NCBI RefSeq assembly: GCF_000215085.1
Contig: NC_015589.1
Location: forward strand, 3,236,120-3,300,119
DNA length: 64,000 nt
From: Desulforamulus ruminis DSM 2154
Lineage (GTDB): Bacteria > Bacillota > Desulfotomaculia > Desulfotomaculales > Desulfotomaculaceae
Direction of reading: 5' to 3'
How positions within the stretch are numbered: the stretch's first letter is position 1; each line of letters begins with the position of its first letter. Below the pieces are notes generated by a model. It did not search any database, was not told the origin of the DNA, and saw only the letters and a list, made by a program, of their open reading frames with translations. Of this stretch, positions 1 to 64,000 are shown piece after piece. The position numbers and the translations under genes were made by a program.

Positions 1-80
1 ACCAGCAAAACCAGCAGCAGTGTCTTCGTCAGCAAAAGGGCCACGGGTTTTTTCCATTTCCATTGATTCCAGAAATCCAT
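1..80 (-). CDS. 5' end of an unidentified membrane-protein gene (partial)
   Basis: Only the first 26 codons lie in the window; the gene runs off the left edge. The ATG at 80-78 is preceded by a strong AAAGGAGGAAT ribosome binding site. The visible peptide starts MDFWNQWKWKKP and then becomes leucine-rich (VALLLTKTLLLVLL), which looks like a signal anchor or first membrane helix after a short basic segment. It is the gene downstream of the 6S RNA on the same strand. Nothing in this stub allows a functional call. Confidence 0.5.
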   Translation of the reverse strand, partial: MDFWNQWKWKKPVALLLTKTLLLVLL

Positions 81-152
81 CTATTTTATTCCTCCTTTTA
101 AAATTCTATAAATTCATCATAAAAGGATTTGATTAAAACAAAATTAAAAAGA

Positions 153-181
153 AAAACATCTCTATATAAAAGAGATGTTTT
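153..181 (-). terminator. Intrinsic terminator after the 6S RNA
   Basis: Perfect 11-bp stem (153-163 with 171-181, loop ATATAAA), followed on the minus strand by a T-rich run. It lies just past the 3' end of the 6S RNA and upstream of the partial gene at the left edge. Confidence 0.7.
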
Positions 182-194
182 GATAAATCCTATA

Positions 195-390
195 AAAGGT
201 AACCCCACCGTGCCGTGCATCAACCCAAAGTTTTTTGAACCTGTTCTCTCAAACAGGTGGGTGCCCTCCCGTAATTTCCTGTTTCCTTATACAGGTAAGG
301 TCTACATTCCCTTACGAAGAATCGGGCTCCCTTTCAAAAAATGTTGGCTCAAAACCCCAGGTAGCACACGCACAAAGCAGGGCAGTGAGT
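195..390 (-). ncRNA. ssrS: 6S RNA, regulator of housekeeping RNA polymerase
   Basis: Read on the minus strand, this roughly 195-nt stretch shows features of Firmicute 6S RNA: an internal TTTTGAGCCAACATTTTTTG segment near the 5' side, the matching ACAGGTTCAAAAAACTTTGGG segment on the 3' side, and a long interrupted closing stem in which CCCTGCT and GTGCGT near 385-370 pair with sequences near 200-218. The family forms a long rod with a central bubble that mimics an open promoter and sequesters sigma-A holoenzyme. It sits between aspS and the next gene; from memory, Bacillus bsrA also lies beside aspS. Ends are estimated from the closing stem and the terminator. Recognition is by motif memory, not a covariance search. 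Confidence 0.75.
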
Positions 391-430
391 TTTTAAATTA
401 ACTGTCTTTTGTACTATTTATGTTAACATA

Positions 431-470
431 GCCGGGCTACCTTGGCAAGATTCGAAAGGGTACTCCCGGC
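431..470 (-). terminator. Stable hairpin downstream of aspS
   Basis: GCCGGG at one end pairs with CCCGGC at the other, with TACC/GGTA inside. There is no strong T-run after it, so it may be a weak terminator or a processing hairpin separating aspS from the 6S RNA gene. Confidence 0.45.
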
Positions 471-504
471 ACCCTTATTTTTCCTTATTATTCGAGCTTT
501 TATA

Positions 505-2313
505 CTATGATTTACCATGATTTTCTTTAACCACGGCCGTACTCCGGATATGAAGCTCCGTCAGTTGAGCGGGCTCTACCACATCCGGGGCCTGGGTCAT
601 CAAACAAGTGGCACTGGCGGTTTTCGGGAAGGCAATGACATCCCGAATGCTCTCTTTACCGGCCAACAGCATCACCAGCCGGTCAAAACCAAAGGCAATG
701 CCGCCGTGGGGAGGCGCGCCGTATTCAAAGGCTTCCAGCATAAAGCCAAATTTCTCTTTGGCTTCCTCCAGACTCATTCCCAGGGCCTTAAACATCAATT
801 CCTGAACCTCCCGGCGGTGGATACGAATGCTTCCGCCGCCCACCTCCACACCGTTTAAGACCATATCATAGGCCCGGGCCCGCACTTTTCCGGGGTCGGT
901 CTCCAGCAGCGGGATATCTTCTTCCACCGGGGAAGTGAAGGGATGGTGCATGGCAAAGTAACGCCCTTCTTCCGCGTCGTACTCCAGCAGGGGGAAATCC
1001 GTAACCCAAAGGAAGTTCCACATCCCCTCGGGAATCAGGTTCAAACGCTGAGCCAGGTGCAAACGCAGGGCGCCCAGAGCGGCAGCCACCACCGGGGGCT
1101 TGTCAGCCACAAAAAGCAGCAGGTCCCCGGGCTTGGCCTCCAGCTTCTCCTGAATGGCCGCCAGCTCCTCCGGAGTAAAGAATTTGGCAATGGCGGATTT
1201 TACCGAACCGTCTTCCGTGATAATCATGTAGGCCAGGCCCTTGGCCTTATAAACAGCCGCATAGGCTGTGAGGTCGTCAATTTCTTTGCGGGAGAAGCTG
1301 CCGCAACCCTTGGCGTTGATCCCTTTTACCTGACCGCCGCCGGCAGCGGTGCTGTTAAACACTTTAAAACCACACTGGGCGGCCATGGCGGTAAGGTCTT
1401 TTAATTCCAGGCCAAAGCGGGTATCCGGCTTGTCGGACCCGTAGCGATCCATGGCTTCCTGATAGGAAAGCCGGGGAAAGGGCGTATTCAGTTGCAGCCC
1501 TACGGTATCCTGACAGACTTTGGCAATCATCTGCTCCATAAGCCCCATAATGTCTTCATCTTCAATAAAGGACATCTCAATATCAATCTGGGTAAATTCA
1601 GGCTGACGGTCTGCCCGCAGGTCTTCGTCCCGGAAGCAGCGAACAATTTGATAGTACCGCTCCATCCCGGCCAGCATCAGGATTTGCTTAAAGAGCTGGG
1701 GGGACTGGGGCAAGGCGTAAAATTTACCCGGATTCACCCGGCTGGGTACCAGATAATCCCTGGCCCCCTCGGGGGTCCGTTTGGTCAGCATAGGCGTCTC
1801 GATTTCCAAAAAGCCGTGGTTATCCAGAAAGTCCCGGACGCTTTTACCGGTGCGGTTGCGCAGCATTAAGGAACGCTGCATTTCCGGACGTCGCAGGTCC
1901 AGATAACGGTAGCGCAGGCGGAGATTTTCATCCACCTCAATGTTGTCTTCAATATAAAAAGGAGGGGTTTTAGCCCGGTTGAACACCCGCAGAGTATGTG
2001 CATAGACTTCAATTTCCCCGGTGGCCATATTGGGGTTCACCGTGCCCTCCGGCCGGGCGCTCACTTTACCCACCACAGCCAGGACGTATTCATTCCTTAC
2101 TGCTTCCGCCTTCTCAAAAGCCTCCCGGTTCACTTCGGGGTTGAACACCACCTGTACCAACCCGGACCGGTCCCGCAGGTCCACAAAGATTAACCCGCCA
2201 TGGTCCCGGCGCCGCTGCACCCAACCCATTAAAACCACTTCTTTGCCCCCATGGGCCATTCCCAGCTCACCGCAATAATTGGTCCGCTGCAGCCCGTGCA
2301 TGGATTCAGACAT
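505..2313 (-). CDS. aspS: Aspartate-tRNA ligase
   Basis: Class II aminoacyl-tRNA synthetase that charges tRNA-Asp (possibly also tRNA-Asn in organisms with the amidotransferase route). The 602 residues fit the bacterial-type enzyme: N-terminal OB-fold anticodon domain (about 1-110, [20 protein letters not shown]), motif 2 ([21 protein letters not shown], about 217), a GAD insertion (about 300-400) and the C-terminal motif 3 [15 protein letters not shown]. The chosen ATG has GGAGG upstream. It starts 23 bases after the hisS stop, so hisS and aspS share one transcript and the T-box in front of hisS controls both. Confidence 0.97.
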
Positions 2314-2336
2314 TCTTTACTACCTCCATCACTAAA

Positions 2337-3605
2337 TTAAAAAGATAAGCTCTTTATATAATCCGTAATTCCCGCCAGCGGCACTTCTTTTTGATCCCCG
2401 GCCTGCATATCCCGGACCACCGCCACACCCCTGGCCTGTTCTTCTTCACCCAGAATCACAACCAACCGGGCTGCCAGCTTGCCGGCATATTTCATTTGAG
2501 CCTTCAGGCTCCGGTTTAAATAGTCTTTTTCTGCAGGAATTCCCTGCCGGCGCAACTCCTGAACCAGCGAAAAGGCCGTGTTGTCCGCTTCCGCGCCGAC
2601 AGTGGCCACAAAGACCCCGGCCCCCGGACTGATAGGAAAGGCAACGCCCTGCCGTTCCGCAGTGAGTAAAATCCGTTCCAGACCCAGGGCAAAGCCAATC
2701 CCCGGTGTGGGCGGCCCGCCGCAGGCCTCAATGAGTCCGTTGTAACGCCCGCCGCCGCCGATAGAACTCTGGGCTCCGATATCCCGGGTCATAATCTCAA
2801 AAGCTGTTTGCGTATAGTAATCCAGTCCCCGGACCAGACGGTTATCCACCTGGTAGGCAATCCCCGCCGTATCCAGAAAGCCTTTGACTTGCTGGAAATG
2901 GGTTGCACACTCCGGGCAAAGGGTATCCAGGGTGGTAGGCGCTCCCTGGCTCAACTCCTGACACTTCTGATTTTTACAGTCCAGAATGCGCAGGGGATTC
3001 CGTTCAAAACGTCCTTGACAGTTGGGACATAATTCCTGCAGCCCGGGCCGGAAAAAATCCTGAAGTTTTTGCCGCAGTAGCGGTCTGCATTGGGGGCATC
3101 CCACACTGTTTATATGCAGCTCCAGATTGTTCAATCCGATTCTGCGGTAAATGTCCATGGCCATGGCAATGACCTCCGCATCAACCGCCGGGCTGTTGGA
3201 GCCAAATACCTCTACGTCAAATTGGTGAAACTGGCGAAAGCGCCCGGCCTGGGGACGGTCGTAGCGAAACATGGGGCCAATTAAAAACAGCTTAACCGGT
3301 TGGGGCAGGGAGTAAAGCTTATTTTCCAGATAAGCCCGCACAATGGCCGCGGTTCCTTCCGGCCGCAGGGTAATGCTGCGGTCCCCTCGGTCGGTAAAGG
3401 TATACATTTCCTTCTCCACAATATCCGTGGTTTCTCCCACACCCCGGTGAAACAACTCGGTGTGTTCAAAAATAGGGGTGCGGATTTCCCCGTAACCATA
3501 CTCCCGGCATACCTGCCGGGTTAGTTCCTCCAGGTACTGCCATTTCTCCACTTCACCGGGTAAAATATCGCTGGTGCCTCTGGGTCTGGTGGTTAGCACA
3601 GACAT
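2337..3605 (-). CDS. hisS: Histidine-tRNA ligase
   Basis: Class II synthetase charging tRNA-His. Visible features: N-terminal [13 protein letters not shown], motif 2 region ([21 protein letters not shown]), a Cys-rich insertion around 190-240 (CPNCQGRF...CPEC), the histidine-binding [15 protein letters not shown] and the C-terminal anticodon-binding domain. The frame is open 16 codons further upstream, but the ATG at 3605-3603 is preferred because AAGGAGG lies seven bases ahead; this gives 422 residues, the usual length. Transcription starts far upstream and passes through a T-box leader. Confidence 0.97.
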
Positions 3606-3611
3606 AAACCT

Positions 3612-3898
3612 CCTTAATAAAAAAACAACCCCGTCCCCGGCATGCAAAAACAAATGCCAGGGACGGGAGATTTTCCCGTGGTGCCACCCTGATTGAACAA
3701 ATAAACTGTTCCTCTCAGCCGGCGATAACGGCGCCGAAACCGTACCCGCCTACGGGATCATGGATCCTTTCGGAGGTAACTCCCGGGTGTTCTTCGACCA
3801 GAGTCCTTGCAGCGGAGCTTTCAGTCCGGGGCTCCATCCTCCCTGGGCAAGGGGGCTAAGGTCTACTCTCCCGATCATTGAAATAACGGTATTGAACC
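3612..3898 (-). promoter_or_regulatory. T-box leader of hisS-aspS
   Basis: On the minus strand the T-box core AGGGTGGCACCACGGG (about 3694-3677) is followed by a terminator in which CCCGTCCC... pairs with ...GGGGACGGG (about 3667-3623) and a T-run. A long Stem I region with a GGGAGAGTAGACC element lies at about 3875-3780. A CAC triplet at 3789-3787, in the 3' side of the apparent specifier loop, matches a histidine specifier. The leader would allow read-through when uncharged tRNA-His binds. The specifier assignment is by eye. Confidence 0.9.
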
Positions 3899-3906
3899 TC
3901 TGCATT

Positions 3907-3935
3907 ATTTTATGCAATTCAGCTAAGTTTGTCAA
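3907..3935 (-). promoter_or_regulatory. Sigma-A promoter for the T-box-hisS-aspS transcript
   Basis: TTGACA (3935-3930), a 17-base spacer and TAAAAT (3912-3907) on the minus strand. The start point would be near 3900, just ahead of T-box Stem I. Confidence 0.75.
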
Positions 3936-4025
3936 TGTTGGCAATTTAACCTCTAAATTAAGGCAAACGGATTGTCCTAATGGGCAATGTAATTGATTTG
4001 TAATCCCCGTCTACAGCTTATAAAC

Positions 4026-4055
4026 TTGTTCCCACAATACCTGCCATGATATACT
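4026..4055 (+). promoter_or_regulatory. Possible promoter for the DUF896 gene
   Basis: TTGTTC (4026-4031), an 18-base spacer and TATACT (4050-4055), directly ahead of the RBS at 4062 and the ATG at 4073. Confidence 0.45.
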
Positions 4056-4072
4056 GGATGCGAGGTGATATC

Positions 4073-4402
4073 ATGATTACCAAAGAACTGGTTGACCGCA
4101 TCAACGCGTTGGCCCGCAAGCAAAGAACCGAAGGACTGTCCAAAGAAGAAAAAGCCGAGCAGGATCAACTGCGCCAACAATACTTAAAGGGCATTCGCGG
4201 GCAGGTCATCGACGCCCTGTCCAATATTAAGTTCGTCGAAGACGGCCCCGCAAGCTGCGGCTGCGGTGAACATCAAAACCACGGCAACAATAGTTGCGGC
4301 TGTGGGCACCCCCCTCACGCTGCTCATAAGCACCAGCATGGCCAGAACGGAAGCTGCGGCTGTGGCGGGCATCACCATGGTCCAAAGGACGTTAAACATT
4401 AA
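4073..4402 (+). CDS. DUF896 (YnzC-like) protein with a Cys/His-rich tail
   Basis: Residues 1-60 match the DUF896/UPF0291 family of short helical proteins: ITKELVDRINALARKQRTEG, then SKEEKAEQDQLRQQYLKGIRGQV. In Bacillus the family includes YnzC, a small protein of about 77 residues. Here the protein is 109 residues because a tail of about 45 residues follows, with three CGCG motifs and many histidines (HQNHGNNSCGCGH, HKHQHGQNGSCGCGGHHHG). Such a tail would be expected to bind metal; that is inference. The ATG at 4073 is chosen for the GAGGTGAT RBS. The HAD gene follows after 21 bases and is probably cotranscribed. Confidence 0.85.
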   Translation: MITKELVDRINALARKQRTEGLSKEEKAEQDQLRQQYLKGIRGQVIDALSNIKFVEDGPASCGCGEHQNHGNNSCGCGHPPHAAHKHQHGQNGSCGCGGHHHGPKDVKH

Positions 4403-4423
4403 TTTGGACAAGCGGAGGGCTTC

Positions 4424-5149
4424 ATGTTTAAAACCATTTTATTTGACCTTGACGGCACACTGCTGCCCATGGATTTAAATCATTTTTTAACTAACTATTT
4501 TGGAGGGATATCCCGTTATTTTGCAGGGCTTTATGATCCCAAAACCCTACAACAATGCATTTGGGCCTCCACCGAAGCCATGATCCGGGACAACCGGCCG
4601 GATAAAACCAACCAGGATGTTTTTATGGAAGATTTTTTTGCCCGGCTGGAAGGTTCCCCGGATCAGCTCATGCCGTTGTTCGACCGGTTCTATGATCAGG
4701 AGTTTGGCAGCCTGGCCTGCTGCACCGAACCCACCCCATTGTCCAGGCAAATTTGTCTGGAACTGCATGAAAAGGGCTACCAACTGGTGCTGGCCACCAA
4801 TCCCATTTTCCCGGACACAGCCATCCTGCACCGCATGCGCTGGGCCGGCATCCATGATATTCCCTGGGCCCTGGTAACCACTTACGAAAACTGCCATTAC
4901 TGCAAGCCCAATCCGAATTATTTTAAGGAAATCCTGGAAACCATCGGGGCCAAGCCGGAAGAAACGCTGATGGTGGGGAATGATACCAAAGAAGACCTGA
5001 TCGCCGGTAAACTGGGAATTAAAACCTATCTGGTTACGGACAACCTCATTGATCATGGACAAGAGGAACGGGATGCGGATTTTGAAGGCCGGCTGGAAGA
5101 CTTTATGGCCTATGCCCGCAGCCTTCCCCGGGCTAAACAAAAAGACTAA
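4424..5149 (+). CDS. HAD-family hydrolase
   Basis: 241-residue haloacid-dehalogenase-type phosphatase. The catalytic motif I FDLDGTLLP is at residues 6-14, motif II is near LVLATNP (about 125) and the C-terminal acidic motif IV is MVGNDTKEDLIAGKLG (about 188). A helical cap lies between motifs I and II. The family hydrolyses small phosphorylated metabolites; the substrate here cannot be read from sequence. It follows the DUF896 gene with an RBS (AGCGGAGG) and ends at a clear terminator. Confidence 0.88.
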   Translation: MFKTILFDLDGTLLPMDLNHFLTNYFGGISRYFAGLYDPKTLQQCIWASTEAMIRDNRPDKTNQDVFMEDFFARLEGSPDQLMPLFDRFYDQEFGSLACCTEPTPLSRQICLELHEKGYQLVLATNPIFPDTAILHRMRWAGIHDIPWALVTTYENCHYCKPNPNYFKEILETIGAKPEETLMVGNDTKEDLIAGKLGIKTYLVTDNLIDHGQEERDADFEGRLEDFMAYARSLPRAKQKD

Positions 5150-5172
5150 TCCCCACTAAGTGGGGATTTATT
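5148..5172 (+). terminator. Terminator of the HAD gene
   Basis: AATCCCCAC / GTGGGGATT, 9-bp perfect stem with a 3-nt loop, overlapping the HAD stop codon and followed by TATTAT. Confidence 0.8.
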
Positions 5173-5201
5173 ATAATCCGGATCTCTGATTACGGCAGCC
5201 A

Positions 5202-5240
5202 AAAACGGGAGTCAGACTGTTCACAGCCTGCCCCCGTTTT
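5202..5240 (-). terminator. Terminator of the first osmoprotectant operon
   Basis: AAAACGGG (5202-5209) pairs with CCCGTTTT (5233-5240), with an inner CAG/CTG stem. It lies just beyond the stop of the binding-protein gene. Confidence 0.7.
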
Positions 5241-5244
5241 CCCT

Positions 5245-6153
5245 TTATATTAGTCCTTTGCTTTGTAAAAATTCTTTTGCCACTTCTGCTTCGGACCGGC
5301 CCTCCACAGCGGTTTGATAATTTAACTGCTGCATTTCTTCATCGCTAATTTGTCCGGCCAGTTGATTTAAAACCTCTTCCAACTCCGGGTGCTTCTCCAA
5401 GGTATTCATATTAACGGTTGGCGCACAGTAGTAGGGAGGAAAGAAATTTTTATCGTCTTCCAATAAGACCAGATTATATTTGATCAATTCACCATCGGTG
5501 GCAAAGGCATTGGTCACCGAAATATTTTTATTGGCAATGGCCTGATAGCGCAAAGCAATTTCCATGGCCTGTTCCTTGGCAAAACTAATATTATAGGCTT
5601 CCTTAAGACCCTTCAACCCATCTTCCCGATTAATAAATTCCTGGTCCGTTCCAAAAATCAGCGGCTGAGAAAGCAGCGCCAAATCGGAAACTTTCTTTAA
5701 GTTATTCTCTTTGGCCGTTTCCTGACGAACCGCAATGGCATAAGTATTATTAAAACCCAAGGGTTCCAGCCATTTAATATGATGCTGCTGGTTATATTCC
5801 TTTTGCACGATTTCATAAACTTTGTCCGGATCGGTTTCAACAGGCAGGTTCAAAACAGCCATTAACCCCGTGCCGGTATAGTCGGCATATACATCCAGAT
5901 CCCCTTTTTTCAGGGCCTGGAAGCACACCAGGGTCCCTCCCAGATTCAACTTTCGTTCCACCTGCAGGTCTGTCTTGGCTTCAATTAATTGAGCCATAAG
6001 CTCTCCAAGAACGATGTTTTCATTAAAATTTTTGGAACCGACCACAATTTTATCCTTTCCCCCGGCTGTATCTGATCCGTTACCACAACCGGTGAAGGCC
6101 AGCGTTAGGATGAGTAATGATGCCAGTAAAATATAAAACTTTTTTCCTCTCAT
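5245..6153 (-). CDS. opuCC: Osmoprotectant ABC transporter substrate-binding lipoprotein (OpuCC-like)
   Basis: Lipoprotein of about 302 residues with signal LLILTLAFTGC and the lipobox Cys near residue 22. The OpuAC-type fold is indicated by VVGSKNFNENIVLGELMAQL (about 35), DVYADYTGTGL (about 106) and NNTYAIAV. Members bind quaternary ammonium compounds such as glycine betaine, choline or carnitine; specificity cannot be read here. The frame opens at 6168, but the ATG at 6153 is chosen because GAGGGAGG precedes it. It is the last gene of the ATPase-permease-permease-binding-protein operon. Confidence 0.9.
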   Translation of the reverse strand: MRGKKFYILLASLLILTLAFTGCGNGSDTAGGKDKIVVGSKNFNENIVLGELMAQLIEAKTDLQVERKLNLGGTLVCFQALKKGDLDVYADYTGTGLMAVLNLPVETDPDKVYEIVQKEYNQQHHIKWLEPLGFNNTYAIAVRQETAKENNLKKVSDLALLSQPLIFGTDQEFINREDGLKGLKEAYNISFAKEQAMEIALRYQAIANKNISVTNAFATDGELIKYNLVLLEDDKNFFPPYYCAPTVNMNTLEKHPELEEVLNQLAGQISDEEMQQLNYQTAVEGRSEAEVAKEFLQSKGLI

Positions 6154-6168
6154 TCGTACCTCCCTCAT

Positions 6169-6786
6169 TTAAGTGGATCCCCGTGCCCTCAGGCCCTTGG
6201 GAACCGTTATTTTCTCTAAAGTGCTTAATAGTAAGTCCGATAGTACGGCCAGCAACGCAGCCGGTATGGCGGCAGACAAAATCATGGCATTATCGGCCAG
6301 TTGAATCCCTCTCCAAATGGGGCTGCCCAAACCTCCGGCGCCAATTAGAGTGCCTATGGTGGCAATGCCGATGGCGGTTACCATGGCCACACGAAACCCG
6401 GATAACATAACGGGAAGAGCAATGGGCAATTGAACCTGCCATAATAATTGCAGCCTGGTCATTCCCATCCCTCGGCCCGCTTCAATCAAATTGGCTTCTA
6501 CACCCTTTAAGCCCAAATAAGTATTTCTTACAATGGGCAGCAAAGAATAGACCACTAAGGCGGCTACTAAACTGCCATTGCCCAGTCCAAAGTAATAAAG
6601 GGCGATGGCCAGCAGCGCCAGGCTGGGGATGGTTTGCAGCATATCAATCAGGCCCAGTACCGGTTCCGCCAGAGAACGGACTTGCAATAGCAGGATGCCC
6701 ATGGGGATCCCGATGAGTGCGGCAATAAATACCCCCGAGGCCGAAAGCCACAAATGTTCCATGGCAAGGGATGTTATTTCAACCAT
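6169..6786 (-). CDS. Osmoprotectant ABC transporter permease
   Basis: 205-residue integral membrane permease with about five helices and the EAA-loop signature EAGRGMGMTRLQLLWQVQLP (about 98). It contains the TIPSLALLAIA and GAGGLGSPIWRG segments characteristic of OpuC/ProW permeases. It pairs with the second permease to form the channel, and the operon encodes one ATPase for both. It starts 22 bases after the upstream permease and is followed after 15 bases by the binding-protein start. Confidence 0.92.
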   Translation of the reverse strand: MVEITSLAMEHLWLSASGVFIAALIGIPMGILLLQVRSLAEPVLGLIDMLQTIPSLALLAIALYYFGLGNGSLVAALVVYSLLPIVRNTYLGLKGVEANLIEAGRGMGMTRLQLLWQVQLPIALPVMLSGFRVAMVTAIGIATIGTLIGAGGLGSPIWRGIQLADNAMILSAAIPAALLAVLSDLLLSTLEKITVPKGLRARGST

Positions 6787-6808
6787 ATTCCACCTCCTTC
6801 ATGATGAT

Positions 6809-7450
6809 TTATTTGGCCTTTAAGCCCTGGGGCGTCACCGCTTTTTCAACCTGTGTGATGACAAAACCAAATATTAGGGCCAGGATTGAGGCCGGAATGG
6901 TGCCGGCCAGAATTAAATGGATGTTTACCATGCTGATGCCCCCGAGGATTAAATCGCCAAGGCCGCCGGCGCCAATTAAAGCCGCCACCGTAGCCCAACT
7001 GACGATGTAGATGGTGGAGATCTTAACCCCACCCATAATCAACGGGAGGGCCAGAGGTAACTTTACCATGGTCAGAAGCTCCCATTGATTCATGCCCATC
7101 CCCCTCCCCGCCTCAACCAAGGCCGGATTCACCTCTCTAATCCCGGTGTAGGTGTTGCGAAGAATGGGAAAAATGGAATATAAGAACAAGATGCTCATGG
7201 CGGGGAGCAGGCCGATGCCCAGAATGGGAAAGGCAAAGCCGAAGAAAGCCAGACTGGGTATGGTTTGTATGGTTCCAATGATACCTAAAACATACCGGGC
7301 GGCTTTTTCCCGGCCCGCCAGCCAGATACCCAGGGGAATGGCTAACATTGCCCCTAAAGCAACCGAGCCGGCCGTAATATAAATGTGCTGCCAGGTTAAC
7401 GTTAGTATCTCTACATGACGGCTCATCACGGTTTGTATTAAATCATTCAT
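6809..7450 (-). CDS. Osmoprotectant ABC transporter permease
   Basis: 213 residues. Same family as the neighbouring permease, with EAGRGMGMNQWELLTMVKLP (about 113), TIPSLAFFGFA and GAGGLGDLILGG. The start overlaps the end of the ATPase gene by four bases, so translation is probably coupled. Two distinct permeases in one operon is the OpuC-type architecture. Confidence 0.92.
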   Translation of the reverse strand: MNDLIQTVMSRHVEILTLTWQHIYITAGSVALGAMLAIPLGIWLAGREKAARYVLGIIGTIQTIPSLAFFGFAFPILGIGLLPAMSILFLYSIFPILRNTYTGIREVNPALVEAGRGMGMNQWELLTMVKLPLALPLIMGGVKISTIYIVSWATVAALIGAGGLGDLILGGISMVNIHLILAGTIPASILALIFGFVITQVEKAVTPQGLKAK

Positions 7451-8568
7451 GCGCTCTCTTCCTCACCCCAAACAACATTGGCCAGCGCGTTCACCATACT
7501 GGTGCGGGTAACAATCCCCACCACTTTACGCTGGGCGTCTTCTACCGGGATATAGTCCAATTTTTGATTCACCAGCAGATCAAAGGCGTCCCGGGACGGC
7601 GAGCCGGCCGCCACAGTGGGAACCTTGCTATAGGCCAGATCGGCCACCTGGTTGGCTTCTTTATGATCCCGCAGTGTTTCCACCGAAACGGTACCCAACA
7701 GCCGCTGCTGATTGTCCACCACCAGCAGGGTGTTTACTCTTTTACGTTTCATCAAGGCCACCGCTTCGGCAATCCCCTTTTCCGGGCCGATCAGTACCGG
7801 ATTGGCATTCATGATACTCTCCACCGCCTGCAGCTCTTGGCCGTTTGTTCTGTGCTTACCGATGAAATCAATCACAAAATCATTGGCCGGCTTGCGCAAC
7901 AGCCTATCCGGAGTATCCAACTGGACAATTTTACCGTCTTTCATGAGCACAATCCGATCCGCCAATTTTAGGGCTTCATCCATGTCGTGCGTGACAAAAA
8001 CAATGGTTTTATGCAGCTTGCTTTGCAGATTCTTTAATTCATCCTGGAGACTTTCCCGGGTAATCGGGTCCAGGGCGCCAAAGGGTTCATCCATTAGAAT
8101 GATGGACGGTTCGGCGGCCAGTGCTCTTAGCACGCCGATACGCTGCTGCTGCCCGCCGCTTAATTCATTGGGATAACGATGGGCATACAAATCCGGGTCC
8201 ATATCCACCAGTTCCAGTAACTCTCTAACCCGCTTCAGGCGGCGTTCTTTATCCCAGCCCAAAAGGCGGGGAACCACGTCCACGTTTTCTTGGATGCTCA
8301 TATTCGGGAATAATCCGATTTGTTGAATGACATAGCCAATTTCCCGCCGCAGCATAACCGGATTCATTTCCATGATATTTCTACCCTTTACAAACAAACT
8401 GCCGGATGTCGGTTCCACCAGACGGTTGATCATCTTTAAAGTGGTGGTCTTGCCACAGCCACTGGGACCGATTAGAACCAGAAACTCCCCTTCCTGGATA
8501 TGTAGATCCAACTGATCTACCACCACAAGGTTTCCAAAAGACTTTGTCAATTTCTCAAACTTAATCAT
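7447..8568 (-). CDS. opuCA: Osmoprotectant ABC transporter ATP-binding protein with CBS domains
   Basis: 373 residues. Walker A GPSGCGKTT (residues 34-42), Q-loop IGYVIQQIGLFP, signature LSGGQQQRIGVLRALA (about 138), Walker B IILMDEPFGALD (about 160) and switch HDMDE. Residues about 250-365 form two CBS domains (MNANPVLIGPEKGIAEAVAL and KVPTVAAGSPSRDAFDLLVN), which in OpuA/OpuC ATPases sense ionic strength or bind c-di-AMP. It is the first gene of the operon, with a GGAGGTG RBS, directly downstream of a c-di-AMP riboswitch, so uptake appears controlled at both RNA and protein level (inference). Confidence 0.95.
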   Translation of the reverse strand: MIKFEKLTKSFGNLVVVDQLDLHIQEGEFLVLIGPSGCGKTTTLKMINRLVEPTSGSLFVKGRNIMEMNPVMLRREIGYVIQQIGLFPNMSIQENVDVVPRLLGWDKERRLKRVRELLELVDMDPDLYAHRYPNELSGGQQQRIGVLRALAAEPSIILMDEPFGALDPITRESLQDELKNLQSKLHKTIVFVTHDMDEALKLADRIVLMKDGKIVQLDTPDRLLRKPANDFVIDFIGKHRTNGQELQAVESIMNANPVLIGPEKGIAEAVALMKRKRVNTLLVVDNQQRLLGTVSVETLRDHKEANQVADLAYSKVPTVAAGSPSRDAFDLLVNQKLDYIPVEDAQRKVVGIVTRTSMVNALANVVWGEEESA

Positions 8569-8591
8569 ATTTCACCTCCATTCAACTTAAA

Positions 8592-8623
8592 TCAAAAAAC
8601 CCTTGGAAGAATTATCCAAGGGG
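8592..8623 (-). terminator. Terminator of the c-di-AMP riboswitch expression platform
   Basis: CCCTTGGA / TCCAAGGG hairpin followed on the minus strand by TTTTTTGATT, ending about 25 bases before the opuCA start codon. Its position fits a ligand-induced OFF switch. Confidence 0.75.
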
Positions 8624-8645
8624 AAGGGGCATAAAAATGTATAAC

Positions 8646-8672
8646 AAACAGCCAAAAGGTTTGGCTGTTATT
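8646..8672 (-). terminator. Second hairpin in the opuCA leader
   Basis: ACAGCCAAA / TTTGGCTGT perfect stem between the riboswitch aptamer and the final terminator. It could be an additional terminator or part of the switching helix. Confidence 0.5.
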
Positions 8673-8683
8673 GTCAACTTTTC

Positions 8684-8817
8684 TACGCCTACGAAGTTAG
8701 CTGACGGGTTCGGATTGAAAAGTATAACCCTAACAGTGTGAACACACTGTATTAACCCCAATTCATTTTTGGTTCCCCCGCTCTCTCATCAATGAGAGAC
8801 TAAGCGAAAACAATATA
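8684..8817 (-). promoter_or_regulatory. c-di-AMP riboswitch (ydaO/yuaA class)
   Basis: Minus-strand sequence contains the class hallmarks in order: CGCTTAGTCTCTCAT, GAGAGCGGGGGAACC (about 8785-8771), GGGGTTAATA (about 8762), TAGGGTTATA, AATCCGAACCCGTCAGC (about 8717-8701) and TAACTTCGTAGGCGT (about 8699-8685). A variable hairpin ACAGTG...CACTGT sits in the middle. The class senses c-di-AMP, usually as an OFF switch, and controls potassium and osmolyte transport and cell-wall genes; an OpuC operon downstream fits. Recognised by motif, not by a covariance model. Confidence 0.9.
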
Positions 8818-8988
8818 ATATTTTTATATTCTTAATTTTATCATAACAGGTTAAATTATTATAATCTTATAAACATCGTTGATATGGCATTTCACAAGAT
8901 ATTCAGTGATATAGCACAATTAATACTACAAATGCTAAAACATATTTCCTCATACTGTGGATAAGGATAGATTTAAAAGAATGAATTC

Positions 8989-9564
8989 TCAGGCTTTTTG
9001 GGCCACCAGACCATAAAAAGAATCGCTGAGATGGATATCTTGGATGGATTGCAGACCCAGCTCCCCTAAAATATGGATCAGATCCTCTTGGGCTAAACGG
9101 TGTTTCACCGGCGGTCCCATGGGCATATCCCGCTTCTGCCACTCAATAATCGCTATCCTGCCCCCACTTTTTAAGATACGGATGACCTGAAGCAAATACG
9201 CTTTCAGTTCCGGAACTTCATGGAGTACAAAAGCCAAAAAAACAAAGGTTGTGGAATCGCTGGCCAGGGAAAATTGATTTTCCTCCACTTTCAATAACTC
9301 CAGGTTCCCAATTCCCTCCACTGCCGACCGATTCTTGACTTCCATTAACATCTCTTCTGAAATATCCAAGGCAAAGACCTTTCCTTCTTCGCCCACCATC
9401 TTGGCCGCCGGAATGGTGAAATAGCCGATGCCGCATCCAATATCTGCAACCACATCTCCGGGCTGCAGACCAAATTTTTGCAGTGTTTCCACAGGCGGCA
9501 ACATTTTTCTTCTCTCCGGATTATCTAACTTGTGCTTTTGTTTAGCATCAAATACGTGCGGCAT
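8989..9564 (-). CDS. Class I SAM-dependent methyltransferase
   Basis: 191 residues. Motif I VVADIGCGIGYFTIPAA (about 38-54) with the GxGxG loop, an acidic residue after strand 2 (VFALDISEEML), and post-motifs FVFLAFVLHEVPE (about 107) and ILKSGGRIAIIEW (about 128). This is a UbiE/Methyltransf_11-type small-molecule or quinone methyltransferase by fold; the substrate is unknown. The start has GGGAGGGG upstream. It is monocistronic. Confidence 0.88.
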   Translation of the reverse strand: MPHVFDAKQKHKLDNPERRKMLPPVETLQKFGLQPGDVVADIGCGIGYFTIPAAKMVGEEGKVFALDISEEMLMEVKNRSAVEGIGNLELLKVEENQFSLASDSTTFVFLAFVLHEVPELKAYLLQVIRILKSGGRIAIIEWQKRDMPMGPPVKHRLAQEDLIHILGELGLQSIQDIHLSDSFYGLVAQKA

Positions 9565-9717
9565 TGAACCCCTCCCTAAATATCCCTGGACGATCCGTTT
9601 TTAAATTGACGGACGGTCTCGCCTATTCAAAATATTATAACAAAGTGTGGTTTTCAGAACAAATCCTCCCAGATTTAGAACAACTCTCCTGAATGGCAAA
9701 GAATCCGGAACACAGGA

Positions 9718-9750
9718 AAAACACCGTGGGCGAAAAACTCACGGTGCTTT
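9718..9750 (-). terminator. Terminator after the YjcZ gene
   Basis: CACCGTG / CACGGTG stem (9722-9728 with 9740-9746), flanked by A- and T-runs so that it could work in both directions. Confidence 0.6.
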
Positions 9751-9787
9751 CCGGGAGGAACCAGGGCATCCCTCTTTATTAAAAAGC

Positions 9788-9973
9788 TTATTTAGGAGCG
9801 CTATACCCGTAAAACCCTCCACCAAGGAACAATAAAATTAAAATTAAAAACAGAATAAAGGCTGGAAAAGAACCATAACCTCCACAACCTGAACCGCATC
9901 CGGTATTGCAGCCCGTGTTACATCCAGTATCGCAACCGGTATTGCAACCTGCACCACCATATCCTTGACCCAT
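9788..9973 (-). CDS. YjcZ/SscA-type small membrane protein
   Basis: 61 residues. The N-terminal half is a tandem Gly/Cys repeat (GCNTGCDTGCNTGCNTGCGSG) and the C-terminal half is one hydrophobic helix (FPAFILFLILILLFLGGGF) ending YGYSAPK. This matches the YjcZ family of tiny sporulation-linked membrane proteins, including SscA, a spore assembly protein in Bacillus. Cysteine repeats are much denser than in Bacillus members. AAGGAGG precedes the ATG. The DNA repeat of about 12 bp is coding, not a CRISPR. Confidence 0.7.
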   Translation of the reverse strand: MGQGYGGAGCNTGCDTGCNTGCNTGCGSGCGGYGSFPAFILFLILILLFLGGGFYGYSAPK

Positions 9974-10184
9974 TCAGATAACCTCCTTAATTTTTAATGG
10001 AAGCTGCTTCCTCTTACATAATATGGAATTAGAGGTAATATGTGATGCTCTATTTCATCCACTAAAAATATTTCTGTATCGTTTAGAAGGAAATCATTCT
10101 TTTTTCTTGTAATGGTTTGCAGGTTTGATCGTATTCACATATAGAGGAACCTGGCCAGGAATAAATCCTCTAAAGGAGTAAAAA

Positions 10185-10748
10185 ATGGAGAAAGCTTTTT
10201 CAATGTTTTTTAAAAAAGATCTTTTTCTTCGGCCTGAATCCCAAATTGAACCGGAACAATTTACCCATATTTTTGACAGTTACTACCAACGCCTCTATAA
10301 CTATATCCGTTATCGCATTGGCAATTCTCATGAGTCCGAAGAAGTTACCAGCCAGGTCTTCGAAAAAATTTACCGTAAAATCAGCACTTTTCAACCGGAA
10401 AGAGGCTCTCTGGAAGTCTGGCTTTTCGCCATCGCCCATCATGCCGTAAACGACTATCACCGGCAAAAGAAACACCGGGCATGGTTTTCCTTAGAGAGCA
10501 TCCGGGATTTAATCTCCCGGCAGCCCGGTCCCGAGGAGACCGCACTGAAAAATGAGGATCACCACCGGCTTCTTGCGGCCCTTGATTCGCTGGGCAGCAG
10601 GGAACGCAACATCATTGCCATGAAATTTGCCGGTGGACTGAAAAATCGTGAAATAGCGGAACTAACGGGTCTTTCCGAAAGCAATGTAGGCGTGATCCTT
10701 TACCGGTCACTGCAGCAATTGCGAAACCTGCTGGAAGGAAAGGAGTAA
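10185..10748 (+). CDS. ECF-type RNA polymerase sigma factor
   Basis: 187 residues. Sigma region 2 is at about 25-90 (FDSYYQRLYNYIRYRIGN, then VWLFAIAHHAVNDYHRQKK) and region 4 at about 128-180 (LGSRERNIIAMKFAGGLKNR, then GLSESNVGVILYRSLQQLR). There is no sigma-1.1 or region 3, as usual for ECF factors. The next gene, four bases downstream, encodes a one-helix protein with the layout of an anti-sigma factor, so the pair probably forms a sigma/anti-sigma switch. Confidence 0.92.
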   Translation: MEKAFSMFFKKDLFLRPESQIEPEQFTHIFDSYYQRLYNYIRYRIGNSHESEEVTSQVFEKIYRKISTFQPERGSLEVWLFAIAHHAVNDYHRQKKHRAWFSLESIRDLISRQPGPEETALKNEDHHRLLAALDSLGSRERNIIAMKFAGGLKNREIAELTGLSESNVGVILYRSLQQLRNLLEGKE

Positions 10749-10752
10749 GATA

Positions 10753-11658
10753 ATGAAAGACAATCATCTGGCGCAACGCTTCAGTATGGATGTAGACCAT
10801 ATCCTGGAGAGCAACCTTCCATGCAATACGGGGGATACTCCCCTGGAATACAGGGAACTTTTACAGTTGGCTTCGGTACTGAAAGAAACGGATTTCAGCT
10901 CGCAAAGCCAAGCCCGGGAAAAGCTTCGTTTGAACCTGGCAAGCCTTTCCTCCGGTAAAAATACAGGTAAATTTATGAAGGGAGCCATGATGAAGACACT
11001 TTTTAAAATACAACGTCCCGCTCTAGTTCTGGCCGCAGCGGCGGTTATCGCCCTCTTTAGCATTACCCTGATTTTCCCAGGCAAACTGATGGCCATGGCC
11101 ACCACGGCAGGCGTCAACATTATTAAAACATTGGGGCTGAGCGATCACATCACAGTTATACAGGTAGAAAATCCTTCGCCCGTCAGCAGCACGCCAAGCC
11201 AGAAGAGTTCCCCGGAGGGAGAAGAGTCATCTAAAGAAGGAAGCTTTAAGGCAATAATTAGAAAAGCAACTGAGCCTGTAGGCGACGACGTGCTTCATTA
11301 CTCTCAACTGAAGGAAGCCCAACAAGCCACTGCCTTCAAGGTACTTTGTCCCGGTTACTTACCTTCCGGGTATACCTTTAAAGAAGCCCAGGGTTATCCC
11401 GGTTCCAATGAATACATCAACCTGTTTTTCAGCGGCCCCGGCCAGGATATTATTCTAATGCAGAGGCTCATGAACGAAAATACGGCCTTTGAACTAGCTA
11501 CGGATACGCCCGTTGAGTCGTTGAAAATCAACGGGGTAAAAGGAGCCTGGTTGGAACCGCACACTTTGATTTGGGAGAAAGACGGCGTAGGGTACTCCTT
11601 GTACTGCAAAGGCTTCAGTAAAGCAGAAGCTATGAAAGTAGCGGAGTCTATTAAGTAA
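10753..11658 (+). CDS. Probable membrane anti-sigma factor with DUF4367-like domain
   Basis: 301 residues: a cytoplasmic N-terminal segment of about 85 residues, one membrane helix (RPALVLAAAAVIALFSITLIFP, near 90-111), a Ser-rich linker, and an extracellular domain (about 180-300) with YLPSGYTFKEAQGYPGSNEYINLFF and IKINGVKGAWLEPHTLIWEK-like segments typical of DUF4367. This domain is found on many anti-sigma-like proteins beside ECF sigma genes. Role inferred from order and topology. RBS GGAAAGGAG overlaps the end of the sigma gene. Confidence 0.75.
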   Translation: MKDNHLAQRFSMDVDHILESNLPCNTGDTPLEYRELLQLASVLKETDFSSQSQAREKLRLNLASLSSGKNTGKFMKGAMMKTLFKIQRPALVLAAAAVIALFSITLIFPGKLMAMATTAGVNIIKTLGLSDHITVIQVENPSPVSSTPSQKSSPEGEESSKEGSFKAIIRKATEPVGDDVLHYSQLKEAQQATAFKVLCPGYLPSGYTFKEAQGYPGSNEYINLFFSGPGQDIILMQRLMNENTAFELATDTPVESLKINGVKGAWLEPHTLIWEKDGVGYSLYCKGFSKAEAMKVAESIK

Positions 11659-11694
11659 GATATTGATCAACCGCTTCATTCCCTAAGGCTGGCC

Positions 11695-11722
11695 AAATTA
11701 AAAAAGCCGGCTTTTTTAATTT
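11695..11722 (+). terminator. Terminator of the sigma/anti-sigma operon
   Basis: AAATTAAAAAAGCC directly abuts its reverse complement GGCTTTTTTAATTT; a perfect 14-bp inverted repeat with a T-run. Confidence 0.75.
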
Positions 11723-11991
11723 GACCGCCCTTTATATTTTAATCTAAATCATCACTTCTTAAATTCAGTTTCTCTCTTTGGTCTTGGTTCATTGCTAAAG
11801 TTAATTTAAAACTTCTTAATTTTTTGCCATAAATCTTTTAAAAAACCAACAAAGTCTATAGCAAAATAACTTATTATATCTATAATTATTTTCAGTATGA
11901 AAATATAGATAATGAAGAAAATTATATATTTAATGTAATCCATAATCCAACCTCCAAAGCTTAACTCCACCGATATTCATTGACTTATAAA

Positions 11992-12311
11992 TTATTGCTT
12001 TCCTTTATTTAAACAAATGAACCATAAACCAACAATCATACAAAATATACTCAGTGCCCATGATATACCTATAAATCCAACGGTCACTGAATTGTTAATC
12101 GAAGATGCTATATCAAGACCATAATTTTGTCTAAGGAATTTACGAATAATAATAGAAATATTGTTGAAAAAACAATGTGAAAAATAAACCATGCCAGATT
12201 TATTCCATGTTTTTTCCACAAAATAAAAACAAAAAATAGACTAAAAAATATTACTGCAGCAGAACAAATCAATAACATAGGTATCGTCTCTTCTTCCATA
12301 AACAGGCCCAT
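11992..12311 (-). pseudogene. Frameshifted small membrane protein
   Basis: Two overlapping frames make one plausible protein. The first (ATG at 12311) encodes about 60 residues with two hydrophobic helices (LLICSAAVIFFSLFFVFILW and FHIVFSTIFLLLFVNSL) before going out of frame. A second frame continues smoothly with RQNYGLDIASSINNS and a third helix ending LWFICLNKGKQ (stop at 11992). A single-base indel near 12128 would restore an open frame of about 105 residues. Family unknown. Confidence 0.45.
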
Positions 12312-12326
12312 TCTTTATGATTCCTT

Positions 12327-12467
12327 TCATTTGGAAATAAAAAACAGTAATTTCTTATAAGTGGCTATTTGCACAATATCTATTCTATATTTCAAGAAAT
12401 CTATCAGTTCTTGGACACTTTTTTCGCCGGGTGCAATTTTATGTATATTTTTTATCAAGTTATTCAT
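12327..12467 (-). CDS. Small hypothetical protein (46 aa)
   Basis: ATG at 12467-12465 with AAAGGAA eight bases upstream; encodes MNNLIKNIHKIAPGEKSVQE and then a helical basic tail ending LLFFISK. It stops 16 bases before the start of the frameshifted membrane gene, suggesting a small operon. I do not recognise it. The RBS and operon-like spacing are the support; without homologues it remains tentative. Confidence 0.35.
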   Translation of the reverse strand: MNNLIKNIHKIAPGEKSVQELIDFLKYRIDIVQIATYKKLLFFISK

Positions 12468-12640
12468 ATATTGTTTCCTTTCTAAAAGAGGAAAATCTTC
12501 TCGGTGGTAAAGCTCATCATGTGCTTAGCGTACACAACAAGATGCGTTAACAAATAGGAAAGTTCCTTTATTATCATGCTTATTTTAAATCATCAGCCAA
12601 GATACGAGTAATAAATACAATTGAAAGGTTTTTTACTCGT

Positions 12641-13726
12641 TCATTCTAGGGAGTATTCAGTTCCAAACAATGTTAACAAAACAATATCATTAACTGTAAC
12701 AGGCACATTAAAAATTAATACCTTCGTAAAGCCCTCTTCCCCTCCGGAAAAGCTTTTCTCAAATTGATCACTGCTTAATATTGTGCCGTCTGCAAGTATT
12801 ACGGAGCAATCCTCAGCATCTTCGGTAAAAGCTTTAAATATCTCATCTAAGTTTTCATTCAGATATTTACTATCCTGATTGCATTTTAGACTGATAGTGC
12901 AGGCCAAAGGCGTGACATTTATGTTATTGAGGCTAAAGTCGTGGCCACCAATGGTAATTTCCTTGTTGACAAATACGCTTTTACTAATGTCCGAAACGGG
13001 ATCAAAAGCAATATCAAACTGCCAACTACCGTCATATATGGATACAAAGTCCGTGACTTTATCATTATTGGCGGTAAAATAACCGAAATGACTTAATTTT
13101 ATTGTATATTGCCCTTTCTTAAAAGTATCCGTGCCGATCAGCGTATACAATATTTCAAATTGATTGGGGGCAAGTCTTTCATCTTCATCGCTGTAATAAT
13201 ATCTGGTAGATGCCCTTTCAAAATTCTTAAACAAGCTTCCACCTATATCATTATTGAACCTGTAGTTTTTAAGCGGCTCTATTCCGGTATCATGAAGTAC
13301 ACTATCCAGTTTATTGGCTGTAACTTTCAACATAAATTCCGCAGTATTCCCGCTTATGGTCATACTCAAAATATCAATGGTGAGTACATCCGTATTCACA
13401 ACGGTGGTTGATGCCATATCATTAATTTGTTCCGTATTTATATAGCTATAATGGTTTTCTGCATTGCTATTTGCTTTATCAGCAAAAAACTGTTTATAAA
13501 ACCCCTCTCCCGATAGGGCATATGCAGCAGCGCCAGTTCCTGCAAGCAATAAAATAATTAAGATTCCTATAGCTAATGATTTAATGTAAAAGACGGGAAA
13601 TTTTTTATTTTTCAAAGTACTTGAATGAGTATCCATGATAAAGATATCGTTGCCTTCAGATCTTTCGGGAGGAACTATCAGTTCCAATTTTTCTTTTGCT
13701 CTGACGATATCATCCAAATTATTCAT
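12641..13726 (-). CDS. DUF4179-type membrane protein, orphan anti-sigma candidate
   Basis: 361 residues: cytoplasmic N-terminus of about 45 residues (MNNLDDIVRAKEKLELIVPP), one membrane helix at about 46-68 (SLAIGILIILLLAGTGAAAY), and a long beta-rich extracellular part (LTIDILSMTISGNTAEFMLK, TINITIGGHDF-like repeats). This matches DUF4179 proteins, usually encoded directly after an ECF sigma gene. Here no sigma gene is found: about 100 bp upstream the sequence runs into the IS110 element. The partner was probably lost on insertion or deletion. Confidence 0.65.
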   Translation of the reverse strand: MNNLDDIVRAKEKLELIVPPERSEGNDIFIMDTHSSTLKNKKFPVFYIKSLAIGILIILLLAGTGAAAYALSGEGFYKQFFADKANSNAENHYSYINTEQINDMASTTVVNTDVLTIDILSMTISGNTAEFMLKVTANKLDSVLHDTGIEPLKNYRFNNDIGGSLFKNFERASTRYYYSDEDERLAPNQFEILYTLIGTDTFKKGQYTIKLSHFGYFTANNDKVTDFVSIYDGSWQFDIAFDPVSDISKSVFVNKEITIGGHDFSLNNINVTPLACTISLKCNQDSKYLNENLDEIFKAFTEDAEDCSVILADGTILSSDQFEKSFSGGEEGFTKVLIFNVPVTVNDIVLLTLFGTEYSLE

Positions 13727-13819
13727 TTATATAGTCATACCTTTCGCTTCGCTCAAGGCACAAAACGTAATGAAATACGTTGGTTTTGAACGATTTTTTT
13801 ATTATTCTAAACTCCTAGG

Positions 13820-14028
13820 GATAACAGTTAACTACAAATCACGAGGAGGTGAGTGGGTTGCTCCATTCTGGAGTGACCGCATTTATATATGTGTGGATTG
13901 CCTTTCCAAGCACAAATAAGTGTGTCTTCGAGCACGCAGACTTATCTTTGTTTAAACATTACTCGTTTATTGCCAGGCAATCAGTCAATGCTGTTTATCC
14001 CTGCAATTCTTTGAAAGGAGTTTCCCCT
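13820..14028 (+). ncRNA. IS110 left-end region, candidate bridge RNA
   Basis: About 200 noncoding bases between the probable left end and the transposase start. It has internal pairing: GATTGCC (13896-13902) with GGCAATC (13976-13982), and ATAAGT...ACTTAT around 13916-13944. In IS110-group elements the noncoding end next to the transposase start encodes a structured RNA that guides target and donor choice. Assigned by position and pairing only; the ends are estimates. Confidence 0.4.
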
Positions 14029-15270
14029 ATGGCTTTAAAGATCGTTTACCAAGTCTGTTGTGGTATTGATGTCCACAAAACCTTCGTAGTTGCTTGTATT
14101 GCTACTACCAACAAAGGGGTTACCACCTACAAAAGCCATCGCTTTTCTACTTACACAAAAGGTCTGCAAGAGCTGTCACAGTGGCTTTGTAAAAACGACT
14201 GCAAGGATGTTTGCATGGAATCCACAGGAAAGTACTGGATTCCCGTGTTTAATGTTCTTGAAGACTCCTGCAACATCGTCCTAGCTCATCCTAAATACGT
14301 CAAAGCTATCCGCGGTAAGAAGACTGACAAAAAAGACGCTAAATGGATTGCTGACCTATTCAAGCATGATCTTGTAGCCGGAAGCTTTATGCCTCCTCTT
14401 GCAATCAGGCAGCTTCGTGACCTTATGCGTTACCGCTTTAAACTGACTAACTTTATGTCAAGCGAGAAAAACCGTCTGCAAAATTCTTTAACCGTATCCA
14501 ATATTCAGCTTGGAAATGTTGTTTCTGATACCTTTGGCAAAAGTTCTATGAACATCATTAACAAGCTTTTGGAGAATCCTTTGGACAATAATTTCGACAT
14601 AGAACCACTCGTTCACGCTTCTATGAAGGAGAAACTTCCTGAATTAGAACTGGCCATTGACGGTTTTATCACGCCTGAACAAGCTGAAAAACTTAAGGTA
14701 ATTAAGCGGCACTACAAAGATCTTGAGTCACGAAAAGCTGACCTGGAAAAAATTATCCTTTCTCTTTCGGAGCCCTACACCGGTCAAATTGACCTGATCT
14801 TAACTGTTCCGTCCTTTAAGAACATTTTTTCAGCCATCGCAGTGATCTCAGAAATAGGTGTTAATATGGACGTGTTCCCGACAGCTAAGCATCTTTGCTC
14901 TTGGGCAGGGCTTACACCTACGAATAACGAAAGTGCTGGAAAGAAAAAATCAGTAAGGATTTCAAGAGCTGGCTGTTATATTAAGCCGCTTCTGGTACAA
15001 TGTGCAACCGCTGTAGTTAAAAGCGAGAAGCATCCTGAAATCCGCAACCGCTATTTGAGACTTAAGCAACGTCGTGGTCATAAAAAGGCGATTATTGCTA
15101 TTGCGAGAATGCTTCTTACCGCTATTTACAACATCCTGAAAAAGAAAGAATCGTATAATGCTGAGTTATATAGAAAGGCAGATGTTCTTCCAGTAAGCCG
15201 CGAAATCACCGTAGAACAAGCGATTATTTTGGCTAGAACACAAGGTTACCGGATTCGCGCTGCTTCTTGA
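14029..15270 (+). CDS. IS110-family transposase (DEDD recombinase)
   Basis: 413 residues. N-terminal DEDD_Tnp domain with GIDVHKTFVVACIAT (about 10-25), CMESTGKYWIPVF and GKKTDKKDAKWIADL; C-terminal Transposase_20 domain with LTVPSFKNIFSAIAVISEIG and the catalytic-serine region CSWAGLTPTNNESAGKKKSV. Length is normal and no frame break is seen, so the gene appears intact. The frame opens 60 codons earlier, but the ATG at 14029 has GAAAGGAG upstream. Confidence 0.93.
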   Translation: MALKIVYQVCCGIDVHKTFVVACIATTNKGVTTYKSHRFSTYTKGLQELSQWLCKNDCKDVCMESTGKYWIPVFNVLEDSCNIVLAHPKYVKAIRGKKTDKKDAKWIADLFKHDLVAGSFMPPLAIRQLRDLMRYRFKLTNFMSSEKNRLQNSLTVSNIQLGNVVSDTFGKSSMNIINKLLENPLDNNFDIEPLVHASMKEKLPELELAIDGFITPEQAEKLKVIKRHYKDLESRKADLEKIILSLSEPYTGQIDLILTVPSFKNIFSAIAVISEIGVNMDVFPTAKHLCSWAGLTPTNNESAGKKKSVRISRAGCYIKPLLVQCATAVVKSEKHPEIRNRYLRLKQRRGHKKAIIAIARMLLTAIYNILKKKESYNAELYRKADVLPVSREITVEQAIILARTQGYRIRAAS

Positions 15271-15392
15271 TTTTTGCAAAATCCAGATCTTTTTTAGTCA
15301 TCAACCGATGGCTTGCTTTGCTGTGTTCACTTTACTTTGCTGATACTTTTAACTGATTATTTCAGACTTGTAGCCTCCGTTATTTTTACATC

Positions 15393-15705
15393 CACTGAAA
15401 ACGACCTCCTGTGCTTATTTGTTTTCTAAAGTTGTATACCTTCTCCGATTGTCTAAAAAGGGTATATGCTTGTCTGAAAGGTCCTTTTGTATGTCTGAAT
15501 TATTTAATTCTGCTACTTCCTGGTTATTATGCAATAGTATTAATACGAAGTTTTTCGACCTTTTACATAAAAGGCCTTTTTAATTATAGCTATTTTATTA
15601 TCTTTATTCTATAATATTTTTGTTTTGTTTTTGAATTAATTAATATTTTGTATTAAATGTTTTATACTGATCTAAAGATTAAAAAGCACCTGGCAGGTGC
15701 TTTTT
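15393..15705 (-). promoter_or_regulatory. Orphan agr-type promoter region with a LytTR box cluster (A)
   Basis: A paralogue of the agr upstream region at 45.95-46.29 kb. On the minus strand three boxes (complement of 15492-15499, 15471-15478 and 15450-15457) lie exactly 21 bp apart, followed by CACAGGAGG and a GTG start that breaks off at the IS110 junction after a few codons. The unit also includes the upstream terminator at 15681-15705. The agr coding part that it should drive is missing. Confidence 0.65.
15681..15705 (-). terminator. Terminator downstream of the NarL-type regulator
   Basis: AAAAAGCACCT / AGGTGCTTTTT, 11-bp perfect stem, able to act in both directions. The same kind of hairpin occurs at 46261-46286 at the matching place in the paralogous region. 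Confidence 0.7.
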
Positions 15706-15938
15706 AAAGGGAAAAGAGGACGTTCCTTTTGTCACAAGTGATAAAAGGGTAAGAGACAGATTTAATAATAAATCCTAGTCGCTAGATTCGAGGATCAAAA
15801 TATCTTTTTGGCAAAAGGTCTTCAACAAAGCAAAGAATACAGGGCAATATACCTTTACCTTAAGATTTAGAAAATAGAGAAAGAAAATAAATCAACTCAG
15901 GTTTTCGCCAAAATTGAATCAGCCAACGAATAGATTAT

Positions 15939-16640
15939 TCATCCAAAGGTGACAGAAAAGGAACATCCCTCTGTATCTCTCCGATTCAATTCATTAAGGT
16001 TAATCCAACCCTTTTTCATTGCAGCTAACATTGCTTCTGTCCTGGAGGTTACACCTAACTTTGAATAAACATTGCTCATGTGTGCCTCAATGGTTCTAAC
16101 ACTTACAAATAATTTTTTGGCTATCTGCTTATTTTTTAAACCGGCAGCAGCTAAAATTAGAACTTCTTTCTCTCTGTCAGTTAAGAAATCCGGGTTTTCC
16201 GGTTCTTGCTTGCCAATGGACCCTAACCGTCTTAACAACTTACCGGCTATAGTCGGGTGTAAAACTGACTCACCTCTATAAACCGCCTTGGCAGCATTAA
16301 CCAATTCCCTAGCGCTAACATCTTTTAACAGATACCCGGAGGCCCCCACCTCCGGTAAAGCAAAAATATATTGTTCATAATCATAAGCAGTTAGAATCAG
16401 TACCGAACATTCAGGGCAAAGCTTTTTAATCCTTCTGGTAGCTTCAATGCCGTTTATTCCCGGCATATCAATATCCATAATTACCACCCTCGGTTTTAGG
16501 GTCACAGCCATGTGCACCGCGCTTTCACCGTCACCGGCCTCCCCCACCACCTGAAAAAGATCTTCATCCTCTAAAAATCTACGTATGCTCTCCCTTACTA
16601 CAACATGATCATCTGCCAGCATAATAGATATTTTATCCAC
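15939..16640 (-). CDS. NarL/FixJ-family response regulator
   Basis: 233 residues: receiver domain (about 1-120) with phospho-acceptor Asp in VVIMDIDMPGINGIEA (about 57) and LuxR-type HTH at about 155-215 (LTDREKEVLILAAAGLKNKQ, then LFVSVRTIEAHMSNVYSKLG). It would be phosphorylated by the histidine kinase encoded 29 bases upstream. The pair lies directly downstream of the large redox operon, so it may respond to or control electron metabolism; this is inference from position. Confidence 0.92.
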   Translation of the reverse strand: MDKISIMLADDHVVVRESIRRFLEDEDLFQVVGEAGDGESAVHMAVTLKPRVVIMDIDMPGINGIEATRRIKKLCPECSVLILTAYDYEQYIFALPEVGASGYLLKDVSARELVNAAKAVYRGESVLHPTIAGKLLRRLGSIGKQEPENPDFLTDREKEVLILAAAGLKNKQIAKKLFVSVRTIEAHMSNVYSKLGVTSRTEAMLAAMKKGWINLNELNRRDTEGCSFSVTFG

Positions 16641-16669
16641 CGTTTTTCCTCCCTTCTCATTCCTTGAGG

Positions 16670-17386
16670 TTAATAGGTGCGAAGGTTAGGAGTGGGACCT
16701 TCCGGAATACATATTTCAATAGTGGTACCTTTGTCCGCTGAGGAAACAATTTTCATATCCCCTCCCAGAAGTTTTGCCCTTTCCGACATGCCAGCCAGTC
16801 CCAGTTTCCCCTGTTGCATAAAATCCAGCATAGATGTAGCTGAATCTTCAATCCCTTTCCCGTTGTCCGCTATATAAAACCTGATATCTTCTTCAAACTT
16901 TATGGTGACTTCCACTAAATTAGCTTCAGAGTGCCGTTTAACATTACTTAAGGCCTCCTGAATGATACGAAAGACAATTAGCTCCATATCTTTATTTAAG
17001 GGTCTGCTCTTTCCTTCAATGTGTAAAATAGTTTTTATTGACGAACTGATTTCCAATGTCTGCAATAAAAATTCTATAGCAGGCAGCAGGCCCAAATGGT
17101 CGATAATAGATGGTCGTAAATTTTGACTAAGATGGCGAACCTCCTGCAGTATTGTTTTTATTGAGTCTTGAATATTTATTATAAACCGCATGTGCATAAT
17201 GTTTAATTCCTGATTGTCCGATAAATATCTTTCCAATTGATGAAGAACCATTATAAGGGACTGAATGGTGGTGTCGTGTAGCTCACGTGATATTCTGAGC
17301 CGTTCATCTTCTTGAGCTCTGGTTACCCGTTCTACAAAAATACTAACATTTTTATCAGTTATCCCATGGCCGCTCACACCTCTCAC
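16670..17386 (-). CDS. Soluble NarX/DegS-type histidine kinase
   Basis: 238 residues with almost nothing except the kinase core: HisKA_3 dimerisation box RISRELHDTTIQSLIMVLHQ (His near residue 38) and HATPase_c with QEALSNVKRHSEANLVEV (N-box), FYIADNGKGIED (G1) and GLAGMSERAKLLGG. There is no membrane or obvious sensor domain, so it must sense an internal signal or partner protein. The start is GTG at 17386; another GTG at 17377 is possible. It is transcribed with the regulator downstream. Confidence 0.88.
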   Translation of the reverse strand: MRGVSGHGITDKNVSIFVERVTRAQEDERLRISRELHDTTIQSLIMVLHQLERYLSDNQELNIMHMRFIINIQDSIKTILQEVRHLSQNLRPSIIDHLGLLPAIEFLLQTLEISSSIKTILHIEGKSRPLNKDMELIVFRIIQEALSNVKRHSEANLVEVTIKFEEDIRFYIADNGKGIEDSATSMLDFMQQGKLGLAGMSERAKLLGGDMKIVSSADKGTTIEICIPEGPTPNLRTY

Positions 17387-17412
17387 GGTAGGTTAACCGA
17401 ATGGCTATTTCC

Positions 17413-17456
17413 GGAAACAAGTTTGAAGGGTAGAACCCTCTTTCAAACTTGTTTCC
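17413..17456 (-). terminator. Long hairpin between the redox operon and the kinase gene
   Basis: GGAAACAAGTTTGAA pairs perfectly with TTCAAACTTGTTTCC (15 bp), with an inner GGG/CCC stem. No T-run follows, so it may attenuate or process the transcript rather than end it, tuning two-component expression from the upstream operon. Confidence 0.5.
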
Positions 17457-17472
17457 ATCTACTTTTACAGCT

Positions 17473-20400
17473 TTATCCTTTCATTACCTGATTTACCATA
17501 TCACTAAATATTTTATCCGGGCTGTGGTAACCCATTTCATATCCCAGCAACCGGGCCAATTCCATGAGGATCTGCCAATTCTCTTTGCCTCCGGGAGGAG
17601 GAATCGCGAGCTTTAAACGCCGTACACTGCCTTCAGAATTAGTAACACTGCCACTTGTTTCAGCCAGAACAGATCCCGGCAGTACTATATCTGCTGTAAG
17701 ATCTTCATTGGTCAGCGGCGTAATTACTACCTTTCTTAGGTCAGATTGGAACAACTGCTGGTCAAGGGCAGATCCATCCCCAATGATTAACATCCCCTGA
17801 ATCTTTCGGCCTTTGATTTCCTCCAACAGGTTGGAATAAATATCCTCTCCAACCCCCACGCCCAGATTTAGTTGACCCTGTATGTTGCTATGGGGGTATA
17901 GTGAAATTATTCCCCTTCCCGGAAAACCGAGGTTGCCTGTTAACAGGGCGAATTGAGCTAATAATTCAAGCTCGGGGTTGGTTAATCTGAACCCATCCAC
18001 CACTAAAATTGGACTCTTGGCCCGTATAATTTGGTGAATAAACTCCACGATTTTATGTGGTTTAACCCAGAGTGACCCGACTAACTCATAAAAATCTTCC
18101 ACAAACCGCTCCCTAGCCGGCTCAATTTTTTCAGAGTAACTTTGTTCGACCTCAGGGGCAATTAGTTCATACTGCAGTACATAGCTGCAAAAGGCGTGAA
18201 GTAGGTCCCGGTACTTCTTCTTGGGAATTCTAAGGGAAGAATTGGCCAAGGATTCTAGTACATTGGTGCTAGAACTCAAGGTTAAAAGTTTGCTTCCCCT
18301 TTTTACTGCCCTTCTTATTTTCGCAGCCATTACGGGATACTGGTCAAAACCATTTTCGCTAACTGCCAGAATAAGATCACTGTTGCTTAAGTCTGCAAAG
18401 GAAGGGATATGCTCTCTAGCCATACCGGGGAGCACCCCTACAGGAACCGCTCCCAGAACAAGGTTAGTACCCAGTACCGTTCTGGCAAGCTTATAGGCTA
18501 AATAATTTTCCTCATTGGTCAGGCCAGGCGCTACAACCACAGCTATGCTGTTAAGCCCGGCTGACTCCCGTACCTCTGTCATTACTCTGGCGGCGGATTC
18601 CAGTGCCTCTGTCCATTCCACTTGCTCAAGGCGCCCTTTTTTACTTACCAGTGGTTTTACCAGCCGCCTGCCGCCGTTAATAACGGAATATTGAAAGGCT
18701 CCCTTGCCGCATATATCTCCCCGATAATCTGAGTTTTCTGAGGAGGTTACGGAAACAACTTTCTGTCCCGACACACTTAGATCCAGCTTGCAGCCAATGC
18801 TGCAGTGCGAACAAATTGATTCTACTTTATCAGTCCGCCAGGGACCTGGTTTGGCCAGTGAATTCTTCACCGTCAGTGCCCCGGTGGGGCAGATTTCTAC
18901 ACACTGTGCACAGGACGTACAAAGGGTTTCTGCAAGGGGGGTATTAAGGGAAGGAAGAACCACCGTCTCTGAACCACGGTTTACAAACCCCAGAGCCCCG
19001 ATACCCATAATCTCCTGACAAACCCGGATACAATTGCCGCACAGTACACATTTGTTTGGATCGCTGATGATATGAGGATGACCTTCCAGAATGGAATGGG
19101 TTTTCTTCCCGGTACCCAACCTTTCTGTTTTTACTTTAAATCTGGTGGCATAATCCCGTAGTCGGCAGTCAAAAATATCCAGACATCCGCAGGAGAGACA
19201 ACGATTTGCTTCCTGCCAAGCCATTTCCTGACTCAAACCATGCTCAAATTCATAAAAACTGTGTTTTCTTGTCTCTGGCAGCATGGTTGGCATAGACACC
19301 CTGGCTTTCTTCTCCTTTTGATTAAATTCCTCAGGATCTATTTCCGCCAGAGTACCCCTGGAACAATTGAAGACAGCTTCCCGGGGTTTTACTTCCTTGC
19401 CTTGGAGATAAAGGTTGATTGAATCGGCTGCCTTGCGCCCTGCCGCAACCGCCTCTACCACTGTAGCCGGTCCGGTTACGCAATCTCCGCCTGCGAATAT
19501 CCAATCGGCATCACCCTGAAGAGTTGCTTTGTCTACCTTAATGACATCTCTCGATCCCAGAGTAATTTCAGAACTTCCCTGAATGCTGGATAAATCCAAT
19601 TTTTGCCCAGTTGCCGTTATGACGGTGTCCACCGGAATTTCAAATGCGGAACCCTCTATTGGTACTGGCCGGCAACGCCCCGAGTTGTCCGGTTCACCCA
19701 AGCACATTCTAATGCATGTAATTGCCTGTACCCTACCGTCTTTACCTATAAAACCAACGGGTGCAGTTAATAGCTCAAATTTTACTCCTTCTTCTTCAGC
19801 CTGTTCGACTTCATGGCGGCTTGCCGGCATTTCATTGCGAGAACGGCGGTAGACCACGGTTACTTCTCCGGCCCCTAGCCTTACCGAAGTCCGGGCCGCA
19901 TCCATTGCTGTGTTACCGCCACCGATTACCACAACCCGGCTTCCCACCGGAACCCTTCTCCCGGAAGCAACCTCTCTTAGAAACTGAATGCCTGAGTAAA
20001 CCCCCGCCAGTTTTTCACCCGACAGCCCCAGACTCTGATTGGCCCAGGAGCCTATCCCGATAAAAACGGCATTAAATCCCATCTTTTTTAATTGACTAAT
20101 TGTAAAATCCCGCCCCATCACCTTGTTGAGAAATACATTTTGGCATAGTCCTGCAATTGCTTGTATTTCCTGATCCAGCACTTCCTTAGGCAGGCGGTAT
20201 TCGGGAATGCCATAACGCATCATTCCTCCCAGTTTAGGGGCAGCATCAAAGATTGTTACCCGGTGACCCTCCAGGGCCAGGTAATAGGCTGCCGCTAATC
20301 CCGCCGGCCCCCCGCCAACAACAGCCACTTGTTTGCCGCTATCAGTTTTAACTTTGGGAGTGTGAGAACTTCCGGCGATTAATTCAAAATCACCGGCAAA

Positions 20401-20913
20401 CCTTTTCAAGGCACATATGGAAACAGGTTCATCCACCAGATTCCGGCGGCATTCAGTTTCGCAGAAACGGGGGCATACCCGCCCCACAGATGACGGCAAG
20501 GGTAATTTTTCTCTAATAAGTTTGGCTGCCTCTCCCGGCTGTCCGTTGGCAATATGGGCAACAAAGCCCTGAATATCGATTTTCGCAGGACAGGCCAATT
20601 GACACGGGGCAACACAATCCCCGCAATGCTCAGAAAGCAACAGCTCCGTGGCCATGCGCCGCAGTTCATTTATTTTTGGGGAATCTGTCCTGACAACCAT
20701 ACCTTCCTGTACCGTTGCTCCACAGGACTGCACCGGACCCCTCGCTCCCTCGATCTCCACCAGACATAACCTGCAGGAACCAAAGGGTTCCAGCCGGGGA
20801 TCATGGCACAGGGAGGGAATATTGTAACCGTTTTTTCGTGCTGTCTCTAAGAGATTGCTGCCCTTTGCAGCATATAATTCCTTTCCATTGATGGTGAATT
20901 TTACCTTAGACAT
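17473..20913 (-). CDS. GltD/NuoG/molybdopterin-type fusion oxidoreductase
   Basis: 1146 residues. Domains in order: 2Fe-2S ferredoxin (about 1-80; [17 protein letters not shown]); FeS segment ([16 protein letters not shown], about 95); GltD-like FAD/NAD(P)H domain (about 190-510; [19 protein letters not shown] and [14 protein letters not shown]); two 4Fe-4S clusters (about 610-675; [25 protein letters not shown]); and a molybdopterin-oxidoreductase-like domain (about 695-1146; [13 protein letters not shown], then GDICGKGAF). At the place where formate dehydrogenases carry the Mo-ligating Sec or Cys, the sequence reads [10 protein letters not shown] with neither, and the C-terminal dinucleotide-binding domain is absent. 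It is therefore NuoG-like in that part and probably an electron-transfer subunit rather than a formate dehydrogenase. It overlaps the NuoF gene by 13 bases. Confidence 0.85.
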
Positions 20914-22361
20914 CTTTCCCTGCCCCCTTTCCCGCCATCGGATACCACCTGAACGGCCTCTAGCTTACAAACATTGGTGCAGAGACCGCAGCGGACACAT
21001 TTTTCCTCATTAATAATGAAGGGCTTCTTCTTTTCACCGGTGATGGCACCGACAGGGCATTCCTTGCTGCAACGTCCACAGCCCTTACATTTATCCGTCA
21101 ACACTTCATATCTAATGAGGGCTTTGCATTTTTTAGCGGGGCAGTATTTATGAAGAATATGAGCTTCATATTCTTCACGGAAAAATTTAATGGTGGTCAA
21201 AACCGGGTTGGGTGCCGTTTGGCCCAGCCCGCACAAGGAACCTGCTTTAATTTTGTCGGCTAATTCCTCCAGCAATTCTATGTCTCCCTTTTGCCCTTTA
21301 CCATTCGTTATTCTCTCTAAAATTTCCAACATACGTTTTGTTCCTATGCGACAAAAGGTACACTTACCACAGGACTCTTCTTGGGTAAAGTTTAAGAAAA
21401 ATTTAGCCATATCCACCATACAGGTGGACTCATCCATAATTAGCAGGCCGCCGGAACCCATTATAGCCCCAATTTTTCTAAGTGATTCGTAATCCACCGG
21501 GGTATCTGCCAGGCTGGCTGGAATACATCCACCAGAGGGTCCACCGGTTTGGACGGCCTTAAGTTTCCTTCCGGAAGCCAGACCTCCTCCGATGTCGTAA
21601 ACTATCTTATTTAAGGTGATACCCATGGGCACCTCAATTAATCCTCCCCTGGCAATGTTTCCGGCCAGGGCAAATACCTTGGTGCCTTTACTGGTTTCAG
21701 TACCATATTGATTGAAAGAATCCGCTCCATTTAAAATTATCCAGGGCACATTGGCAAAGGTTTCCACATTATTAATGGAAGTCGGTTTTTCCCAAAGCCC
21801 GGCTTCCGAGGGGAATGGGGGCCGTATGCGGGGCATACCCCTTTTCCCTTCAATTGACATGATTAAGGCTGTTTCCTCTCCGCAGACAAAGGCTCCGGCA
21901 CCTTCCCGAATCTGAATATCAAAATCAAACCCGCTGCCCAATATGTTTTCCCCTAAAAAGCCCTTGTTTCTAGCCTCTGTAATAGCGATCTTCAGTCGTT
22001 TAACAGCCAGAGGATACTCAGCCCGGATGTAAATGTAGCCGGTATTTGCCCACATGGCATAGCCCGCTAGCAGCATACCCTCCAGCACACTGTGGGGATT
22101 GCTTTCCAGCACACTGCGGTCCATAAAAGCACCGGGATCCCCTTCATCTGCGTTGCAGATTACATACTTTTCTTTACCTTGAGACTTTCTGGTCAGCGAC
22201 CATTTGGTGGCTGTGGGAAATCCACCGCCGCCTCTTCCCCTTAGCCCCGACCGTTGAATCTCTTCGATCACCCGGTCAGGACTCATGGTTTGCAGTGCCT
22301 TGGCGATGGCCTTATACCCATCAACCGCCAGGTAGCTATCTATTATTTCGGGATTGATCAC
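20901..22361 (-). CDS. NuoF/HndC-like NADH-oxidising flavoprotein
   Basis: 486 residues. FMN/NADH site: [18 protein letters not shown] (about 39) and [15 protein letters not shown] (about 69); then the SLBB domain, the NuoF 4Fe-4S motif [16 protein letters not shown] (about 335), and two ferredoxin-type clusters at the C-terminus ([15 protein letters not shown] and [15 protein letters not shown]). It lacks the N-terminal thioredoxin-like 2Fe-2S domain of longer HndC/HymB proteins; that domain is encoded separately by the gene just upstream. It would pass electrons between NAD(P)H and the FeS chain of the fusion protein. Confidence 0.93.
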
Positions 22362-22372
22362 ACCGCAATACT

Positions 22373-22744
22373 TTAGCGGATTCTCTGCTGGCGATTTAAA
22401 AATTCACAATCCTGTGTTTCAAGCTTATCTGCGGCAACAAGCCACTCTGTAATGGGATTCCCGGCCTGCAGGTGTTCCTCAACAATCCTTTTGACCCGTT
22501 CCGGCTGAACCTTGCCATAGATATATTGCTGTCCGTCAATTTTAATTTCCACCAGAGGCTCTTGATAGCAAATACCCATACATCCGCTGAAGTCCAACCG
22601 TACCGGAAGATCCTCCAGGACTTCTGTAAAGGTCTCGTAAACCCTTTGGGCTCCGGCAGCTATGCCGCAGCTGGCTAAACCAACGGTGACCGTGGCCGTA
22701 TTTTCCGGCGAGGCATTTGTAAGTTGATTATCCCTATTAATCAA
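22373..22744 (-). CDS. Thioredoxin-like 2Fe-2S ferredoxin (HndB-like)
   Basis: 123 residues. [20 protein letters not shown] (about 20-39) and [18 protein letters not shown] (about 53-70) supply the four cysteines of a thioredoxin-fold 2Fe-2S cluster, as in HndB and the N-terminus of HymB. It overlaps the NuoE gene by eight bases and precedes the NuoF gene by eleven, so it is probably a small subunit of the same complex. Confidence 0.85.
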
Positions 22745-23294
22745 CTGGTATCACCTCCTCCGGGGAGTCATGATCAGTTGAATGATTACACCGGCAGTCA
22801 TTACGCTTCTCCTTTATTAACTGACGGGCTTTTTCCGGTGTAACTCTGGCAAAGGTCTCATCATTGACGGTGACTACCGGGCCCAGACTACAGCAACCGA
22901 GGCAGGCAACTTTTTTAACGGTAAATTTGCCGTCCACACTGGTTTTGCCTTCCGGGACACCGGTTTCCTGACGAAGTACCTCTGATATCCTTTCAGCTCC
23001 AGCCAGGTGGCAGGCTGTGCCATGACAAACCTGAATTAAATTTTCACCCATGGGCTCAAGCCTGAATTGGGTATAAAAGGTTACAATGCTGCCAAGGACA
23101 CTGGATGGGATACCGGTTAGCTGGGACACACGCTCCAACATTGGTTTACCCACATAACCATAGGCCGCCTGAATTTGCTGCAGGATCACAATGGCCGAGC
23201 CTTCAGTCAAATTATGTTCACGTACAATGTGATCAATTATGGCGAAGGGATTTGAACTGTCCTGTTTATTTAATAAACGACCGGCTGATTTCAT
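22737..23294 (-). CDS. NuoE/HndA-like 2Fe-2S subunit
   Basis: 185 residues. Helical N-terminal region (GSAIVILQQIQAAYGYVGKP) and 2Fe-2S thioredoxin-like domain with VCHGTACHLAGA (about 97) and VACLGCCSLGPVVTV (about 138), the C-x4-C and C-x3-C ligands of NuoE. In NuoE/HndA complexes this subunit pairs with the NuoF flavoprotein. The C-terminal tail of about 25 residues is His/Asp-rich (DCRCNHSTDHD). It begins two bases after the upstream RAM-domain gene. Confidence 0.93.
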   Translation of the reverse strand: MKSAGRLLNKQDSSNPFAIIDHIVREHNLTEGSAIVILQQIQAAYGYVGKPMLERVSQLTGIPSSVLGSIVTFYTQFRLEPMGENLIQVCHGTACHLAGAERISEVLRQETGVPEGKTSVDGKFTVKKVACLGCCSLGPVVTVNDETFARVTPEKARQLIKEKRNDCRCNHSTDHDSPEEVIPVD

Positions 23295-23296
23295 GG

Positions 23297-23596
23297 CTAT
23301 TCTCCTTTGTGTTGGAGAGCTGCCAGCAGTTCCTTTTTCGATGCCCTGTGCCTTTCAAAAAGGCTTACTATCTTCAATGTCGTTAACTCTTTTACCCAGG
23401 CCTGCTCTTTAATCTTCCTGGCCACAGCTTCAACAGTAATGGGCGCCTCAATCATTACAACCATATCCCATTCCCCGACTACAGGATCAACAAAATCAAC
23501 CTCCAGCATTTCTTCCAATTCCCTTAAAATTCTTACAAACTCCTGCTGGTTCACCTCATCAACCACATTAACTAAAAAATAAGCCCTTGTTCCCAT
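23297..23596 (-). CDS. Stand-alone Lrp/AsnC-type RAM domain protein
   Basis: 99 residues with the betaalpha-beta-betaalpha-beta pattern of the Lrp/AsnC effector-binding domain (AYFLVNVVDEVNQQEFVRIL, then DPVVGEWDMVVMIEAP) and no HTH. Such stand-alone RAM proteins usually bind small molecules, often amino acids, as oligomers. It is the first gene of the NuoE-HndB-NuoF-fusion operon, with GGGGGGAG as RBS. A link to that complex is inferred only from its place. Confidence 0.75.
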   Translation of the reverse strand: MGTRAYFLVNVVDEVNQQEFVRILRELEEMLEVDFVDPVVGEWDMVVMIEAPITVEAVARKIKEQAWVKELTTLKIVSLFERHRASKKELLAALQHKGE

Positions 23597-23599
23597 ATT

Positions 23600-24450
23600 T
23601 TTTCTCCCCCCGTTATTTTCATCTGACGATGTGGTTTAATTAAACCATTGTGAAATAAAAAACACATTGGGGGAGTTGCTTATCTTTTCTAAGTAAAAAC
23701 CACAATAACAACTACTTATATGTACTGCTGCCCATAATTTTTTATAGTACTGCTTTAGCTTAAGAATAATTATAATTATTTTAATATTTTTTAAATTTAG
23801 ATAATTTTGCTGCTAATTTTATAACTTTTTTATATTGTTTCTTACCCTCATCTTATTGATATTTCGAACACAAGTCAAGATTATTTAATTAACAATTTAT
23901 ATATTTTATCATTTTATTTTATTTATTATTTTATAATTTTATTAATATGTTTATTAAATAAAATATTTTAAATTATATAATAATATTTTTTATATAAAGG
24001 TTTATTTCTCCCTTCTCCCTGCTGATTACTTCACTGTTAAACCTGGCACCACAAAATCCAGCAAGCCCAGTTCGGGCATACATAAGAACAATAAATATCT
24101 TTCACTGCTGCTCAACTGAAAAAGCAGGTGAACTAATCCCTATTGGCCAGCCTCCTCGGTTACTGCCATAAACGTATCTTCCAAATCCCCTTTAAACTCT
24201 GCGAACTCCAAAACATCATTATTTCCCGCAGCAGCTTTCGCAGGGGTCAATACATTACATATATATAACCGAATAATAAAAAAGTGGGAGGGCATTTTAT
24301 TTTCGCCTTCCCGTCATTTTTTATTTATTGACGCTTAACACCTTTTAAGTTGTATTTATAAACATGGACTTATATAACTCAGACCTAACTCTCTTGTGAG
24401 GTAAGCTGAAACATTGTCCACTATTCACAACCAGCTCGAATAAAGGAGGC
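23600..24450. other. AT-rich gene-poor interval
   Basis: Upstream region of the redox operon, extremely AT-rich at 23700-24000, with no convincing gene. A short minus-strand frame at 24140-24250 ends LEDTFMAVTEEAGQ, resembling the last residues of an ABC-transporter ATPase; it may be a gene relic. A hairpin at about 24286-24312 (GGGAGGGC/GCCTTCCC) with a T-run looks like a terminator. Confidence 0.4.
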
Positions 24451-24581
24451 TCAAGGGGACGGTTCCCTTGTGATAATCTTTAAGCCTTCTGGACAATGTG
24501 TAATGGTAATCGGCATTTCATACACACCTCCTTTCTTTTGATTCTACCATTTTTATCTTAGCACAACGGAACCGTCCCCCT
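24448..24581. repeat. MITE-1 repeat, copy 1
   Basis: Element of about 130 bp with imperfect terminal inverted repeats: left AAGGGGACGGTTCCCTTGTG, right (reverse complement) AGGGGGACGGTTCCGTTGTG. The core carries TCATACACACCTCCTTTC, which on the minus strand is an RBS plus ATG opening a very short frame. Confidence 0.8.
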
Positions 24582-24640
24582 ATGTTCTGCCCCTATGTTC
24601 TGTGACCCCAATCTCCCAATTCGACCCAGGTGAAAAATTG

Positions 24641-24675
24641 ATAAAAAAATAAATCAATAAGTCAAGCCAGATCCC
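24641..24675. repeat. Solo end of MITE-2
   Basis: AAATAAATCAATAAGTCAAG followed by CCAGATCCC matches the right terminal repeat of MITE-2 (full copies at 31.1 and 36.5 kb) with two substitutions. Confidence 0.5.
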
Positions 24676-24694
24676 GCAACTTCTTCATGCAGAG

Positions 24695-24964
24695 TTATTT
24701 GTTATTTATAATATTTCTATATCTTTTTTCTCCTTTAAGCCAGCATAATACTCTACCTACTATGATAATTAAAAAAGAAAATGTATTAATCACAACAACC
24801 CAATATATGGCATCTTTACTGACCGGTTGGTATATCCAGTACAAAACAACATTCAAAAAAACTAAGATTAACAAAATAATTAATGATTCTTGCAACACAT
24901 ATTTAACCATGGTTTTCTCATGTATAGGTTTCCATTTAGATATAAATTTTTCATCGTTATCCAT
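24695..24964 (-). CDS. Small membrane protein, KWKPIHEK family
   Basis: 89 residues with two membrane helices (LIILLILVFLNVVLYWIY and VVVINTFSFLIIIVGRVL), an N-terminal ISKWKPIHEKTM motif and a C-terminal LKGEKRYRNIIN. The protein at 38072-38350 has the same layout and motifs (LAKWKPIHEKG and FKSEKRYKRIID), so the two are paralogues. The ATG at 24964 is chosen for its AAGGAG RBS. Function unknown; the family occurs here only inside the agr-linked island. Confidence 0.65.
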   Translation of the reverse strand: MDNDEKFISKWKPIHEKTMVKYVLQESLIILLILVFLNVVLYWIYQPVSKDAIYWVVVINTFSFLIIIVGRVLCWLKGEKRYRNIINNK

Positions 24965-25093
24965 TTTTATCTCCTTACACATTTTAATATCATTTATTAT
25001 AAAATAATATCACTTAGGCATGCCTTTAACCAGCTTCAGTAGACACATATAATCCCTAACAGGGACGAAATCCCTTAACTATGCAAGCTTGAG

Positions 25094-25231
25094 GGCTCAA
25101 GGGGACGGTTCCCTTGTGTTAATCTTTAAGCCTTTCTGGACAATGTGTAAATGGTAATCCGGAATTTCATACGCACCTCCTTTCTTTTGATTCTACCATT
25201 TATTATCTTAGCACAACGGAACCGTCCCCCT
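25094..25231. repeat. MITE-1 repeat, copy 2
   Basis: Same ends and core as copy 1, with one extra base in the core (GTGTAAATGG). Confidence 0.8.
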
Positions 25232-25325
25232 GTGTTGCTTGAACCTGGCTGGGGCGAAATGAGACTTTTTCATTTTGTTATTTTAACCCCAGTTTTCACT
25301 CTAACCCACCAATTAAGCTTCTTCG

Positions 25326-25354
25326 GCAATAGGCTGATAAGTCAAGTCTGACTC
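25326..25354. repeat. Solo end related to MITE-2
   Basis: GCAATAGGCTGATAAGTCAA followed by GTCTGACTCC. The same variant occurs at 41301-41330. Confidence 0.4.
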
Positions 25355-25383
25355 CTACTCCTTTTTTGAGTAGTCTCTCCTCA

Positions 25384-25608
25384 TTAATGCCCTTTTACAT
25401 TAAGGGATGAATGGTTCATGATCCAATATATAAACATTCCTATTATGGGTAACACAAAAGATATGGACGCCCATAAGACTGGGGAAATATTTAAGGAAGT
25501 TATATTTAATCTTTTTGCATCCTGATAAACAATGACAGTTATAATTAAATGCGAACAAATTGCAAATGCTACCCATAGCCATAATAAAAAAAAAGCAATA
25601 GCTATCAT
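25384..25608 (-). CDS. Small membrane protein, PLDc_N-like
   Basis: 74 residues, two helices (FFLLWLWVAFAICSHLIITVIV and PVLWASISFVLPIIGMFIYWIM) separated by YQDAKRLNITS. The layout resembles the PLDc_N/phospholipase D N-terminal-like short proteins. AAGGGG RBS before the ATG. Role unknown; flanked on both sides by MITE-1 copies. Confidence 0.5.
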   Translation of the reverse strand: MIAIAFFLLWLWVAFAICSHLIITVIVYQDAKRLNITSLNISPVLWASISFVLPIIGMFIYWIMNHSSLNVKGH

Positions 25609-25836
25609 AAAAACCCCTTCATATATGTAAATAGAATAAACGGAACCATCACAACCTTTATTTTAATACCCAGGATATATCGGTTTCATTTCTCCATACT
25701 TTCATTATAATTTTTCCCTCCTTGTGACCCAAAGTTTTAGGGCATTATAGTCAGCCATTTATTAAAGGTCAATCGAAACAGTATGTCGTAATGCCCTGAC
25801 TATCTCTCAAAACTATCCTGCTCAGGATCAACGGGA

Positions 25837-25971
25837 GGCTCAAGGGGACGGTTCCCTTGTGTTAATCTTTAAGCCTTCTGGACAATGTGTAATGGTAATC
25901 CGGCATTTCATACACAACTCCTTTCTTTTGATTCTACCATTTTTATCTTAGCACAACAGAACCGTCCCCCT
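25837..25971. repeat. MITE-1 repeat, copy 3
   Basis: Same ends and core; right end has ACAGAACCGTCCCCCT (one substitution). Confidence 0.8.
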
Positions 25972-26017
25972 GGACCCCTATGTTTCATTCTCTCGGTTAA
26001 TTTTTTTCACCATTATT

Positions 26018-26086
26018 AATCAACTCAGTAAGACTTTCAGATGGAAAAATCAATAAGAAATAAATCAATAAGTCAAGCCTGACCCC
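26018..26086. repeat. Right-end fragment of MITE-2
   Basis: About 69 bp equal to the last part of MITE-2: CAACTCAGTAAGACTTTCAG ... TCAATAAGTCAAGCCTGACCCC. It is preceded by TCTCTCGGTTAATTTTTTTC, which also occurs at the 3' end of the small membrane gene at 38072, so this is a junction of two gene fragments. Confidence 0.65.
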
Positions 26087-26107
26087 GCAACCGGACCTTT
26101 CAAAATC

Positions 26108-26902
26108 CTAACTATTATAGAAGTAGGCAATCAATTTAGCTGCAGGTAAAAATAAAAATTGACCCAAAATAGTCCCTAAAAGTTTTGTACCAATTAACAA
26201 AGTCACCAATGCTTTTACATCATTATAGGGTCTATCCCCTTTTAATGCTTGGTCTGTTATGATTGCAGCTTTAGGATCAATAAATAATGTCAACATTATC
26301 GTGGCAATTCCATTAATCATGCCTGCGGAAGAGGCAGCAGCCAGACGGTCCTGTTCTGCAACGAACATTGCCGAATAATTAGCGGATAAAACACCGATTG
26401 TATAAATACCTGTAATGACGGTATTTAAAATCAATAATCGTTTTGGTATATTATTAAAACGGATTGTGCTGATCATTGACCTGGAGGGCTTTACAGCTTT
26501 CCTAATTAGCTGTTTCATAGTTGAAAGGCTAAATGCTTCTACTAATACTGACAGAACGGAACCTTGCAGATCTAATCTTTTCACAGCCGCAGAAAATATT
26601 CTGAGAAACCAGGGGATCAAAAAAATAGCAACCAATGTGCCGATTGTCGATGAAAAAATTATTTTTCGTAGCTCTAAAGAAGGTTCGATCCCGCTTGTTA
26701 TACTTATACCAATCAAACTACCGATAAGAGGTGCTTGAAAGGTATTGGCTGTTCTTGAAACAAGAACAAACAAATTAAAAAAAGACATGGACAATGCGAA
26801 TTGCCCACTTCTAACTGAGTTAAGTCTTACGGAATAAGATAATGTATCAATTAAATGTATGATAAAAGTTAGCACCATTAACTCATATAAACATGCTTTC
26901 AT
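26108..26902 (-). CDS. amj: Amj-type alternate lipid II flippase
   Basis: 264 residues, mostly membrane helices. The N-terminal LTFIIHLIDTLSYSVRLNSV, then FFNLFVLVSRTANTFQAPLI matches the Amj (YdaH) family, which in Bacillus flips lipid II across the membrane when MurJ is absent or inhibited. The start codon ATG at 26902 has GGAGAG upstream; an in-frame TTG lies four codons earlier. It sits in the accessory island beside solo repeats. Amj expression answers cell-wall stress in Bacillus, so a link to bacteriocin-like competition is possible but inferred. Confidence 0.8.
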   Translation of the reverse strand: MKACLYELMVLTFIIHLIDTLSYSVRLNSVRSGQFALSMSFFNLFVLVSRTANTFQAPLIGSLIGISITSGIEPSLELRKIIFSSTIGTLVAIFLIPWFLRIFSAAVKRLDLQGSVLSVLVEAFSLSTMKQLIRKAVKPSRSMISTIRFNNIPKRLLILNTVITGIYTIGVLSANYSAMFVAEQDRLAAASSAGMINGIATIMLTLFIDPKAAIITDQALKGDRPYNDVKALVTLLIGTKLLGTILGQFLFLPAAKLIAYFYNS

Positions 26903-26980
26903 TCTACTCTCCAAAAATTATGGTAGATTAGTTATTTTATTATATTATATATATTTATATTAATAAAAATCAAATTTATT

Positions 26981-27002
26981 GCCCCAATCAATTGATTGGG
27001 GC
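26981..27002. terminator. Palindromic terminator
   Basis: GCCCCAATCAA / TTGATTGGGGC perfect 11-bp palindrome just downstream of the frameshifted secreted-protein gene (minus strand). Confidence 0.6.
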
Positions 27003-27009
27003 ATTTTAA

Positions 27010-27672
27010 TTACATACTATAGGTATTCCAATAGGTATCGTTGCCCACATTGAGTTGTAAATAGCAATCTACCCATGTACCAAAACTCAAAGTTTTCCAC
27101 TTAAACCTTGCGGTAGCTGGGCTTGAGGAAGAAGTTTCTTGAGCTTTTGTACTCAATTTTATGCAAATATCACTACTGCAGATTGGGCTAACGATTGGAT
27201 CAATAGTGTTAGGGATAAAAAAGTCTATTGCTTTAATCAGGACATTATTGCAGGTGAACTAAGTAAAGTGAAGAACCCTGATAGACTTTTACATCACGAG
27301 TTAAGTTGACCATAGGGCCGATATCTTTAGTTTTGTTAGAGTCTAAAATTGTTATTTCTGTCACCCATTTACTTCCGTCTTCAAAAGTATATTCTGCTCT
27401 AGGTTTGTCAATAGTTAATTTCGTATTTTTTTGCGCTTGTTTAATTTTTTCTGGATTCATGCAATCAAGAAGTTCTCCCTTTTCTAATTTTTTTAACAAC
27501 TTCTCTTGAGTTACTTCATCAATCCCATCTTGAAGAGCCTTTTCTTTAAATAACTTTACTTGCTCCGGTGTTAAGGTAAAAGTATCTCCTTGTGCTGGAT
27601 TTGCCAGGGCTATGCTCCCAAACATAAAAATAAAAGCTAAACATATTAGTGAAATCCGAAATGTTTTTTCAT
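27010..27672 (-). pseudogene. Secreted protein gene with two frameshifts
   Basis: ATG at 27672 with AGAGGAT upstream begins MKK, but a run of six A instead of seven throws the signal peptide (TFRISLICLAFIFMFGSIAL, ending ALA-NPAQ) out of frame. The middle part (27625-27245) is a charged 126-residue frame with YTFEDGSKWVTEITILD. A second break near 27250 precedes a C-terminal frame (CNNVLIKAIDFFIPN, then FKWKTLSFGTWVDCYLQLNV) that ends at 27010. Restored, it would be a secreted protein of about 220 residues. Family not recognised. Confidence 0.6.
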
Positions 27673-27854
27673 AATTTACATCCTCTCTAATAATTTCACG
27701 ATTTTCTCCGGATAGCCCCCGAAATCACCGTATTTCACAAGATTGAAAAGAGCGATATATGGACAGAATCGACGTCAGGCACCGGATTCAGAGAAAATGG
27801 GTATAGCAAACAAAGCGTCATGGGAAATTGCTCTGTCGGCTATTTGCCGCAGGC

Positions 27855-27932
27855 TTAATCCATCATTTCATACGCACCTTCCCTTCTTTTGATTCTACCA
27901 TTTTTATCTTGGCACAACGGAACCGTCCCCCT
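27855..27932. repeat. Partial MITE-1, copy 4 (right half only)
   Basis: TTTCATACGCACC... through CGGAACCGTCCCCCT; the left half is missing. Confidence 0.7.
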
Positions 27933-27992
27933 ATGTTCCAGTATACAACCCTCCGCTCCCGATATACCAGGATACCTAAATATAATAAACAC

Positions 27993-28310
27993 TTATTTAG
28001 GCCGCTTAATTAGTTTCAATCCTGAAATTACGCAGAGAACAAAAAGTAAACCTAGCCTAAGCCAATCCATATTAAGCCAAAACCATCCGCCCGATACAAG
28101 GACAGGGGATGAGCCGTAATCATCTACATACACACCCATATTCCAAAATAGTTTCAAAGAAATAATTAAAGAAATTAGGCTTAAAACAAAAATTACAATG
28201 TTGATTCCTCTTTTTTCTAAATTGATTTTTTTTTCGGTTTTTTTAAAATAAAACACTGCAAAATAAACACATAAAACTATTAATATTAAGCTAATAATAA
28301 GTGCAGGCAT
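27993..28310 (-). CDS. Small membrane protein, unknown family
   Basis: 105 residues with about four hydrophobic helices (LIISLILIVLCVYFAVFYF, INIVIFVLSLISLIISLKLF, GWFWLNMDWLRLGLLFVLCV) and a basic linker KKTEKKINLEKRG. A perfect AGGAGG RBS sits before the ATG. No family recognised. It lies downstream of the DUF2599-like secreted protein on the same strand, a layout often seen for an exported effector and a membrane partner or immunity protein; that is speculation. Confidence 0.55.
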   Translation of the reverse strand: MPALIISLILIVLCVYFAVFYFKKTEKKINLEKRGINIVIFVLSLISLIISLKLFWNMGVYVDDYGSSPVLVSGGWFWLNMDWLRLGLLFVLCVISGLKLIKRPK

Positions 28311-28601
28311 ATATTTTCCTCCTATTTATTTTAATGCTAATTATTAAGTATGTTCACAAGCAAAAGCTTATATAAGCGTAGACACTATTAACAAAATCCA
28401 TTTACCATTCAGTTCATAATCACTTATAGATTCGTAAACGGGAAAAGGTAGTTTTACAACGATCAGGCCAGAGTGAAGCGCCGACAAGGTCTTTACCCTC
28501 GCCAGCGCTGTCAGATTCCGCGCAGAAAAGCAATTAAGTGGCAATAGAACACACTACTTAAGCATTTCAGCCATCACACATTATATAACATTTTTAACAT
28601 G

Positions 28602-29192
28602 CTAGGGATTACAAAGTTTTTTAACAGTTTCAACATAACTTACAAGTGGTCTTCCTACTTCTATATCCCAATCTGCTTCAACTACCAAATCAAAGTGGCA
28701 CTTATATTGGTTGTATAAGCTACCGTTATCATTACGTAAACCAGAATAGATCCTGCCCAGTTCAATCCAGCCAGCCTCAGCATAAGGCCACATCAATCGG
28801 GTTGACGTTTTAGGTGTCATACTATATGTCCAAAAGTCACCCCTATAATGATAGGTGTACGTATCAAAATAATCCGAAGCAGCTCGTGCATATGGATTAT
28901 CTCCACGTAATTCTTTCAATACAGTGTCTCTTTGATCTTCGGGGATGTCTGCCATGTATTCCTCAAGCCTGGTGTTTACATCTTCAATCCAATCCTTATT
29001 TTGATTGTAGAATTCTTGGAGATCATTAAGGTCAACACTCTCAATTTCTGCTATGTCTGCTTTAAGCTGATCGACCTCACTCAGCACATTTTTACTGGAA
29101 TCTTCTCCAGCAAATGCAGTTGCGGTTGTTGTGGAGACAATAACCATCATAACAACAAGCAACAATGAAAACAACTTACTCAAATTCTTCAT
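28602..29192 (-). CDS. Secreted DUF2599-like protein
   Basis: 196 residues with a signal peptide (LFSLLLVVMMVIVSTTTATAFA, cleavage near 28), an acidic coiled region (about 35-90), and a C-terminal domain (about 110-175) with FWTYSMTPKTSTRLMWPYAE and GWIELGRIYSGLRNDNGSLY, a pattern of DUF2599 secreted proteins whose role is unknown. GAGGAG RBS. Two cysteines (CHFDL and the terminal CNP) could form a disulfide. It lies in the agr-linked island. Confidence 0.65.
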   Translation of the reverse strand: MKNLSKLFSLLLVVMMVIVSTTTATAFAGEDSSKNVLSEVDQLKADIAEIESVDLNDLQEFYNQNKDWIEDVNTRLEEYMADIPEDQRDTVLKELRGDNPYARAASDYFDTYTYHYRGDFWTYSMTPKTSTRLMWPYAEAGWIELGRIYSGLRNDNGSLYNQYKCHFDLVVEADWDIEVGRPLVSYVETVKKLCNP

Positions 29193-29469
29193 TACAAAAA
29201 CTCCTCAAAATTAGATTTAACATTGGTTTCTGTGCGGTTACAAATTTTTCTTATACATCTTACATCATCCCCTTTCCATCTTATAATTCACAGATTAAAA
29301 TCTAGTTGATATATTACTGCACTAAGTTATGCGCAAATATTAAACTTCCAGAGTACCTTGTAAGAAAGCCAGTTAAATTGCAAATTCTGAAGGATACTTG
29401 TAAAAATCTTATTTATTTGCACTTGATGTAAAGATACATAATAACAGTTAAACGAGAAGTAGAAATCTT

Positions 29470-30270
29470 TCATATCTCGCTAATAGTATCTGAACCTGAT
29501 TTTTCTGTTCCATCTTCTCTTTTTTGAAATTTATTATACATTATTACTAATTTTATTAGTGAAACAAGGTTAATTACAATTGTCATCAAAAGCAGAATAA
29601 CCATTTTAGGGTCTTTCGAAAGATTATTATGTTCGAGATAATCCATCATTGGTTTTATTGAGAAAATTAATATAATAATGGTAGATATATTAGTCATCAA
29701 CAGGATAAAAATGATTTTTTTTGATTTTATTTTATTTTTTAATAAAAATAGCATGACAATAATTAATATTGATATAATGAATAATATTATTACAATCGTA
29801 TAATGCGGTATATACTCAATGGGGAGTTCTTTATATGTAACAAAATCTCTTATCTCTTCTTTTATCTTTCCCGATTCTTCTTCGATAAAATTTGCACCAA
29901 AGCTACTATCAAGTGAGCCATTCACTAATTTTATCAATATGGGCACTTGCTGAATCTGATATTTTTCAAAAATTTCTTTCAATTCAGCCTCAGTAAGAAG
30001 AGAATTATTTCTAAAATAATCCGTATTAAAATAATATACTTGTATGTTTTCTTCTTTTGCTACTTCTGTTAGTAAGGGTTTAAAAAGCTCACAACTAGGG
30101 CAGGTCGGCCTACCAAAGTAAACAAATCCATCAGATATCTCATAAAATGTATTTGCTACTGTAATATCTAACACATATTCATTATTGAGAGATTTAACGT
30201 AGAAACTGACAATTAAAATTACGATTAAAAAAAACACTATTACAGCGAACTTTCGTATATGTTTCAACAT
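29470..30270 (-). CDS. Membrane-anchored thioredoxin-like protein
   Basis: 266 residues: N-terminal signal anchor (FAVIVFFLIVILIVSFYV), an extracellular thioredoxin-fold domain (about 35-140) with active-site motif FGRPTCPSCELFKPLL and the cis-Pro segment QQVPILIKL, then three membrane helices (about 155-250). A CPSC active site resembles bacteriocin-transport accessory proteins and other disulfide oxidoreductases. It may make or reduce disulfides in the exported proteins nearby (inference). GGAGGAG RBS. LytTR box cluster B lies about 400 bp upstream. Confidence 0.7.
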   Translation of the reverse strand: MLKHIRKFAVIVFFLIVILIVSFYVKSLNNEYVLDITVANTFYEISDGFVYFGRPTCPSCELFKPLLTEVAKEENIQVYYFNTDYFRNNSLLTEAELKEIFEKYQIQQVPILIKLVNGSLDSSFGANFIEEESGKIKEEIRDFVTYKELPIEYIPHYTIVIILFIISILIIVMLFLLKNKIKSKKIIFILLMTNISTIIILIFSIKPMMDYLEHNNLSKDPKMVILLLMTIVINLVSLIKLVIMYNKFQKREDGTEKSGSDTISEI

Positions 30271-30299
30271 TATAGTAACTCCTCCTCTCGTATAATAAA

Positions 30300-30660
30300 G
30301 TCATTAAATGGGTCTGATATTTTTGTGTCAAGAGAAGGACGGAGATTATCGACGTCTACTCGACCTTGACAACAATACCATCACTAAAATGGTTCTTCCT
30401 GCTTTTAGCACACCAGTGCTAAAAGCCCTTGATGACCTGCGTCCTTTTTGGTCTTGTTCACCGCAGCTTGCTGTGTTGAATAAAAGGTCTTGCTTTACTT
30501 CTTTGCTTCTGAGATGCTATTCTCGTACAGGCAAAGGCTTCTCGGTCTCCTCCTTGCAGTTCTATTTGCGTGATTAAGAGTGAGAGCCTCGGCTTTTCAG
30601 GATTTCATGAATGAGCTGGATGTTGTTTAGTCATTGATGAGATAAAATCTTCTTCTTGAA
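30300..30660. other. Unassigned insert with a perfect hairpin
   Basis: Lies between the promoter of cluster B and the thioredoxin-like gene and is absent from the matching places at clusters C and D. It has a perfect 11-bp stem GCTTTTAGCAC (30401-30411) / GTGCTAAAAGC (30416-30426). A weak plus-strand frame (30308-30577) has no RBS and no family resemblance. Probably part of a mobile element or structured RNA; not identified. Confidence 0.35.
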
Positions 30661-30663
30661 CCA

Positions 30664-30749
30664 ATGTTACCAACCAATAACCCCCATGTCTACCAATATT
30701 GTCTAAAAAGGGGGGTTGCTTGTCTGAAAAGGGGATTTGGATGTCTGAA
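30664..30749 (-). promoter_or_regulatory. LytTR box cluster B with promoter
   Basis: Three TGTCTRAA-type boxes (plus-strand starts 30700, 30721, 30742), 21 bp apart, reading TTCAGACA/TTTAGACA on the minus strand. A fourth TAGACA, 13 bp further (30692-30687), serves as -35, with TAACAT (30669-30664) as -10 after 17 bp. It faces the thioredoxin-like gene. Confidence 0.65.
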
Positions 30750-30797
30750 AAATCCTACCCTTTGCAAAAAAATAAAGAACGAAGAAAAATTCGTTCT

Positions 30798-31094
30798 CTA
30801 ATTAGTTTCCGGGTAAAGTAATCTCTTTTCAAGTTCCTTAAATTTCTCATTTGTTAATAGGGCTGTTTCTTTGGTTCCAGAAAAGGTAACTTGGTATCCT
30901 TTCTTGCCCCAGGGGTAAATTTCTTTGATCAGGCTGAGGTTTACTATATAACCCCGGTGGGAGCGGAAAAAGGAGCTTCCGGTTAATCTTTTTTCTATAT
31001 CGTTAAGGGTTTCCGTCGTTTCCAATCTTTGTTTGGTCGTATGGAGTACGGTTTTTCTGTTTTCTCTGGTGATAAGGATAACTTCTTGGGGCAT
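30798..31094 (-). pseudogene. Truncated LytTR regulator (DNA-binding domain only)
   Basis: 98 residues nearly identical to the C-terminal 94 residues of the agr response regulator at 43045 (LITRENRKTVLHTTKQRLET, RSHRGYIVNLSLIKEIYPWG). The receiver domain is gone: homology stops at 31092, exactly where a MITE-2 copy begins. An ATG happens to start the remaining frame (MPQEV), so a free LytTR domain could still be made. A hairpin and T-run terminator (30777-30794) follows the stop. Confidence 0.8.
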
Positions 31095-31096
31095 AA

Positions 31097-31344
31097 GGGG
31101 TCAGGCTTGACTTATTGACTTATTTTGAACCTCGTTATGCAAAGACATTAAGAAATGATTTAATAAGAAAAAACTTCTAGGTCGATGTTAGAAAAGGAAG
31201 ATAGTAACAGATTAAAATGTTTATTATGAGACGATTAACCAGGTTTATCACGAAGAATGCTAGCGAGGAGGCTATAGTCAACTCAGTAAGACTTTCAGAA
31301 GATGGAAAAATTAATAAGAAATAAATCAAAAAGTCAAGTCTGAA
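31097..31344. repeat. MITE-2 repeat, copy a
   Basis: About 248 bp with terminal inverted repeats: left GGGGTCAGGCTTGACTTATT, right ...AGTCAAGTCTGA (last bases lost). The internal frame corresponding to the 46-codon ORF of copy b has lost one T in TTATTATGAG and is frameshifted. Confidence 0.8.
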
Positions 31345-31451
31345 CATCCCGCTCGATTTGTCAAGAGATTTTATCTGCCAGAGCCAATTCAGTAAAATAT
31401 TGGAAGTTAGGCAGTTGAAACGACATCCCATTCTCCCTAGCTACCATAAAA

Positions 31452-32809
31452 TTATGTAACAGGAGATTGTTTTTTTTCTTCGTATAGACGGTTGTTTTTT
31501 ACCATGCTCCAAAAGACACGGGTAATGTGTCTACCTAACGAACGCAAGGCCTGATTGTGCCTTTTTCCTTCGGTCCGTTTCTTTTCATAATATGCTTTTG
31601 ATTCAGCTACTTTGCGGATATGATGCCCCATGCCCACCATCATGGCTGCCTTAGCCCGTTTATTAACTTGTTGCGGCGATTTCGTTCCCTTATGCTTGCC
31701 GGAACTGTTGTCAAGCGGAGCCATCCCTAAATAGATAGCTAGACTGGCTTCTGACGCAAATCGTGTCATCGTCCCAATTTCGCCACTGACCTCCGCTGCG
31801 CTGATCGTCCCGAACCCCGGGATGCTGTCAAGGATTCTTGCTAGTAAAGACTGTTTAACCAAAGCCTCCAGTTGGGCTTCCAGCGAATCAATTGCTTCCT
31901 TTAGTTGCAGCAAGCGTTTGGCGTCTTCTACAATCATCGGTCCCACCCAGGCAATTTCCGATCCAAAGACGGCGCTGGACTGCCATCGTGCCAACACCGC
32001 CGCTTTGGTCACGCCTATGCCGGGAATGCTTCGGATGGTGGCCGGCCTCAGTCTGGCTAGCTGGCGTAGATCGGAACGAAAGCTGAGGAAGCGCAATACA
32101 TAGAGCGCATCCACTTTATGAATGATATCAAGAAATCCTGGGCACACAGATTGAAGGTCCACCTGCATGCGGTTTTGCACATTGACTTTCTCCTGTACTA
32201 ACTGTCTGCGGCGGCGACTGAGCCGTTTGAGCTGCTGTTCGATCTCGCTGACGGTCAGTACGGGTTGCAGGGATTCTTTGACCTGCTCCAGGGGGCTCAA
32301 GGGGACGGGGGCTCAAGGGGACGGTTCCCTTGTGTTAATCTTTAAGCCTTTCTGGACAATGTGTAATGGTAATCCGGAATTTCATACGCACCTCCTTCTT
32401 TTGATTCTACCATTTATTATCTTAGCACAACGGAACCGTCCCCCTGTGATACGTCCCCTGATATTGTGATATTGTGCACATCAATACTGTCCGTTTTGGC
32501 CGGAGACGCAAATATTTCTTTAAACCGCGCCAATTTTAAGTTGTTGACATTCAAGAGGGTATACCCTTTGTCTTTAACGAGTTGATCTAAGGGCCGGGCA
32601 TAGCCGTTAGTGCCTTCCATGCCGACGACAACCGGCAAGCGTTGGCGTCGTGCCTGTTCACTAACACGCTCAAAGAAATACGCAAAGCCGCGAGCGTCAT
32701 GTGTGATTTCAAATTGTTCTGTGATCCCGCCCGGTCCACCAATGGCGACGTGATGTTTGCGGCACCCTACATCCACGCCGACTAACAGGTGCTGTTGTTG
32801 CATATACAA
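31452..32809 (-). pseudogene. IS110-family transposase interrupted by MITE-1
   Basis: The N-terminal part (from ATG at 32809) has LLVGVDVGCRKHHVAIGGP, VVVGMEGTNGYARPL and the KTDSIDVHNI motif of DEDD transposases. The C-terminal part (32270 to 31452) has LRPATIRSIPGIGVTKAAVL, SIPGFGTISAAEVSGEIG and YLGMAPLDNSSGKHKGTKSP, the Transposase_20 domain. A MITE-1 copy splits the two, so the gene is dead. It is only distantly similar to the IS110 transposase at 14029. Confidence 0.9.
32291..32445. repeat. MITE-1 repeat, copy 5, inserted in an IS110 transposase
   Basis: Full element at 32310-32445, preceded by a duplicated left end (GGGGCTCAAGGGGACGG at about 32294-32310). It interrupts the transposase reading frame, which shows that MITE-1 moved after the IS110 arrived. 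Confidence 0.85.
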
Positions 32810-32814
32810 CCCCT

Positions 32815-33052
32815 CCCTTTATGGCGCCACCCCGTTGTTATCCAACATCACGTCTACTAACAGAGCCACTTCCCGCAGGACGGCATCATCCCGGTAAATG
32901 TCATGGATAACAACAAAACGAGGGCGGCATTTCAGAGCCGAGTTAACTCATTTTCATGAGCAACTAACCCCACGAGCCACACCCTCGTCTGTTGTCAGTT
33001 TATCATCTTTTTATGGGTGTCGCTACCAATTTCCATGGTAGACCCCTTTTTT
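32815..33052 (-). ncRNA. Left end of the broken IS110, candidate bridge RNA
   Basis: About 240 noncoding bases upstream of the dead transposase. GTTGTTATCC (32834-32843) pairs perfectly with GGATAACAAC (32905-32914), and CGAGCCACACCCTCG (about 32973) can fold on itself. Position and structure fit the guide RNA of IS110 elements. The outer part (CGAGCCACACCCTCG ... ATGGTAGACCCC) recurs at 36748-36821. Confidence 0.4.
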
Positions 33053-33121
33053 CATTCGCAATTAATCAGTTTTTGGATACTTTTACACCGCCACAAATGA
33101 AAAACTTGCAGTCCGTTGCTG

Positions 33122-33997
33122 TTAGGAATTTTTTGTTTCTATTAAAGCTGGGTCATGATTTACTCCTCTCATTTCTATGACTTCTTTTTTATTTCCCCAC
33201 TCTATAGTGATTTTGAAAACCGAATCATCACGTGGTATAGGACCGTGATTCTCTCGATACTTAACTTTTAATGTCCCTTCCTGGGTCAAATTAACTTGAT
33301 TACCTTCAGTAATATCGCCAATACCTTCATATTTATAATTTATGTTCCCAATATCTTTAGAAGCTGGACCTTTATAAGTTATAATCGGTTGCTCACTATA
33401 GTATCCTTCGTAGTGCTTCATCTTATTTTGATCTTCCCACCAATATTCATAGTATCTGACAAGCACCTCTCCCTTCCAATAATCATTTTCTCCTCTATAA
33501 AGACGCTGCTTTCCTTCATTCAATTTAAACACTATATTCTCTAAGCTTTTAAGTCGATTATCGTTAATCGTCACATTATTATCCGGGGGATTAATTATCT
33601 CTGGAATATAAACAAGCAGAATATTTTTAGCTTCATATTTTCGAATAAAAGGAAATGTATCATTTATTAGAGGATTAAATTTTTTTATCAAAGTTACATT
33701 ATCATTAAATATAGAGGAATTTTTAATTCTACTACTATATTGCTTAAAGGAGTATATAAATAAAATGTCTTTGCTGTTAACAACTCTAAAGATATCTGGC
33801 TTTACCCCATCTAATAAGTAATTATTCGCTAATATATTAGATTTTTCAAGTTGTAAACCCTCTGATTCAAAAGCCATTGTAACTTCTATAGTTTTAAGAA
33901 TGGGATTATCAAAAGTGTTTTTACTTTGGTTTGAACAACCTACAAAGAATAATGAAATGGCTAAATTTATTATAAAAATAACCTTAGATAAGTTCAA
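33122..33997 (-). CDS. Lipoprotein of unknown function
   Basis: 291 residues with a type II signal (IFIINLAISLFFVGC, Cys at about 21) and no recognised domain. The C-terminal half is rich in Tyr and charged residues (GEVLVRYYEYWWEDQNKMKH) and ends with a beta-rich segment (SVFKITIEWGNKKEVIEMRG). The start is TTG at 33997 with AAGGTGG nine bases upstream. An ATG seven bases earlier is out of frame by one base, so a recent start-region frameshift is possible. Confidence 0.55.
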   Translation of the reverse strand: MNLSKVIFIINLAISLFFVGCSNQSKNTFDNPILKTIEVTMAFESEGLQLEKSNILANNYLLDGVKPDIFRVVNSKDILFIYSFKQYSSRIKNSSIFNDNVTLIKKFNPLINDTFPFIRKYEAKNILLVYIPEIINPPDNNVTINDNRLKSLENIVFKLNEGKQRLYRGENDYWKGEVLVRYYEYWWEDQNKMKHYEGYYSEQPIITYKGPASKDIGNINYKYEGIGDITEGNQVNLTQEGTLKVKYRENHGPIPRDDSVFKITIEWGNKKEVIEMRGVNHDPALIETKNS

Positions 33998-34009
33998 AAA
34001 TCATACCAC

Positions 34010-34360
34010 CTTCCATGTATTTAAAAATAGAAAGACCAGGCCGGTAGAAATTTAAGCATGTTGGGGAAGAAAACCGAAGAAATTGCAGAAGAGCTATCAC
34101 CCAATTTTTTGCTGCATCTATTGTGACTATATAGAGTATTTTCAGCAAGATTTATCATCGTGAAAGTGCTTTTTGCATTTGATTGTTTCTCGTAACTATC
34201 GATTGATAATCGATCACACATATACAGTGTCTTATGTTTAGACAATTATCCTTGGTAATTATTTAACTTTGTGATTTCCATACCAATATATACGTCTTTA
34301 ATTATTAAGTCTATTGATCATCGCGTAGTTTCGTATTATCTTTGGGATTTTATGGTTTAA
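34010..34360. other. Gap without a supported gene
   Basis: A 74-codon minus-strand frame (34021-34245) lacks an RBS, signal or recognisable motif and is not annotated. I see no hairpin or repeat here. Confidence 0.3.
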
Positions 34361-34370
34361 AGGATACCCT

Positions 34371-34907
34371 CTAGTGAATAGAGGAAGATGGTTTGGGGGC
34401 CGGGCTACAACCGCAACTAGCATCTTCGTCTGTTTTAGCAAACTCAAGCCATCCGTTATTCCAACCACCTTGTAGAGAGAACGCATTGTAACCTGCAGTT
34501 CTCAGAACTCCTACTATTTGGCCAGATGATTGACCTAAATAACAATAGACAATTATTTTCTTATCTTTAGGTATAGAAGGAATAAACTGACAAATGTTAT
34601 GATGCCAACAATTTACAGCCCCTGGTATGTAGCCTTTTATATAGTCTTCCTTTTTCCTGATATCTAAAATATAAATGTTGTGGGAATCTTCCAAAATCAT
34701 GTTGGCAAGTGTTAAAGAGGAAATTGAATAATCTTCCCGGTTTACAATTCCGAAGAGATATTTCTCAATATTATATTTTACTATAGAGTTGGGACTAATA
34801 TCCCTATTATATTCAACTGGAATAATATTTTTTTCATTTGAAAAGGATTCGCTTGGGCTTAGTAAAAATATAGTCAGTAAAAAAAGAATACTCATATACC
34901 GTTTCAT
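34371..34907 (-). CDS. Exported rhodanese-domain protein
   Basis: 178 residues with a signal peptide (YMSILFLLTIFLLSPSESFS) and a rhodanese domain at about 60-165: ANMILEDSHNIYILDIRKKE, YIKGYIPGAVNCWHH, and an active loop IVYCYLGQSSGQIVGVLRTA, with Cys120 as the likely persulfide carrier, followed by YNAFSLQGGWNNGW. The C-terminus has two more Cys (SCGCSPAPKP). Exported single-domain rhodaneses handle sulfane sulfur or thiol redox outside the membrane; substrate unknown. Confidence 0.8.
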   Translation of the reverse strand: MKRYMSILFLLTIFLLSPSESFSNEKNIIPVEYNRDISPNSIVKYNIEKYLFGIVNREDYSISSLTLANMILEDSHNIYILDIRKKEDYIKGYIPGAVNCWHHNICQFIPSIPKDKKIIVYCYLGQSSGQIVGVLRTAGYNAFSLQGGWNNGWLEFAKTDEDASCGCSPAPKPSSSIH

Positions 34908-35003
34908 ATTATATTAGACTCTCCTAATAAATAAGTATTTTATCCACGCGTACTTACAAGCAACGTATCTAAAATAAATGCCAATTATAAAAAAATTATT
35001 TTT

Positions 35004-35028
35004 AAACCCCGGATTTAATCCGGGGTTT
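35004..35028 (-). terminator. Terminator of the secreted protein gene at 35035
   Basis: AAACCCCGGAT / ATCCGGGGTTT, perfect 11-bp stem, 3-nt loop, immediately after the stop codon. Confidence 0.8.
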
Positions 35029-35034
35029 ATGATT

Positions 35035-35895
35035 TTAACCTAAGTAGTTATAGAGATCAAAATCATAGGAAGTTGTACCTCTGGTAATTTTGACATGCAT
35101 TTGTGTAACGTTAAAAGCTCCAAGATCATCATTTCCATAATAGTAAGGGGGATTTAAATTTAATGTATATACTTGACCATCACCAGGGATTCCAATATTT
35201 ATTTTATTGCCATATACAGTATTAAGACCTTTTTGGCAGGAACTAGTAAAAGTAAAGGTGGATTGATGAGATCCATTAATATAGGCATTACTGAGTGATA
35301 CTGAGCTAGTTAATATATCCCATGCTCCTGTAACCTTTGTAAAACGATAGTGAGGTTGAATACCTCCTGAGCTACCTCCTCTATCACATCTCATTACATC
35401 ATAATAGGTCGTAGTATGAGCATACACAAAAGAATTTTTGTCATATCCACTCCATGGATCAGTTAATGCTACTAATCCAATGAGATTATTAGTAGAGGCA
35501 ACTTTTACTTCTTTATTAGTAACGCTAACACTATCCTCGAAAGCTGATTTATCAACAACTGCAAAAGAATCCATACGATATGAATCAGAAACAAACCCAG
35601 ACTTTAAGTTCTTTTTAGACTTAATCTTTTGGACTGTAACAAAAGTTTTAACTTTTGAATCTAAATTTTTTCCGTTATTATCTTTTAATTTTACAACTGG
35701 AATTTTTGCTTTAACATCAGAGACCCCTTTTTGAGCTCTGTCAAAAAGAGTATTCACATCATTAATTTCATCTGCTTCAAATACTAAAATTTCATTTGGA
35801 CCCAACTCTTCCTTTGTGGATGCAAACGCATTTGAGGTAATAAGTAAACAAAGCATTACAATGAAAGAAACGATTAACCATTTTCCTTTTTTCAT
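35035..35895 (-). CDS. Secreted protein, putative agr/LytTR-regulated effector
   Basis: 286 residues with a signal peptide (WLIVSFIVMLCLLITSNAFA, cleavage near 26). Residues 50-110 are lysine-rich (IPVVKLKDNNGKNLDSKVKT); the C-terminal domain (about 150-286) is Ser/Thr/Tyr-rich with YYDVMRCDRGGSSGGIQPHY. Two cysteines (RCDRGG and SSCQKG) may form a disulfide. The layout and a few motifs (D/ERAxxG near 55, IPVxK, YDxxRxxxGG) recall the secreted protein at 42019, suggesting a shared family. LytTR cluster C with a promoter lies about 130 bp upstream. No known family recognised. Confidence 0.65.
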   Translation of the reverse strand: MKKGKWLIVSFIVMLCLLITSNAFASTKEELGPNEILVFEADEINDVNTLFDRAQKGVSDVKAKIPVVKLKDNNGKNLDSKVKTFVTVQKIKSKKNLKSGFVSDSYRMDSFAVVDKSAFEDSVSVTNKEVKVASTNNLIGLVALTDPWSGYDKNSFVYAHTTTYYDVMRCDRGGSSGGIQPHYRFTKVTGAWDILTSSVSLSNAYINGSHQSTFTFTSSCQKGLNTVYGNKINIGIPGDGQVYTLNLNPPYYYGNDDLGAFNVTQMHVKITRGTTSYDFDLYNYLG

Positions 35896-36026
35896 TACAA
35901 ATCCTCCCTAATCGTATAATTTATATCCTTTAAAAAACTATTACAATCACCCCCTAGCGTCTAGTCTAACTATCTATTTCTATGCTGTATATCCAAATTA
36001 AATGGATATATCAGTTCCATGAGCCA

Positions 36027-36112
36027 ATAATATCAACCAATAAACCCCATGTCTACCAATATTGTCTAAAAGGGGGATTTACTTGTCTGAAAAGAGGATT
36101 TGGATGTCTAAA
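36027..36112 (-). promoter_or_regulatory. LytTR box cluster C with promoter
   Basis: Boxes start at 36063, 36084 and 36105 (plus coordinates), 21 bp apart, plus TAGACA -35 (36055-36050) 13 bp further on, a 17-base spacer and TATTAT -10 (36032-36027). It faces the secreted-protein gene at 35035. Sequence nearly identical to cluster D. Confidence 0.75.
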
Positions 36113-36160
36113 AAATTCTATCTTCTGCAAAAAAATAAAGAACGAAGAAAAATTCGTTCT

Positions 36161-36204
36161 CTAATTGGTTTCCGGGTAAAGTAATCTCTTTTCTAATTCC
36201 TGGG
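36161..36204 (-). pseudogene. Last codons of a LytTR regulator gene
   Basis: Matches the final 13-14 codons of the agr response regulator, including its stop and the following terminator (36138-36160), and stops at the MITE-1 insertion at 36205. It is a third, almost erased, copy of the regulator. Confidence 0.75.
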
Positions 36205-36340
36205 GGCTCAAGGGGACGGTTCCCTTGTGTTAATCTTTAAGCCTTTCTGGACAATGTGTAATGGTAATCCGGAATTTCATACGCACCTCCTTCTTTTGAT
36301 TCTACCATTTATTATCTTAGCACAACGGAACCGTCCCCCT
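36204..36340. repeat. MITE-1 repeat, copy 6
   Basis: Full-length copy, both terminal repeats intact. On the minus strand it carries AAGAAGGAGGTGCGTATG opening a 16-codon frame MKFRITITHCPERLKD. Confidence 0.85.
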
Positions 36341-36490
36341 GTGATAGTCCGTTGATGCCCTGAGTGCAACTAATTAAAATCCAGGAGGTTTATTTTTACC
36401 CATATAGATGGTTGCATAGATGGTTGCAATATCATGATGGTCACTCATGTCAGGAGTACTATGGTAATGAACAGGGCATAAGGGGCATAA

Positions 36491-36742
36491 GGGGTCAGGC
36501 TTGACTTATTGACTTATTTTGAACCTCGTTATGCAAAGACATTAAGAAATGATTTAATAAGAAAAAACTTCTAGGTCGATGTTGGAAAAGGAAGATAGTA
36601 ACAGATTAAAATGCTTATTTATGAGACGATTAACCAAGTTTATCACGAAGAATGCTAGCGAGGAGGCTATAGTCAACTCAGTAAGACTTTCAGAAGATGG
36701 AAAAATTAAAAAGAAATAAATCAAGAAGTCAAGCCTGACCCC
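36491..36742. repeat. MITE-2 repeat, copy b
   Basis: 252 bp with terminal inverted repeats GGGGTCAGGCTTGACTTATT and, at the right, AAGTCAAGCCTGACCCC. It holds an intact 46-codon plus-strand frame (36579-36719). Confidence 0.85.
36579..36719 (+). CDS. Short ORF inside MITE-2 (46 aa)
   Basis: Begins MLEKEDSNRLKCLF and ends SVRLSEDGKIKKK. It is basic and helical, with no clear RBS. The frame is broken in copy a and only its tail survives at 26 kb. It may be a relic of the parent transposase or of the gene from which the MITE was derived. Not recognised. Confidence 0.3.
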   Translation: MLEKEDSNRLKCLFMRRLTKFITKNASEEAIVNSVRLSEDGKIKKK

Positions 36743-36747
36743 GGACC

Positions 36748-36821
36748 CCGAGCCACACCCTCGCTGATTTTTATTATATCAAAATAAGGGTGCTACCGCT
36801 TCATTTTCTATGGTAGACCCC
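36748..36821. repeat. IS110 left-end relic
   Basis: CGAGCCACACCCTCG followed about 50 bp later by ATGGTAGACCCC, as in the left end of the broken IS110 at 32.97-33.05 kb. Only this tip remains here. Confidence 0.45.
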
Positions 36822-36860
36822 GTGACCTGCCCCCAGGTTTTGTACCACAGGGGATGTTAG

Positions 36861-37652
36861 TCACGAAATTTGTTCACAGGTTTTTTTAGCCAGATCTGTA
36901 GCATATTCTACTGGTGTTTTGTTGCTCAGTCCGCTATGTGGACGAACTGTATTGTATTCATGACGCCACTCTTCAATAATTCGACGAGCCTCACTTACGC
37001 CTCTGAACCAGTGTTCATTAAGGCATTCATCTCGGAGTTTTCCATTAAAGCTTTCTACATGGCTATTTTGCATTGGTTTACCGGGGTCTATAAACAGTTG
37101 GATAACCCTATGTTCATAAGCCCATTGATTCAAGGTCAGTCCTGCAAATTCAGGTCCGTTATCAGAGAGGATTTCTTTGGGATAACCTCTGTAAATAGCA
37201 ATTCTATCTAGTACTCTTGTCACACGCCGTCCTGTTATTGAAGTATCCACTTCGCTGGCCAGACACTCTCGAGTTGCTTCATCAATCACTACAAAAACTC
37301 TAAATCGCTGCCCAGTTGCTGTTGAGTCACTAACAAAATCCATAGACCACCTTACATTCGGTTGAGGCGTAACTGTGGGGGGGCGGCCCCTTCCAGAGAG
37401 AACACGTTTTCTTTTGCGGCGACGGACAGCGAGTCCAGCAAGCCGGTATAGCCTATATACTTTCTTGTGGTTAACTTTCTGTCCTTCACGCTGAAGTAAG
37501 GCATGGATTCGTCTATATCCAAAGCGACGCCACTTAAAGGCAAGTTCAGATATTCTCGTTTTCAATGCCTCGTTCTCTTCTGAAGTAGAAGGAACATATC
37601 TATGACTGGAGCGTCCGATACCAACAAGCCTGCACGCTCTGCGTTCACTCAT
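36861..37652 (-). CDS. IS3-family transposase OrfB (DDE integrase)
   Basis: 263 residues from the internal ATG. HTH_21 region (TRISELAFKWRRFGYRRIHA) and rve integrase core with the DDE triad: WSMDFVSDSTATGQRFRVFV (D), LSDNGPEFAG (D) and NSHVESFNGKLRDECLNEHW (E). The active form probably arises by -1 frameshifting on an A-rich run at the end of orfA, fusing the two frames through ARKRKLVKELQDTFG. Appears intact. Confidence 0.95.
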   Translation of the reverse strand: MSERRACRLVGIGRSSHRYVPSTSEENEALKTRISELAFKWRRFGYRRIHALLQREGQKVNHKKVYRLYRLAGLAVRRRKRKRVLSGRGRPPTVTPQPNVRWSMDFVSDSTATGQRFRVFVVIDEATRECLASEVDTSITGRRVTRVLDRIAIYRGYPKEILSDNGPEFAGLTLNQWAYEHRVIQLFIDPGKPMQNSHVESFNGKLRDECLNEHWFRGVSEARRIIEEWRHEYNTVRPHSGLSNKTPVEYATDLAKKTCEQIS

Positions 37653-37702
37653 ACCAAAAGTATCTTGGAGTTCTTTAACAAGCTTTCGCTTGCGAGCAGG
37701 CT

Positions 37703-37966
37703 TTACTTGTTTTTTTCAATAACCCACTTTAGAGCCTGGTTGTCGAGGGTTAGTTCACCTACGAGTAGCTTAAGTCTGCGGTTTTCCTCTTCCAACTGCT
37801 TAAGTTTCTTCGCATCACTTGCTTCCATTCCGCCGTATTTAGATTTCCAGCGATAAAAGGTTTGTTCGCTAATGCCATGTTGCCGAAGAATGTCAGCTAC
37901 CGGCATCCCATTCTCATGGGAGTTAAGTATTCCAATGATCTGCTCTTCGGTGAAACGTTTTCTCAT
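37703..37966 (-). CDS. IS3-family OrfA (HTH protein)
   Basis: 87 residues: HTH_Tnp_1 domain (RKRFTEEQIIGILNSHENG, then GISEQTFYRWKSKYGGME) followed by a leucine-zipper-like coiled coil (LKQLEEENRRLKLLVGEL). Binds the element ends and partners OrfB. Its last codons contain the slippery GAAAAAAAC run. Confidence 0.95.
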   Translation of the reverse strand: MRKRFTEEQIIGILNSHENGMPVADILRQHGISEQTFYRWKSKYGGMEASDAKKLKQLEEENRRLKLLVGELTLDNQALKWVIEKNK

Positions 37967-38071
37967 AACTGTCCCCTCCTGACTTAGTTATACTACATCA
38001 GGACTAACATTTCCTTTGGACCAGTTTTCGGGGAGCAGGTCACCCGTTCTCCCGACAAAATCTTCTCTCGG

Positions 38072-38350
38072 TTAATTTTTTTCACCATTAATATCTATTA
38101 TTCTCTTATATCTTTTTTCCGACTTAAACCAATGTCCAAGTTGAATTAATATTATTAATAAAGTATATAATACAATAGTCATTATAATCCTATGGAGCAT
38201 CTCGTCATCAACAGAGTAAATTAATATTAAAACAATATTAGTTATAATTAATAAAATTATGGGTAATAAAACATATTTATATAAAAATAAAAACAAACCT
38301 TTTTCATGAATTGGCTTCCATTTAGCTAGAAATTCTTTGTTGCTTTGCAC
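38072..38350 (-). CDS. Small membrane protein, KWKPIHEK family
   Basis: 92 residues with LAKWKPIHEKG near the N-terminus, two helices (YVLLPIILLIITNIVLILIY and IIMTIVLYTLLIILIQLG) and WFKSEKRYKRIIDINGEKN at the end. Paralogue of the protein at 24695-24964. The GTG at 38350 is preferred, five bases after GGAGAGG; a GTG two codons earlier is also possible. Its 3' end runs right up to IS3 copy 1. Function unknown. Confidence 0.6.
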   Translation of the reverse strand: MQSNKEFLAKWKPIHEKGLFLFLYKYVLLPIILLIITNIVLILIYSVDDEMLHRIIMTIVLYTLLIILIQLGHWFKSEKRYKRIIDINGEKN

Positions 38351-38398
38351 AATCACCTCTCCTTTTTATAAATAAGTATATTTGATCTCAATATTATA

Positions 38399-38446
38399 TA
38401 TTATGAACTGGGATCAAATTATTCATTTAAATCCCAGTTCATAATA
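38399..38446. terminator. Terminator hairpin between small genes
   Basis: TATTATGAACTGGGAT pairs perfectly with ATCCCAGTTCATAATA (16 bp, 16-nt loop) downstream of the pseudogene at 38461. Confidence 0.65.
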
Positions 38447-38460
38447 ATTTAATGCCCTGA

Positions 38461-38917
38461 TTACCAAGTCATATTACTGTAATAGTATCTTGTATTAATA
38501 TCTATAAGTTTAGTTCTTGAAGAATCCTCATAGAAAAAGGTGACTTGTTTAATTCTGTAAGGCAATTGAGGATCATCATAACTTGGTTGATAATAGTAGT
38601 AAACCGTTTCATAAACATTTTTATTATTAAGGCAATAAGCATTTGAGGCAATGCTCCCTGCTATAGCAGTCCAAGCTGCTTTAACTCCACCAAACTGTCC
38701 TGCTAATGCTGAGGCAATTATAGATACTGTCATAACTTGAAAATGAGTAGAGGTTTTTTGTCGCATTTGTTTATTTTCAGTCCAAGGTTCTACTATTTGT
38801 AGGGGCTACGGTGTCTTTATGAATCACTTGACTTTCGTTTATTGCTTTTTCAGGGGAAATAGTGTTGGCAGCAAAAGATAGTGATGAAGATTGAAATAAA
38901 AATAATATTACCAGCAT
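38461..38917 (-). pseudogene. Secreted protein gene, frameshifted and cut at its start
   Basis: A leader frame from ATG 38917 encodes a signal-like segment (MLVILFLFQSSSLSFAANTI) and 25 more residues before a TGA. The other frame enters as VEPWTENKQMRQKTST and continues through a hydrophobic Gly/Ala stretch (IIASALAGQFGGVKAAWTAI) to a Tyr-rich tail ending RYYYSNMTW. One extra base near 38795 explains the break. MITE-1 copy 7 lies directly at the start and has probably removed the promoter. The product resembles a secreted bacteriocin-like or toxin-like protein, but no family is recognised. Confidence 0.55.
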
Positions 38918-38920
38918 ATA

Positions 38921-39050
38921 GGGGGCTCAAGGGGACGGTTCCCTTGTGTTAATCTTTAAGCCTTTCTGGACAATGTGTAATGGTAATCCGGAATTTCATA
39001 CGCACCTCCTTTCTTTTGATTCTTCCATTTATTATCTTAGCACAACGGAA
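38921..39050. repeat. MITE-1 repeat, copy 7 (right end replaced)
   Basis: Left end and core match the other copies; after CACAACGGAA the usual ACCGTCCCCCT is replaced by the first arm of a palindrome. Confidence 0.8.
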
Positions 39051-39097
39051 TACTTAATGCCCCTGTGTTGTTGCAGGGGGCATTAAGTATTCCGTTG
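39043..39097. terminator. 21-bp perfect inverted repeat
   Basis: CAACGGAATACTTAATGCCCC (39043-39063) and its exact complement (39077-39097) with a 13-nt loop. It lies just after the stop of the gene at 39103 and can act as its terminator. One arm is built from the MITE-1 right end. Confidence 0.65.
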
Positions 39098-39102
39098 ACC
39101 TT

Positions 39103-39837
39103 TTAGTTATATTTATAAACATGACTCACATATTTTACAACCCGTTCAAATACGCTTATATTTTGGTCAAAGCTCAAATTAAAACCTTGGTTGGAAGAAA
39201 TATTTCTTATCTTGGGTTCGCTACTTTGTTTTTTAAGCTTTAACAAAGCGTCCTTTTGGTGGGCAAATGTCCTTTTCAAAACGTCTGAAGATGTCAACTT
39301 TTCTTTATCTAAACCCGTACTTGGTTCACTAAAATAAGGTGTGTAACCAATTTCTTTGTTGTCTTTGTTTATTATCACATAAGTTTTGCCAGCATACCTT
39401 ACAATTTTATTTTCTTCTACTTCTTTAGATTTGTCATAAATAATTTTACTTAAATGACCACCAATATCTACAACTTGCCATTCTCCGTTAACAAGAATAA
39501 CAGTAAAGTCAGTTACTACGTTACCATTCACTATTACTGGAAAAACATAAAACGGATACGATTTTGATTGTTCTAGTATATTTTTATTTTCATCAAATTC
39601 TTGTGGGTTTATAATAAAATTCTTTATAGGCTCACCTAAATATGATTTCATCACTTGTTCTTGTGTACTATAGTGAAATTCTTTATAGTTCGGCTCAATC
39701 ATTTCCAGATATTTTGATAGATTTTCCTCTGCAAATATTTTGGCTTGTTGTTCTGGAGAAGTTGCGTAACTGACACCCCCAACCAAAAACACACACAAGA
39801 TGGCAAAAACATATATAAATATTTTTTTATTTCTCAA
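39103..39837 (-). CDS. Secreted protein of unknown function
   Basis: 244 residues from a TTG start at 39837, chosen for AAGGGGCGG upstream; the frame is open a further 19 codons. Signal peptide: KKIFIYVFAILCVFLVGGVS, cleavage near YAT-SPEQ. The mature part has NVVTDFTVILVNGEWQVVDI and KTYVIINKDNKEIGYTPYFS, beta-rich segments reminiscent of small extracellular domains. No family recognised and no cysteine in the mature part. It lies between the two IS3 copies. Confidence 0.55.
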   Translation of the reverse strand: MRNKKIFIYVFAILCVFLVGGVSYATSPEQQAKIFAEENLSKYLEMIEPNYKEFHYSTQEQVMKSYLGEPIKNFIINPQEFDENKNILEQSKSYPFYVFPVIVNGNVVTDFTVILVNGEWQVVDIGGHLSKIIYDKSKEVEENKIVRYAGKTYVIINKDNKEIGYTPYFSEPSTGLDKEKLTSSDVLKRTFAHQKDALLKLKKQSSEPKIRNISSNQGFNLSFDQNISVFERVVKYVSHVYKYN

Positions 39838-40078
39838 ATTGAACCGCCCCTTTTTTACTTGCAATCGATATAGGGATCCCACGTCCAAAATCAAAAGTCA
39901 ACGACTTCGTTACATAGCGCCAAAAATGATCTTGAGGAATGCGTTCCTCAAGACTAATAGAAAAATTTTTGCTCAGCTCTCTTTTTCCGCAGCATATGGA
40001 TGTGACCTGCTCCCCGAAAACTGGTCCAAAGGAAATGTTAGTCCTGATGTAGTATAACTAAGTCAGGAGGGGACAGTT

Positions 40079-40342
40079 ATGAGAAAACGTTTCACCGAAG
40101 AGCAGATCATTGGAATACTTAACTCCCATGAGAATGGGATGCCGGTAGCTGACATTCTTCGGCAACATGGCATTAGCGAACAAACCTTTTATCGCTGGAA
40201 ATCTAAATACGGCGGAATGGAAGCAAGTGATGCGAAGAAACTTAAGCAGTTGGAAGAGGAAAACCGCAGACTTAAGCTACTCGTAGGTGAACTAACCCTC
40301 GACAACCAGGCTCTAAAGTGGGTTATTGAAAAAAACAAGTAA
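40079..40342 (+). CDS. IS3-family OrfA (HTH protein), copy 2
   Basis: Identical in sequence to the 87-residue OrfA of copy 1. HTH domain plus coiled coil; ends in the A-rich slippery run that allows fusion to OrfB. RBS GGAGGGGAC before the ATG. Confidence 0.95.
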   Translation: MRKRFTEEQIIGILNSHENGMPVADILRQHGISEQTFYRWKSKYGGMEASDAKKLKQLEEENRRLKLLVGELTLDNQALKWVIEKNK

Positions 40343-40392
40343 AGCCTGCTCGCAAGCGAAAGCTTGTTAAAGAACTCCAAGATACTTTTGGT

Positions 40393-41184
40393 ATGAGTGA
40401 ACGCAGAGCGTGCAGGCTTGTTGGTATCGGACGCTCCAGTCATAGATATGTTCCTTCTACTTCAGAAGAGAACGAGGCATTGAAAACGAGAATATCTGAA
40501 CTTGCCTTTAAGTGGCGTCGCTTTGGATATAGACGAATCCATGCCTTACTTCAGCGTGAAGGACAGAAAGTTAACCACAAGAAAGTATATAGGCTATACC
40601 GGCTTGCTGGACTCGCTGTCCGTCGCCGCAAAAGAAAACGTGTTCTCTCTGGAAGGGGCCGCCCCCCCACAGTTACGCCTCAACCGAATGTAAGGTGGTC
40701 TATGGATTTTGTTAGTGACTCAACAGCAACTGGGCAGCGATTTAGAGTTTTTGTAGTGATTGATGAAGCAACTCGAGAGTGTCTGGCCAGCGAAGTGGAT
40801 ACTTCAATAACAGGACGGCGTGTGACAAGAGTACTAGATAGAATTGCTATTTACAGAGGTTATCCCAAAGAAATCCTCTCTGATAACGGACCTGAATTTG
40901 CAGGACTGACCTTGAATCAATGGGCTTATGAACATAGGGTTATCCAACTGTTTATAGACCCCGGTAAACCAATGCAAAATAGCCATGTAGAAAGCTTTAA
41001 TGGAAAACTCCGAGATGAATGCCTTAATGAACACTGGTTCAGAGGCGTAAGTGAGGCTCGTCGAATTATTGAAGAGTGGCGTCATGAATACAATACAGTT
41101 CGTCCACATAGCGGACTGAGCAACAAAACACCAGTAGAATATGCTACAGATCTGGCTAAAAAAACCTGTGAACAAATTTCGTGA
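40393..41184 (+). CDS. IS3-family transposase OrfB, copy 2
   Basis: Identical to the 263-residue OrfB of copy 1; DDE integrase core complete. Identity of both proteins suggests very recent transposition or gene conversion. Confidence 0.95.
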   Translation: MSERRACRLVGIGRSSHRYVPSTSEENEALKTRISELAFKWRRFGYRRIHALLQREGQKVNHKKVYRLYRLAGLAVRRRKRKRVLSGRGRPPTVTPQPNVRWSMDFVSDSTATGQRFRVFVVIDEATRECLASEVDTSITGRRVTRVLDRIAIYRGYPKEILSDNGPEFAGLTLNQWAYEHRVIQLFIDPGKPMQNSHVESFNGKLRDECLNEHWFRGVSEARRIIEEWRHEYNTVRPHSGLSNKTPVEYATDLAKKTCEQIS

Positions 41185-41300
41185 CTAACATCCCCTGTGG
41201 TACAAAACCTGGGGGCAGGTCAGATGCTCCTCCGTCGCAAAATGATTAACTTTATATTCGACGCGAGGAGGCATAAACATTTTCCGGATTGCGGGGTTCG

Positions 41301-41330
41301 GTAATAGGCTAATAAGTCAAGCCTGACTCC
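41301..41330. repeat. Solo end related to MITE-2
   Basis: GTAATAGGCTAATAAGTCAA followed by GCCTGACTCC; same variant as 25326-25354. Confidence 0.4.
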
Positions 41331-41354
41331 GCCAAACCCCTATTTGTACTCATT

Positions 41355-41810
41355 CTAAGCGGACTTATCATCGTTATTATTCAAGCAGTCAATTATCACC
41401 TTCCCAAACCATACACCAGCCATGGAATGAATAAAAAGTTCCTTAGTTTGGTAGTAAATAACTTTGTTTAATAACGATCCTAAATCCAAAGTATTAATGC
41501 CTTTAAGTCTCATATACCATAACATAACTGAGCCTAAAGGAATAGCCATAATTAAGGCCGGAATTCCTTGAATAAAAAATTTAGAAAAGTCAAAATAAAT
41601 TTTCCCCTCTAATCTTGTTATTTGAACAGGTAGATTAACAGCAACACCAAATAATATCGGTAATATTATTGCTATTAATATATGTTTATCAACTATATTT
41701 TCAAACGGAATATAAGTTTCGTAGTAGTGTTGATATATTTCACTTCCGACAATAAATAAGATGATTCCAGCAATTGCAATGATAACATCCTGTTTCTTCC
41801 TCTTTTCTAT
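41355..41810 (-). CDS. Membrane protein with an apparent ATA start
   Basis: A clear coding frame of 151 codons: basic start (EKRKKQDVIIAIAGIILFIV), four or so hydrophobic helices (HILIAIILPILFGVAVNLPV, FFIQGIPALIMAIPLGSVML) and an acidic tail NNNDDKSA. AAAGGAG (41825-41819) is ideally placed 8 bases before ATA (41810-41808), and no ATG, GTG or TTG occurs in frame until 41549. Either a rare ATA start is used, the start codon has just mutated and the gene is silent, or a truncated 64-residue form is made. Family unknown. Confidence 0.55.
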   Translation of the reverse strand: MEKRKKQDVIIAIAGIILFIVGSEIYQHYYETYIPFENIVDKHILIAIILPILFGVAVNLPVQITRLEGKIYFDFSKFFIQGIPALIMAIPLGSVMLWYMRLKGINTLDLGSLLNKVIYYQTKELFIHSMAGVWFGKVIIDCLNNNDDKSA

Positions 41811-41990
41811 TTTTATCTCTCCTTTATTGGTGAATTATATAATTAAGATAAATAAAAATTATAACTTTTACTTTTATAGAAAATTTTAATAAAATTGTCT
41901 CTATATAATACTACTTTATTAAAAATTTCTTTAGATTAGATAGTTGTTTCAAAGCAATTAATTTCAACGATATTGGCAAATATGATTAGG

Positions 41991-42014
41991 CTACAGGTTA
42001 AAGCCTGCAGCCTC
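41991..42014 (-). terminator. Terminator of the secreted protein gene at 42019
   Basis: GGCTRCAGG / CCTGTAGCC hairpin just after the stop codon on the minus strand. Confidence 0.65.
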
Positions 42015-42018
42015 TATT

Positions 42019-42786
42019 TTACCAGTTGCTTTTTTTATTAATTGTAACCTTGAAATTCCACGTGCTCCCTTGTGCAGAACATGTTGCTGATAAAGTTTCT
42101 CCCATCTGAAGGCCAAAAGTAATATCCTTTCTTAATTCAGGCCAGTTATCGGGGGCGTAATAAGAGAATGTAGAACTGCTAGGCTTTTTATCTAACCAAG
42201 TCTCAAAAGGTTTATTATTATCAGCTCGTTGACCAGATTGGCCGTATTTTACGTTCATATTAGAAATAGAGCCTGTAGGATCATGATCCTCCCATCCACC
42301 CTCACACTGATATAGTCTAACAGTATCATACCCATTTAGATAGGACTTAGTATAAGAGACTCTTCCCCAGGCATAGAATCCACCTGTTACATCCCAATCA
42401 TCATCTTGAAAGCTAGGAATAATTCCTAATGGAGTAATAGCAAAAGCTGAAAAACTGTCAGTAACGTAATATTCACTAATTGTACCGTCTGATAATTTTA
42501 CTTTTTTATACATTTGAGTTGTCTTAAGAACCGGTATCTTTGTTTCTTCTTTAGTTTCATCGTTAATTAATATCGCTGTTTCGGGATTTAAGTCGCTTGG
42601 ATCATCTGTAATCCCAGCCTTCGCACGCTCAAGTAATTTATTTTTATCTTCTTCAATCTTTTTTTCCATCAAAATTTCATATTTCTTCGATTGTCCATCG
42701 TATTTTTCTGAAGAAACAGCTAGAGCGGGTAGTGCATAAGAAAATAAAAATATAATTGTTAGAAGTAAAGATGAGATTTTCTTCAT
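42019..42786 (-). CDS. Secreted protein, putative agr/LytTR-regulated effector
   Basis: 255 residues with a signal peptide (ISSLLLTIIFLFSYALPALA, cleavage near 23), a charged helical pro-like region (about 30-75; KIEEDKNKLLERAKAGITDD), IPVLKTTQMYKKVKLSDGTI, and a C-terminal aromatic-rich domain (about 125-255) with VTGGFYAWGRVSYTKSYLNG and YDTVRLYQCEGGWEDHD. Two cysteines (YQCEGG and ATCSAQG) could pair. Similar in plan to the protein at 35035. It is the gene directly downstream of the agr operon, with its own LytTR-box promoter (cluster D). Function unknown. Confidence 0.7.
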   Translation of the reverse strand: MKKISSLLLTIIFLFSYALPALAVSSEKYDGQSKKYEILMEKKIEEDKNKLLERAKAGITDDPSDLNPETAILINDETKEETKIPVLKTTQMYKKVKLSDGTISEYYVTDSFSAFAITPLGIIPSFQDDDWDVTGGFYAWGRVSYTKSYLNGYDTVRLYQCEGGWEDHDPTGSISNMNVKYGQSGQRADNNKPFETWLDKKPSSSTFSYYAPDNWPELRKDITFGLQMGETLSATCSAQGSTWNFKVTINKKSNW

Positions 42787-42910
42787 TTTAATATTACCTC
42801 CTAACTTAGATTATTCTTTATCTCGGCAACTGATGATAATATTTTCTTATATCTAGTCCCACGTAAATCACCCCCTTTATCACTTTAAAAATTACTTTTT
42901 CCATGAGCCA

Positions 42911-42996
42911 ATAATATCAACCAATAAACCCCATGTCTACCAATATTGTCTAAAAAGGGGATTTACTTGTCTGAAAAGAGGATTTGGATGTCTAAA
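42911..42996 (-). promoter_or_regulatory. LytTR box cluster D with promoter
   Basis: Boxes start at 42947, 42968 and 42989 (plus coordinates), 21 bp apart; the -35 TAGACA (42939-42934) follows 13 bp later, then a 17-base spacer and TATTAT (42916-42911). Box-to-promoter spacing is identical in cluster C. A regulator bound here would touch polymerase at -35. Confidence 0.75.
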
Positions 42997-43008
42997 AAAT
43001 TCTATCTT

Positions 43009-43044
43009 TTGCAAAAAAATAAAGAACGAAGAAAAATTCGTTCT
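43009..43044 (-). terminator. Terminator of the agr operon
   Basis: AGAACGAA / TTCGTTCT hairpin directly after the regulator stop codon, then TTATTTTTTT on the minus strand. Copies persist behind the regulator fragments at 30.8 and 36.15 kb. Confidence 0.8.
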
Positions 43045-43803
43045 CTAATTGGTTTCCGGGTAAAGTAATCTCTTTTCTAATTCCTTAAATTTCTCATTTG
43101 TTAAAAGGGCTGTTTCTTTGGTTCCGGAGAAGGTAATTTGGTATCCTTTTTTGCCCCAGGGGTAAATTTCTTTGATCAGACTCAAGTTTACTATATAGCC
43201 CCGGTGGGACCGGAAAAAGGAGTTCCCGGTTAATCTTCTTTCTATATCGTTAAGGGTTTCCGTCGTTTCCAGTTTTTGTTTGGTCGTATGGAGTATGGTT
43301 TTTCTGTTTTCTCTGGTGATAAGAATAACTTCTTGGGTGTCCAGAAACAGCAATTTTTCATTTTGCCTGAGAACCAGTCTGGGCGGCGTAATCTCCCCGG
43401 CAACAGGGGGGTGGAAGTAATTTGCAGCGGAGGCCCTCTGCAAGTCCATTTGATTTATTCTTTCCAGGGTCTTTTTAACCCGGTCCAGTTTGAAGGGCTT
43501 TACCAGGTAATCAAAGGCATACACTTCAAAGGCCTCATGGGTATAGTCATCGTAGGCTGTGGCAAATATAAGGAGGATTTGCGGGTCAATGTCGCAGATT
43601 TCTCGCGCCAGGTCAACCCCGTTTTTTTCCGGCAGGTCAATATCTATAAAAACCACCCGGGGTCTCAGTTTTTCGATCATTTTTAATGCAGTGACACCAT
43701 CACCCGCTTCTCCCAGAACCTTCGTTCCCGGTATTTGTTCCAGCGTCCTTTTAAGGACATGGCGCATGGAAGAATCGTCTTCAGCAATGAAAACCGTTAG
43801 CAT
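43045..43803 (-). CDS. LytTR-family response regulator (AgrA-like)
   Basis: 252 residues: receiver domain (about 1-120) with acidic pocket AEDDSSMRHVL and phospho-acceptor in VVFIDIDLPEKNGVDLA (about 56); LytTR DNA-binding domain (about 150-245) with LITRENRKTILHTTKQKLET and FFRSHRGYIVNLSLIKEIYP. LytTR proteins bind direct repeats about 21 bp apart, just as in the five box clusters here. It is the last gene of the kinase-AgrB-AgrD-regulator operon and begins six bases after the AgrD stop. The C-terminal half is copied at 30.8 kb. Confidence 0.93.
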   Translation of the reverse strand: MLTVFIAEDDSSMRHVLKRTLEQIPGTKVLGEAGDGVTALKMIEKLRPRVVFIDIDLPEKNGVDLAREICDIDPQILLIFATAYDDYTHEAFEVYAFDYLVKPFKLDRVKKTLERINQMDLQRASAANYFHPPVAGEITPPRLVLRQNEKLLFLDTQEVILITRENRKTILHTTKQKLETTETLNDIERRLTGNSFFRSHRGYIVNLSLIKEIYPWGKKGYQITFSGTKETALLTNEKFKELEKRLLYPETN

Positions 43804-43809
43804 AGAATG

Positions 43810-43956
43810 TTACAAACCCTTCTGACGTGAATTGTTTTTTACAGGAGGGACCGGCTGGTACCAGAGAAAGAGGCTGACCGGCCGGATTCCGATGTCGGCA
43901 ATCAATAAAGCGCACAGTATCAATGGAGTATAAAGCAACTTTTTAAACAGACGCAT
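43810..43956 (-). CDS. agrD: AgrD-like cyclic autoinducer precursor
   Basis: 48 residues, start ATG at 43956 with GAAGGGGGTG upstream, five bases after the AgrB stop. An amphipathic/hydrophobic leader (MRLFKKLLYTPLILCALLIA) precedes a core IRPVSLFLWYQPVPPVKNN and a basic tail. The YQPxxP segment after a nucleophilic residue is the signature of clostridial cyclic-lactone autoinducer peptides. Here the core residue is Ser28, not Cys, so the product would be a lactone rather than a thiolactone. AgrB would process it. Too short for standard gene calling. Confidence 0.8.
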   Translation of the reverse strand: MRLFKKLLYTPLILCALLIADIGIRPVSLFLWYQPVPPVKNNSRQKGL

Positions 43957-43960
43957 TGTT

Positions 43961-44596
43961 TCACCCCCTTCTTTTGGTTAACTGAATCATGAACCCGTCT
44001 GCACGGGTAATCAGCCTGTAACCCCAAGGGATAAAGCTTATGGTTTGTAAGATTAAGGCCAGAGTAGCAGCTACTAAAACGGAATTGTCCACTTCGCCGA
44101 TGAGATGGAGAATGAGAGCAAGCCATACAAGCAGATACATCAAAGAAAGAATTTTAAATTTGGTTTTTTCCCGGGGCTTGTCCATGGTGCGATAGGGTAC
44201 TTCGCCGGGAGCCCATTTAACAGTGCACAGGAAGGCTACAAAAGTGACACAACAAACCAAAACCGAAAGAATGCTTTGAGAGAAAAAGGACTCCATCTGG
44301 AGGGCCAATTTGCCGAGAAAGAGATATATCAACACCCCGAAGGTCAAACATCGTCCATAGCTGGTGCAGTGGGCGCCGCCGGACAATAGCCGGAACAGTC
44401 CGGCTGTAGCCAGACCGGCGGCTACATGGGGAACGATCCCCAAAAGATAGGCCAAAAGAAAAAGTACCAGTCCTTTTATTAATGCACCCAGGATAATTTC
44501 CAGCCCGAAACGCAGGGTATCCATTTTATCCTTTTCCATTCCGACAGCCTTGGCCATATGTTGGGCCATGTTACTGGCTAATATATGTAAATCCAC
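43961..44596 (-). CDS. agrB: AgrB-type peptide-processing membrane protease
   Basis: 211 residues from GTG at 44596, eight bases past AAAGGGTG; the overlapping upstream frame is inside the kinase gene and is not used. Five or six membrane helices. Catalytic pair in RLLSGGAHCTSYGRC: His and Cys seven residues apart, as in AgrB His77/Cys84. AgrB cleaves the AgrD tail and drives cyclisation and export of the peptide. Lies between the kinase and AgrD genes with minimal spacing. Confidence 0.9.
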   Translation of the reverse strand: MDLHILASNMAQHMAKAVGMEKDKMDTLRFGLEIILGALIKGLVLFLLAYLLGIVPHVAAGLATAGLFRLLSGGAHCTSYGRCLTFGVLIYLFLGKLALQMESFFSQSILSVLVCCVTFVAFLCTVKWAPGEVPYRTMDKPREKTKFKILSLMYLLVWLALILHLIGEVDNSVLVAATLALILQTISFIPWGYRLITRADGFMIQLTKRRG

Positions 44597-44603
44597 TTTA
44601 TAT

Positions 44604-45956
44604 TCACCCTTTATCCGGTATATGAACTGTAAAAATCGTTTCACGGTTACGATGAGCCACTTCAATATTGCCGGAGTATTTTTCAATAATCTCTTTAGCA
44701 ATGGGTAACCCCAGACCTTGGCCTTTCCCTTTGGTGGTAAAATGCCAATCGTATATCCGGGGCAATATTTCCGTGGGAATTGGCGTGCCGGTATTGGTCA
44801 CGATGAAGCGATATTCTCCCTGTTCCTGAGATATTTCCAGCGTAACCAATCTCTTTGATCCGGAATGAACATCCGCCGCTTCGATGGCATTGTCCAGCAG
44901 GTTGCCCAACAGGGAATTCATTTCCAGGGTTGTTAGGGGAATATCCTTTAAACTGCATTCTACCTGAGCCTGAAAATGGACGCCCCTGGTTTCAGCCAGT
45001 CCGGCTTTGGCATAAAGCATGGCCGTAATCCCCGGATTATCCGTTTTTACCAGTTCGGCCGGGGTGGAGATATCTAAAAAGATTTTCCGTACGTAATCCC
45101 GGGCCCTTTGATACTCCCCAACTTCCAGCAGCCCATAGACCGCCTGCAAATGGTGGTTAAAGTCATGGCGCTGTTTGCGAATGGCCCGGATCAATTTGTC
45201 CAGTTGGGCAATGGTTTCTCCGGCTTTTTGAGCTTCAAACTCCTTTTCCTTTAATTGCGATATTTTCTTAATAGAACCCATGGAAAAAAACGTGATGATC
45301 ACAATCACCAGACTAAAAAACGCAATAAAAAGACTCAGATATTGATCGGAAAAGGTGTTGGTTTGAGAGACGAACAACATCAGATTTAACAGCGCCATTA
45401 ACAGCACCGGTAGGAGCATCAGTATATACAGGGTAAAATAGGGTTTCCCGGAACCATGGGTTGCGTTCTTTTGCTCCTTTTCTGCGCCAATCTCCTGTGA
45501 AAAATCAATTAGCCGGTAATCACATCGTTTAGAGACAAAAATAAAGAAAGCAATGGCAGATGCCTCCGGCAGGAAGAAAGCGATTCTCAGGAAAGAGTCA
45601 TTCATAACCCGGTGCAGGGCATAGCCTGTTAAACTCAAAAGAGTTGGAGCTATGACGGTTTCTAAGGACAAATAAATGGTCAACCCTAACAGGGCGGTAA
45701 TGGTCACAACCCGAAAACCGATTCCTGTAACCACCCGCAGGATCAAAATAAAGACCAAAATCCCAATGACGCTGTGTAAGCCAAAGGGAACCGGGCAGAG
45801 CCGGATAAAGTAGGCAAAAACGGCTTGGGTTACTCCAATGAGGATTAAGCTTGACCGGTTTAACTCGATCCTTACTAATTGGAAACCCAGTGCTGTTATG
45901 AGCAGTGCTTCCGGCAGAGAGATTAAAAAAAGCTGGATCAGTGGCAGGTCGTCCAC
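44604..45956 (-). CDS. agrC: AgrC-like sensor histidine kinase
   Basis: About 450 residues: six or seven N-terminal membrane helices (about 1-215), a dimerisation box IRAIRKQRHDFNHHLQAVYG (His near 275), and a GHKL ATPase with LLGNLLDNAIEAADV (N-box) and GQGLGLPIAKEIIEKYSGNI (G-box). It would bind the mature AgrD peptide and phosphorylate the LytTR regulator. The GTG at 45956 is preferred because AGGAGG ends directly at the ATG at 45965, too close for use. First gene of the operon. Confidence 0.9.
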   Translation of the reverse strand: MDDLPLIQLFLISLPEALLITALGFQLVRIELNRSSLILIGVTQAVFAYFIRLCPVPFGLHSVIGILVFILILRVVTGIGFRVVTITALLGLTIYLSLETVIAPTLLSLTGYALHRVMNDSFLRIAFFLPEASAIAFFIFVSKRCDYRLIDFSQEIGAEKEQKNATHGSGKPYFTLYILMLLPVLLMALLNLMLFVSQTNTFSDQYLSLFIAFFSLVIVIITFFSMGSIKKISQLKEKEFEAQKAGETIAQLDKLIRAIRKQRHDFNHHLQAVYGLLEVGEYQRARDYVRKIFLDISTPAELVKTDNPGITAMLYAKAGLAETRGVHFQAQVECSLKDIPLTTLEMNSLLGNLLDNAIEAADVHSGSKRLVTLEISQEQGEYRFIVTNTGTPIPTEILPRIYDWHFTTKGKGQGLGLPIAKEIIEKYSGNIEVAHRNRETIFTVHIPDKG

Positions 45957-45985
45957 AGAAAACATCCTCCTGTGTTATTTGTTTC

Positions 45986-46059
45986 ATAAAGAAGGATTCC
46001 TTTTATAATTGTCTAGAAAGGGTATATGGTTGTCTGAAAAGGCTGTTTGCCTGTCTGAA
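45986..46059 (-). promoter_or_regulatory. LytTR box cluster E, agr operon promoter
   Basis: Boxes start at 46010, 46031 and 46052 (plus coordinates), exactly 21 bp apart. The box nearest the gene reads TAGACA on the minus strand and can serve as -35, with CTTTAT about 18 bases on. Positioned for positive autoregulation of the operon. Confidence 0.7.
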
Positions 46060-46260
46060 TAATTTAAACGATGCTACTTTTTGGCTTATATGCAAATAAT
46101 TCTCAATACAATGCTTTTTCGATCTTTTAAATAAAACACCTTTCTTTTTTAAATTTTTATCCTAATATATCTTAAAATTTTATTCTTTCAATACTAATGT
46201 TTTAATTTTGAATTAATTAATGTTTTTCAATTAGATATTTATATAATCATCCTAAACATC

Positions 46261-46286
46261 AAAAAAGCACCCACCGGGTGCTTTTT
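46261..46286 (-). terminator. Terminator downstream of the YczE gene
   Basis: AAAAAGCACCC / GGGTGCTTTTT hairpin, bidirectional; separates the YczE gene from the agr promoter. Confidence 0.75.
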
Positions 46287-46338
46287 AATCTTGATATAGA
46301 TTGTTTGCCAATAAAGGAGCTATTTTAGAGTTATTGCT

Positions 46339-47013
46339 TTATGCTTTCTGCTGGCTAGAAACGGCCGTGTTTATTTCTCCCATACTGCCGATCAACTGTT
46401 TGAACCAGCGCCGATTGCCGCACCAGTAAAAAAATTTCAGGCTGTATTCCGTGGTCCAGCCAATGGTCAGGGAAAAGACCAAGGTGCCCCAGCCGATGGG
46501 GCCGCTTAATATATAGCCCAGCAGGACTACGGATACCTCTATGATGGTGCGTACCGGTCCAATGCGCCAGCCGGTAACCTGGTGCAGCCCTACCATCAGG
46601 CTGTCTCTGGGTCCCGTCCCCAGGGCGGCGGTAATATACAGGCCGGTGGCAAAACCGCAAAGTACGATCCCAAGGAGCAGGTAGCTCCAGCGCCAGGCAT
46701 TGGAAACCGGGTCGGGCAAAAGAGCCATTTTATTAATTAAATCAACAAAAACGCCAATAAAGATCATGTTTAAAACGGTGCCAAGGGTTGGTCTGACTCT
46801 GAGAAAGACGGCGATGATGACGCAGACGACACCGGACCCGATCATAACTTGCCCAAAGGTAAAGGGCAGGTAATGGGTTAATCCTAAATGAAGCACATCC
46901 CAGGGGGCCACTCCCAGCCCTGCTTTAACCATCAGTGAAATGGCAAGACCAAAAATAAAAAGGCCCAGCATAAACCAGGCGAGCTGAAGCCCATATAGCA
47001 TTGTCCTTCTCAT
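46339..47013 (-). CDS. YczE/YyaS/YitT-family membrane protein
   Basis: 224 residues, about five helices, with the family segment AISLMVKAGLGVAPWDVLHL (about 24-43) and GLYITAALGTGPRDSLMVGL (about 122). In Bacillus YczE is needed for surfactin synthetase activity, but the molecular role of the family is not known. GGAGGATATTGG precedes the ATG. Single gene between two terminators or promoters. Confidence 0.85.
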   Translation of the reverse strand: MRRTMLYGLQLAWFMLGLFIFGLAISLMVKAGLGVAPWDVLHLGLTHYLPFTFGQVMIGSGVVCVIIAVFLRVRPTLGTVLNMIFIGVFVDLINKMALLPDPVSNAWRWSYLLLGIVLCGFATGLYITAALGTGPRDSLMVGLHQVTGWRIGPVRTIIEVSVVLLGYILSGPIGWGTLVFSLTIGWTTEYSLKFFYWCGNRRWFKQLIGSMGEINTAVSSQQKA

Positions 47014-47078
47014 TCCAATATCCTCCCAAAGGTATTAGATCCATTCTACACCTGAAATGATTTTCTGGAAATAGCATT

Positions 47079-47972
47079 TTATTTTGTTTTATTTAGCAAA
47101 TAATTCCGGACATACTTTATCCATAACAGGGTTGCGTAAGAAAGATAACGCCCTTTTTTCCAGATTAAAGAAAGCTCCAGGAATATTTGCGGATCGGCCA
47201 TGGGAATGGAGGTTACCCTTTGGGGGTCCAGCTCTTGGCATATCTTGCTGGGCAAAAGCACAATCCCCAGTTTTGCTTCCACAATTTGAATCATGAGTTC
47301 CCGCTGTGATGTCTCAAAGATCACTTTAGGCTGAAACCCGGCCATTTTGCAGCGCATGACAATTTCGTCGTAGAGGCTGAAATCACGGTGATACAATACA
47401 AAACTTTCACCCGCCAGTGATGCAAAATCCACTTTGGGATACCGGGTTAAGGGGTGGTCCGGATGAACAACCACCCATAAAGGATCTTTTGTAAAATAAA
47501 TTGCTTCATATAACTCTTGATTGGTTGGGCAGCAGATTAGGCCAACATCCAGGGAGCCGTCCTGGATGCCCAGTTGAACCGTTTTGGAACCGTATTCAAA
47601 CAGGGTGATCTCGATATTGGGATAGGTCTTTTTAAACTCGCCCAGTAATTTGGCAAAGGTTGTGGCTCCGGTGATAGGCGGCATGCCAATGTTGATTTTT
47701 CCTTTTTCAATTTTAGATATGCTTTCCAGCTCCGTAGACATATGCTGAAACATTTCTACGACCTGCTGGGCTTCGGTAAATAAAATCTTCCCCGTATCGG
47801 TGAGCCGGACATATTTCGAGTTGCGGTTAAACAGGGCTTTGCCTAGCTCGGTTTCTAAATCCTTGATGGTTTTACTCACGGTGGACTGGGAAACACGAAT
47901 TTTATCGGCGGCTTTGCTAAAGCTTTTTTGCCGCGCCACTTCAATGAAATATTCCAAATGTCTAATATCCAT
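47079..47972 (-). CDS. LysR-family transcriptional regulator
   Basis: 297 residues: winged HTH at about 1-60 (HLEYFIEVARQKSFSKAADK, then QSTVSKTIKDLETELGKALF) and LysR substrate-binding domain (about 90-290; INIGMPPITGATTFAKLLGE). It is divergent from the DUF401 permease gene with 166 bp between starts, so it probably controls that gene and itself in response to a small molecule. Effector unknown. Confidence 0.92.
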   Translation of the reverse strand: MDIRHLEYFIEVARQKSFSKAADKIRVSQSTVSKTIKDLETELGKALFNRNSKYVRLTDTGKILFTEAQQVVEMFQHMSTELESISKIEKGKINIGMPPITGATTFAKLLGEFKKTYPNIEITLFEYGSKTVQLGIQDGSLDVGLICCPTNQELYEAIYFTKDPLWVVVHPDHPLTRYPKVDFASLAGESFVLYHRDFSLYDEIVMRCKMAGFQPKVIFETSQRELMIQIVEAKLGIVLLPSKICQELDPQRVTSIPMADPQIFLELSLIWKKGRYLSYATLLWIKYVRNYLLNKTK

Positions 47973-48138
47973 GGTTTACCCCCGTTGCTAGCAATATTTT
48001 ATTATTCGATATAAGAATAGTCAACATGACAATTATGTATTTTACTAATAAACAAAATGTACGTAAAATGAAATTATCATTTAATTGTAAGATGAAAGTA
48101 TTTTGTTAATTTCAATTATTAAGAAGGTGTTTTGTTTT

Positions 48139-49359
48139 ATGCTCCCATTGCTGAAGATATTGCTGGTTTTTACCCTGATCATCTTCATGCTGAGAAAGAA
48201 AATCGGCCTTGGCACCACCATGATGGTATCCTCTTTATTGCTGGGCGCCCTTTTTGGCATGACCTTGATTCCACTGGTAAAACAAATGGTCCTTACGCTG
48301 GTGACGCCGGACACGCTGGAACTGATTACCGCCCTGGTGCTGATTATGATTTTGGAATCAATTATGCGCCAAACCGGCATGTTAAGATCCATGACCGAAT
48401 CGTTGTTTCAACTGCCTTGGAACTTTCGTATATTAACCGTTTCCATTCCGGCCATTATCGGGTTTCTTCCTTCCGCCGGGGGAGCCAGGTTTTCGGCCCC
48501 TTTGGTGGGGCAGGCAACCTCGGAAATGCCCTATCAGGCGGAGCATAAGGTATTAATTAATTACTGGTTCCGTCATATCTGGGAATACTCCCTGCCCATG
48601 TATCCGGGAGTACTGCTGGCTTCGCATTTTTCCGGACTTGCCATCTCAACCCTGCTGTTGTGGCTGTTTCCCATTTCCATTCTCTGGGCTCTGCTGGGTT
48701 ACTGGTATATCTTTAGAAATTATGAAAAGAAAGATGAATTGCGGCCAACATCAGAAGATGTTAACAGCGACCACCACACGGGTAGTTCCTTGATCGCTCT
48801 ACTTCTCAATACTTGGCCCCTGTGGGCCACGGTGGTATTGGTGTTTGCCAATATTTCCATTGCGCTGGCTTTATGCGGGATACTGCTGGTTTTAATGATT
48901 CAAAAGCGCTATCCCTTGCTCCAGGTAGCAAAAACTTTGGTGGAGCCGCTGACTTTACGCATCATTATTTTAACCTGGGGTACCATGGCCTTTAAGGATG
49001 TACTGGAAGCCTCCGGAGCGGTACAGCAAATCAGCAGTGCCATTGTTGATTTCGGTGTACCCACGCTGCTGCTGGTTACCATTCTTCCATTGATGGCGGG
49101 CATGCTGACCGGCATTGTGCAGGCCTGCATCGGGGTAGCCTTTCCGTTGGTACTGGCCGTGGCCCATCCGTCGCCGGCCATTGTTATGCTGGCCTATGTT
49201 TCGGGTGTTTTGGGCGTGATGCTCTCACCGGTCCATCTTTGCCTCATTCTCACGGTGGAATATTTTAAGGCGGATTTTGTGCGTTCTTATAAACTTCTTT
49301 TTGCCCCCTGCCTACTGCTGATGGTTATGACCATGGCCATTTTCCAGGTTTTTCATTAA
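48139..49359 (+). CDS. DUF401-family integral membrane protein
   Basis: About 406 residues and ten or more helices. The hallmark region is IIGFLPSAGGARFSAPLVGQ (about 107-126) followed by LINYWFRHIWEYSLPMYPGV (about 142). The family looks like an anion or carboxylate transporter by distant resemblance, but no substrate is established. The ATG at 48139 has AGAAGGTG upstream; an earlier in-frame ATG at 48103 lacks an RBS. Probably controlled by the divergent LysR regulator. Confidence 0.85.
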   Translation: MLPLLKILLVFTLIIFMLRKKIGLGTTMMVSSLLLGALFGMTLIPLVKQMVLTLVTPDTLELITALVLIMILESIMRQTGMLRSMTESLFQLPWNFRILTVSIPAIIGFLPSAGGARFSAPLVGQATSEMPYQAEHKVLINYWFRHIWEYSLPMYPGVLLASHFSGLAISTLLLWLFPISILWALLGYWYIFRNYEKKDELRPTSEDVNSDHHTGSSLIALLLNTWPLWATVVLVFANISIALALCGILLVLMIQKRYPLLQVAKTLVEPLTLRIIILTWGTMAFKDVLEASGAVQQISSAIVDFGVPTLLLVTILPLMAGMLTGIVQACIGVAFPLVLAVAHPSPAIVMLAYVSGVLGVMLSPVHLCLILTVEYFKADFVRSYKLLFAPCLLLMVMTMAIFQVFH

Positions 49360-49419
49360 GCGGGCCAAGGGCCTTAACAATAAGATTTGGACAATTTTTT
49401 GAAACGAAAGTGTTTCTTA

Positions 49420-49448
49420 TTGACAAAGAGCAGACAATTCTTTAATAT
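49420..49448 (+). promoter_or_regulatory. Sigma-A promoter of the Mn-riboswitch transcript
   Basis: TTGACA (49420-49425), a 17-base spacer, TAATAT (49443-49448). Confidence 0.8.
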
Positions 49449-49452
49449 GGTC

Positions 49453-49553
49453 TTAAGTTAAAGGGGAGTAGCTGGCATACTCAATATGCAGGTGGGGTCA
49501 ACATACTGGTATAGCCCTGGTCCTACCGTTGATTTATCAATTAGCGAGACCTT
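49453..49553 (+). promoter_or_regulatory. yybP-ykoY manganese riboswitch
   Basis: Contains the conserved L1 segment AAAGGGGAGTAGCTGGC (from 49460), the second conserved part GGTGGGGTCAACATACTGG (about 49491-49509), a middle hairpin, and the closing strand GAGACCTTTAA that pairs with TTAAGTTAAAGG at the start. The class senses Mn2+ and turns on exporters. The closing strand is also the first arm of the terminator, so aptamer and terminator are exclusive: an ON switch. Confidence 0.92.
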
Positions 49554-49606
49554 TAACACAATTCTTCATTTTGGTGAAGAGTTGTGTTAAAGGTCTCTTT
49601 TATTTT
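49546..49606 (+). terminator. Terminator of the Mn riboswitch
   Basis: GAGACCTTTAACACAA pairs with TTGTGTTAAAGGTCTC (49546-49597, inner stem too), followed by TTTTATTTTT. Confidence 0.9.
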
Positions 49607-49637
49607 TATAAATTTTTAGAGAAGGGGATTTTTAAAG

Positions 49638-50309
49638 ATGCTAATCTTTTTAGGGGCAACCGTCATGGTGGTGTTGGCGGAAATGGGGGACAAGACTCAA
49701 CTTCTGGCCATGGCCTTTGCCACTCGTTTTCCGGCCAAAGCGGTTATGTGGGGGGTGTTTCTGGCCACCATCCTAAATCATGCCTTGGCCGTTGCTCTTG
49801 GCAACTACCTTGGTACATCCTTTAATATGCAGTTGGTGCAAATGATTGCCGCCGCATCCTTTATTCTCTTTGGATTATGGACAATCCGGGGAGATTCCTT
49901 GGACGGAGAAGATAAACGGAAAATGATTTTAGGACCCATTATGACGGTGGCGGTTGCCTTCTTTTTTGCGGAAATGGGCGATAAAACCCAGTTGGCCACG
50001 GTGGCCCTGGCGGCAAAATATGATGCGCCGCTGGCCACACTCCTGGGGACCACCACGGGAATGCTCATTGCAGACGCCCTGGGTATTTATGTCGGCATTG
50101 TCGCCGGCAAAAAAATACCGGAAAGAGTCATCAAGTGGATTTCAGCGCTCACATTTATTGCTTTCGGTTATATCGGCTTGTATACCTCCGTCCCTAAAGA
50201 GTACCTTTCCGTGCCGAATATCTCCATATTAATCGGGTTAACCCTTGGGGCTGTTTACTTCCTCGGACGTCAGAATTCGGGTACCGCTTTAAGAGAATCA
50301 AAGCGATAA
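49638..50309 (+). CDS. TMEM165/GDT1-family Mn exporter
   Basis: 223 residues, six helices in two related halves, each with the family motif E-x-G-D-K-T: VVLAEMGDKTQLLAMAFATR (about 14-33) and FFAEMGDKTQLATVALAAKY (about 113-132). Family members exchange Mn2+ (or Ca2+) for protons; bacterial ones such as those behind yybP-ykoY riboswitches export manganese. The riboswitch directly upstream supports Mn2+ as substrate. AAGGGG RBS. Confidence 0.93.
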   Translation: MLIFLGATVMVVLAEMGDKTQLLAMAFATRFPAKAVMWGVFLATILNHALAVALGNYLGTSFNMQLVQMIAAASFILFGLWTIRGDSLDGEDKRKMILGPIMTVAVAFFFAEMGDKTQLATVALAAKYDAPLATLLGTTTGMLIADALGIYVGIVAGKKIPERVIKWISALTFIAFGYIGLYTSVPKEYLSVPNISILIGLTLGAVYFLGRQNSGTALRESKR

Positions 50310-50338
50310 GGTAAAGTAGCTTTGCCTTCAACCGGGGA

Positions 50339-50977
50339 TCAGGTTTGGCTTTGGGCCCGACGTTTTATGCCCAGCAGGCACTTGCGCATCATCAGGATGT
50401 CGCCTGCATCCTGTACGATGTAATAGAGTATCATGGGGGATTTCCAATTATAGCGGACCCGCAGGCGGGTAATCAGTCTGGTGCAGTTTTCGCCCATGGG
50501 ATAGAGGACCCAGCACCATGTGGCTTCCCCTTTGGCATCCGTCCAAAGCATATAGCGGTTAGACTTCATTTCTTTGACCCACATCCCCATTTTTCCATCG
50601 GGACTAAAGGGGATTAGATCCCCCTCTTTCAACTCCTGGAACTCCGGAAGGATGCGTTCGGAGCTGGGAAAGCCCAAGTTGTCTACCCAGTCATAACTGT
50701 ACCAACCGGCACGACGGCATCCTATCTGTATAATCCAGGGCCATATATCCTCCGGCCGTCCCTGGACGGTGACTGCCCGGGTAGCATTAAAAGTAGGATG
50801 CTGTACAATATGGTCACCCGGCATGGCCCTTTCAATCTCTTGGTTGCTGGCCCCCCATCTCAACTGCCACGGCCGGAACCAAAGCAAATAAAGGGGCAAT
50901 GTTATAATTAGGAGCAAAGGAAGCAATAAAAATATAAATAGCCAGAGAATCCCTGTGACTATATATCTCCATCCCAT
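50339..50977 (-). CDS. SRPBCC-family membrane-anchored protein
   Basis: 212 residues: one or two N-terminal helices (ILWLFIFLLLPLLLIITLPL) and a START/SRPBCC-like lipid-binding domain (about 60-190) with TRAVTVQGRPEDIWPWIIQI, GWYSYDWVDNLGFPSSERIL and WTDAKGEATWCWVLYPMGEN. Similar proteins are annotated as polyketide-cyclase-like or SRPBCC; no function is established. Stop lies 30 bp from the Mn exporter stop (convergent). Confidence 0.7.
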   Translation of the reverse strand: MGWRYIVTGILWLFIFLLLPLLLIITLPLYLLWFRPWQLRWGASNQEIERAMPGDHIVQHPTFNATRAVTVQGRPEDIWPWIIQIGCRRAGWYSYDWVDNLGFPSSERILPEFQELKEGDLIPFSPDGKMGMWVKEMKSNRYMLWTDAKGEATWCWVLYPMGENCTRLITRLRVRYNWKSPMILYYIVQDAGDILMMRKCLLGIKRRAQSQT

Positions 50978-51050
50978 TTTGCAGCCCGCCTTTTCTTTTT
51001 CTTTATTATAAGCCCATGAATCGCACGCAGGGATTCCCTTTTACCTAAAT

Positions 51051-51076
51051 AAAAAAGCACCGGCGGTGCTTTTTTA
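51051..51076 (-). terminator. Terminator of the APC permease gene
   Basis: AAAAAGCACC / GGTGCTTTTT with a 3-nt loop; overlaps the permease stop codon. Confidence 0.8.
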
Positions 51077-52405
51077 TTCTTTTTCCAGGGCCGGCAAGAA
51101 ATATTTGCGGTTGAAAAGATAAAAGAAAGGGATTCCCAGCAGCGTTACAACAACGCCATAAAGGGCGTTGGCGGTATCCGTGGCCAGGGTTGAATATAAA
51201 ATATAAATTCCTCCGATAATCCCCAGGACAGGAACAACCGGGTACAGGGGCACGGTATAGGGGCGCCTCAGATTGGGTTCCCTCCTGCGGAGAATCATTA
51301 CACCCACCATACCGGCCACAAAAAAGATGTACATGGTAAATACCACCAGATTGGTCAGGGCATCGAAGGTACCGGTGGCAATATAGATGGAAGCCAGCAA
51401 GGTTTGCAGTAAAAAAGCATTGGTGGGCGTTTTGTAGGGACTCAATCTCCGGAGGATACGGGGAAAATCTCCTCCCTGGGCCATGGCAAAGGGAATTCTG
51501 GGATCGGTCAAAACATGGCCGTTTAAGCAGCCAAAAATAGAAATCATGATGCCGATGGCCAGCAGGGTTGCCCCAAACTCCCCAAACAAACGGTCGCTGA
51601 CCAGATTAATGGCCGTTGTTCCGGCTCCGGCTATGGTATCCAGGGGAAGGGTCCGCACAATGGCAATGTTGATGGCCGTATAAACTACCGCGACGATAAC
51701 GATTCCTAAAATGATGGATAACGGCAGATCCCGCCTGGGATTTTTTAACTCGCCGCTGATATTGCCGATGGTCTGCCAGCCGTCATAGGCCCAGAGGGCG
51801 GCCACCAGGGCGGCGGAAAAACCCGCCCCGCTGAAGGCTCCTTCCGCCATGGCCTGTCCCCCGGTTCCTCTGGTTAAGCCCACGGCAATAATCATCAACA
51901 GGGGGATCAGTTTGGCCACTGTGGATACGGTTTGAATATAACCACCGTATTTGGCTCCAAAATAGTTGGATAGTGTCAGGAGCAGCATGATACCGATGGC
52001 CACCAGCTTCATGCTTAAATTGGGCATGGGAAAGAATACTTGTACCTGGATAGCAAAAATAATGGCCAGCGCTGCAATGGTGCCGGGTCCCACAATGATG
52101 GTATAGATCCAGCCATATAAAAAGGAAGACATTCTGCCGTAAATACGGTGCAGCCAGGCATACAGACCCCCGGTCTGGGGTATGGCCGCCGCCAGTTCGG
52201 CAATGGTCAGCCCGGCCAATAGGGTAATAACCCCTCCTAACACCCAGGCCAGAATGCCCCAGGTTATATCCTGGGTTGAGGCGAAAACCTTGCCCGGTTT
52301 AAAAAAAACCCCGGAGCCAATCACTAAACCCACCACCGTGGCAACAGCCGGGAAAATACCGATCTCCCGCCTGAGTTCCTCTTTCAGCTCAACCTTCTCA
52401 TCCAT
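51074..52405 (-). CDS. APC-family amino acid permease
   Basis: 443 residues, about 12 helices. N-terminal substrate-site motif VATVVGLVIGSGVFFKPG (about 19-36), helix VLGGVITLLAGLTIAELAAA and loop PQTGGLYAWLHRIYG typical of AA_permease_2 (LAT/SteT-like exchangers). The amino acid cannot be predicted. Start ATG at 52405 is chosen for GCGAGGG; the frame opens 12 codons earlier. Confidence 0.88.
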   Translation of the reverse strand: MDEKVELKEELRREIGIFPAVATVVGLVIGSGVFFKPGKVFASTQDITWGILAWVLGGVITLLAGLTIAELAAAIPQTGGLYAWLHRIYGRMSSFLYGWIYTIIVGPGTIAALAIIFAIQVQVFFPMPNLSMKLVAIGIMLLLTLSNYFGAKYGGYIQTVSTVAKLIPLLMIIAVGLTRGTGGQAMAEGAFSGAGFSAALVAALWAYDGWQTIGNISGELKNPRRDLPLSIILGIVIVAVVYTAINIAIVRTLPLDTIAGAGTTAINLVSDRLFGEFGATLLAIGIMISIFGCLNGHVLTDPRIPFAMAQGGDFPRILRRLSPYKTPTNAFLLQTLLASIYIATGTFDALTNLVVFTMYIFFVAGMVGVMILRRREPNLRRPYTVPLYPVVPVLGIIGGIYILYSTLATDTANALYGVVVTLLGIPFFYLFNRKYFLPALEKE

Positions 52406-52615
52406 ATTGAAACCCTCGCTTCTTTGGCTTATAAAATTCATATTTTATAGATTTAATCTTACCTTTTTAAGTGTAAAAAATGCGAAAGTTACACTGCACC
52501 CCAGGGGCTAGTTCTCTCTAAATAAATTTTTATGTTAAAAAATATAAAATTTGGTAGGATTATGTCGTTCTTAAATAGAATAATTTATTTTTAGACTAGT
52601 TATTGGAGGTTGAAC

Positions 52616-53869
52616 ATGAAACACCTATTGCGACTGATTCTTGTTAGTTTTTTGGGGCTGGCCTTTTTATTTCCGGCCCATGCGCAAGCCGAAAAGAACA
52701 TCACGGTTTTTATGGATGGACTTGCAGTGCCCTTTGACGTGAATCCCACAGTTATGAACGGGCGAACTTTGGTTCCTTTCCGTGCTTTGGCTGAAAACCT
52801 GAACGTAGCCGTAACCTGGGATGCTAACACACGCACCATCGCAGCCACCGACTCCCAGACATCCATCAGCCTGCAAATCGGCACTCCCATTGCGCTTCGC
52901 AACGGATCAACCGTATCCCTGGACATGTCGCCCCTGATTATAAACGGGCGAACCCTGGTCCCCCTGCGCTTTTTTAGCGAGGCTTTCGGTTGTCAGGTTG
53001 TCTGGGATGAAACAGCTCACTCGATAAAAATCACCTCCCCTCCCCGGACCATGACAACGGTTGGTTTTTATGCCCTGGGAGACCAGGAAACCAGCAGTTG
53101 GACCAACCTCTTTGGCCAAACCTTCCCTGAATCGGCCAAAGGCAATACCGATGTGATTAAATCCCTGGCTCTGGGCTGGTACAGCCTGGATCAGGAAGGA
53201 AATCTGCTGACCACAAGCCGTACCGGCTGGCAGCGGCCGGACGACTATCAAAAGGTTTTGGAGGCTGCCGGAAAGTATCAATTAAAAACGGAAATGGTGA
53301 TTCATTTAACCGATGGCGATAACACCATTACCAACCTGCTATCTGATGAAGGGGCTATGCAGCAAGCCATTGAGATGATTACGGAAGAAGCCGGAATTTA
53401 TCAGGGGGTTAACCTGGATTTTGAAGGTCTTGGCTGGCAGGACAGCGCCGAAGAGTTAATTCATACCCGAGAAAGTTTTAGTTATTTTGCTAATCAACTG
53501 GTGGACCGGCTCCATGCAAAAAATCTCAAACTGACACTAACCCTTCATGCTCCCAACAGCGCTTACCAGGGCTACGACTATCAAAAGCTGGGTCAGATTG
53601 CGGATAAAATTATTGTCATGGCCTATGATTACGGTTCCAAACCGGAACCGGCAAGCCGGGTCATTGAAGCGGTGGAGGCAGCCGTACAGGCAGTTCCGGC
53701 CGAAAAGCTCCTGCTGGGTATTTCTGTTCCCAACGAAACTCCGGACAGTATTATTACCAAGGTTGGCATTGCCAAACGCTATGGCCTGAACGGCATTGCC
53801 CTGTGGCGTTTGGGGCTGGTTTCCAATGAAATGTGGAATTCCTTACGGGCTACGGTGCAGGCCATATAG
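52616..53869 (+). CDS. GH18-type glycosidase with N-terminal stalk domains
   Basis: 417 residues: signal peptide (LLRLILVSFLGLAFLFPAHA, cleavage after AQA), two copper-amine-oxidase-N-like stalk repeats (about 25-140; NPTVMNGRTLVPFRALAEN, PLIINGRTLVPLRFFSEAF), then a glycoside hydrolase 18 barrel (about 145-417). The catalytic strand reads YQGVNLDFEGLGWQD, with Glu as acid. This resembles SleL/YaaH/YdhD enzymes acting on spore-cortex peptidoglycan. GGAGG RBS places the start at 52616. Confidence 0.9.
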   Translation: MKHLLRLILVSFLGLAFLFPAHAQAEKNITVFMDGLAVPFDVNPTVMNGRTLVPFRALAENLNVAVTWDANTRTIAATDSQTSISLQIGTPIALRNGSTVSLDMSPLIINGRTLVPLRFFSEAFGCQVVWDETAHSIKITSPPRTMTTVGFYALGDQETSSWTNLFGQTFPESAKGNTDVIKSLALGWYSLDQEGNLLTTSRTGWQRPDDYQKVLEAAGKYQLKTEMVIHLTDGDNTITNLLSDEGAMQQAIEMITEEAGIYQGVNLDFEGLGWQDSAEELIHTRESFSYFANQLVDRLHAKNLKLTLTLHAPNSAYQGYDYQKLGQIADKIIVMAYDYGSKPEPASRVIEAVEAAVQAVPAEKLLLGISVPNETPDSIITKVGIAKRYGLNGIALWRLGLVSNEMWNSLRATVQAI

Positions 53870-53903
53870 ATTTAAGCAGGATTGTGTTTATAGATAAAAT
53901 AAA

Positions 53904-53939
53904 AAAGGAGAACTCCGGTTAATATCCGGGTTCTCCTTT
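53904..53939. terminator. Bidirectional terminator
   Basis: AAAGGAGAAC / GTTCTCCTTT with inner TCCGG/CCGG pairing, between convergent genes. Confidence 0.8.
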
Positions 53940-53962
53940 GAATATTTTGTTCCCATGATCCT

Positions 53963-54142
53963 TTATTTTTGTTCGCCCAGGTGCCAGACAACCCCTTCGG
54001 CCTGGGATCTGGTCTGGCAGTGCGGGTTGTTTTTGCAGTCCTTGGACAGATAACGGCACTGGCGGCATGCTTTGTATCGACTCGACAGGCTCACTCTGCC
54101 GGCGGTTGCCGAATATAAGAAATCACTTAATAGTTTAGTCAT
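53963..54142 (-). CDS. Small Cys-rich protein
   Basis: 59 residues, ATG at 54142 with GGAGGG upstream. Middle segment YKACRQCRYLSKDCKNNPHC has four cysteines, which could bind zinc or an FeS cluster. Basic overall; no membrane segment. Family not recognised. Confidence 0.55.
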   Translation of the reverse strand: MTKLLSDFLYSATAGRVSLSSRYKACRQCRYLSKDCKNNPHCQTRSQAEGVVWHLGEQK

Positions 54143-54336
54143 AAAAGATCCCTCCACTCTTGCTTTTCTTATAAGATTAGTTTAATCCCTATTCCTTTCA
54201 TTTCAATTACACCTTGTGCTTGGAAGATAACAATTTAATGAACAAAAAGTTAAATATTCAATTGAAATTCTTTATTTATAACTGAGGGATGATCCTTAAA
54301 TGAATAAAACTGAACCAAGAGAGCGGCCAAAGGAAA

Positions 54337-54360
54337 AGCACCCGGGGGTCCGGGTGCGAT
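54337..54360 (-). terminator. Terminator of the SsuABC-type operon
   Basis: GCACCCGG / CCGGGTGC stem, then TTTTCC on the minus strand; six bases past the permease stop. Confidence 0.75.
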
Positions 54361-54365
54361 CAAGG

Positions 54366-55121
54366 CTAAAGGGATTTCCAGGGACAAACTCTTTTTTCCA
54401 GGTAGTCCAAACCCACGTAAATAACAAATCCCATCAGGCTCATGGCAATAATTCCTGCAAACATATGATCATAGGACATTCCGGACCAGGCATCCAGCAG
54501 GTAATACCCCAGGCCTTCTTGACTGGCTACGGTTTCCGAAGTGAATAAAACGGCAATGGCCGTACCCGAAGCAATGCGCAGGGAGGTAAGCACCTCGGGA
54601 ATCACTGCCGGTCCGATTACGTGTTTATAAATATCCAGACGGGTAGCGCCCAGGGAAAGAACCGAGTTAATCAGCTCCCGGTTAATGCCCCGGGCGGCAT
54701 CCCGGGTGGTAACCAGTATTTGAAAGAATACCACCAGTATAATTAAAGTGATTTTGGAAAGATCCTGTAAGCCCGCCAAAACCATCAATACCGGGAGAAA
54801 AACGATTTTGGGAATAGGATAAACAATATAAATTAAGGGGGCAAAATAACGGTCCGATTTTTCTTCCCGCCCTAAAAACAAGCCCAGGGGAACCGCCAGC
54901 AGCAGAGAAACCGCCAGGCTGACCAGTACCCTGTACGTGCTGATATAAAAATGATATTTTAGGGGACCCAGCATTTCATAAAAGAAGGCTTTAAAGGAAG
55001 GAACCGGTCCCGGCAGCGCCCCGATGTCCAGCAGCCACGACATAAACTGCCAGAACAACAGAAGGCCGATCACCGAAAGAAGGGTAGCCTTCCATTTTGC
55101 TTTTTTACCTTGGTTGCTCAC
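54366..55121 (-). CDS. SsuC/TauC-type ABC transporter permease
   Basis: 251 residues, six helices. BPD_transp_1 domain with EAA motif LINSVLSLGATRLDIYKHVI (about 166-185) and the family opening LLSVIGLLLFWQFMSWLLD. Belongs to nitrate/sulfonate/taurine/thiamine-precursor importers. Overlaps the ATPase gene by four bases. Substrate undetermined. Confidence 0.9.
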   Translation of the reverse strand: MSNQGKKAKWKATLLSVIGLLLFWQFMSWLLDIGALPGPVPSFKAFFYEMLGPLKYHFYISTYRVLVSLAVSLLLAVPLGLFLGREEKSDRYFAPLIYIVYPIPKIVFLPVLMVLAGLQDLSKITLIILVVFFQILVTTRDAARGINRELINSVLSLGATRLDIYKHVIGPAVIPEVLTSLRIASGTAIAVLFTSETVASQEGLGYYLLDAWSGMSYDHMFAGIIAMSLMGFVIYVGLDYLEKRVCPWKSL

Positions 55122-55888
55122 TGTTCCAATAACTCCCGCAGCCCTGTGGCCATTTGGTAAAATTCTTGGTTCTTGCGATATTCCGGGGTTCCGGCCCTGG
55201 GATTGTCCACAATCTTTGCGATCCGCCCGGGGTGAGCCGATAAAACAATAATTTTTTGCCCCAGGAATACGGCCTCTTCAATGCTATGGGTTACCAGCAT
55301 AATGGTAATCCGGTCCTTTAACCAGATGTGAAGAAGCTGCTTCTGCAAAGCTTCCCGGGTCAGGGCGTCCAGGGAGGAAAAGGGCTCGTCCATCAACAAC
55401 AGATCCGGGTCCAAAGCCAGGGCTCTGGCAATACCAACTCTTTGCCGCTGGCCGCCGCTTAATTGGGAAGGATAGCGGTCCTTCATTTCCCATAAGCCCA
55501 GCTCTTTTAAAATGGCGGAGATTTTTTCCCTTTTGATATTCTCCGGCACCTTCCGGATATCCAGGCCCAGGGCAGCGTTATCCCAAACCTTCTTCCAGGG
55601 CAGCAGCCCGTGATCCTGCAGGATTAAAGCGGTTTCCCGGCGTCCCCGGTAAACCCGGTCTCCATCCACCAGCACTTGTCCGCTATAACCCTCCAGCAAT
55701 CCTGAAAGGAGATAAAGCAGGGTGGATTTTCCTGAACCCGATGGTCCAATAATGGCACAGGTGCTGCCCCGGGGAATGGCAAAGGAAATATCCCGCAAAG
55801 CCTGAACCCGGGAATCCTTCTCACCATAGTTAAAAGCAAGCTCCGTTACCCGGACCATGGCGGCATGACTGGCCCCTTGGTCGATCAT
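55118..55888 (-). CDS. SsuB/TauB-type ABC transporter ATPase
   Basis: 256 residues. Walker A GPSGSGKSTLL (about 45), Q-loop ALILQDHGLLPWKKV, signature LSGGQRQRVGIARALA (about 139), Walker B LLLMDEPFSSLD (about 162), H-loop LVTHSIEEAV. Energises the permease encoded downstream; overlaps the binding-protein gene by four bases. Confidence 0.93.
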   Translation of the reverse strand: MIDQGASHAAMVRVTELAFNYGEKDSRVQALRDISFAIPRGSTCAIIGPSGSGKSTLLYLLSGLLEGYSGQVLVDGDRVYRGRRETALILQDHGLLPWKKVWDNAALGLDIRKVPENIKREKISAILKELGLWEMKDRYPSQLSGGQRQRVGIARALALDPDLLLMDEPFSSLDALTREALQKQLLHIWLKDRITIMLVTHSIEEAVFLGQKIIVLSAHPGRIAKIVDNPRAGTPEYRKNQEFYQMATGLRELLEQ

Positions 55889-56853
55889 TTTTCCAGAACC
55901 CGCCCGTCCACCATTTGTTCATAGGATAGTTTATCCTTTAACAGATCATGATCCAGCATCCACTGCACCACTTTATCGATATCCTCAGTGGCCGGCAGTT
56001 CCGGTTGGGAGTAATGAAACTTAAGCTTTTGCGTATTGTCTGCCAACAGCTCCTGAGGAACCTTGGCCTTTTGCACTAAAATATCGTTATATTGTCCGGG
56101 ATCTTCCTGAATATCGGAAACCGCTTTGGCATAAACCTTCATCAGCTTTTGCATCCCTTCCAGATTGCCGTCCAAGGTTTCCTGCCGAACGATGACCACC
56201 GTTGGGGCCACTGTTTCCTTGGTGTTATCGGCAATTAAATGAGCTCCGCCCATTTCCGCCAGGGTGGCCATGGGGTCCGGCAGGGTTGCCGCCTTAACGG
56301 TGCCCTTCATTAAAGCCTCCATTCTCACCGGAAGCTTGGGAATGGCCGTCTTTTTTATCTCCTCCGCTTTCAGCCCCTGGGACAGCAGGAGTTGATCGGT
56401 AATGTATTCATTAATGGAATTCAAAGACATGGCAATGGGCTGGTTTTTCAGTTGTTCCGCACTGGTTATGCCTGAATTGGGCGCTGCTAAAACAGCAAAC
56501 CGGTTTTCCCCGGGCTCAATCCCCTGGCCAACCGCTACGGCCTTTACTTTGGTGCCGGCGTTATTCATGGCTGCCACAGCCAGCAGGTCTCCAATGGCCC
56601 CGTCAATTTGTCCCGCCCCGAAGGCACTGTCCCTCTCGAGGGCACTGGGAAAATCAATGAGTTCCACTTCCAGACCTTCGGCTTTAAAATAACCTTTTTG
56701 TTCCGCCACCCAGAAGGGTAAATTATCGGCAATGGGCAGCATGCCAAGCTTTAGTTTGGCCGGCTGCTTGTCCGAACACCCCACCAAAATAGTAAAAAGG
56801 GATAAAATTAGAACCAGGGAGAACCACTTTACAGACTTAAACAAGTTTTTCAC
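55885..56853 (-). CDS. NMT1/SsuA-like substrate-binding lipoprotein
   Basis: 322 residues with lipoprotein signal LVLILSLFTILVGC (Cys at about 26) and a two-lobed NMT1/OMPA fold: LKLGMLPIADNLPFWVAEQK (about 35), GQIDGAIGDLLAVAAMNNAG (about 82), LNSINEYITDQLLLSQGL. Relatives bind aliphatic sulfonates, nitrate, taurine or thiamine precursors. First gene of the three-gene operon. No riboswitch seen upstream, so no hint of the ligand. Confidence 0.85.
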   Translation of the reverse strand: MKNLFKSVKWFSLVLILSLFTILVGCSDKQPAKLKLGMLPIADNLPFWVAEQKGYFKAEGLEVELIDFPSALERDSAFGAGQIDGAIGDLLAVAAMNNAGTKVKAVAVGQGIEPGENRFAVLAAPNSGITSAEQLKNQPIAMSLNSINEYITDQLLLSQGLKAEEIKKTAIPKLPVRMEALMKGTVKAATLPDPMATLAEMGGAHLIADNTKETVAPTVVIVRQETLDGNLEGMQKLMKVYAKAVSDIQEDPGQYNDILVQKAKVPQELLADNTQKLKFHYSQPELPATEDIDKVVQWMLDHDLLKDKLSYEQMVDGRVLEK

Positions 56854-56995
56854 TCCTTCAAAATCTTCGCAATATTATCTAAGACAAAATTCTATTTTAG
56901 AATTGTAAATCCTCCATATTTCCCGAACTTTCTCCATCCGAAAAGCTTTCCGGTACCCTGCCGGAAAATTTTATGTTGGTTGGCCAAATAAAAAA

Positions 56996-57034
56996 TAATC
57001 CCTGGAGCAGTACCGGCCTGCCGCCAGGGATTTG
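56996..57034 (-). terminator. Terminator of the ferritin gene
   Basis: AATCCCTGG...CAG pairs with CTG...CCAGGGATT, followed by ATTTTTTATTT on the minus strand. Confidence 0.8.
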
Positions 57035-57041
57035 TTACGGA

Positions 57042-57557
57042 TTACTTCTGTTCATCAGCGGGCGGCGTAAACACCCGGGCGGCCAGCTCCACATCCAGCA
57101 GGTATAAGCCGTTGCTGTCGTCACCAATGCGCTTCAGTCTCTTAACCAGGCCGCTGAAGGTACTTTCCTCTTCCACCTGCTCATCAATGAACCATTTAAG
57201 AAAACTGATGGTGGCGTGTTCCTTTTCCTCCACTGCAATATCCATCAGACCATAAATCCGGCCGGTAACAAATTGTTCGTGCTTGTAGGCCTGTTCAAAG
57301 GCATCCAGCACCGAACGGTACTCATTATTGGGCTCATCCAGGCCATACATCAACACTCTGCCGCCCATATTGTTCAGGTAATCAAAAAACTTCATGGCAT
57401 GAAATTTCTCTTCTTCTGCCTGCACCTTAAAAAAATGGGCAAACCCCGGCAAATCCTCCGCAGCGCAATAGGCGGCCATGGCCAGGTACAGGTTAGCCGA
57501 AAACATTTCATATTTTATCTGTTGGTTTATTTCAGCCAAAAGTCTATCACTAATCAT
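57042..57557 (-). CDS. Ferritin
   Basis: 171-residue non-haem ferritin. Four-helix bundle with ferroxidase ligands: EMFSANLYLAMAAYCAAEDL (Glu17 region), VQAEEEKFHAMKFFDYLNNM (Glu50/His53 region), then FEQAYKHEQFVTG (Glu94 region) and EEKEHATISFLKWFIDEQVEE (Gln127/Glu130 region). Stores iron and protects against Fenton chemistry in the cytoplasm. Monocistronic. Confidence 0.95.
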   Translation of the reverse strand: MISDRLLAEINQQIKYEMFSANLYLAMAAYCAAEDLPGFAHFFKVQAEEEKFHAMKFFDYLNNMGGRVLMYGLDEPNNEYRSVLDAFEQAYKHEQFVTGRIYGLMDIAVEEKEHATISFLKWFIDEQVEEESTFSGLVKRLKRIGDDSNGLYLLDVELAARVFTPPADEQK

Positions 57558-57682
57558 GAATCTGCCCCCTCAAAAATATTTTCCAATTTATCCTTCCCCA
57601 ACAAAAACTTTTTTACCATGCTTATGACTCTGCTTACACTTTATTTTCATTGTCAAAATTATATTCTTTTAAGAAATATAAA

Positions 57683-57712
57683 AAAGCCGCTCCCCCATTT
57701 GGGAAGCGGCTC
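57683..57712 (-). terminator. Terminator of the rubredoxin-like gene
   Basis: AGCCGCTTCCC / GGGAGCGGCT, then TTTTTTATAT on the minus strand. Confidence 0.8.
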
Positions 57713-57765
57713 ATTCATGTTCCCCAACGCGCAAAGCCCCTGATTATCTGACCGGGGAAATAAAC

Positions 57766-57954
57766 CTACAAATTGCCCTCATGGGGTTTAAAGGCTATTC
57801 GAGCCGCATGGCACTGGGGACATTTAAAGCTTTCCACCAGTTCATCCAGCTCGTCCATATTTTTACATCGGGCCGCCCCCTCCAATTCTCCCGGCGGGCG
57901 CTCCTTTTCAGGATCATAAATATAACCGCATAAACTGCATTTCCATTTTTTCAT
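57766..57954 (-). CDS. Divergent rubredoxin-like protein
   Basis: 62 residues. First Fe-binding knuckle KWKCSLCGYIYDPEKERPPG, second FKCPQCHAARIAF. The second knuckle has His where rubredoxins have Gly (CPxCG), and a charged, Leu-rich insert (MDELDELVESF) replaces the usual GTxFEDLPxDW loop, with a third Cys at RCKN. A mononuclear Fe(S-Cys)4 centre is still possible. It would be a small electron carrier or a regulatory iron-binding domain. Confidence 0.75.
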   Translation of the reverse strand: MKKWKCSLCGYIYDPEKERPPGELEGAARCKNMDELDELVESFKCPQCHAARIAFKPHEGNL

Positions 57955-58069
57955 TCTATCAACTCCTTGTCTAATTTTTTGTATATAAAATCATAACAAG
58001 CAATAAAAACAAGTCCATTGCAATTGAATTACTTTTCCCTTAAATCCTATAAGCCTATGGAGCCAGGTA

Positions 58070-58876
58070 TTATTTCACAATCCTTACCGGCTGCACTTTA
58101 CCGGAGGCGGCCCTTTTCTGCCGGTGGCGGCTCCGGGAATCGTAGGGGCAGTTGGCTTGCAGGAAAAGCTCCACAAAATCATTGGCAGGAGAAGCCGTCA
58201 GTTCCTTAAAGGTTCCCACCTGCTCCAGCCGCCCTTCCCTCATGATGGCAATGCGGTCGGCCAATTTTATTGCTTCCTGAATATCGTGGGTAACTAAGAT
58301 AATGGTTTTGCTCAGTCTTGCTTGGAGTTTCAGCAGTTCATCCTGCAGTTGATTCCGGGTGATCTGGTCAATGGCTCCAAAGGGCTCGTCCATCAGGATC
58401 ATCCGGGGATCCGCCGCTAAAGCCCTGGCCACTCCAATCCGCTGCTGCTGCCCGCCGCTCAGTTCCCCGGGATATCTTTTGAGAAGCTCCAGGGGCAATC
58501 CCACCAGTTCCAGAAGTTCCTCCGCCCGCTGCCGACATTGGCTTGGGGATCGTCCCATGATCTTCAGGACATAACCAAGATTCTTTTCAACGGTTAGGTG
58601 AGGCAGCAGACCAATCTGCTGGATAACATACCCGATGCTGCGCCTCAATTGGATCGGGTCCCATTGGGCCACTTCCCTGCCCTCTACCAGGATTCGTCCC
58701 CCGGTTTTTTCCACCAGGCGGTTCACCATTTTCAGCAGGGTGGTTTTGCCGCATCCGGAAGGCCCGATCAGCGCCAGGGTTTCCCCGGCCTGTACTTCCA
58801 GCGAAACCTCCGCCACAGCCGCCCTTCCTCCATCATATATTTTGCTAGCTTTTTCAAAGCGTAATACCGTTGCCAC
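58070..58876 (-). CDS. Osmoprotectant-type ABC transporter ATPase (no CBS domains)
   Basis: 268 residues. Walker A GPSGCGKTT (about 37), Q-loop IGYVIQQIGLLP, signature LSGGQQQRIGVARALA, Walker B MILMDEPFGAID, H-loop LVTHDIQEA. It resembles the OpuCA gene at 7447 over the ATPase core but ends where the CBS domains would begin, with a short basic tail (RSRHRQKRAASGK). It is last in a four-gene operon headed by the candidate selenoprotein. Confidence 0.92.
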   Translation of the reverse strand: MATVLRFEKASKIYDGGRAAVAEVSLEVQAGETLALIGPSGCGKTTLLKMVNRLVEKTGGRILVEGREVAQWDPIQLRRSIGYVIQQIGLLPHLTVEKNLGYVLKIMGRSPSQCRQRAEELLELVGLPLELLKRYPGELSGGQQQRIGVARALAADPRMILMDEPFGAIDQITRNQLQDELLKLQARLSKTIILVTHDIQEAIKLADRIAIMREGRLEQVGTFKELTASPANDFVELFLQANCPYDSRSRHRQKRAASGKVQPVRIVK

Positions 58877-58909
58877 CCCCTGGGTGCAAGGCCCATGGCC
58901 CGGCCCCGC

Positions 58910-59836
58910 TTATTTTAACAAACCCTTGGACTCCAGGAATTCCTTGGCCACCTGTTTGGGGTCCAGCTTTTTTTCGTCCACCTTATAATTCATTTCCGTC
59001 ATATCCTCATCGGTAATCTGCCCCTCCAGCTTTTTTAAAGCGGTTTCAATTTCCGGATGTTTTTCCAAGACATCCTTTCTCACAACCGGTGCGCAGAAAT
59101 AAGAAGGAAAATAATTTTTATCGTCCTGTAAAGTCACCATATTATAACGTTTAAGCAATCCGTCGGTGGAAAAGGCATTGATTACATCCACTTTGCCCGA
59201 GTCAATGGCCGGGTATTTCAAGGCAATGGCCATTTGTTCAGCTTTTTTAAATTGAAATCCGTAAGCCTGCACCAATCCCTCATATCCGTCTTTTCGCTCA
59301 AAGAAATCGGGCTCCGATCCAAAAACATACTGATTGGCTACCTTGCTCAGATCCGAAAAGGTTTTAAGCTGATCCTCTTGCTGCTTTTCAGCCGTCAGGG
59401 CCAGGGTAAAGGTATTATTAAACCCAAACATCGGCAGCCAAACCAGATTGTATTCTTTTAAATATTCTTCTTTTACCGCCCGGTACAGCTCTTGGGAATC
59501 CTTGGGAGTATTTCCCTTTTTCAAAACATCCAGCCATCCGGTCCCGGTATACTCGGGGTATAGATCAATTTCTCCCTTCATTAGAGCAGGATGCAGAATG
59601 GAGGTAGTGCCTCCCTCAATGGCTTTGTATTCCACCGTCAGTTTGGTGTCTTGGGCCAGCAACTGCATCATGATTTCAGCCAGGATATAGGACTCGGTAA
59701 AGGGTTTAGAGGCAACTCTTATTTTTGCTTCTCCCTCTTCCCCGCCCTTTGGGGCTTCGGTCCTGGCACAGGCTGAAAGCACCAGCAGCAAAGGCATTAT
59801 AAAAAGCAGAAGTTTTATCCAAGCCTTTTTTCTCAT
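58910..59836 (-). CDS. OpuAC-type substrate-binding lipoprotein
   Basis: 308 residues; signal LFIMPLLLVLSACAR (lipobox Cys at about 23). Core motifs RVASKPFTESYILAEIMMQL (about 41), GEIDLYPEYTGTGW (about 90) and NNTFTLALTAEKQ parallel the binding protein at 5245, though the two are clearly divergent. The ligand would normally be a quaternary amine; given the neighbouring candidate selenoprotein the ligand deserves an open mind. Follows the permease by 24 bases. Confidence 0.88.
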   Translation of the reverse strand: MRKKAWIKLLLFIMPLLLVLSACARTEAPKGGEEGEAKIRVASKPFTESYILAEIMMQLLAQDTKLTVEYKAIEGGTTSILHPALMKGEIDLYPEYTGTGWLDVLKKGNTPKDSQELYRAVKEEYLKEYNLVWLPMFGFNNTFTLALTAEKQQEDQLKTFSDLSKVANQYVFGSEPDFFERKDGYEGLVQAYGFQFKKAEQMAIALKYPAIDSGKVDVINAFSTDGLLKRYNMVTLQDDKNYFPSYFCAPVVRKDVLEKHPEIETALKKLEGQITDEDMTEMNYKVDEKKLDPKQVAKEFLESKGLLK

Positions 59837-59860
59837 CTTTTCACCAACCGTTCCTGTTTA

Positions 59861-60514
59861 TTAAACTACATTGCCCCGGGTCCGTTTTAGCAGTTTCTTC
59901 TCCAATAAGGCCAAAAATCCATCGGTGGTCAGGGCCAAAAGGGCCACCAATATACTCCCGGCCACCGTCAACTGCGTATTGTAAGTCATAATCCCTCTGA
60001 AAATCAAGGTTCCTAGACCGCCGGACCCGATGAAAGCGGCAATGGTTGCCACCGATATGGTCATCACCGTAACCGTCCTGAAGCCTGCGACAATAACGGG
60101 TAAAGCCAGGGGAAGCTCCACCTGGACCAACAACTGCCAATCTGTGCTTCCCATCCCCCGGGCCGCCTCAATCAGGTTCTTGTCTACCCCCAGAATGCCC
60201 ACATAAGTATTCCTTACCAAAGGAAGCAATCCATAAATAAAGAGAGCAAAAAGAGTGGGTTTTATACCGATGCCCAATAAGGGAATCATAAAGCCAAAGA
60301 GCGCCAGTACAGGAATGGTATAAAGAACCCCTGTCAGGAAAATAACCGGTTGGGCAAGCTTCCTTACACGGGTGAGCAAAATTCCCAAGGGCACACCCGC
60401 CACCGTGATAAAGAAGACCGCCACCAGGGATAGGACCACGTGTTCCAATAAAGCTTGCCCAATCAGTTCTTGGCGTTCCAGCATTAATTGTCCGACACTA
60501 ACAATAAAATTCAT
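59861..60514 (-). CDS. OpuC-type ABC transporter permease
   Basis: 217 residues, about five helices, with EAARGMGSTDWQLLVQVELP (about 118), TIPVLALFGFMIPLLGIGIK and GSGGLGTLIFRG. It is the only permease in this operon, so the channel is probably a homodimer, unlike the two-permease system at 6-8.5 kb. Starts 28 bases after the stop of the candidate selenoprotein gene. Confidence 0.92.
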   Translation of the reverse strand: MNFIVSVGQLMLERQELIGQALLEHVVLSLVAVFFITVAGVPLGILLTRVRKLAQPVIFLTGVLYTIPVLALFGFMIPLLGIGIKPTLFALFIYGLLPLVRNTYVGILGVDKNLIEAARGMGSTDWQLLVQVELPLALPVIVAGFRTVTVMTISVATIAAFIGSGGLGTLIFRGIMTYNTQLTVAGSILVALLALTTDGFLALLEKKLLKRTRGNVV

Positions 60515-60542
60515 GCGTATATCTCCAAATACAATTCAACAT

Positions 60543-60845
60543 CTATTGCTCCTCATGATCCAGCCGCTTTAATCCCAACCTCTCAAGATAGGCCACCAGA
60601 TCTTCCAGTCCGCTTTTTTCACTTAATTTTTGACCGTTCACCCAAATCATGATTCCCGGGATTTTCTCGTCAAACCGGTAAGAAAGCTGGACCTGTTCTC
60701 CAAAATACCATTTGATAACGCCTTCAATAAATTTATAATCATGGGACAGTTGACTTCTCCCGGAAGTGCAGCCTTCAGGGGGTCAACCGGGCTTGCCAAA
60801 CTTATTGGGCGGAATGGCGCCTATAATCTCAATGGTTGCTTGCAC
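60543..60845 (-). CDS. Candidate selenoprotein (Sec at codon 21), thioredoxin-like size
   Basis: A 100-codon frame with a single in-frame TGA (60785-60783). GTG start at 60845 with GGGAGGG eight bases upstream. Before the TGA: MQATIEIIGAIPPNKFGKPG; after it: PPEGCTSGRSQLSHDY, then FIEGVIKWYFGEQVQLSYRF, IPGIMIWVNGQKL and a Leu-rich helix ending DHEEQ and TAG. Both halves read as normal protein, with a UPPEGC redox-like motif. Starting 15 nt after the TGA, ACTTC-CGGGA-GAAGT forms a 5-bp stem and 5-nt loop with G near the loop start, about where a bacterial SECIS should be. First gene of the operon with the importer. The alternative is a nonsense-mutated gene. Family not recognised. Confidence 0.6.
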
Positions 60846-60901
60846 TATGGATCCCTCCCAAAAGATAATATTAACCAAAAACAGATACTTGATGAAAGGA
60901 C

Positions 60902-61825
60902 TTATGACCTTTTCACCAGAGCGGACATGGCCGAAGCAATATCGGGATATTTAAACGGATAATTCATTTCCGAAATCTTTTTGGGCATGACCTTCTGGCC
61001 CTTTAACAATAACTCTTCCGCCATCTCTCCCAAAACCACTCTGGCTAAAAATCCGGGAAGGCGGGTCCAGGACCTCTGGCCCAAAGCACCGGCCAAGGCT
61101 CTGTCCAGTTCAGCCATGGTCACCGGTTGAGGACTGCAGCAGTTTACCGCACCCCGGAATCGCTCATCCACCAGGGCCAGGCTTATTAGGGCAACCAGGT
61201 CCTCCATGTGGATCCAGGAACACCACTGTCCGCCGTCTCCAATATAGCCGCCCAGACCAAACCGGTAAGGAAGGGATATTTTTTCAAAGACGCCTCCCCC
61301 GGCCTTGAGAACCATTCCCAAGCGGCAAAGAACCACCCGGATCCCGTCCGGCTCAAGGGCCAAGGCCTCCTGTTCCCATTCCAGGCATACCCTGGCCAGG
61401 AAGCCTTCTCCCGCCGGGCTTTCCTCGTCAAAGGCCGCTGTTGGATGGACGCCATAATAACCTACCGCCGAAGCATTGATAAAGATTTGGGGAAAAGGAA
61501 GACCCGCAGTCTGATTTCTTTTAATACTTTGCGCCAGTTGACGGGTTATCCGCAGCCTGCTTTCCAATATCCGTTCTTTCGTCCGGGTTGTCCACCGTCC
61601 TGCCGAAATATTGTGCCCTGCCAGGTTGATAACGGCATCCGACTGCCCGATGAGATCCTGGGAAAACAACTTATCGCCTTCGGGAAGTTTGGCGTAAAAA
61701 ATGTCCTTCTGCCGGGGCGGTGGATCCCTGCGGGAAACAATGACCACCCGGTACCCCTGGAGGATGAGGGCTGCGGCCAGCTCTCCGCCCACAAATCCCG
61801 TTCCACCTGCCAGTAAAATATTCAT
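60902..61825 (-). CDS. TIGR01777-family NAD(P)-binding epimerase
   Basis: 307 residues. N-terminal Rossmann motif ILLAGGTGFVGGELAAALIL (about 3-22), INLAGHNISAGRWTTRTKER (about 67), VNASAVGYYG-like segment INASAVGYYGVHPTAAFDEE, and C-terminal DUF1731 (LPGFLARVVLGEMAEELLLKG). Same family as YfcH and SulA-like cell-division-inhibitor annotations; substrate unknown. The gene lies 57 bases upstream of the candidate selenoprotein and may be cotranscribed. Confidence 0.88.
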   Translation of the reverse strand: MNILLAGGTGFVGGELAAALILQGYRVVIVSRRDPPPRQKDIFYAKLPEGDKLFSQDLIGQSDAVINLAGHNISAGRWTTRTKERILESRLRITRQLAQSIKRNQTAGLPFPQIFINASAVGYYGVHPTAAFDEESPAGEGFLARVCLEWEQEALALEPDGIRVVLCRLGMVLKAGGGVFEKISLPYRFGLGGYIGDGGQWCSWIHMEDLVALISLALVDERFRGAVNCCSPQPVTMAELDRALAGALGQRSWTRLPGFLARVVLGEMAEELLLKGQKVMPKKISEMNYPFKYPDIASAMSALVKRS

Positions 61826-62056
61826 TGTACCCTCCTTCTTCCCAATCCTCTCCTTTCTTTAACGCCATCTACTCTATATTGCTAGACTGGGAATTATTTT
61901 AATTCTTAAAACTTGAAAAATCCCTAAATATTGATTACTTATATCCTACAATATTTACTTAAAAATACTTATATTCTTTCTGTATTCTAAAATAAGTTTT
62001 TTAAACAAATATAGACAACGGTTTTTGTTTTAATTTTGTTTAACCGCTAATAAGCT

Positions 62057-62085
62057 AAAAGGCCGTCAAAACCTTGACCGCCTTT
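62057..62085 (-). terminator. Terminator of the MntA/HepT pair
   Basis: AAGGC..TCAA / TTGA..GCCTT interrupted stem followed by TTTTAGC on the minus strand. Confidence 0.5.
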
Positions 62086-62153
62086 AAGAATGTTTTATAT
62101 TTAGTGCCAATCACAGGCATCATCACCAGCTAGGTTTGGAGTTTTTGTAACGG

Positions 62154-62600
62154 TTATTTAAATGACCCATTTACTTCTTTATTGCCTGATGTAAAATCCA
62201 TGATATATTTGCAGAACTGGGTTAAGTCGGTCAAACGATTCTGCATTAAATCATAGAGCTCTTCCGGGGTCACCTTATTGTAATCATGGATTAGTCGGTT
62301 CCGGTAGCCGGCAATTCCTGCAATATTTTGGGCAAAATCAGCGGGTAAACAGTTTGCTTCCCTTAATTTTTCTATGACAGAGCGGTAATCCACCGGCACC
62401 CCCAAGCCGGATTTAATGACCACGTGGCGGCCTAAATCAAATAATGCTTCCAATGCTCTACGCAGTCTGTTTTCCGCAATATCAATGGCGTCTTCATCAA
62501 CCCGAAATTGTTCCATCGGTGTATTTGCCAGACGTTTTAGCCGATTTACCGAGTTTGTAATAATTCCAATCCTTTCTGAAATTAAAGAGTGATTATACAT
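62154..62600 (-). CDS. hepT: HepT-like (DUF86) ribonuclease toxin
   Basis: 148 residues, all-helical HEPN-fold protein with the RX4HXY active motif in YRNRLIHDYNKVTPEELYDL (about 112). HepT toxins cleave RNA and are neutralised by AMPylation by their MntA partner. The start overlaps the end of the mntA gene by eight bases, the usual coupled layout of the type VII pair. Function as toxin is a family inference. Confidence 0.85.
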   Translation of the reverse strand: MYNHSLISERIGIITNSVNRLKRLANTPMEQFRVDEDAIDIAENRLRRALEALFDLGRHVVIKSGLGVPVDYRSVIEKLREANCLPADFAQNIAGIAGYRNRLIHDYNKVTPEELYDLMQNRLTDLTQFCKYIMDFTSGNKEVNGSFK

Positions 62601-63006
62601 CTAAATCCTCCTTTACGGTTTCATATAACTCTTTATAACCGTAATCCAAGTGATACTTAAAGTCCATATAACGTCCGGAAATTAAATATTCGTAGTCCGT
62701 TCGAAGATCGTCGTCCGACGAGTAAATAACCTTTCCTTTGCTGATAATTTCAAAAGCCAGGGCCAGGGAGGCTTTTTGCAGGAATAATAAATCCACTTCC
62801 AGAGGACCAAGTAACTCAGCCAAATCCGGATAAAGCTCCATATACAGGTTTACCGGACTCAATGGAGCATTTAGCGTCAGCACCGCTAAATCAATATCTC
62901 CGGCATGCTCTTGATCTTCAATATAAGAGCCAAACAAATATACGGCAATAATATCCGGATATTTTTTAAATATTGGGGTTAGAGATTCGCTGTTTAAATC
63001 CCTCAT
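62593..63006 (-). CDS. mntA: MntA-like nucleotidyltransferase antitoxin
   Basis: 137 residues. Minimal nucleotidyltransferase domain with VYLFGSYIEDQEHAGDIDLA (about 25-44), which holds the GS...DxD catalytic motif, here with nine residues between GS and the first Asp. In characterised pairs MntA transfers AMP to Tyr of HepT. The rest (LGPLEVDLLFLQKASLALAF) matches the family. Upstream gene of the pair. Confidence 0.85.
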   Translation of the reverse strand: MRDLNSESLTPIFKKYPDIIAVYLFGSYIEDQEHAGDIDLAVLTLNAPLSPVNLYMELYPDLAELLGPLEVDLLFLQKASLALAFEIISKGKVIYSSDDDLRTDYEYLISGRYMDFKYHLDYGYKELYETVKEDLDV

Positions 63007-63055
63007 ACTAATTCACCTTCATCTAAATTCTTTATTATCCAATCTTATTTAAATA

Positions 63056-63089
63056 AAAAGTCCTATTATTTGTTAATAATAGGACTTTT
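63056..63089. terminator. Terminator of the polysaccharide deacetylase gene
   Basis: AAAAGTCCTATTATT pairs perfectly with AATAATAGGACTTTT (15 bp, TGTT loop); usable in both directions. Confidence 0.85.
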
Positions 63090-63165
63090 GCTGCAAATAC
63101 GTTTAAAATTATTGTATGTTATATTCCATATACTGTCAATTAGCTTTTTGCGTTCATTGCCTCCG

Positions 63166-63987
63166 CTAAATTTTCTCGTTGCCCGTGTTCAACTTAACAA
63201 TTTCCGAAAGGGGAACCAGCTTAATTCCTTCTTTTTGAATCGAAGGAATGGCTTCTTTAATCGCTTCAGCCGTTATATTTCCCCCTTGTCCCACATGTCC
63301 GATAACCACTGCAAAGCCCTGCTTCTTGGCTACCTTGCAGGCCTTGGACAGTTGTTTTTGGATATGGTCCTTGCTCTTAACATCATCTAAAAAGATATCT
63401 CTTTTTACACAGGGAATATTCATGGATTTGGCTGCGGGGATTACCTGAGAGTTCACGGAGGTTAAGCTGTCCAACACATATAAGCCTCTATTTTGGGCTA
63501 CTTCCAGCATGGGAATAATTTTTTCCTTGTTGCTGGTGATTCTGGAACCGGTATGATTATTAAATCCTTTGGCGTAGGGCACGGTCTGAAGGTTTTTCGT
63601 GAAAGTGGCTTTAATCTCCTTATCACTCATATTGGATACAATGGCTCCCGGTCCCAGCCAGGAGGCCTTGCCCTTTACCGGCTCCATGGGCTGGTGCAGA
63701 ATCACTTCATGTCCTCTCTGATGCGCTTCCCGGCTTTGCTCCACCGAATGGCTTAAGTTGGGCATGACCGCCATGGTTATGGGAATGTCCATGGCCATAA
63801 ATTCTTTTACCCCGTGGGTATCCGCCCCCCCAAAATCATCAATGACAATAGCCATGACCGGTTGAGTTTTTTCTATGGCGGCTTTGGAAGTAAAAATATT
63901 TTTTTGCAGACCCCAGTATCCCAGGCCCAGCATGAGACAGACCAGAAGTATCCCCGCCGCGGTTCGTAAATGTTTCAAATGACTCAC
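63166..63987 (-). CDS. Divergent polysaccharide deacetylase (YibQ/DUF610 family)
   Basis: 273 residues with an N-terminal signal anchor (TAAGILLVCLMLGLGYWGL) and a NodB-like barrel of the divergent type: PVMAIVIDDFGGADTHGVKE (about 43-62, with the DD pair), ITMAVMPNLSHSVEQSREAH, HEVILHQPMEP (metal-binding His region), FNNHTGSRITSNKEKI and a late GFAVVIGHVGQG. Extracytoplasmic, probably acting on cell-wall or spore polysaccharide; substrate unproven. The start lies 13 bases from the window edge. Confidence 0.88.
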   Translation of the reverse strand: MSHLKHLRTAAGILLVCLMLGLGYWGLQKNIFTSKAAIEKTQPVMAIVIDDFGGADTHGVKEFMAMDIPITMAVMPNLSHSVEQSREAHQRGHEVILHQPMEPVKGKASWLGPGAIVSNMSDKEIKATFTKNLQTVPYAKGFNNHTGSRITSNKEKIIPMLEVAQNRGLYVLDSLTSVNSQVIPAAKSMNIPCVKRDIFLDDVKSKDHIQKQLSKACKVAKKQGFAVVIGHVGQGGNITAEAIKEAIPSIQKEGIKLVPLSEIVKLNTGNEKI

Positions 63988-64000
63988 CTTTTCTATTGGA

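Follow-up and report, generated by a model that had tools for sequence, protein, structure and literature searches.

The window, a stretch of 64,000 nucleotides from the sulfate-reducing rumen bacterium Desulforamulus ruminis DSM 2154, contains a 100-codon frame in which codon 21 is the single in-frame TGA, followed by the three genes of an importer:

60543-60845, minus strand: candidate selenoprotein gene encoding 100 residues, from a GTG start codon to a TAG stop codon
60783-60785, minus strand: TGA codon of residue 21, the putative selenocysteine (Sec); the column is TGA throughout the 15 aligned members of the family
60753-60767, minus strand: predicted SECIS stem-loop ACUUC-CGGGA-GAAGU, from covariation and alignment
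60768-60770, minus strand: conserved Cys26 codon, invariant in the alignment, proposed resolving thiol (U-x4-C)
60853-60859, minus strand: ribosome binding site GGGAGGG, from the sequence
59861-60514, minus strand: OpuC-type permease (Pfam BPD_transp_1), 28 nt downstream of the selenoprotein gene
58910-59836, minus strand: substrate-binding lipoprotein of the importer with an OpuAC domain (Pfam OpuAC, 224 bits)
58070-58876, minus strand: importer ATPase (Pfam ABC_tran)

An earlier note on this DNA had described the frame with its GTG start, ribosome binding site and lone TGA at codon 21, a 5-bp stem with the loop CGGGA 15 nt past the TGA, and a permease gene 28 bases beyond the stop codon; all these details are correct, the permease starting with an ATG at 60514. 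The importer is a complete OpuAC-type system. Elsewhere in the window, a second OpuAC-type binding protein (5248-6150) is 44% identical to the protein encoded at 58910-59836, and a HepT-like ribonuclease and a nucleotidyltransferase, recognized with Pfam, form an MntA/HepT-type toxin-antitoxin module at 62154-63006.

Homologues of the 100-residue protein were found in 11 of 60 related genomes in a first search (the window included), each with one TGA at the aligned column; an additional TAG in one of them (G038) is the gene's own stop codon. A profile search of 113 genomes of the order, the same set that the class-level search spans, yielded matches in 34, which we sorted into four groups by reading the matched sequences. 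Family A, to which the window protein belongs, is present in 17 of the 113 genomes, representing 10 families, and carries a motif near G-R-P-G-U-x-P-E-G-C; subfamily B (motif A-P-[CF]-U-P-P) was found in five genomes, subfamily C (R-P-G-U-P-P) in six and the DUF1462-like subfamily D in three, with three further matches being weak. The homologues in the 16 other family-A genomes are 27-60% identical to the window protein, and all these genomes belong to its class. In a codon alignment of 15 family-A members, the Sec column is TGA in every sequence, and no Cys form of family A was seen among the members found. In a set of 398 genomes spanning the phylum, the sole matches from outside the order were two weak ones of the DUF1462 type, one without an internal stop (L099) and one with a TGA (L100). 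A pattern scan of genome contigs gave at least 118 stretches; among the 80 listed, seven were true members, all apparently from genomes of the class that had already been found, including a metagenome-assembled genome titled Deltaproteobacteria that is placed in the order of the window. No relatives of the family were found on plasmids, nor on viral contigs, where the pattern carried Cys, so that TGA forms would escape it. In the searches made, family A thus appears to be confined to the class of Desulfotomaculum and its relatives.

The stem ACUUC/GAAGU begins 15 nt, and its loop CGGGA 20 nt, after the TGA. The published limits for bacterial SECIS elements are a loop of 3-9 nt located 16-37 nt from the UGA, a stem of 4-16 bp and a G at loop position 1 or 2 (PMC13188914), and the stem-loop of the window falls within them. 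Across the 14 ungapped family-A sequences, the five stem pairs form in 94.3% of cells, compared with 31-47% when the stem is slid to control positions. Changes on both sides occur in 16 cells, whereas shuffles average 5.3; the counts include related sequences and hence are not independent events. Such changes are seen in four of the five pairs. The G at the second loop position is invariant, even though the codon there specifies Gly in some members and Val in others. Minimum free energy was rejected as a proof of the element on its own, being not decisive: in the isolated 45-nt segment of the window, another fold, at -10.1 kcal/mol, outcompetes the stem, and the support for the latter accordingly comes from conservation rather than energy.

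The genome, a single contig of 3,969,014 bases, encodes all four components of the Sec machinery that the earlier note had proposed to look for. The selA and selB genes are adjacent (selB, 361.7 bits), a tRNA-Sec with the anticodon TCA scores 61.1 bits to Rfam, and selD (399.1 bits; L219, G000:C1:2912627-2913550) has an in-frame TGA of its own, so that SelD itself is probably a selenoprotein in D. ruminis. Given that selB is nearly universal in the order (110 of 113 genomes), its co-occurrence with the family has no discriminating power. The homologues with TGA, the covarying SECIS element and the complete machinery lend strong support to the selenoprotein call of the earlier note and, on the sequence evidence, the internal UGA is most likely read as selenocysteine. 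SelB and Sec-tRNA(Sec), steered by the stem-loop past the UGA, would insert it at residue 21.

The occurrence of the gene in only one of the nine genomes of the genus could be taken to mean that the frame is a pseudogene, or a small gene recently disrupted by a nonsense mutation, the outcome that the earlier note had named as fatal to its proposal. Such a reading is exceedingly improbable, considering that the TGA is kept across 10 families, that the SECIS element covaries and that purifying selection extends past the TGA. In comparisons of the window with its relatives, nonsynonymous differences per site are fewer than synonymous ones both before and after this codon; for Desulfocucumis palustris (L060), the values are 0.20 versus 0.64 before and 0.30 versus 0.77 after the TGA, although these ratios are rough, because many pairs approach saturation at synonymous sites.

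None of 11 family members is recognized above cut-off by Pfam or NCBIfam (June 2026). Selenoprotein W/Rdx (PF10262) resembles family A in its small size and in a redox Sec, putative in family A, in the loop between strand 1 and helix 1, and SelW-related proteins are the best structural matches of the model described below, but its motif is CxxU rather than U-x4-C, and PF10262 did not match any of the 11 members at E values up to 10. The Brachyspira Sec.1/Sec.2 proteins (PF13192) are likewise small thioredoxin-like selenoproteins; their Sec is part of an N-terminal extension (CxU/UxC), and they do have homologues with Cys (PMC5330540). The corresponding profile, Thioredoxin_3, weakly matched five of the 11 members (best E 0.0032) and did not match the window protein; the best match (L057) reached 17.9 bits, below the cut-off of 24.8. 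SaoT and HUIPC (NF040730 and NF047660) share with family A a thioredoxin-like character and a single Sec but have a UxxC motif, and neither model matched any family-A member, NF040730 being tested to E 10. Consequently, of the suggestion in the earlier note that the protein is thioredoxin-like and of the SaoT type, the first part agrees with the predicted fold, whereas the second is unsupported, there being no NCBIfam match and the motif being U-x4-C instead of UxxC. Most members of subfamilies C and D, along with L099 and L100, match DUF1462 (PF07315; structure 1xg8) with E values from 5e-6 to 1e-2, whereas family A itself does not; no mention of a DUF1462 selenoprotein was found in the literature searched. 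A 2026 review tabulates 119 selenoprotein families, which we compared by motif and name rather than sequence by sequence, and includes no thioredoxin-like U-x4-C family, the nearest motif being UxxxxU of TsoB (PMC13188914). Family A thus most likely represents a new Sec-only family of thioredoxin-like selenoproteins, set apart from those in the table by motif and name and absent from the catalogues searched.

An AlphaFold model built from eight sequences (pLDDT 82, pTM 0.69) finds its best structural matches among SelW-related proteins (Z 7.4-8.1), followed by thioredoxins, although a Z score near 8 is only moderate and may reflect merely a common arrangement. Most of the better sequence profile matches are also thioredoxin-like, namely, AhpF, Thioredoxin_3, ArsE-like proteins and the DUF1462 structure 1xg8, all below cut-off. 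The fold is accordingly predicted to be thioredoxin/SelW-like. Sec21 and Cys26 fall in a modelled loop ahead of the first helix, the least reliable part of the model (residues 21-30 have a mean pLDDT of 65). In thioredoxin/SelW-like folds, the redox pair sits ahead of the first helix, and the placement of the two residues at this site makes a redox role the natural inference; homologues give no indication of the chemistry of this position because no Cys homologue was found. The product, a protein of 100 residues and about 11 kDa, is probably a cytosolic selenol oxidoreductase, in which Sec21 would most likely serve as the attacking selenol and Cys26 as the resolving thiol, with the enzyme presumably cycling via a Sec-Cys bond. 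Cys26 has no counterpart in subfamily B. Alternatively, Sec21 and Cys26 might bind or move a soft metal or metalloid, in the manner of ArsD, ArsE or a chaperone. For other families, a metal-binding role of selenium has been suggested (PMC13188914), ArsD appears among the Foldseek matches, and there are weak profile matches to MTH895/ArsE-like proteins (three of 11 members, best E 0.0045) and to ArsD (E 0.3). Nevertheless, these profile matches are far under the curated cut-offs and no arsenic or metal genes were seen beside the family-A loci, so we regard metal binding in place of oxidoreductase activity as unlikely.

The earlier note placed the gene at the head of the importer operon, which holds for the gene layout in D. 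ruminis but not as a conserved link. The selenoprotein and permease genes share a strand and are separated by 28 nt in which no terminator was found, and the selenoprotein gene and the importer are probably on one transcript in this species. This arrangement would suit a dedicated importer component, with the importer bringing in a compound of selenium, sulfur or arsenic, which the small protein would reduce or hand on. Compatible with this view, the selenoprotein gene is missing from the remaining eight genomes of the genus; the most similar binding proteins there, in four of these genomes, are 42-44% identical and hence no closer to this importer than the second paralogue of D. ruminis (44%). 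However, neither the permease nor the binding protein has a homologue near any of the 16 other family-A loci (two contigs being short), the neighbours of which vary by family; four other carriers encode a binding protein with 44-46% identity elsewhere in the genome; and in Desulfocucumis palustris, the closest relative, a strong terminator directly follows the gene. Moreover, the binding protein belongs to the ordinary OpuAC family and starts like an exported lipoprotein, whereas no signal peptide is apparent by inspection of the selenoprotein sequence. The linkage to the importer thus seems to be local, and the substrate proposed in the earlier note is left unsupported; a dedicated role in import is very unlikely. 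We are confident, instead, that the frame is a selenoprotein gene in which the UGA encodes Sec21 of an approximately 11-kDa cytosolic protein with a predicted thioredoxin/SelW-like fold, which forms a family of its own and is not functionally tied to the importer.

Neighbour conservation was discarded as a guide to function, there being none above the genus level. In the Desulfofundulus group, genes that read as heterodisulfide-reductase-like lie 330-430 nt downstream of the family-A gene; the two such gaps that were read showed no further TGA gene. Within the genus of the window, none of the sister loci around the upstream epimerase gene has the importer or the selenoprotein gene, and the surroundings of this locus differ, which leaves no clean empty site for comparison.

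Family A adds a selenoprotein family that is unnamed in Pfam, NCBIfam and the 2026 catalogue. Its carriers, cultured strains among them, are scattered across a class of sulfate-reducing bacteria and their relatives. Having been seen only with Sec, it can help in studying the circumstances under which Cys is no substitute for Sec. One main discovery strategy pairs Sec with Cys homologues (PMC13188914) and would pass over family A, a blind spot of methods that require a Cys homologue. Profile comparisons connect family A with subfamilies B (E 3e-18), C (3e-16) and D (4e-11). We tentatively consider, as a possibility somewhat short of an even chance, that the class harbours a superfamily of Sec-obligate thioredoxin-like proteins, comprising A, B, C and probably the DUF1462-like D, with no working Cys form surviving. 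Such a superfamily would perform a reaction that cysteine cannot, and the reliance of much selenoprotein discovery on homologues with Cys would explain why it was overlooked. Members of the thioredoxin-like sister subfamilies C (L065, L066, L067, L068, L069 and L072) and B (L057 and L061-L064) have the TGA at the equivalent place. One subfamily B copy (L062:7020-7346) has Ser at the Sec place and lies beside a TGA copy, and L061 contains further TGA-bearing copies, which are partly degraded. DUF1462-like proteins with an in-frame TGA are encoded at L070:7735-8067, L073:7914-8246, L071:7899-8240 and in L100, three of the four being near or above the PF07315 cut-off.
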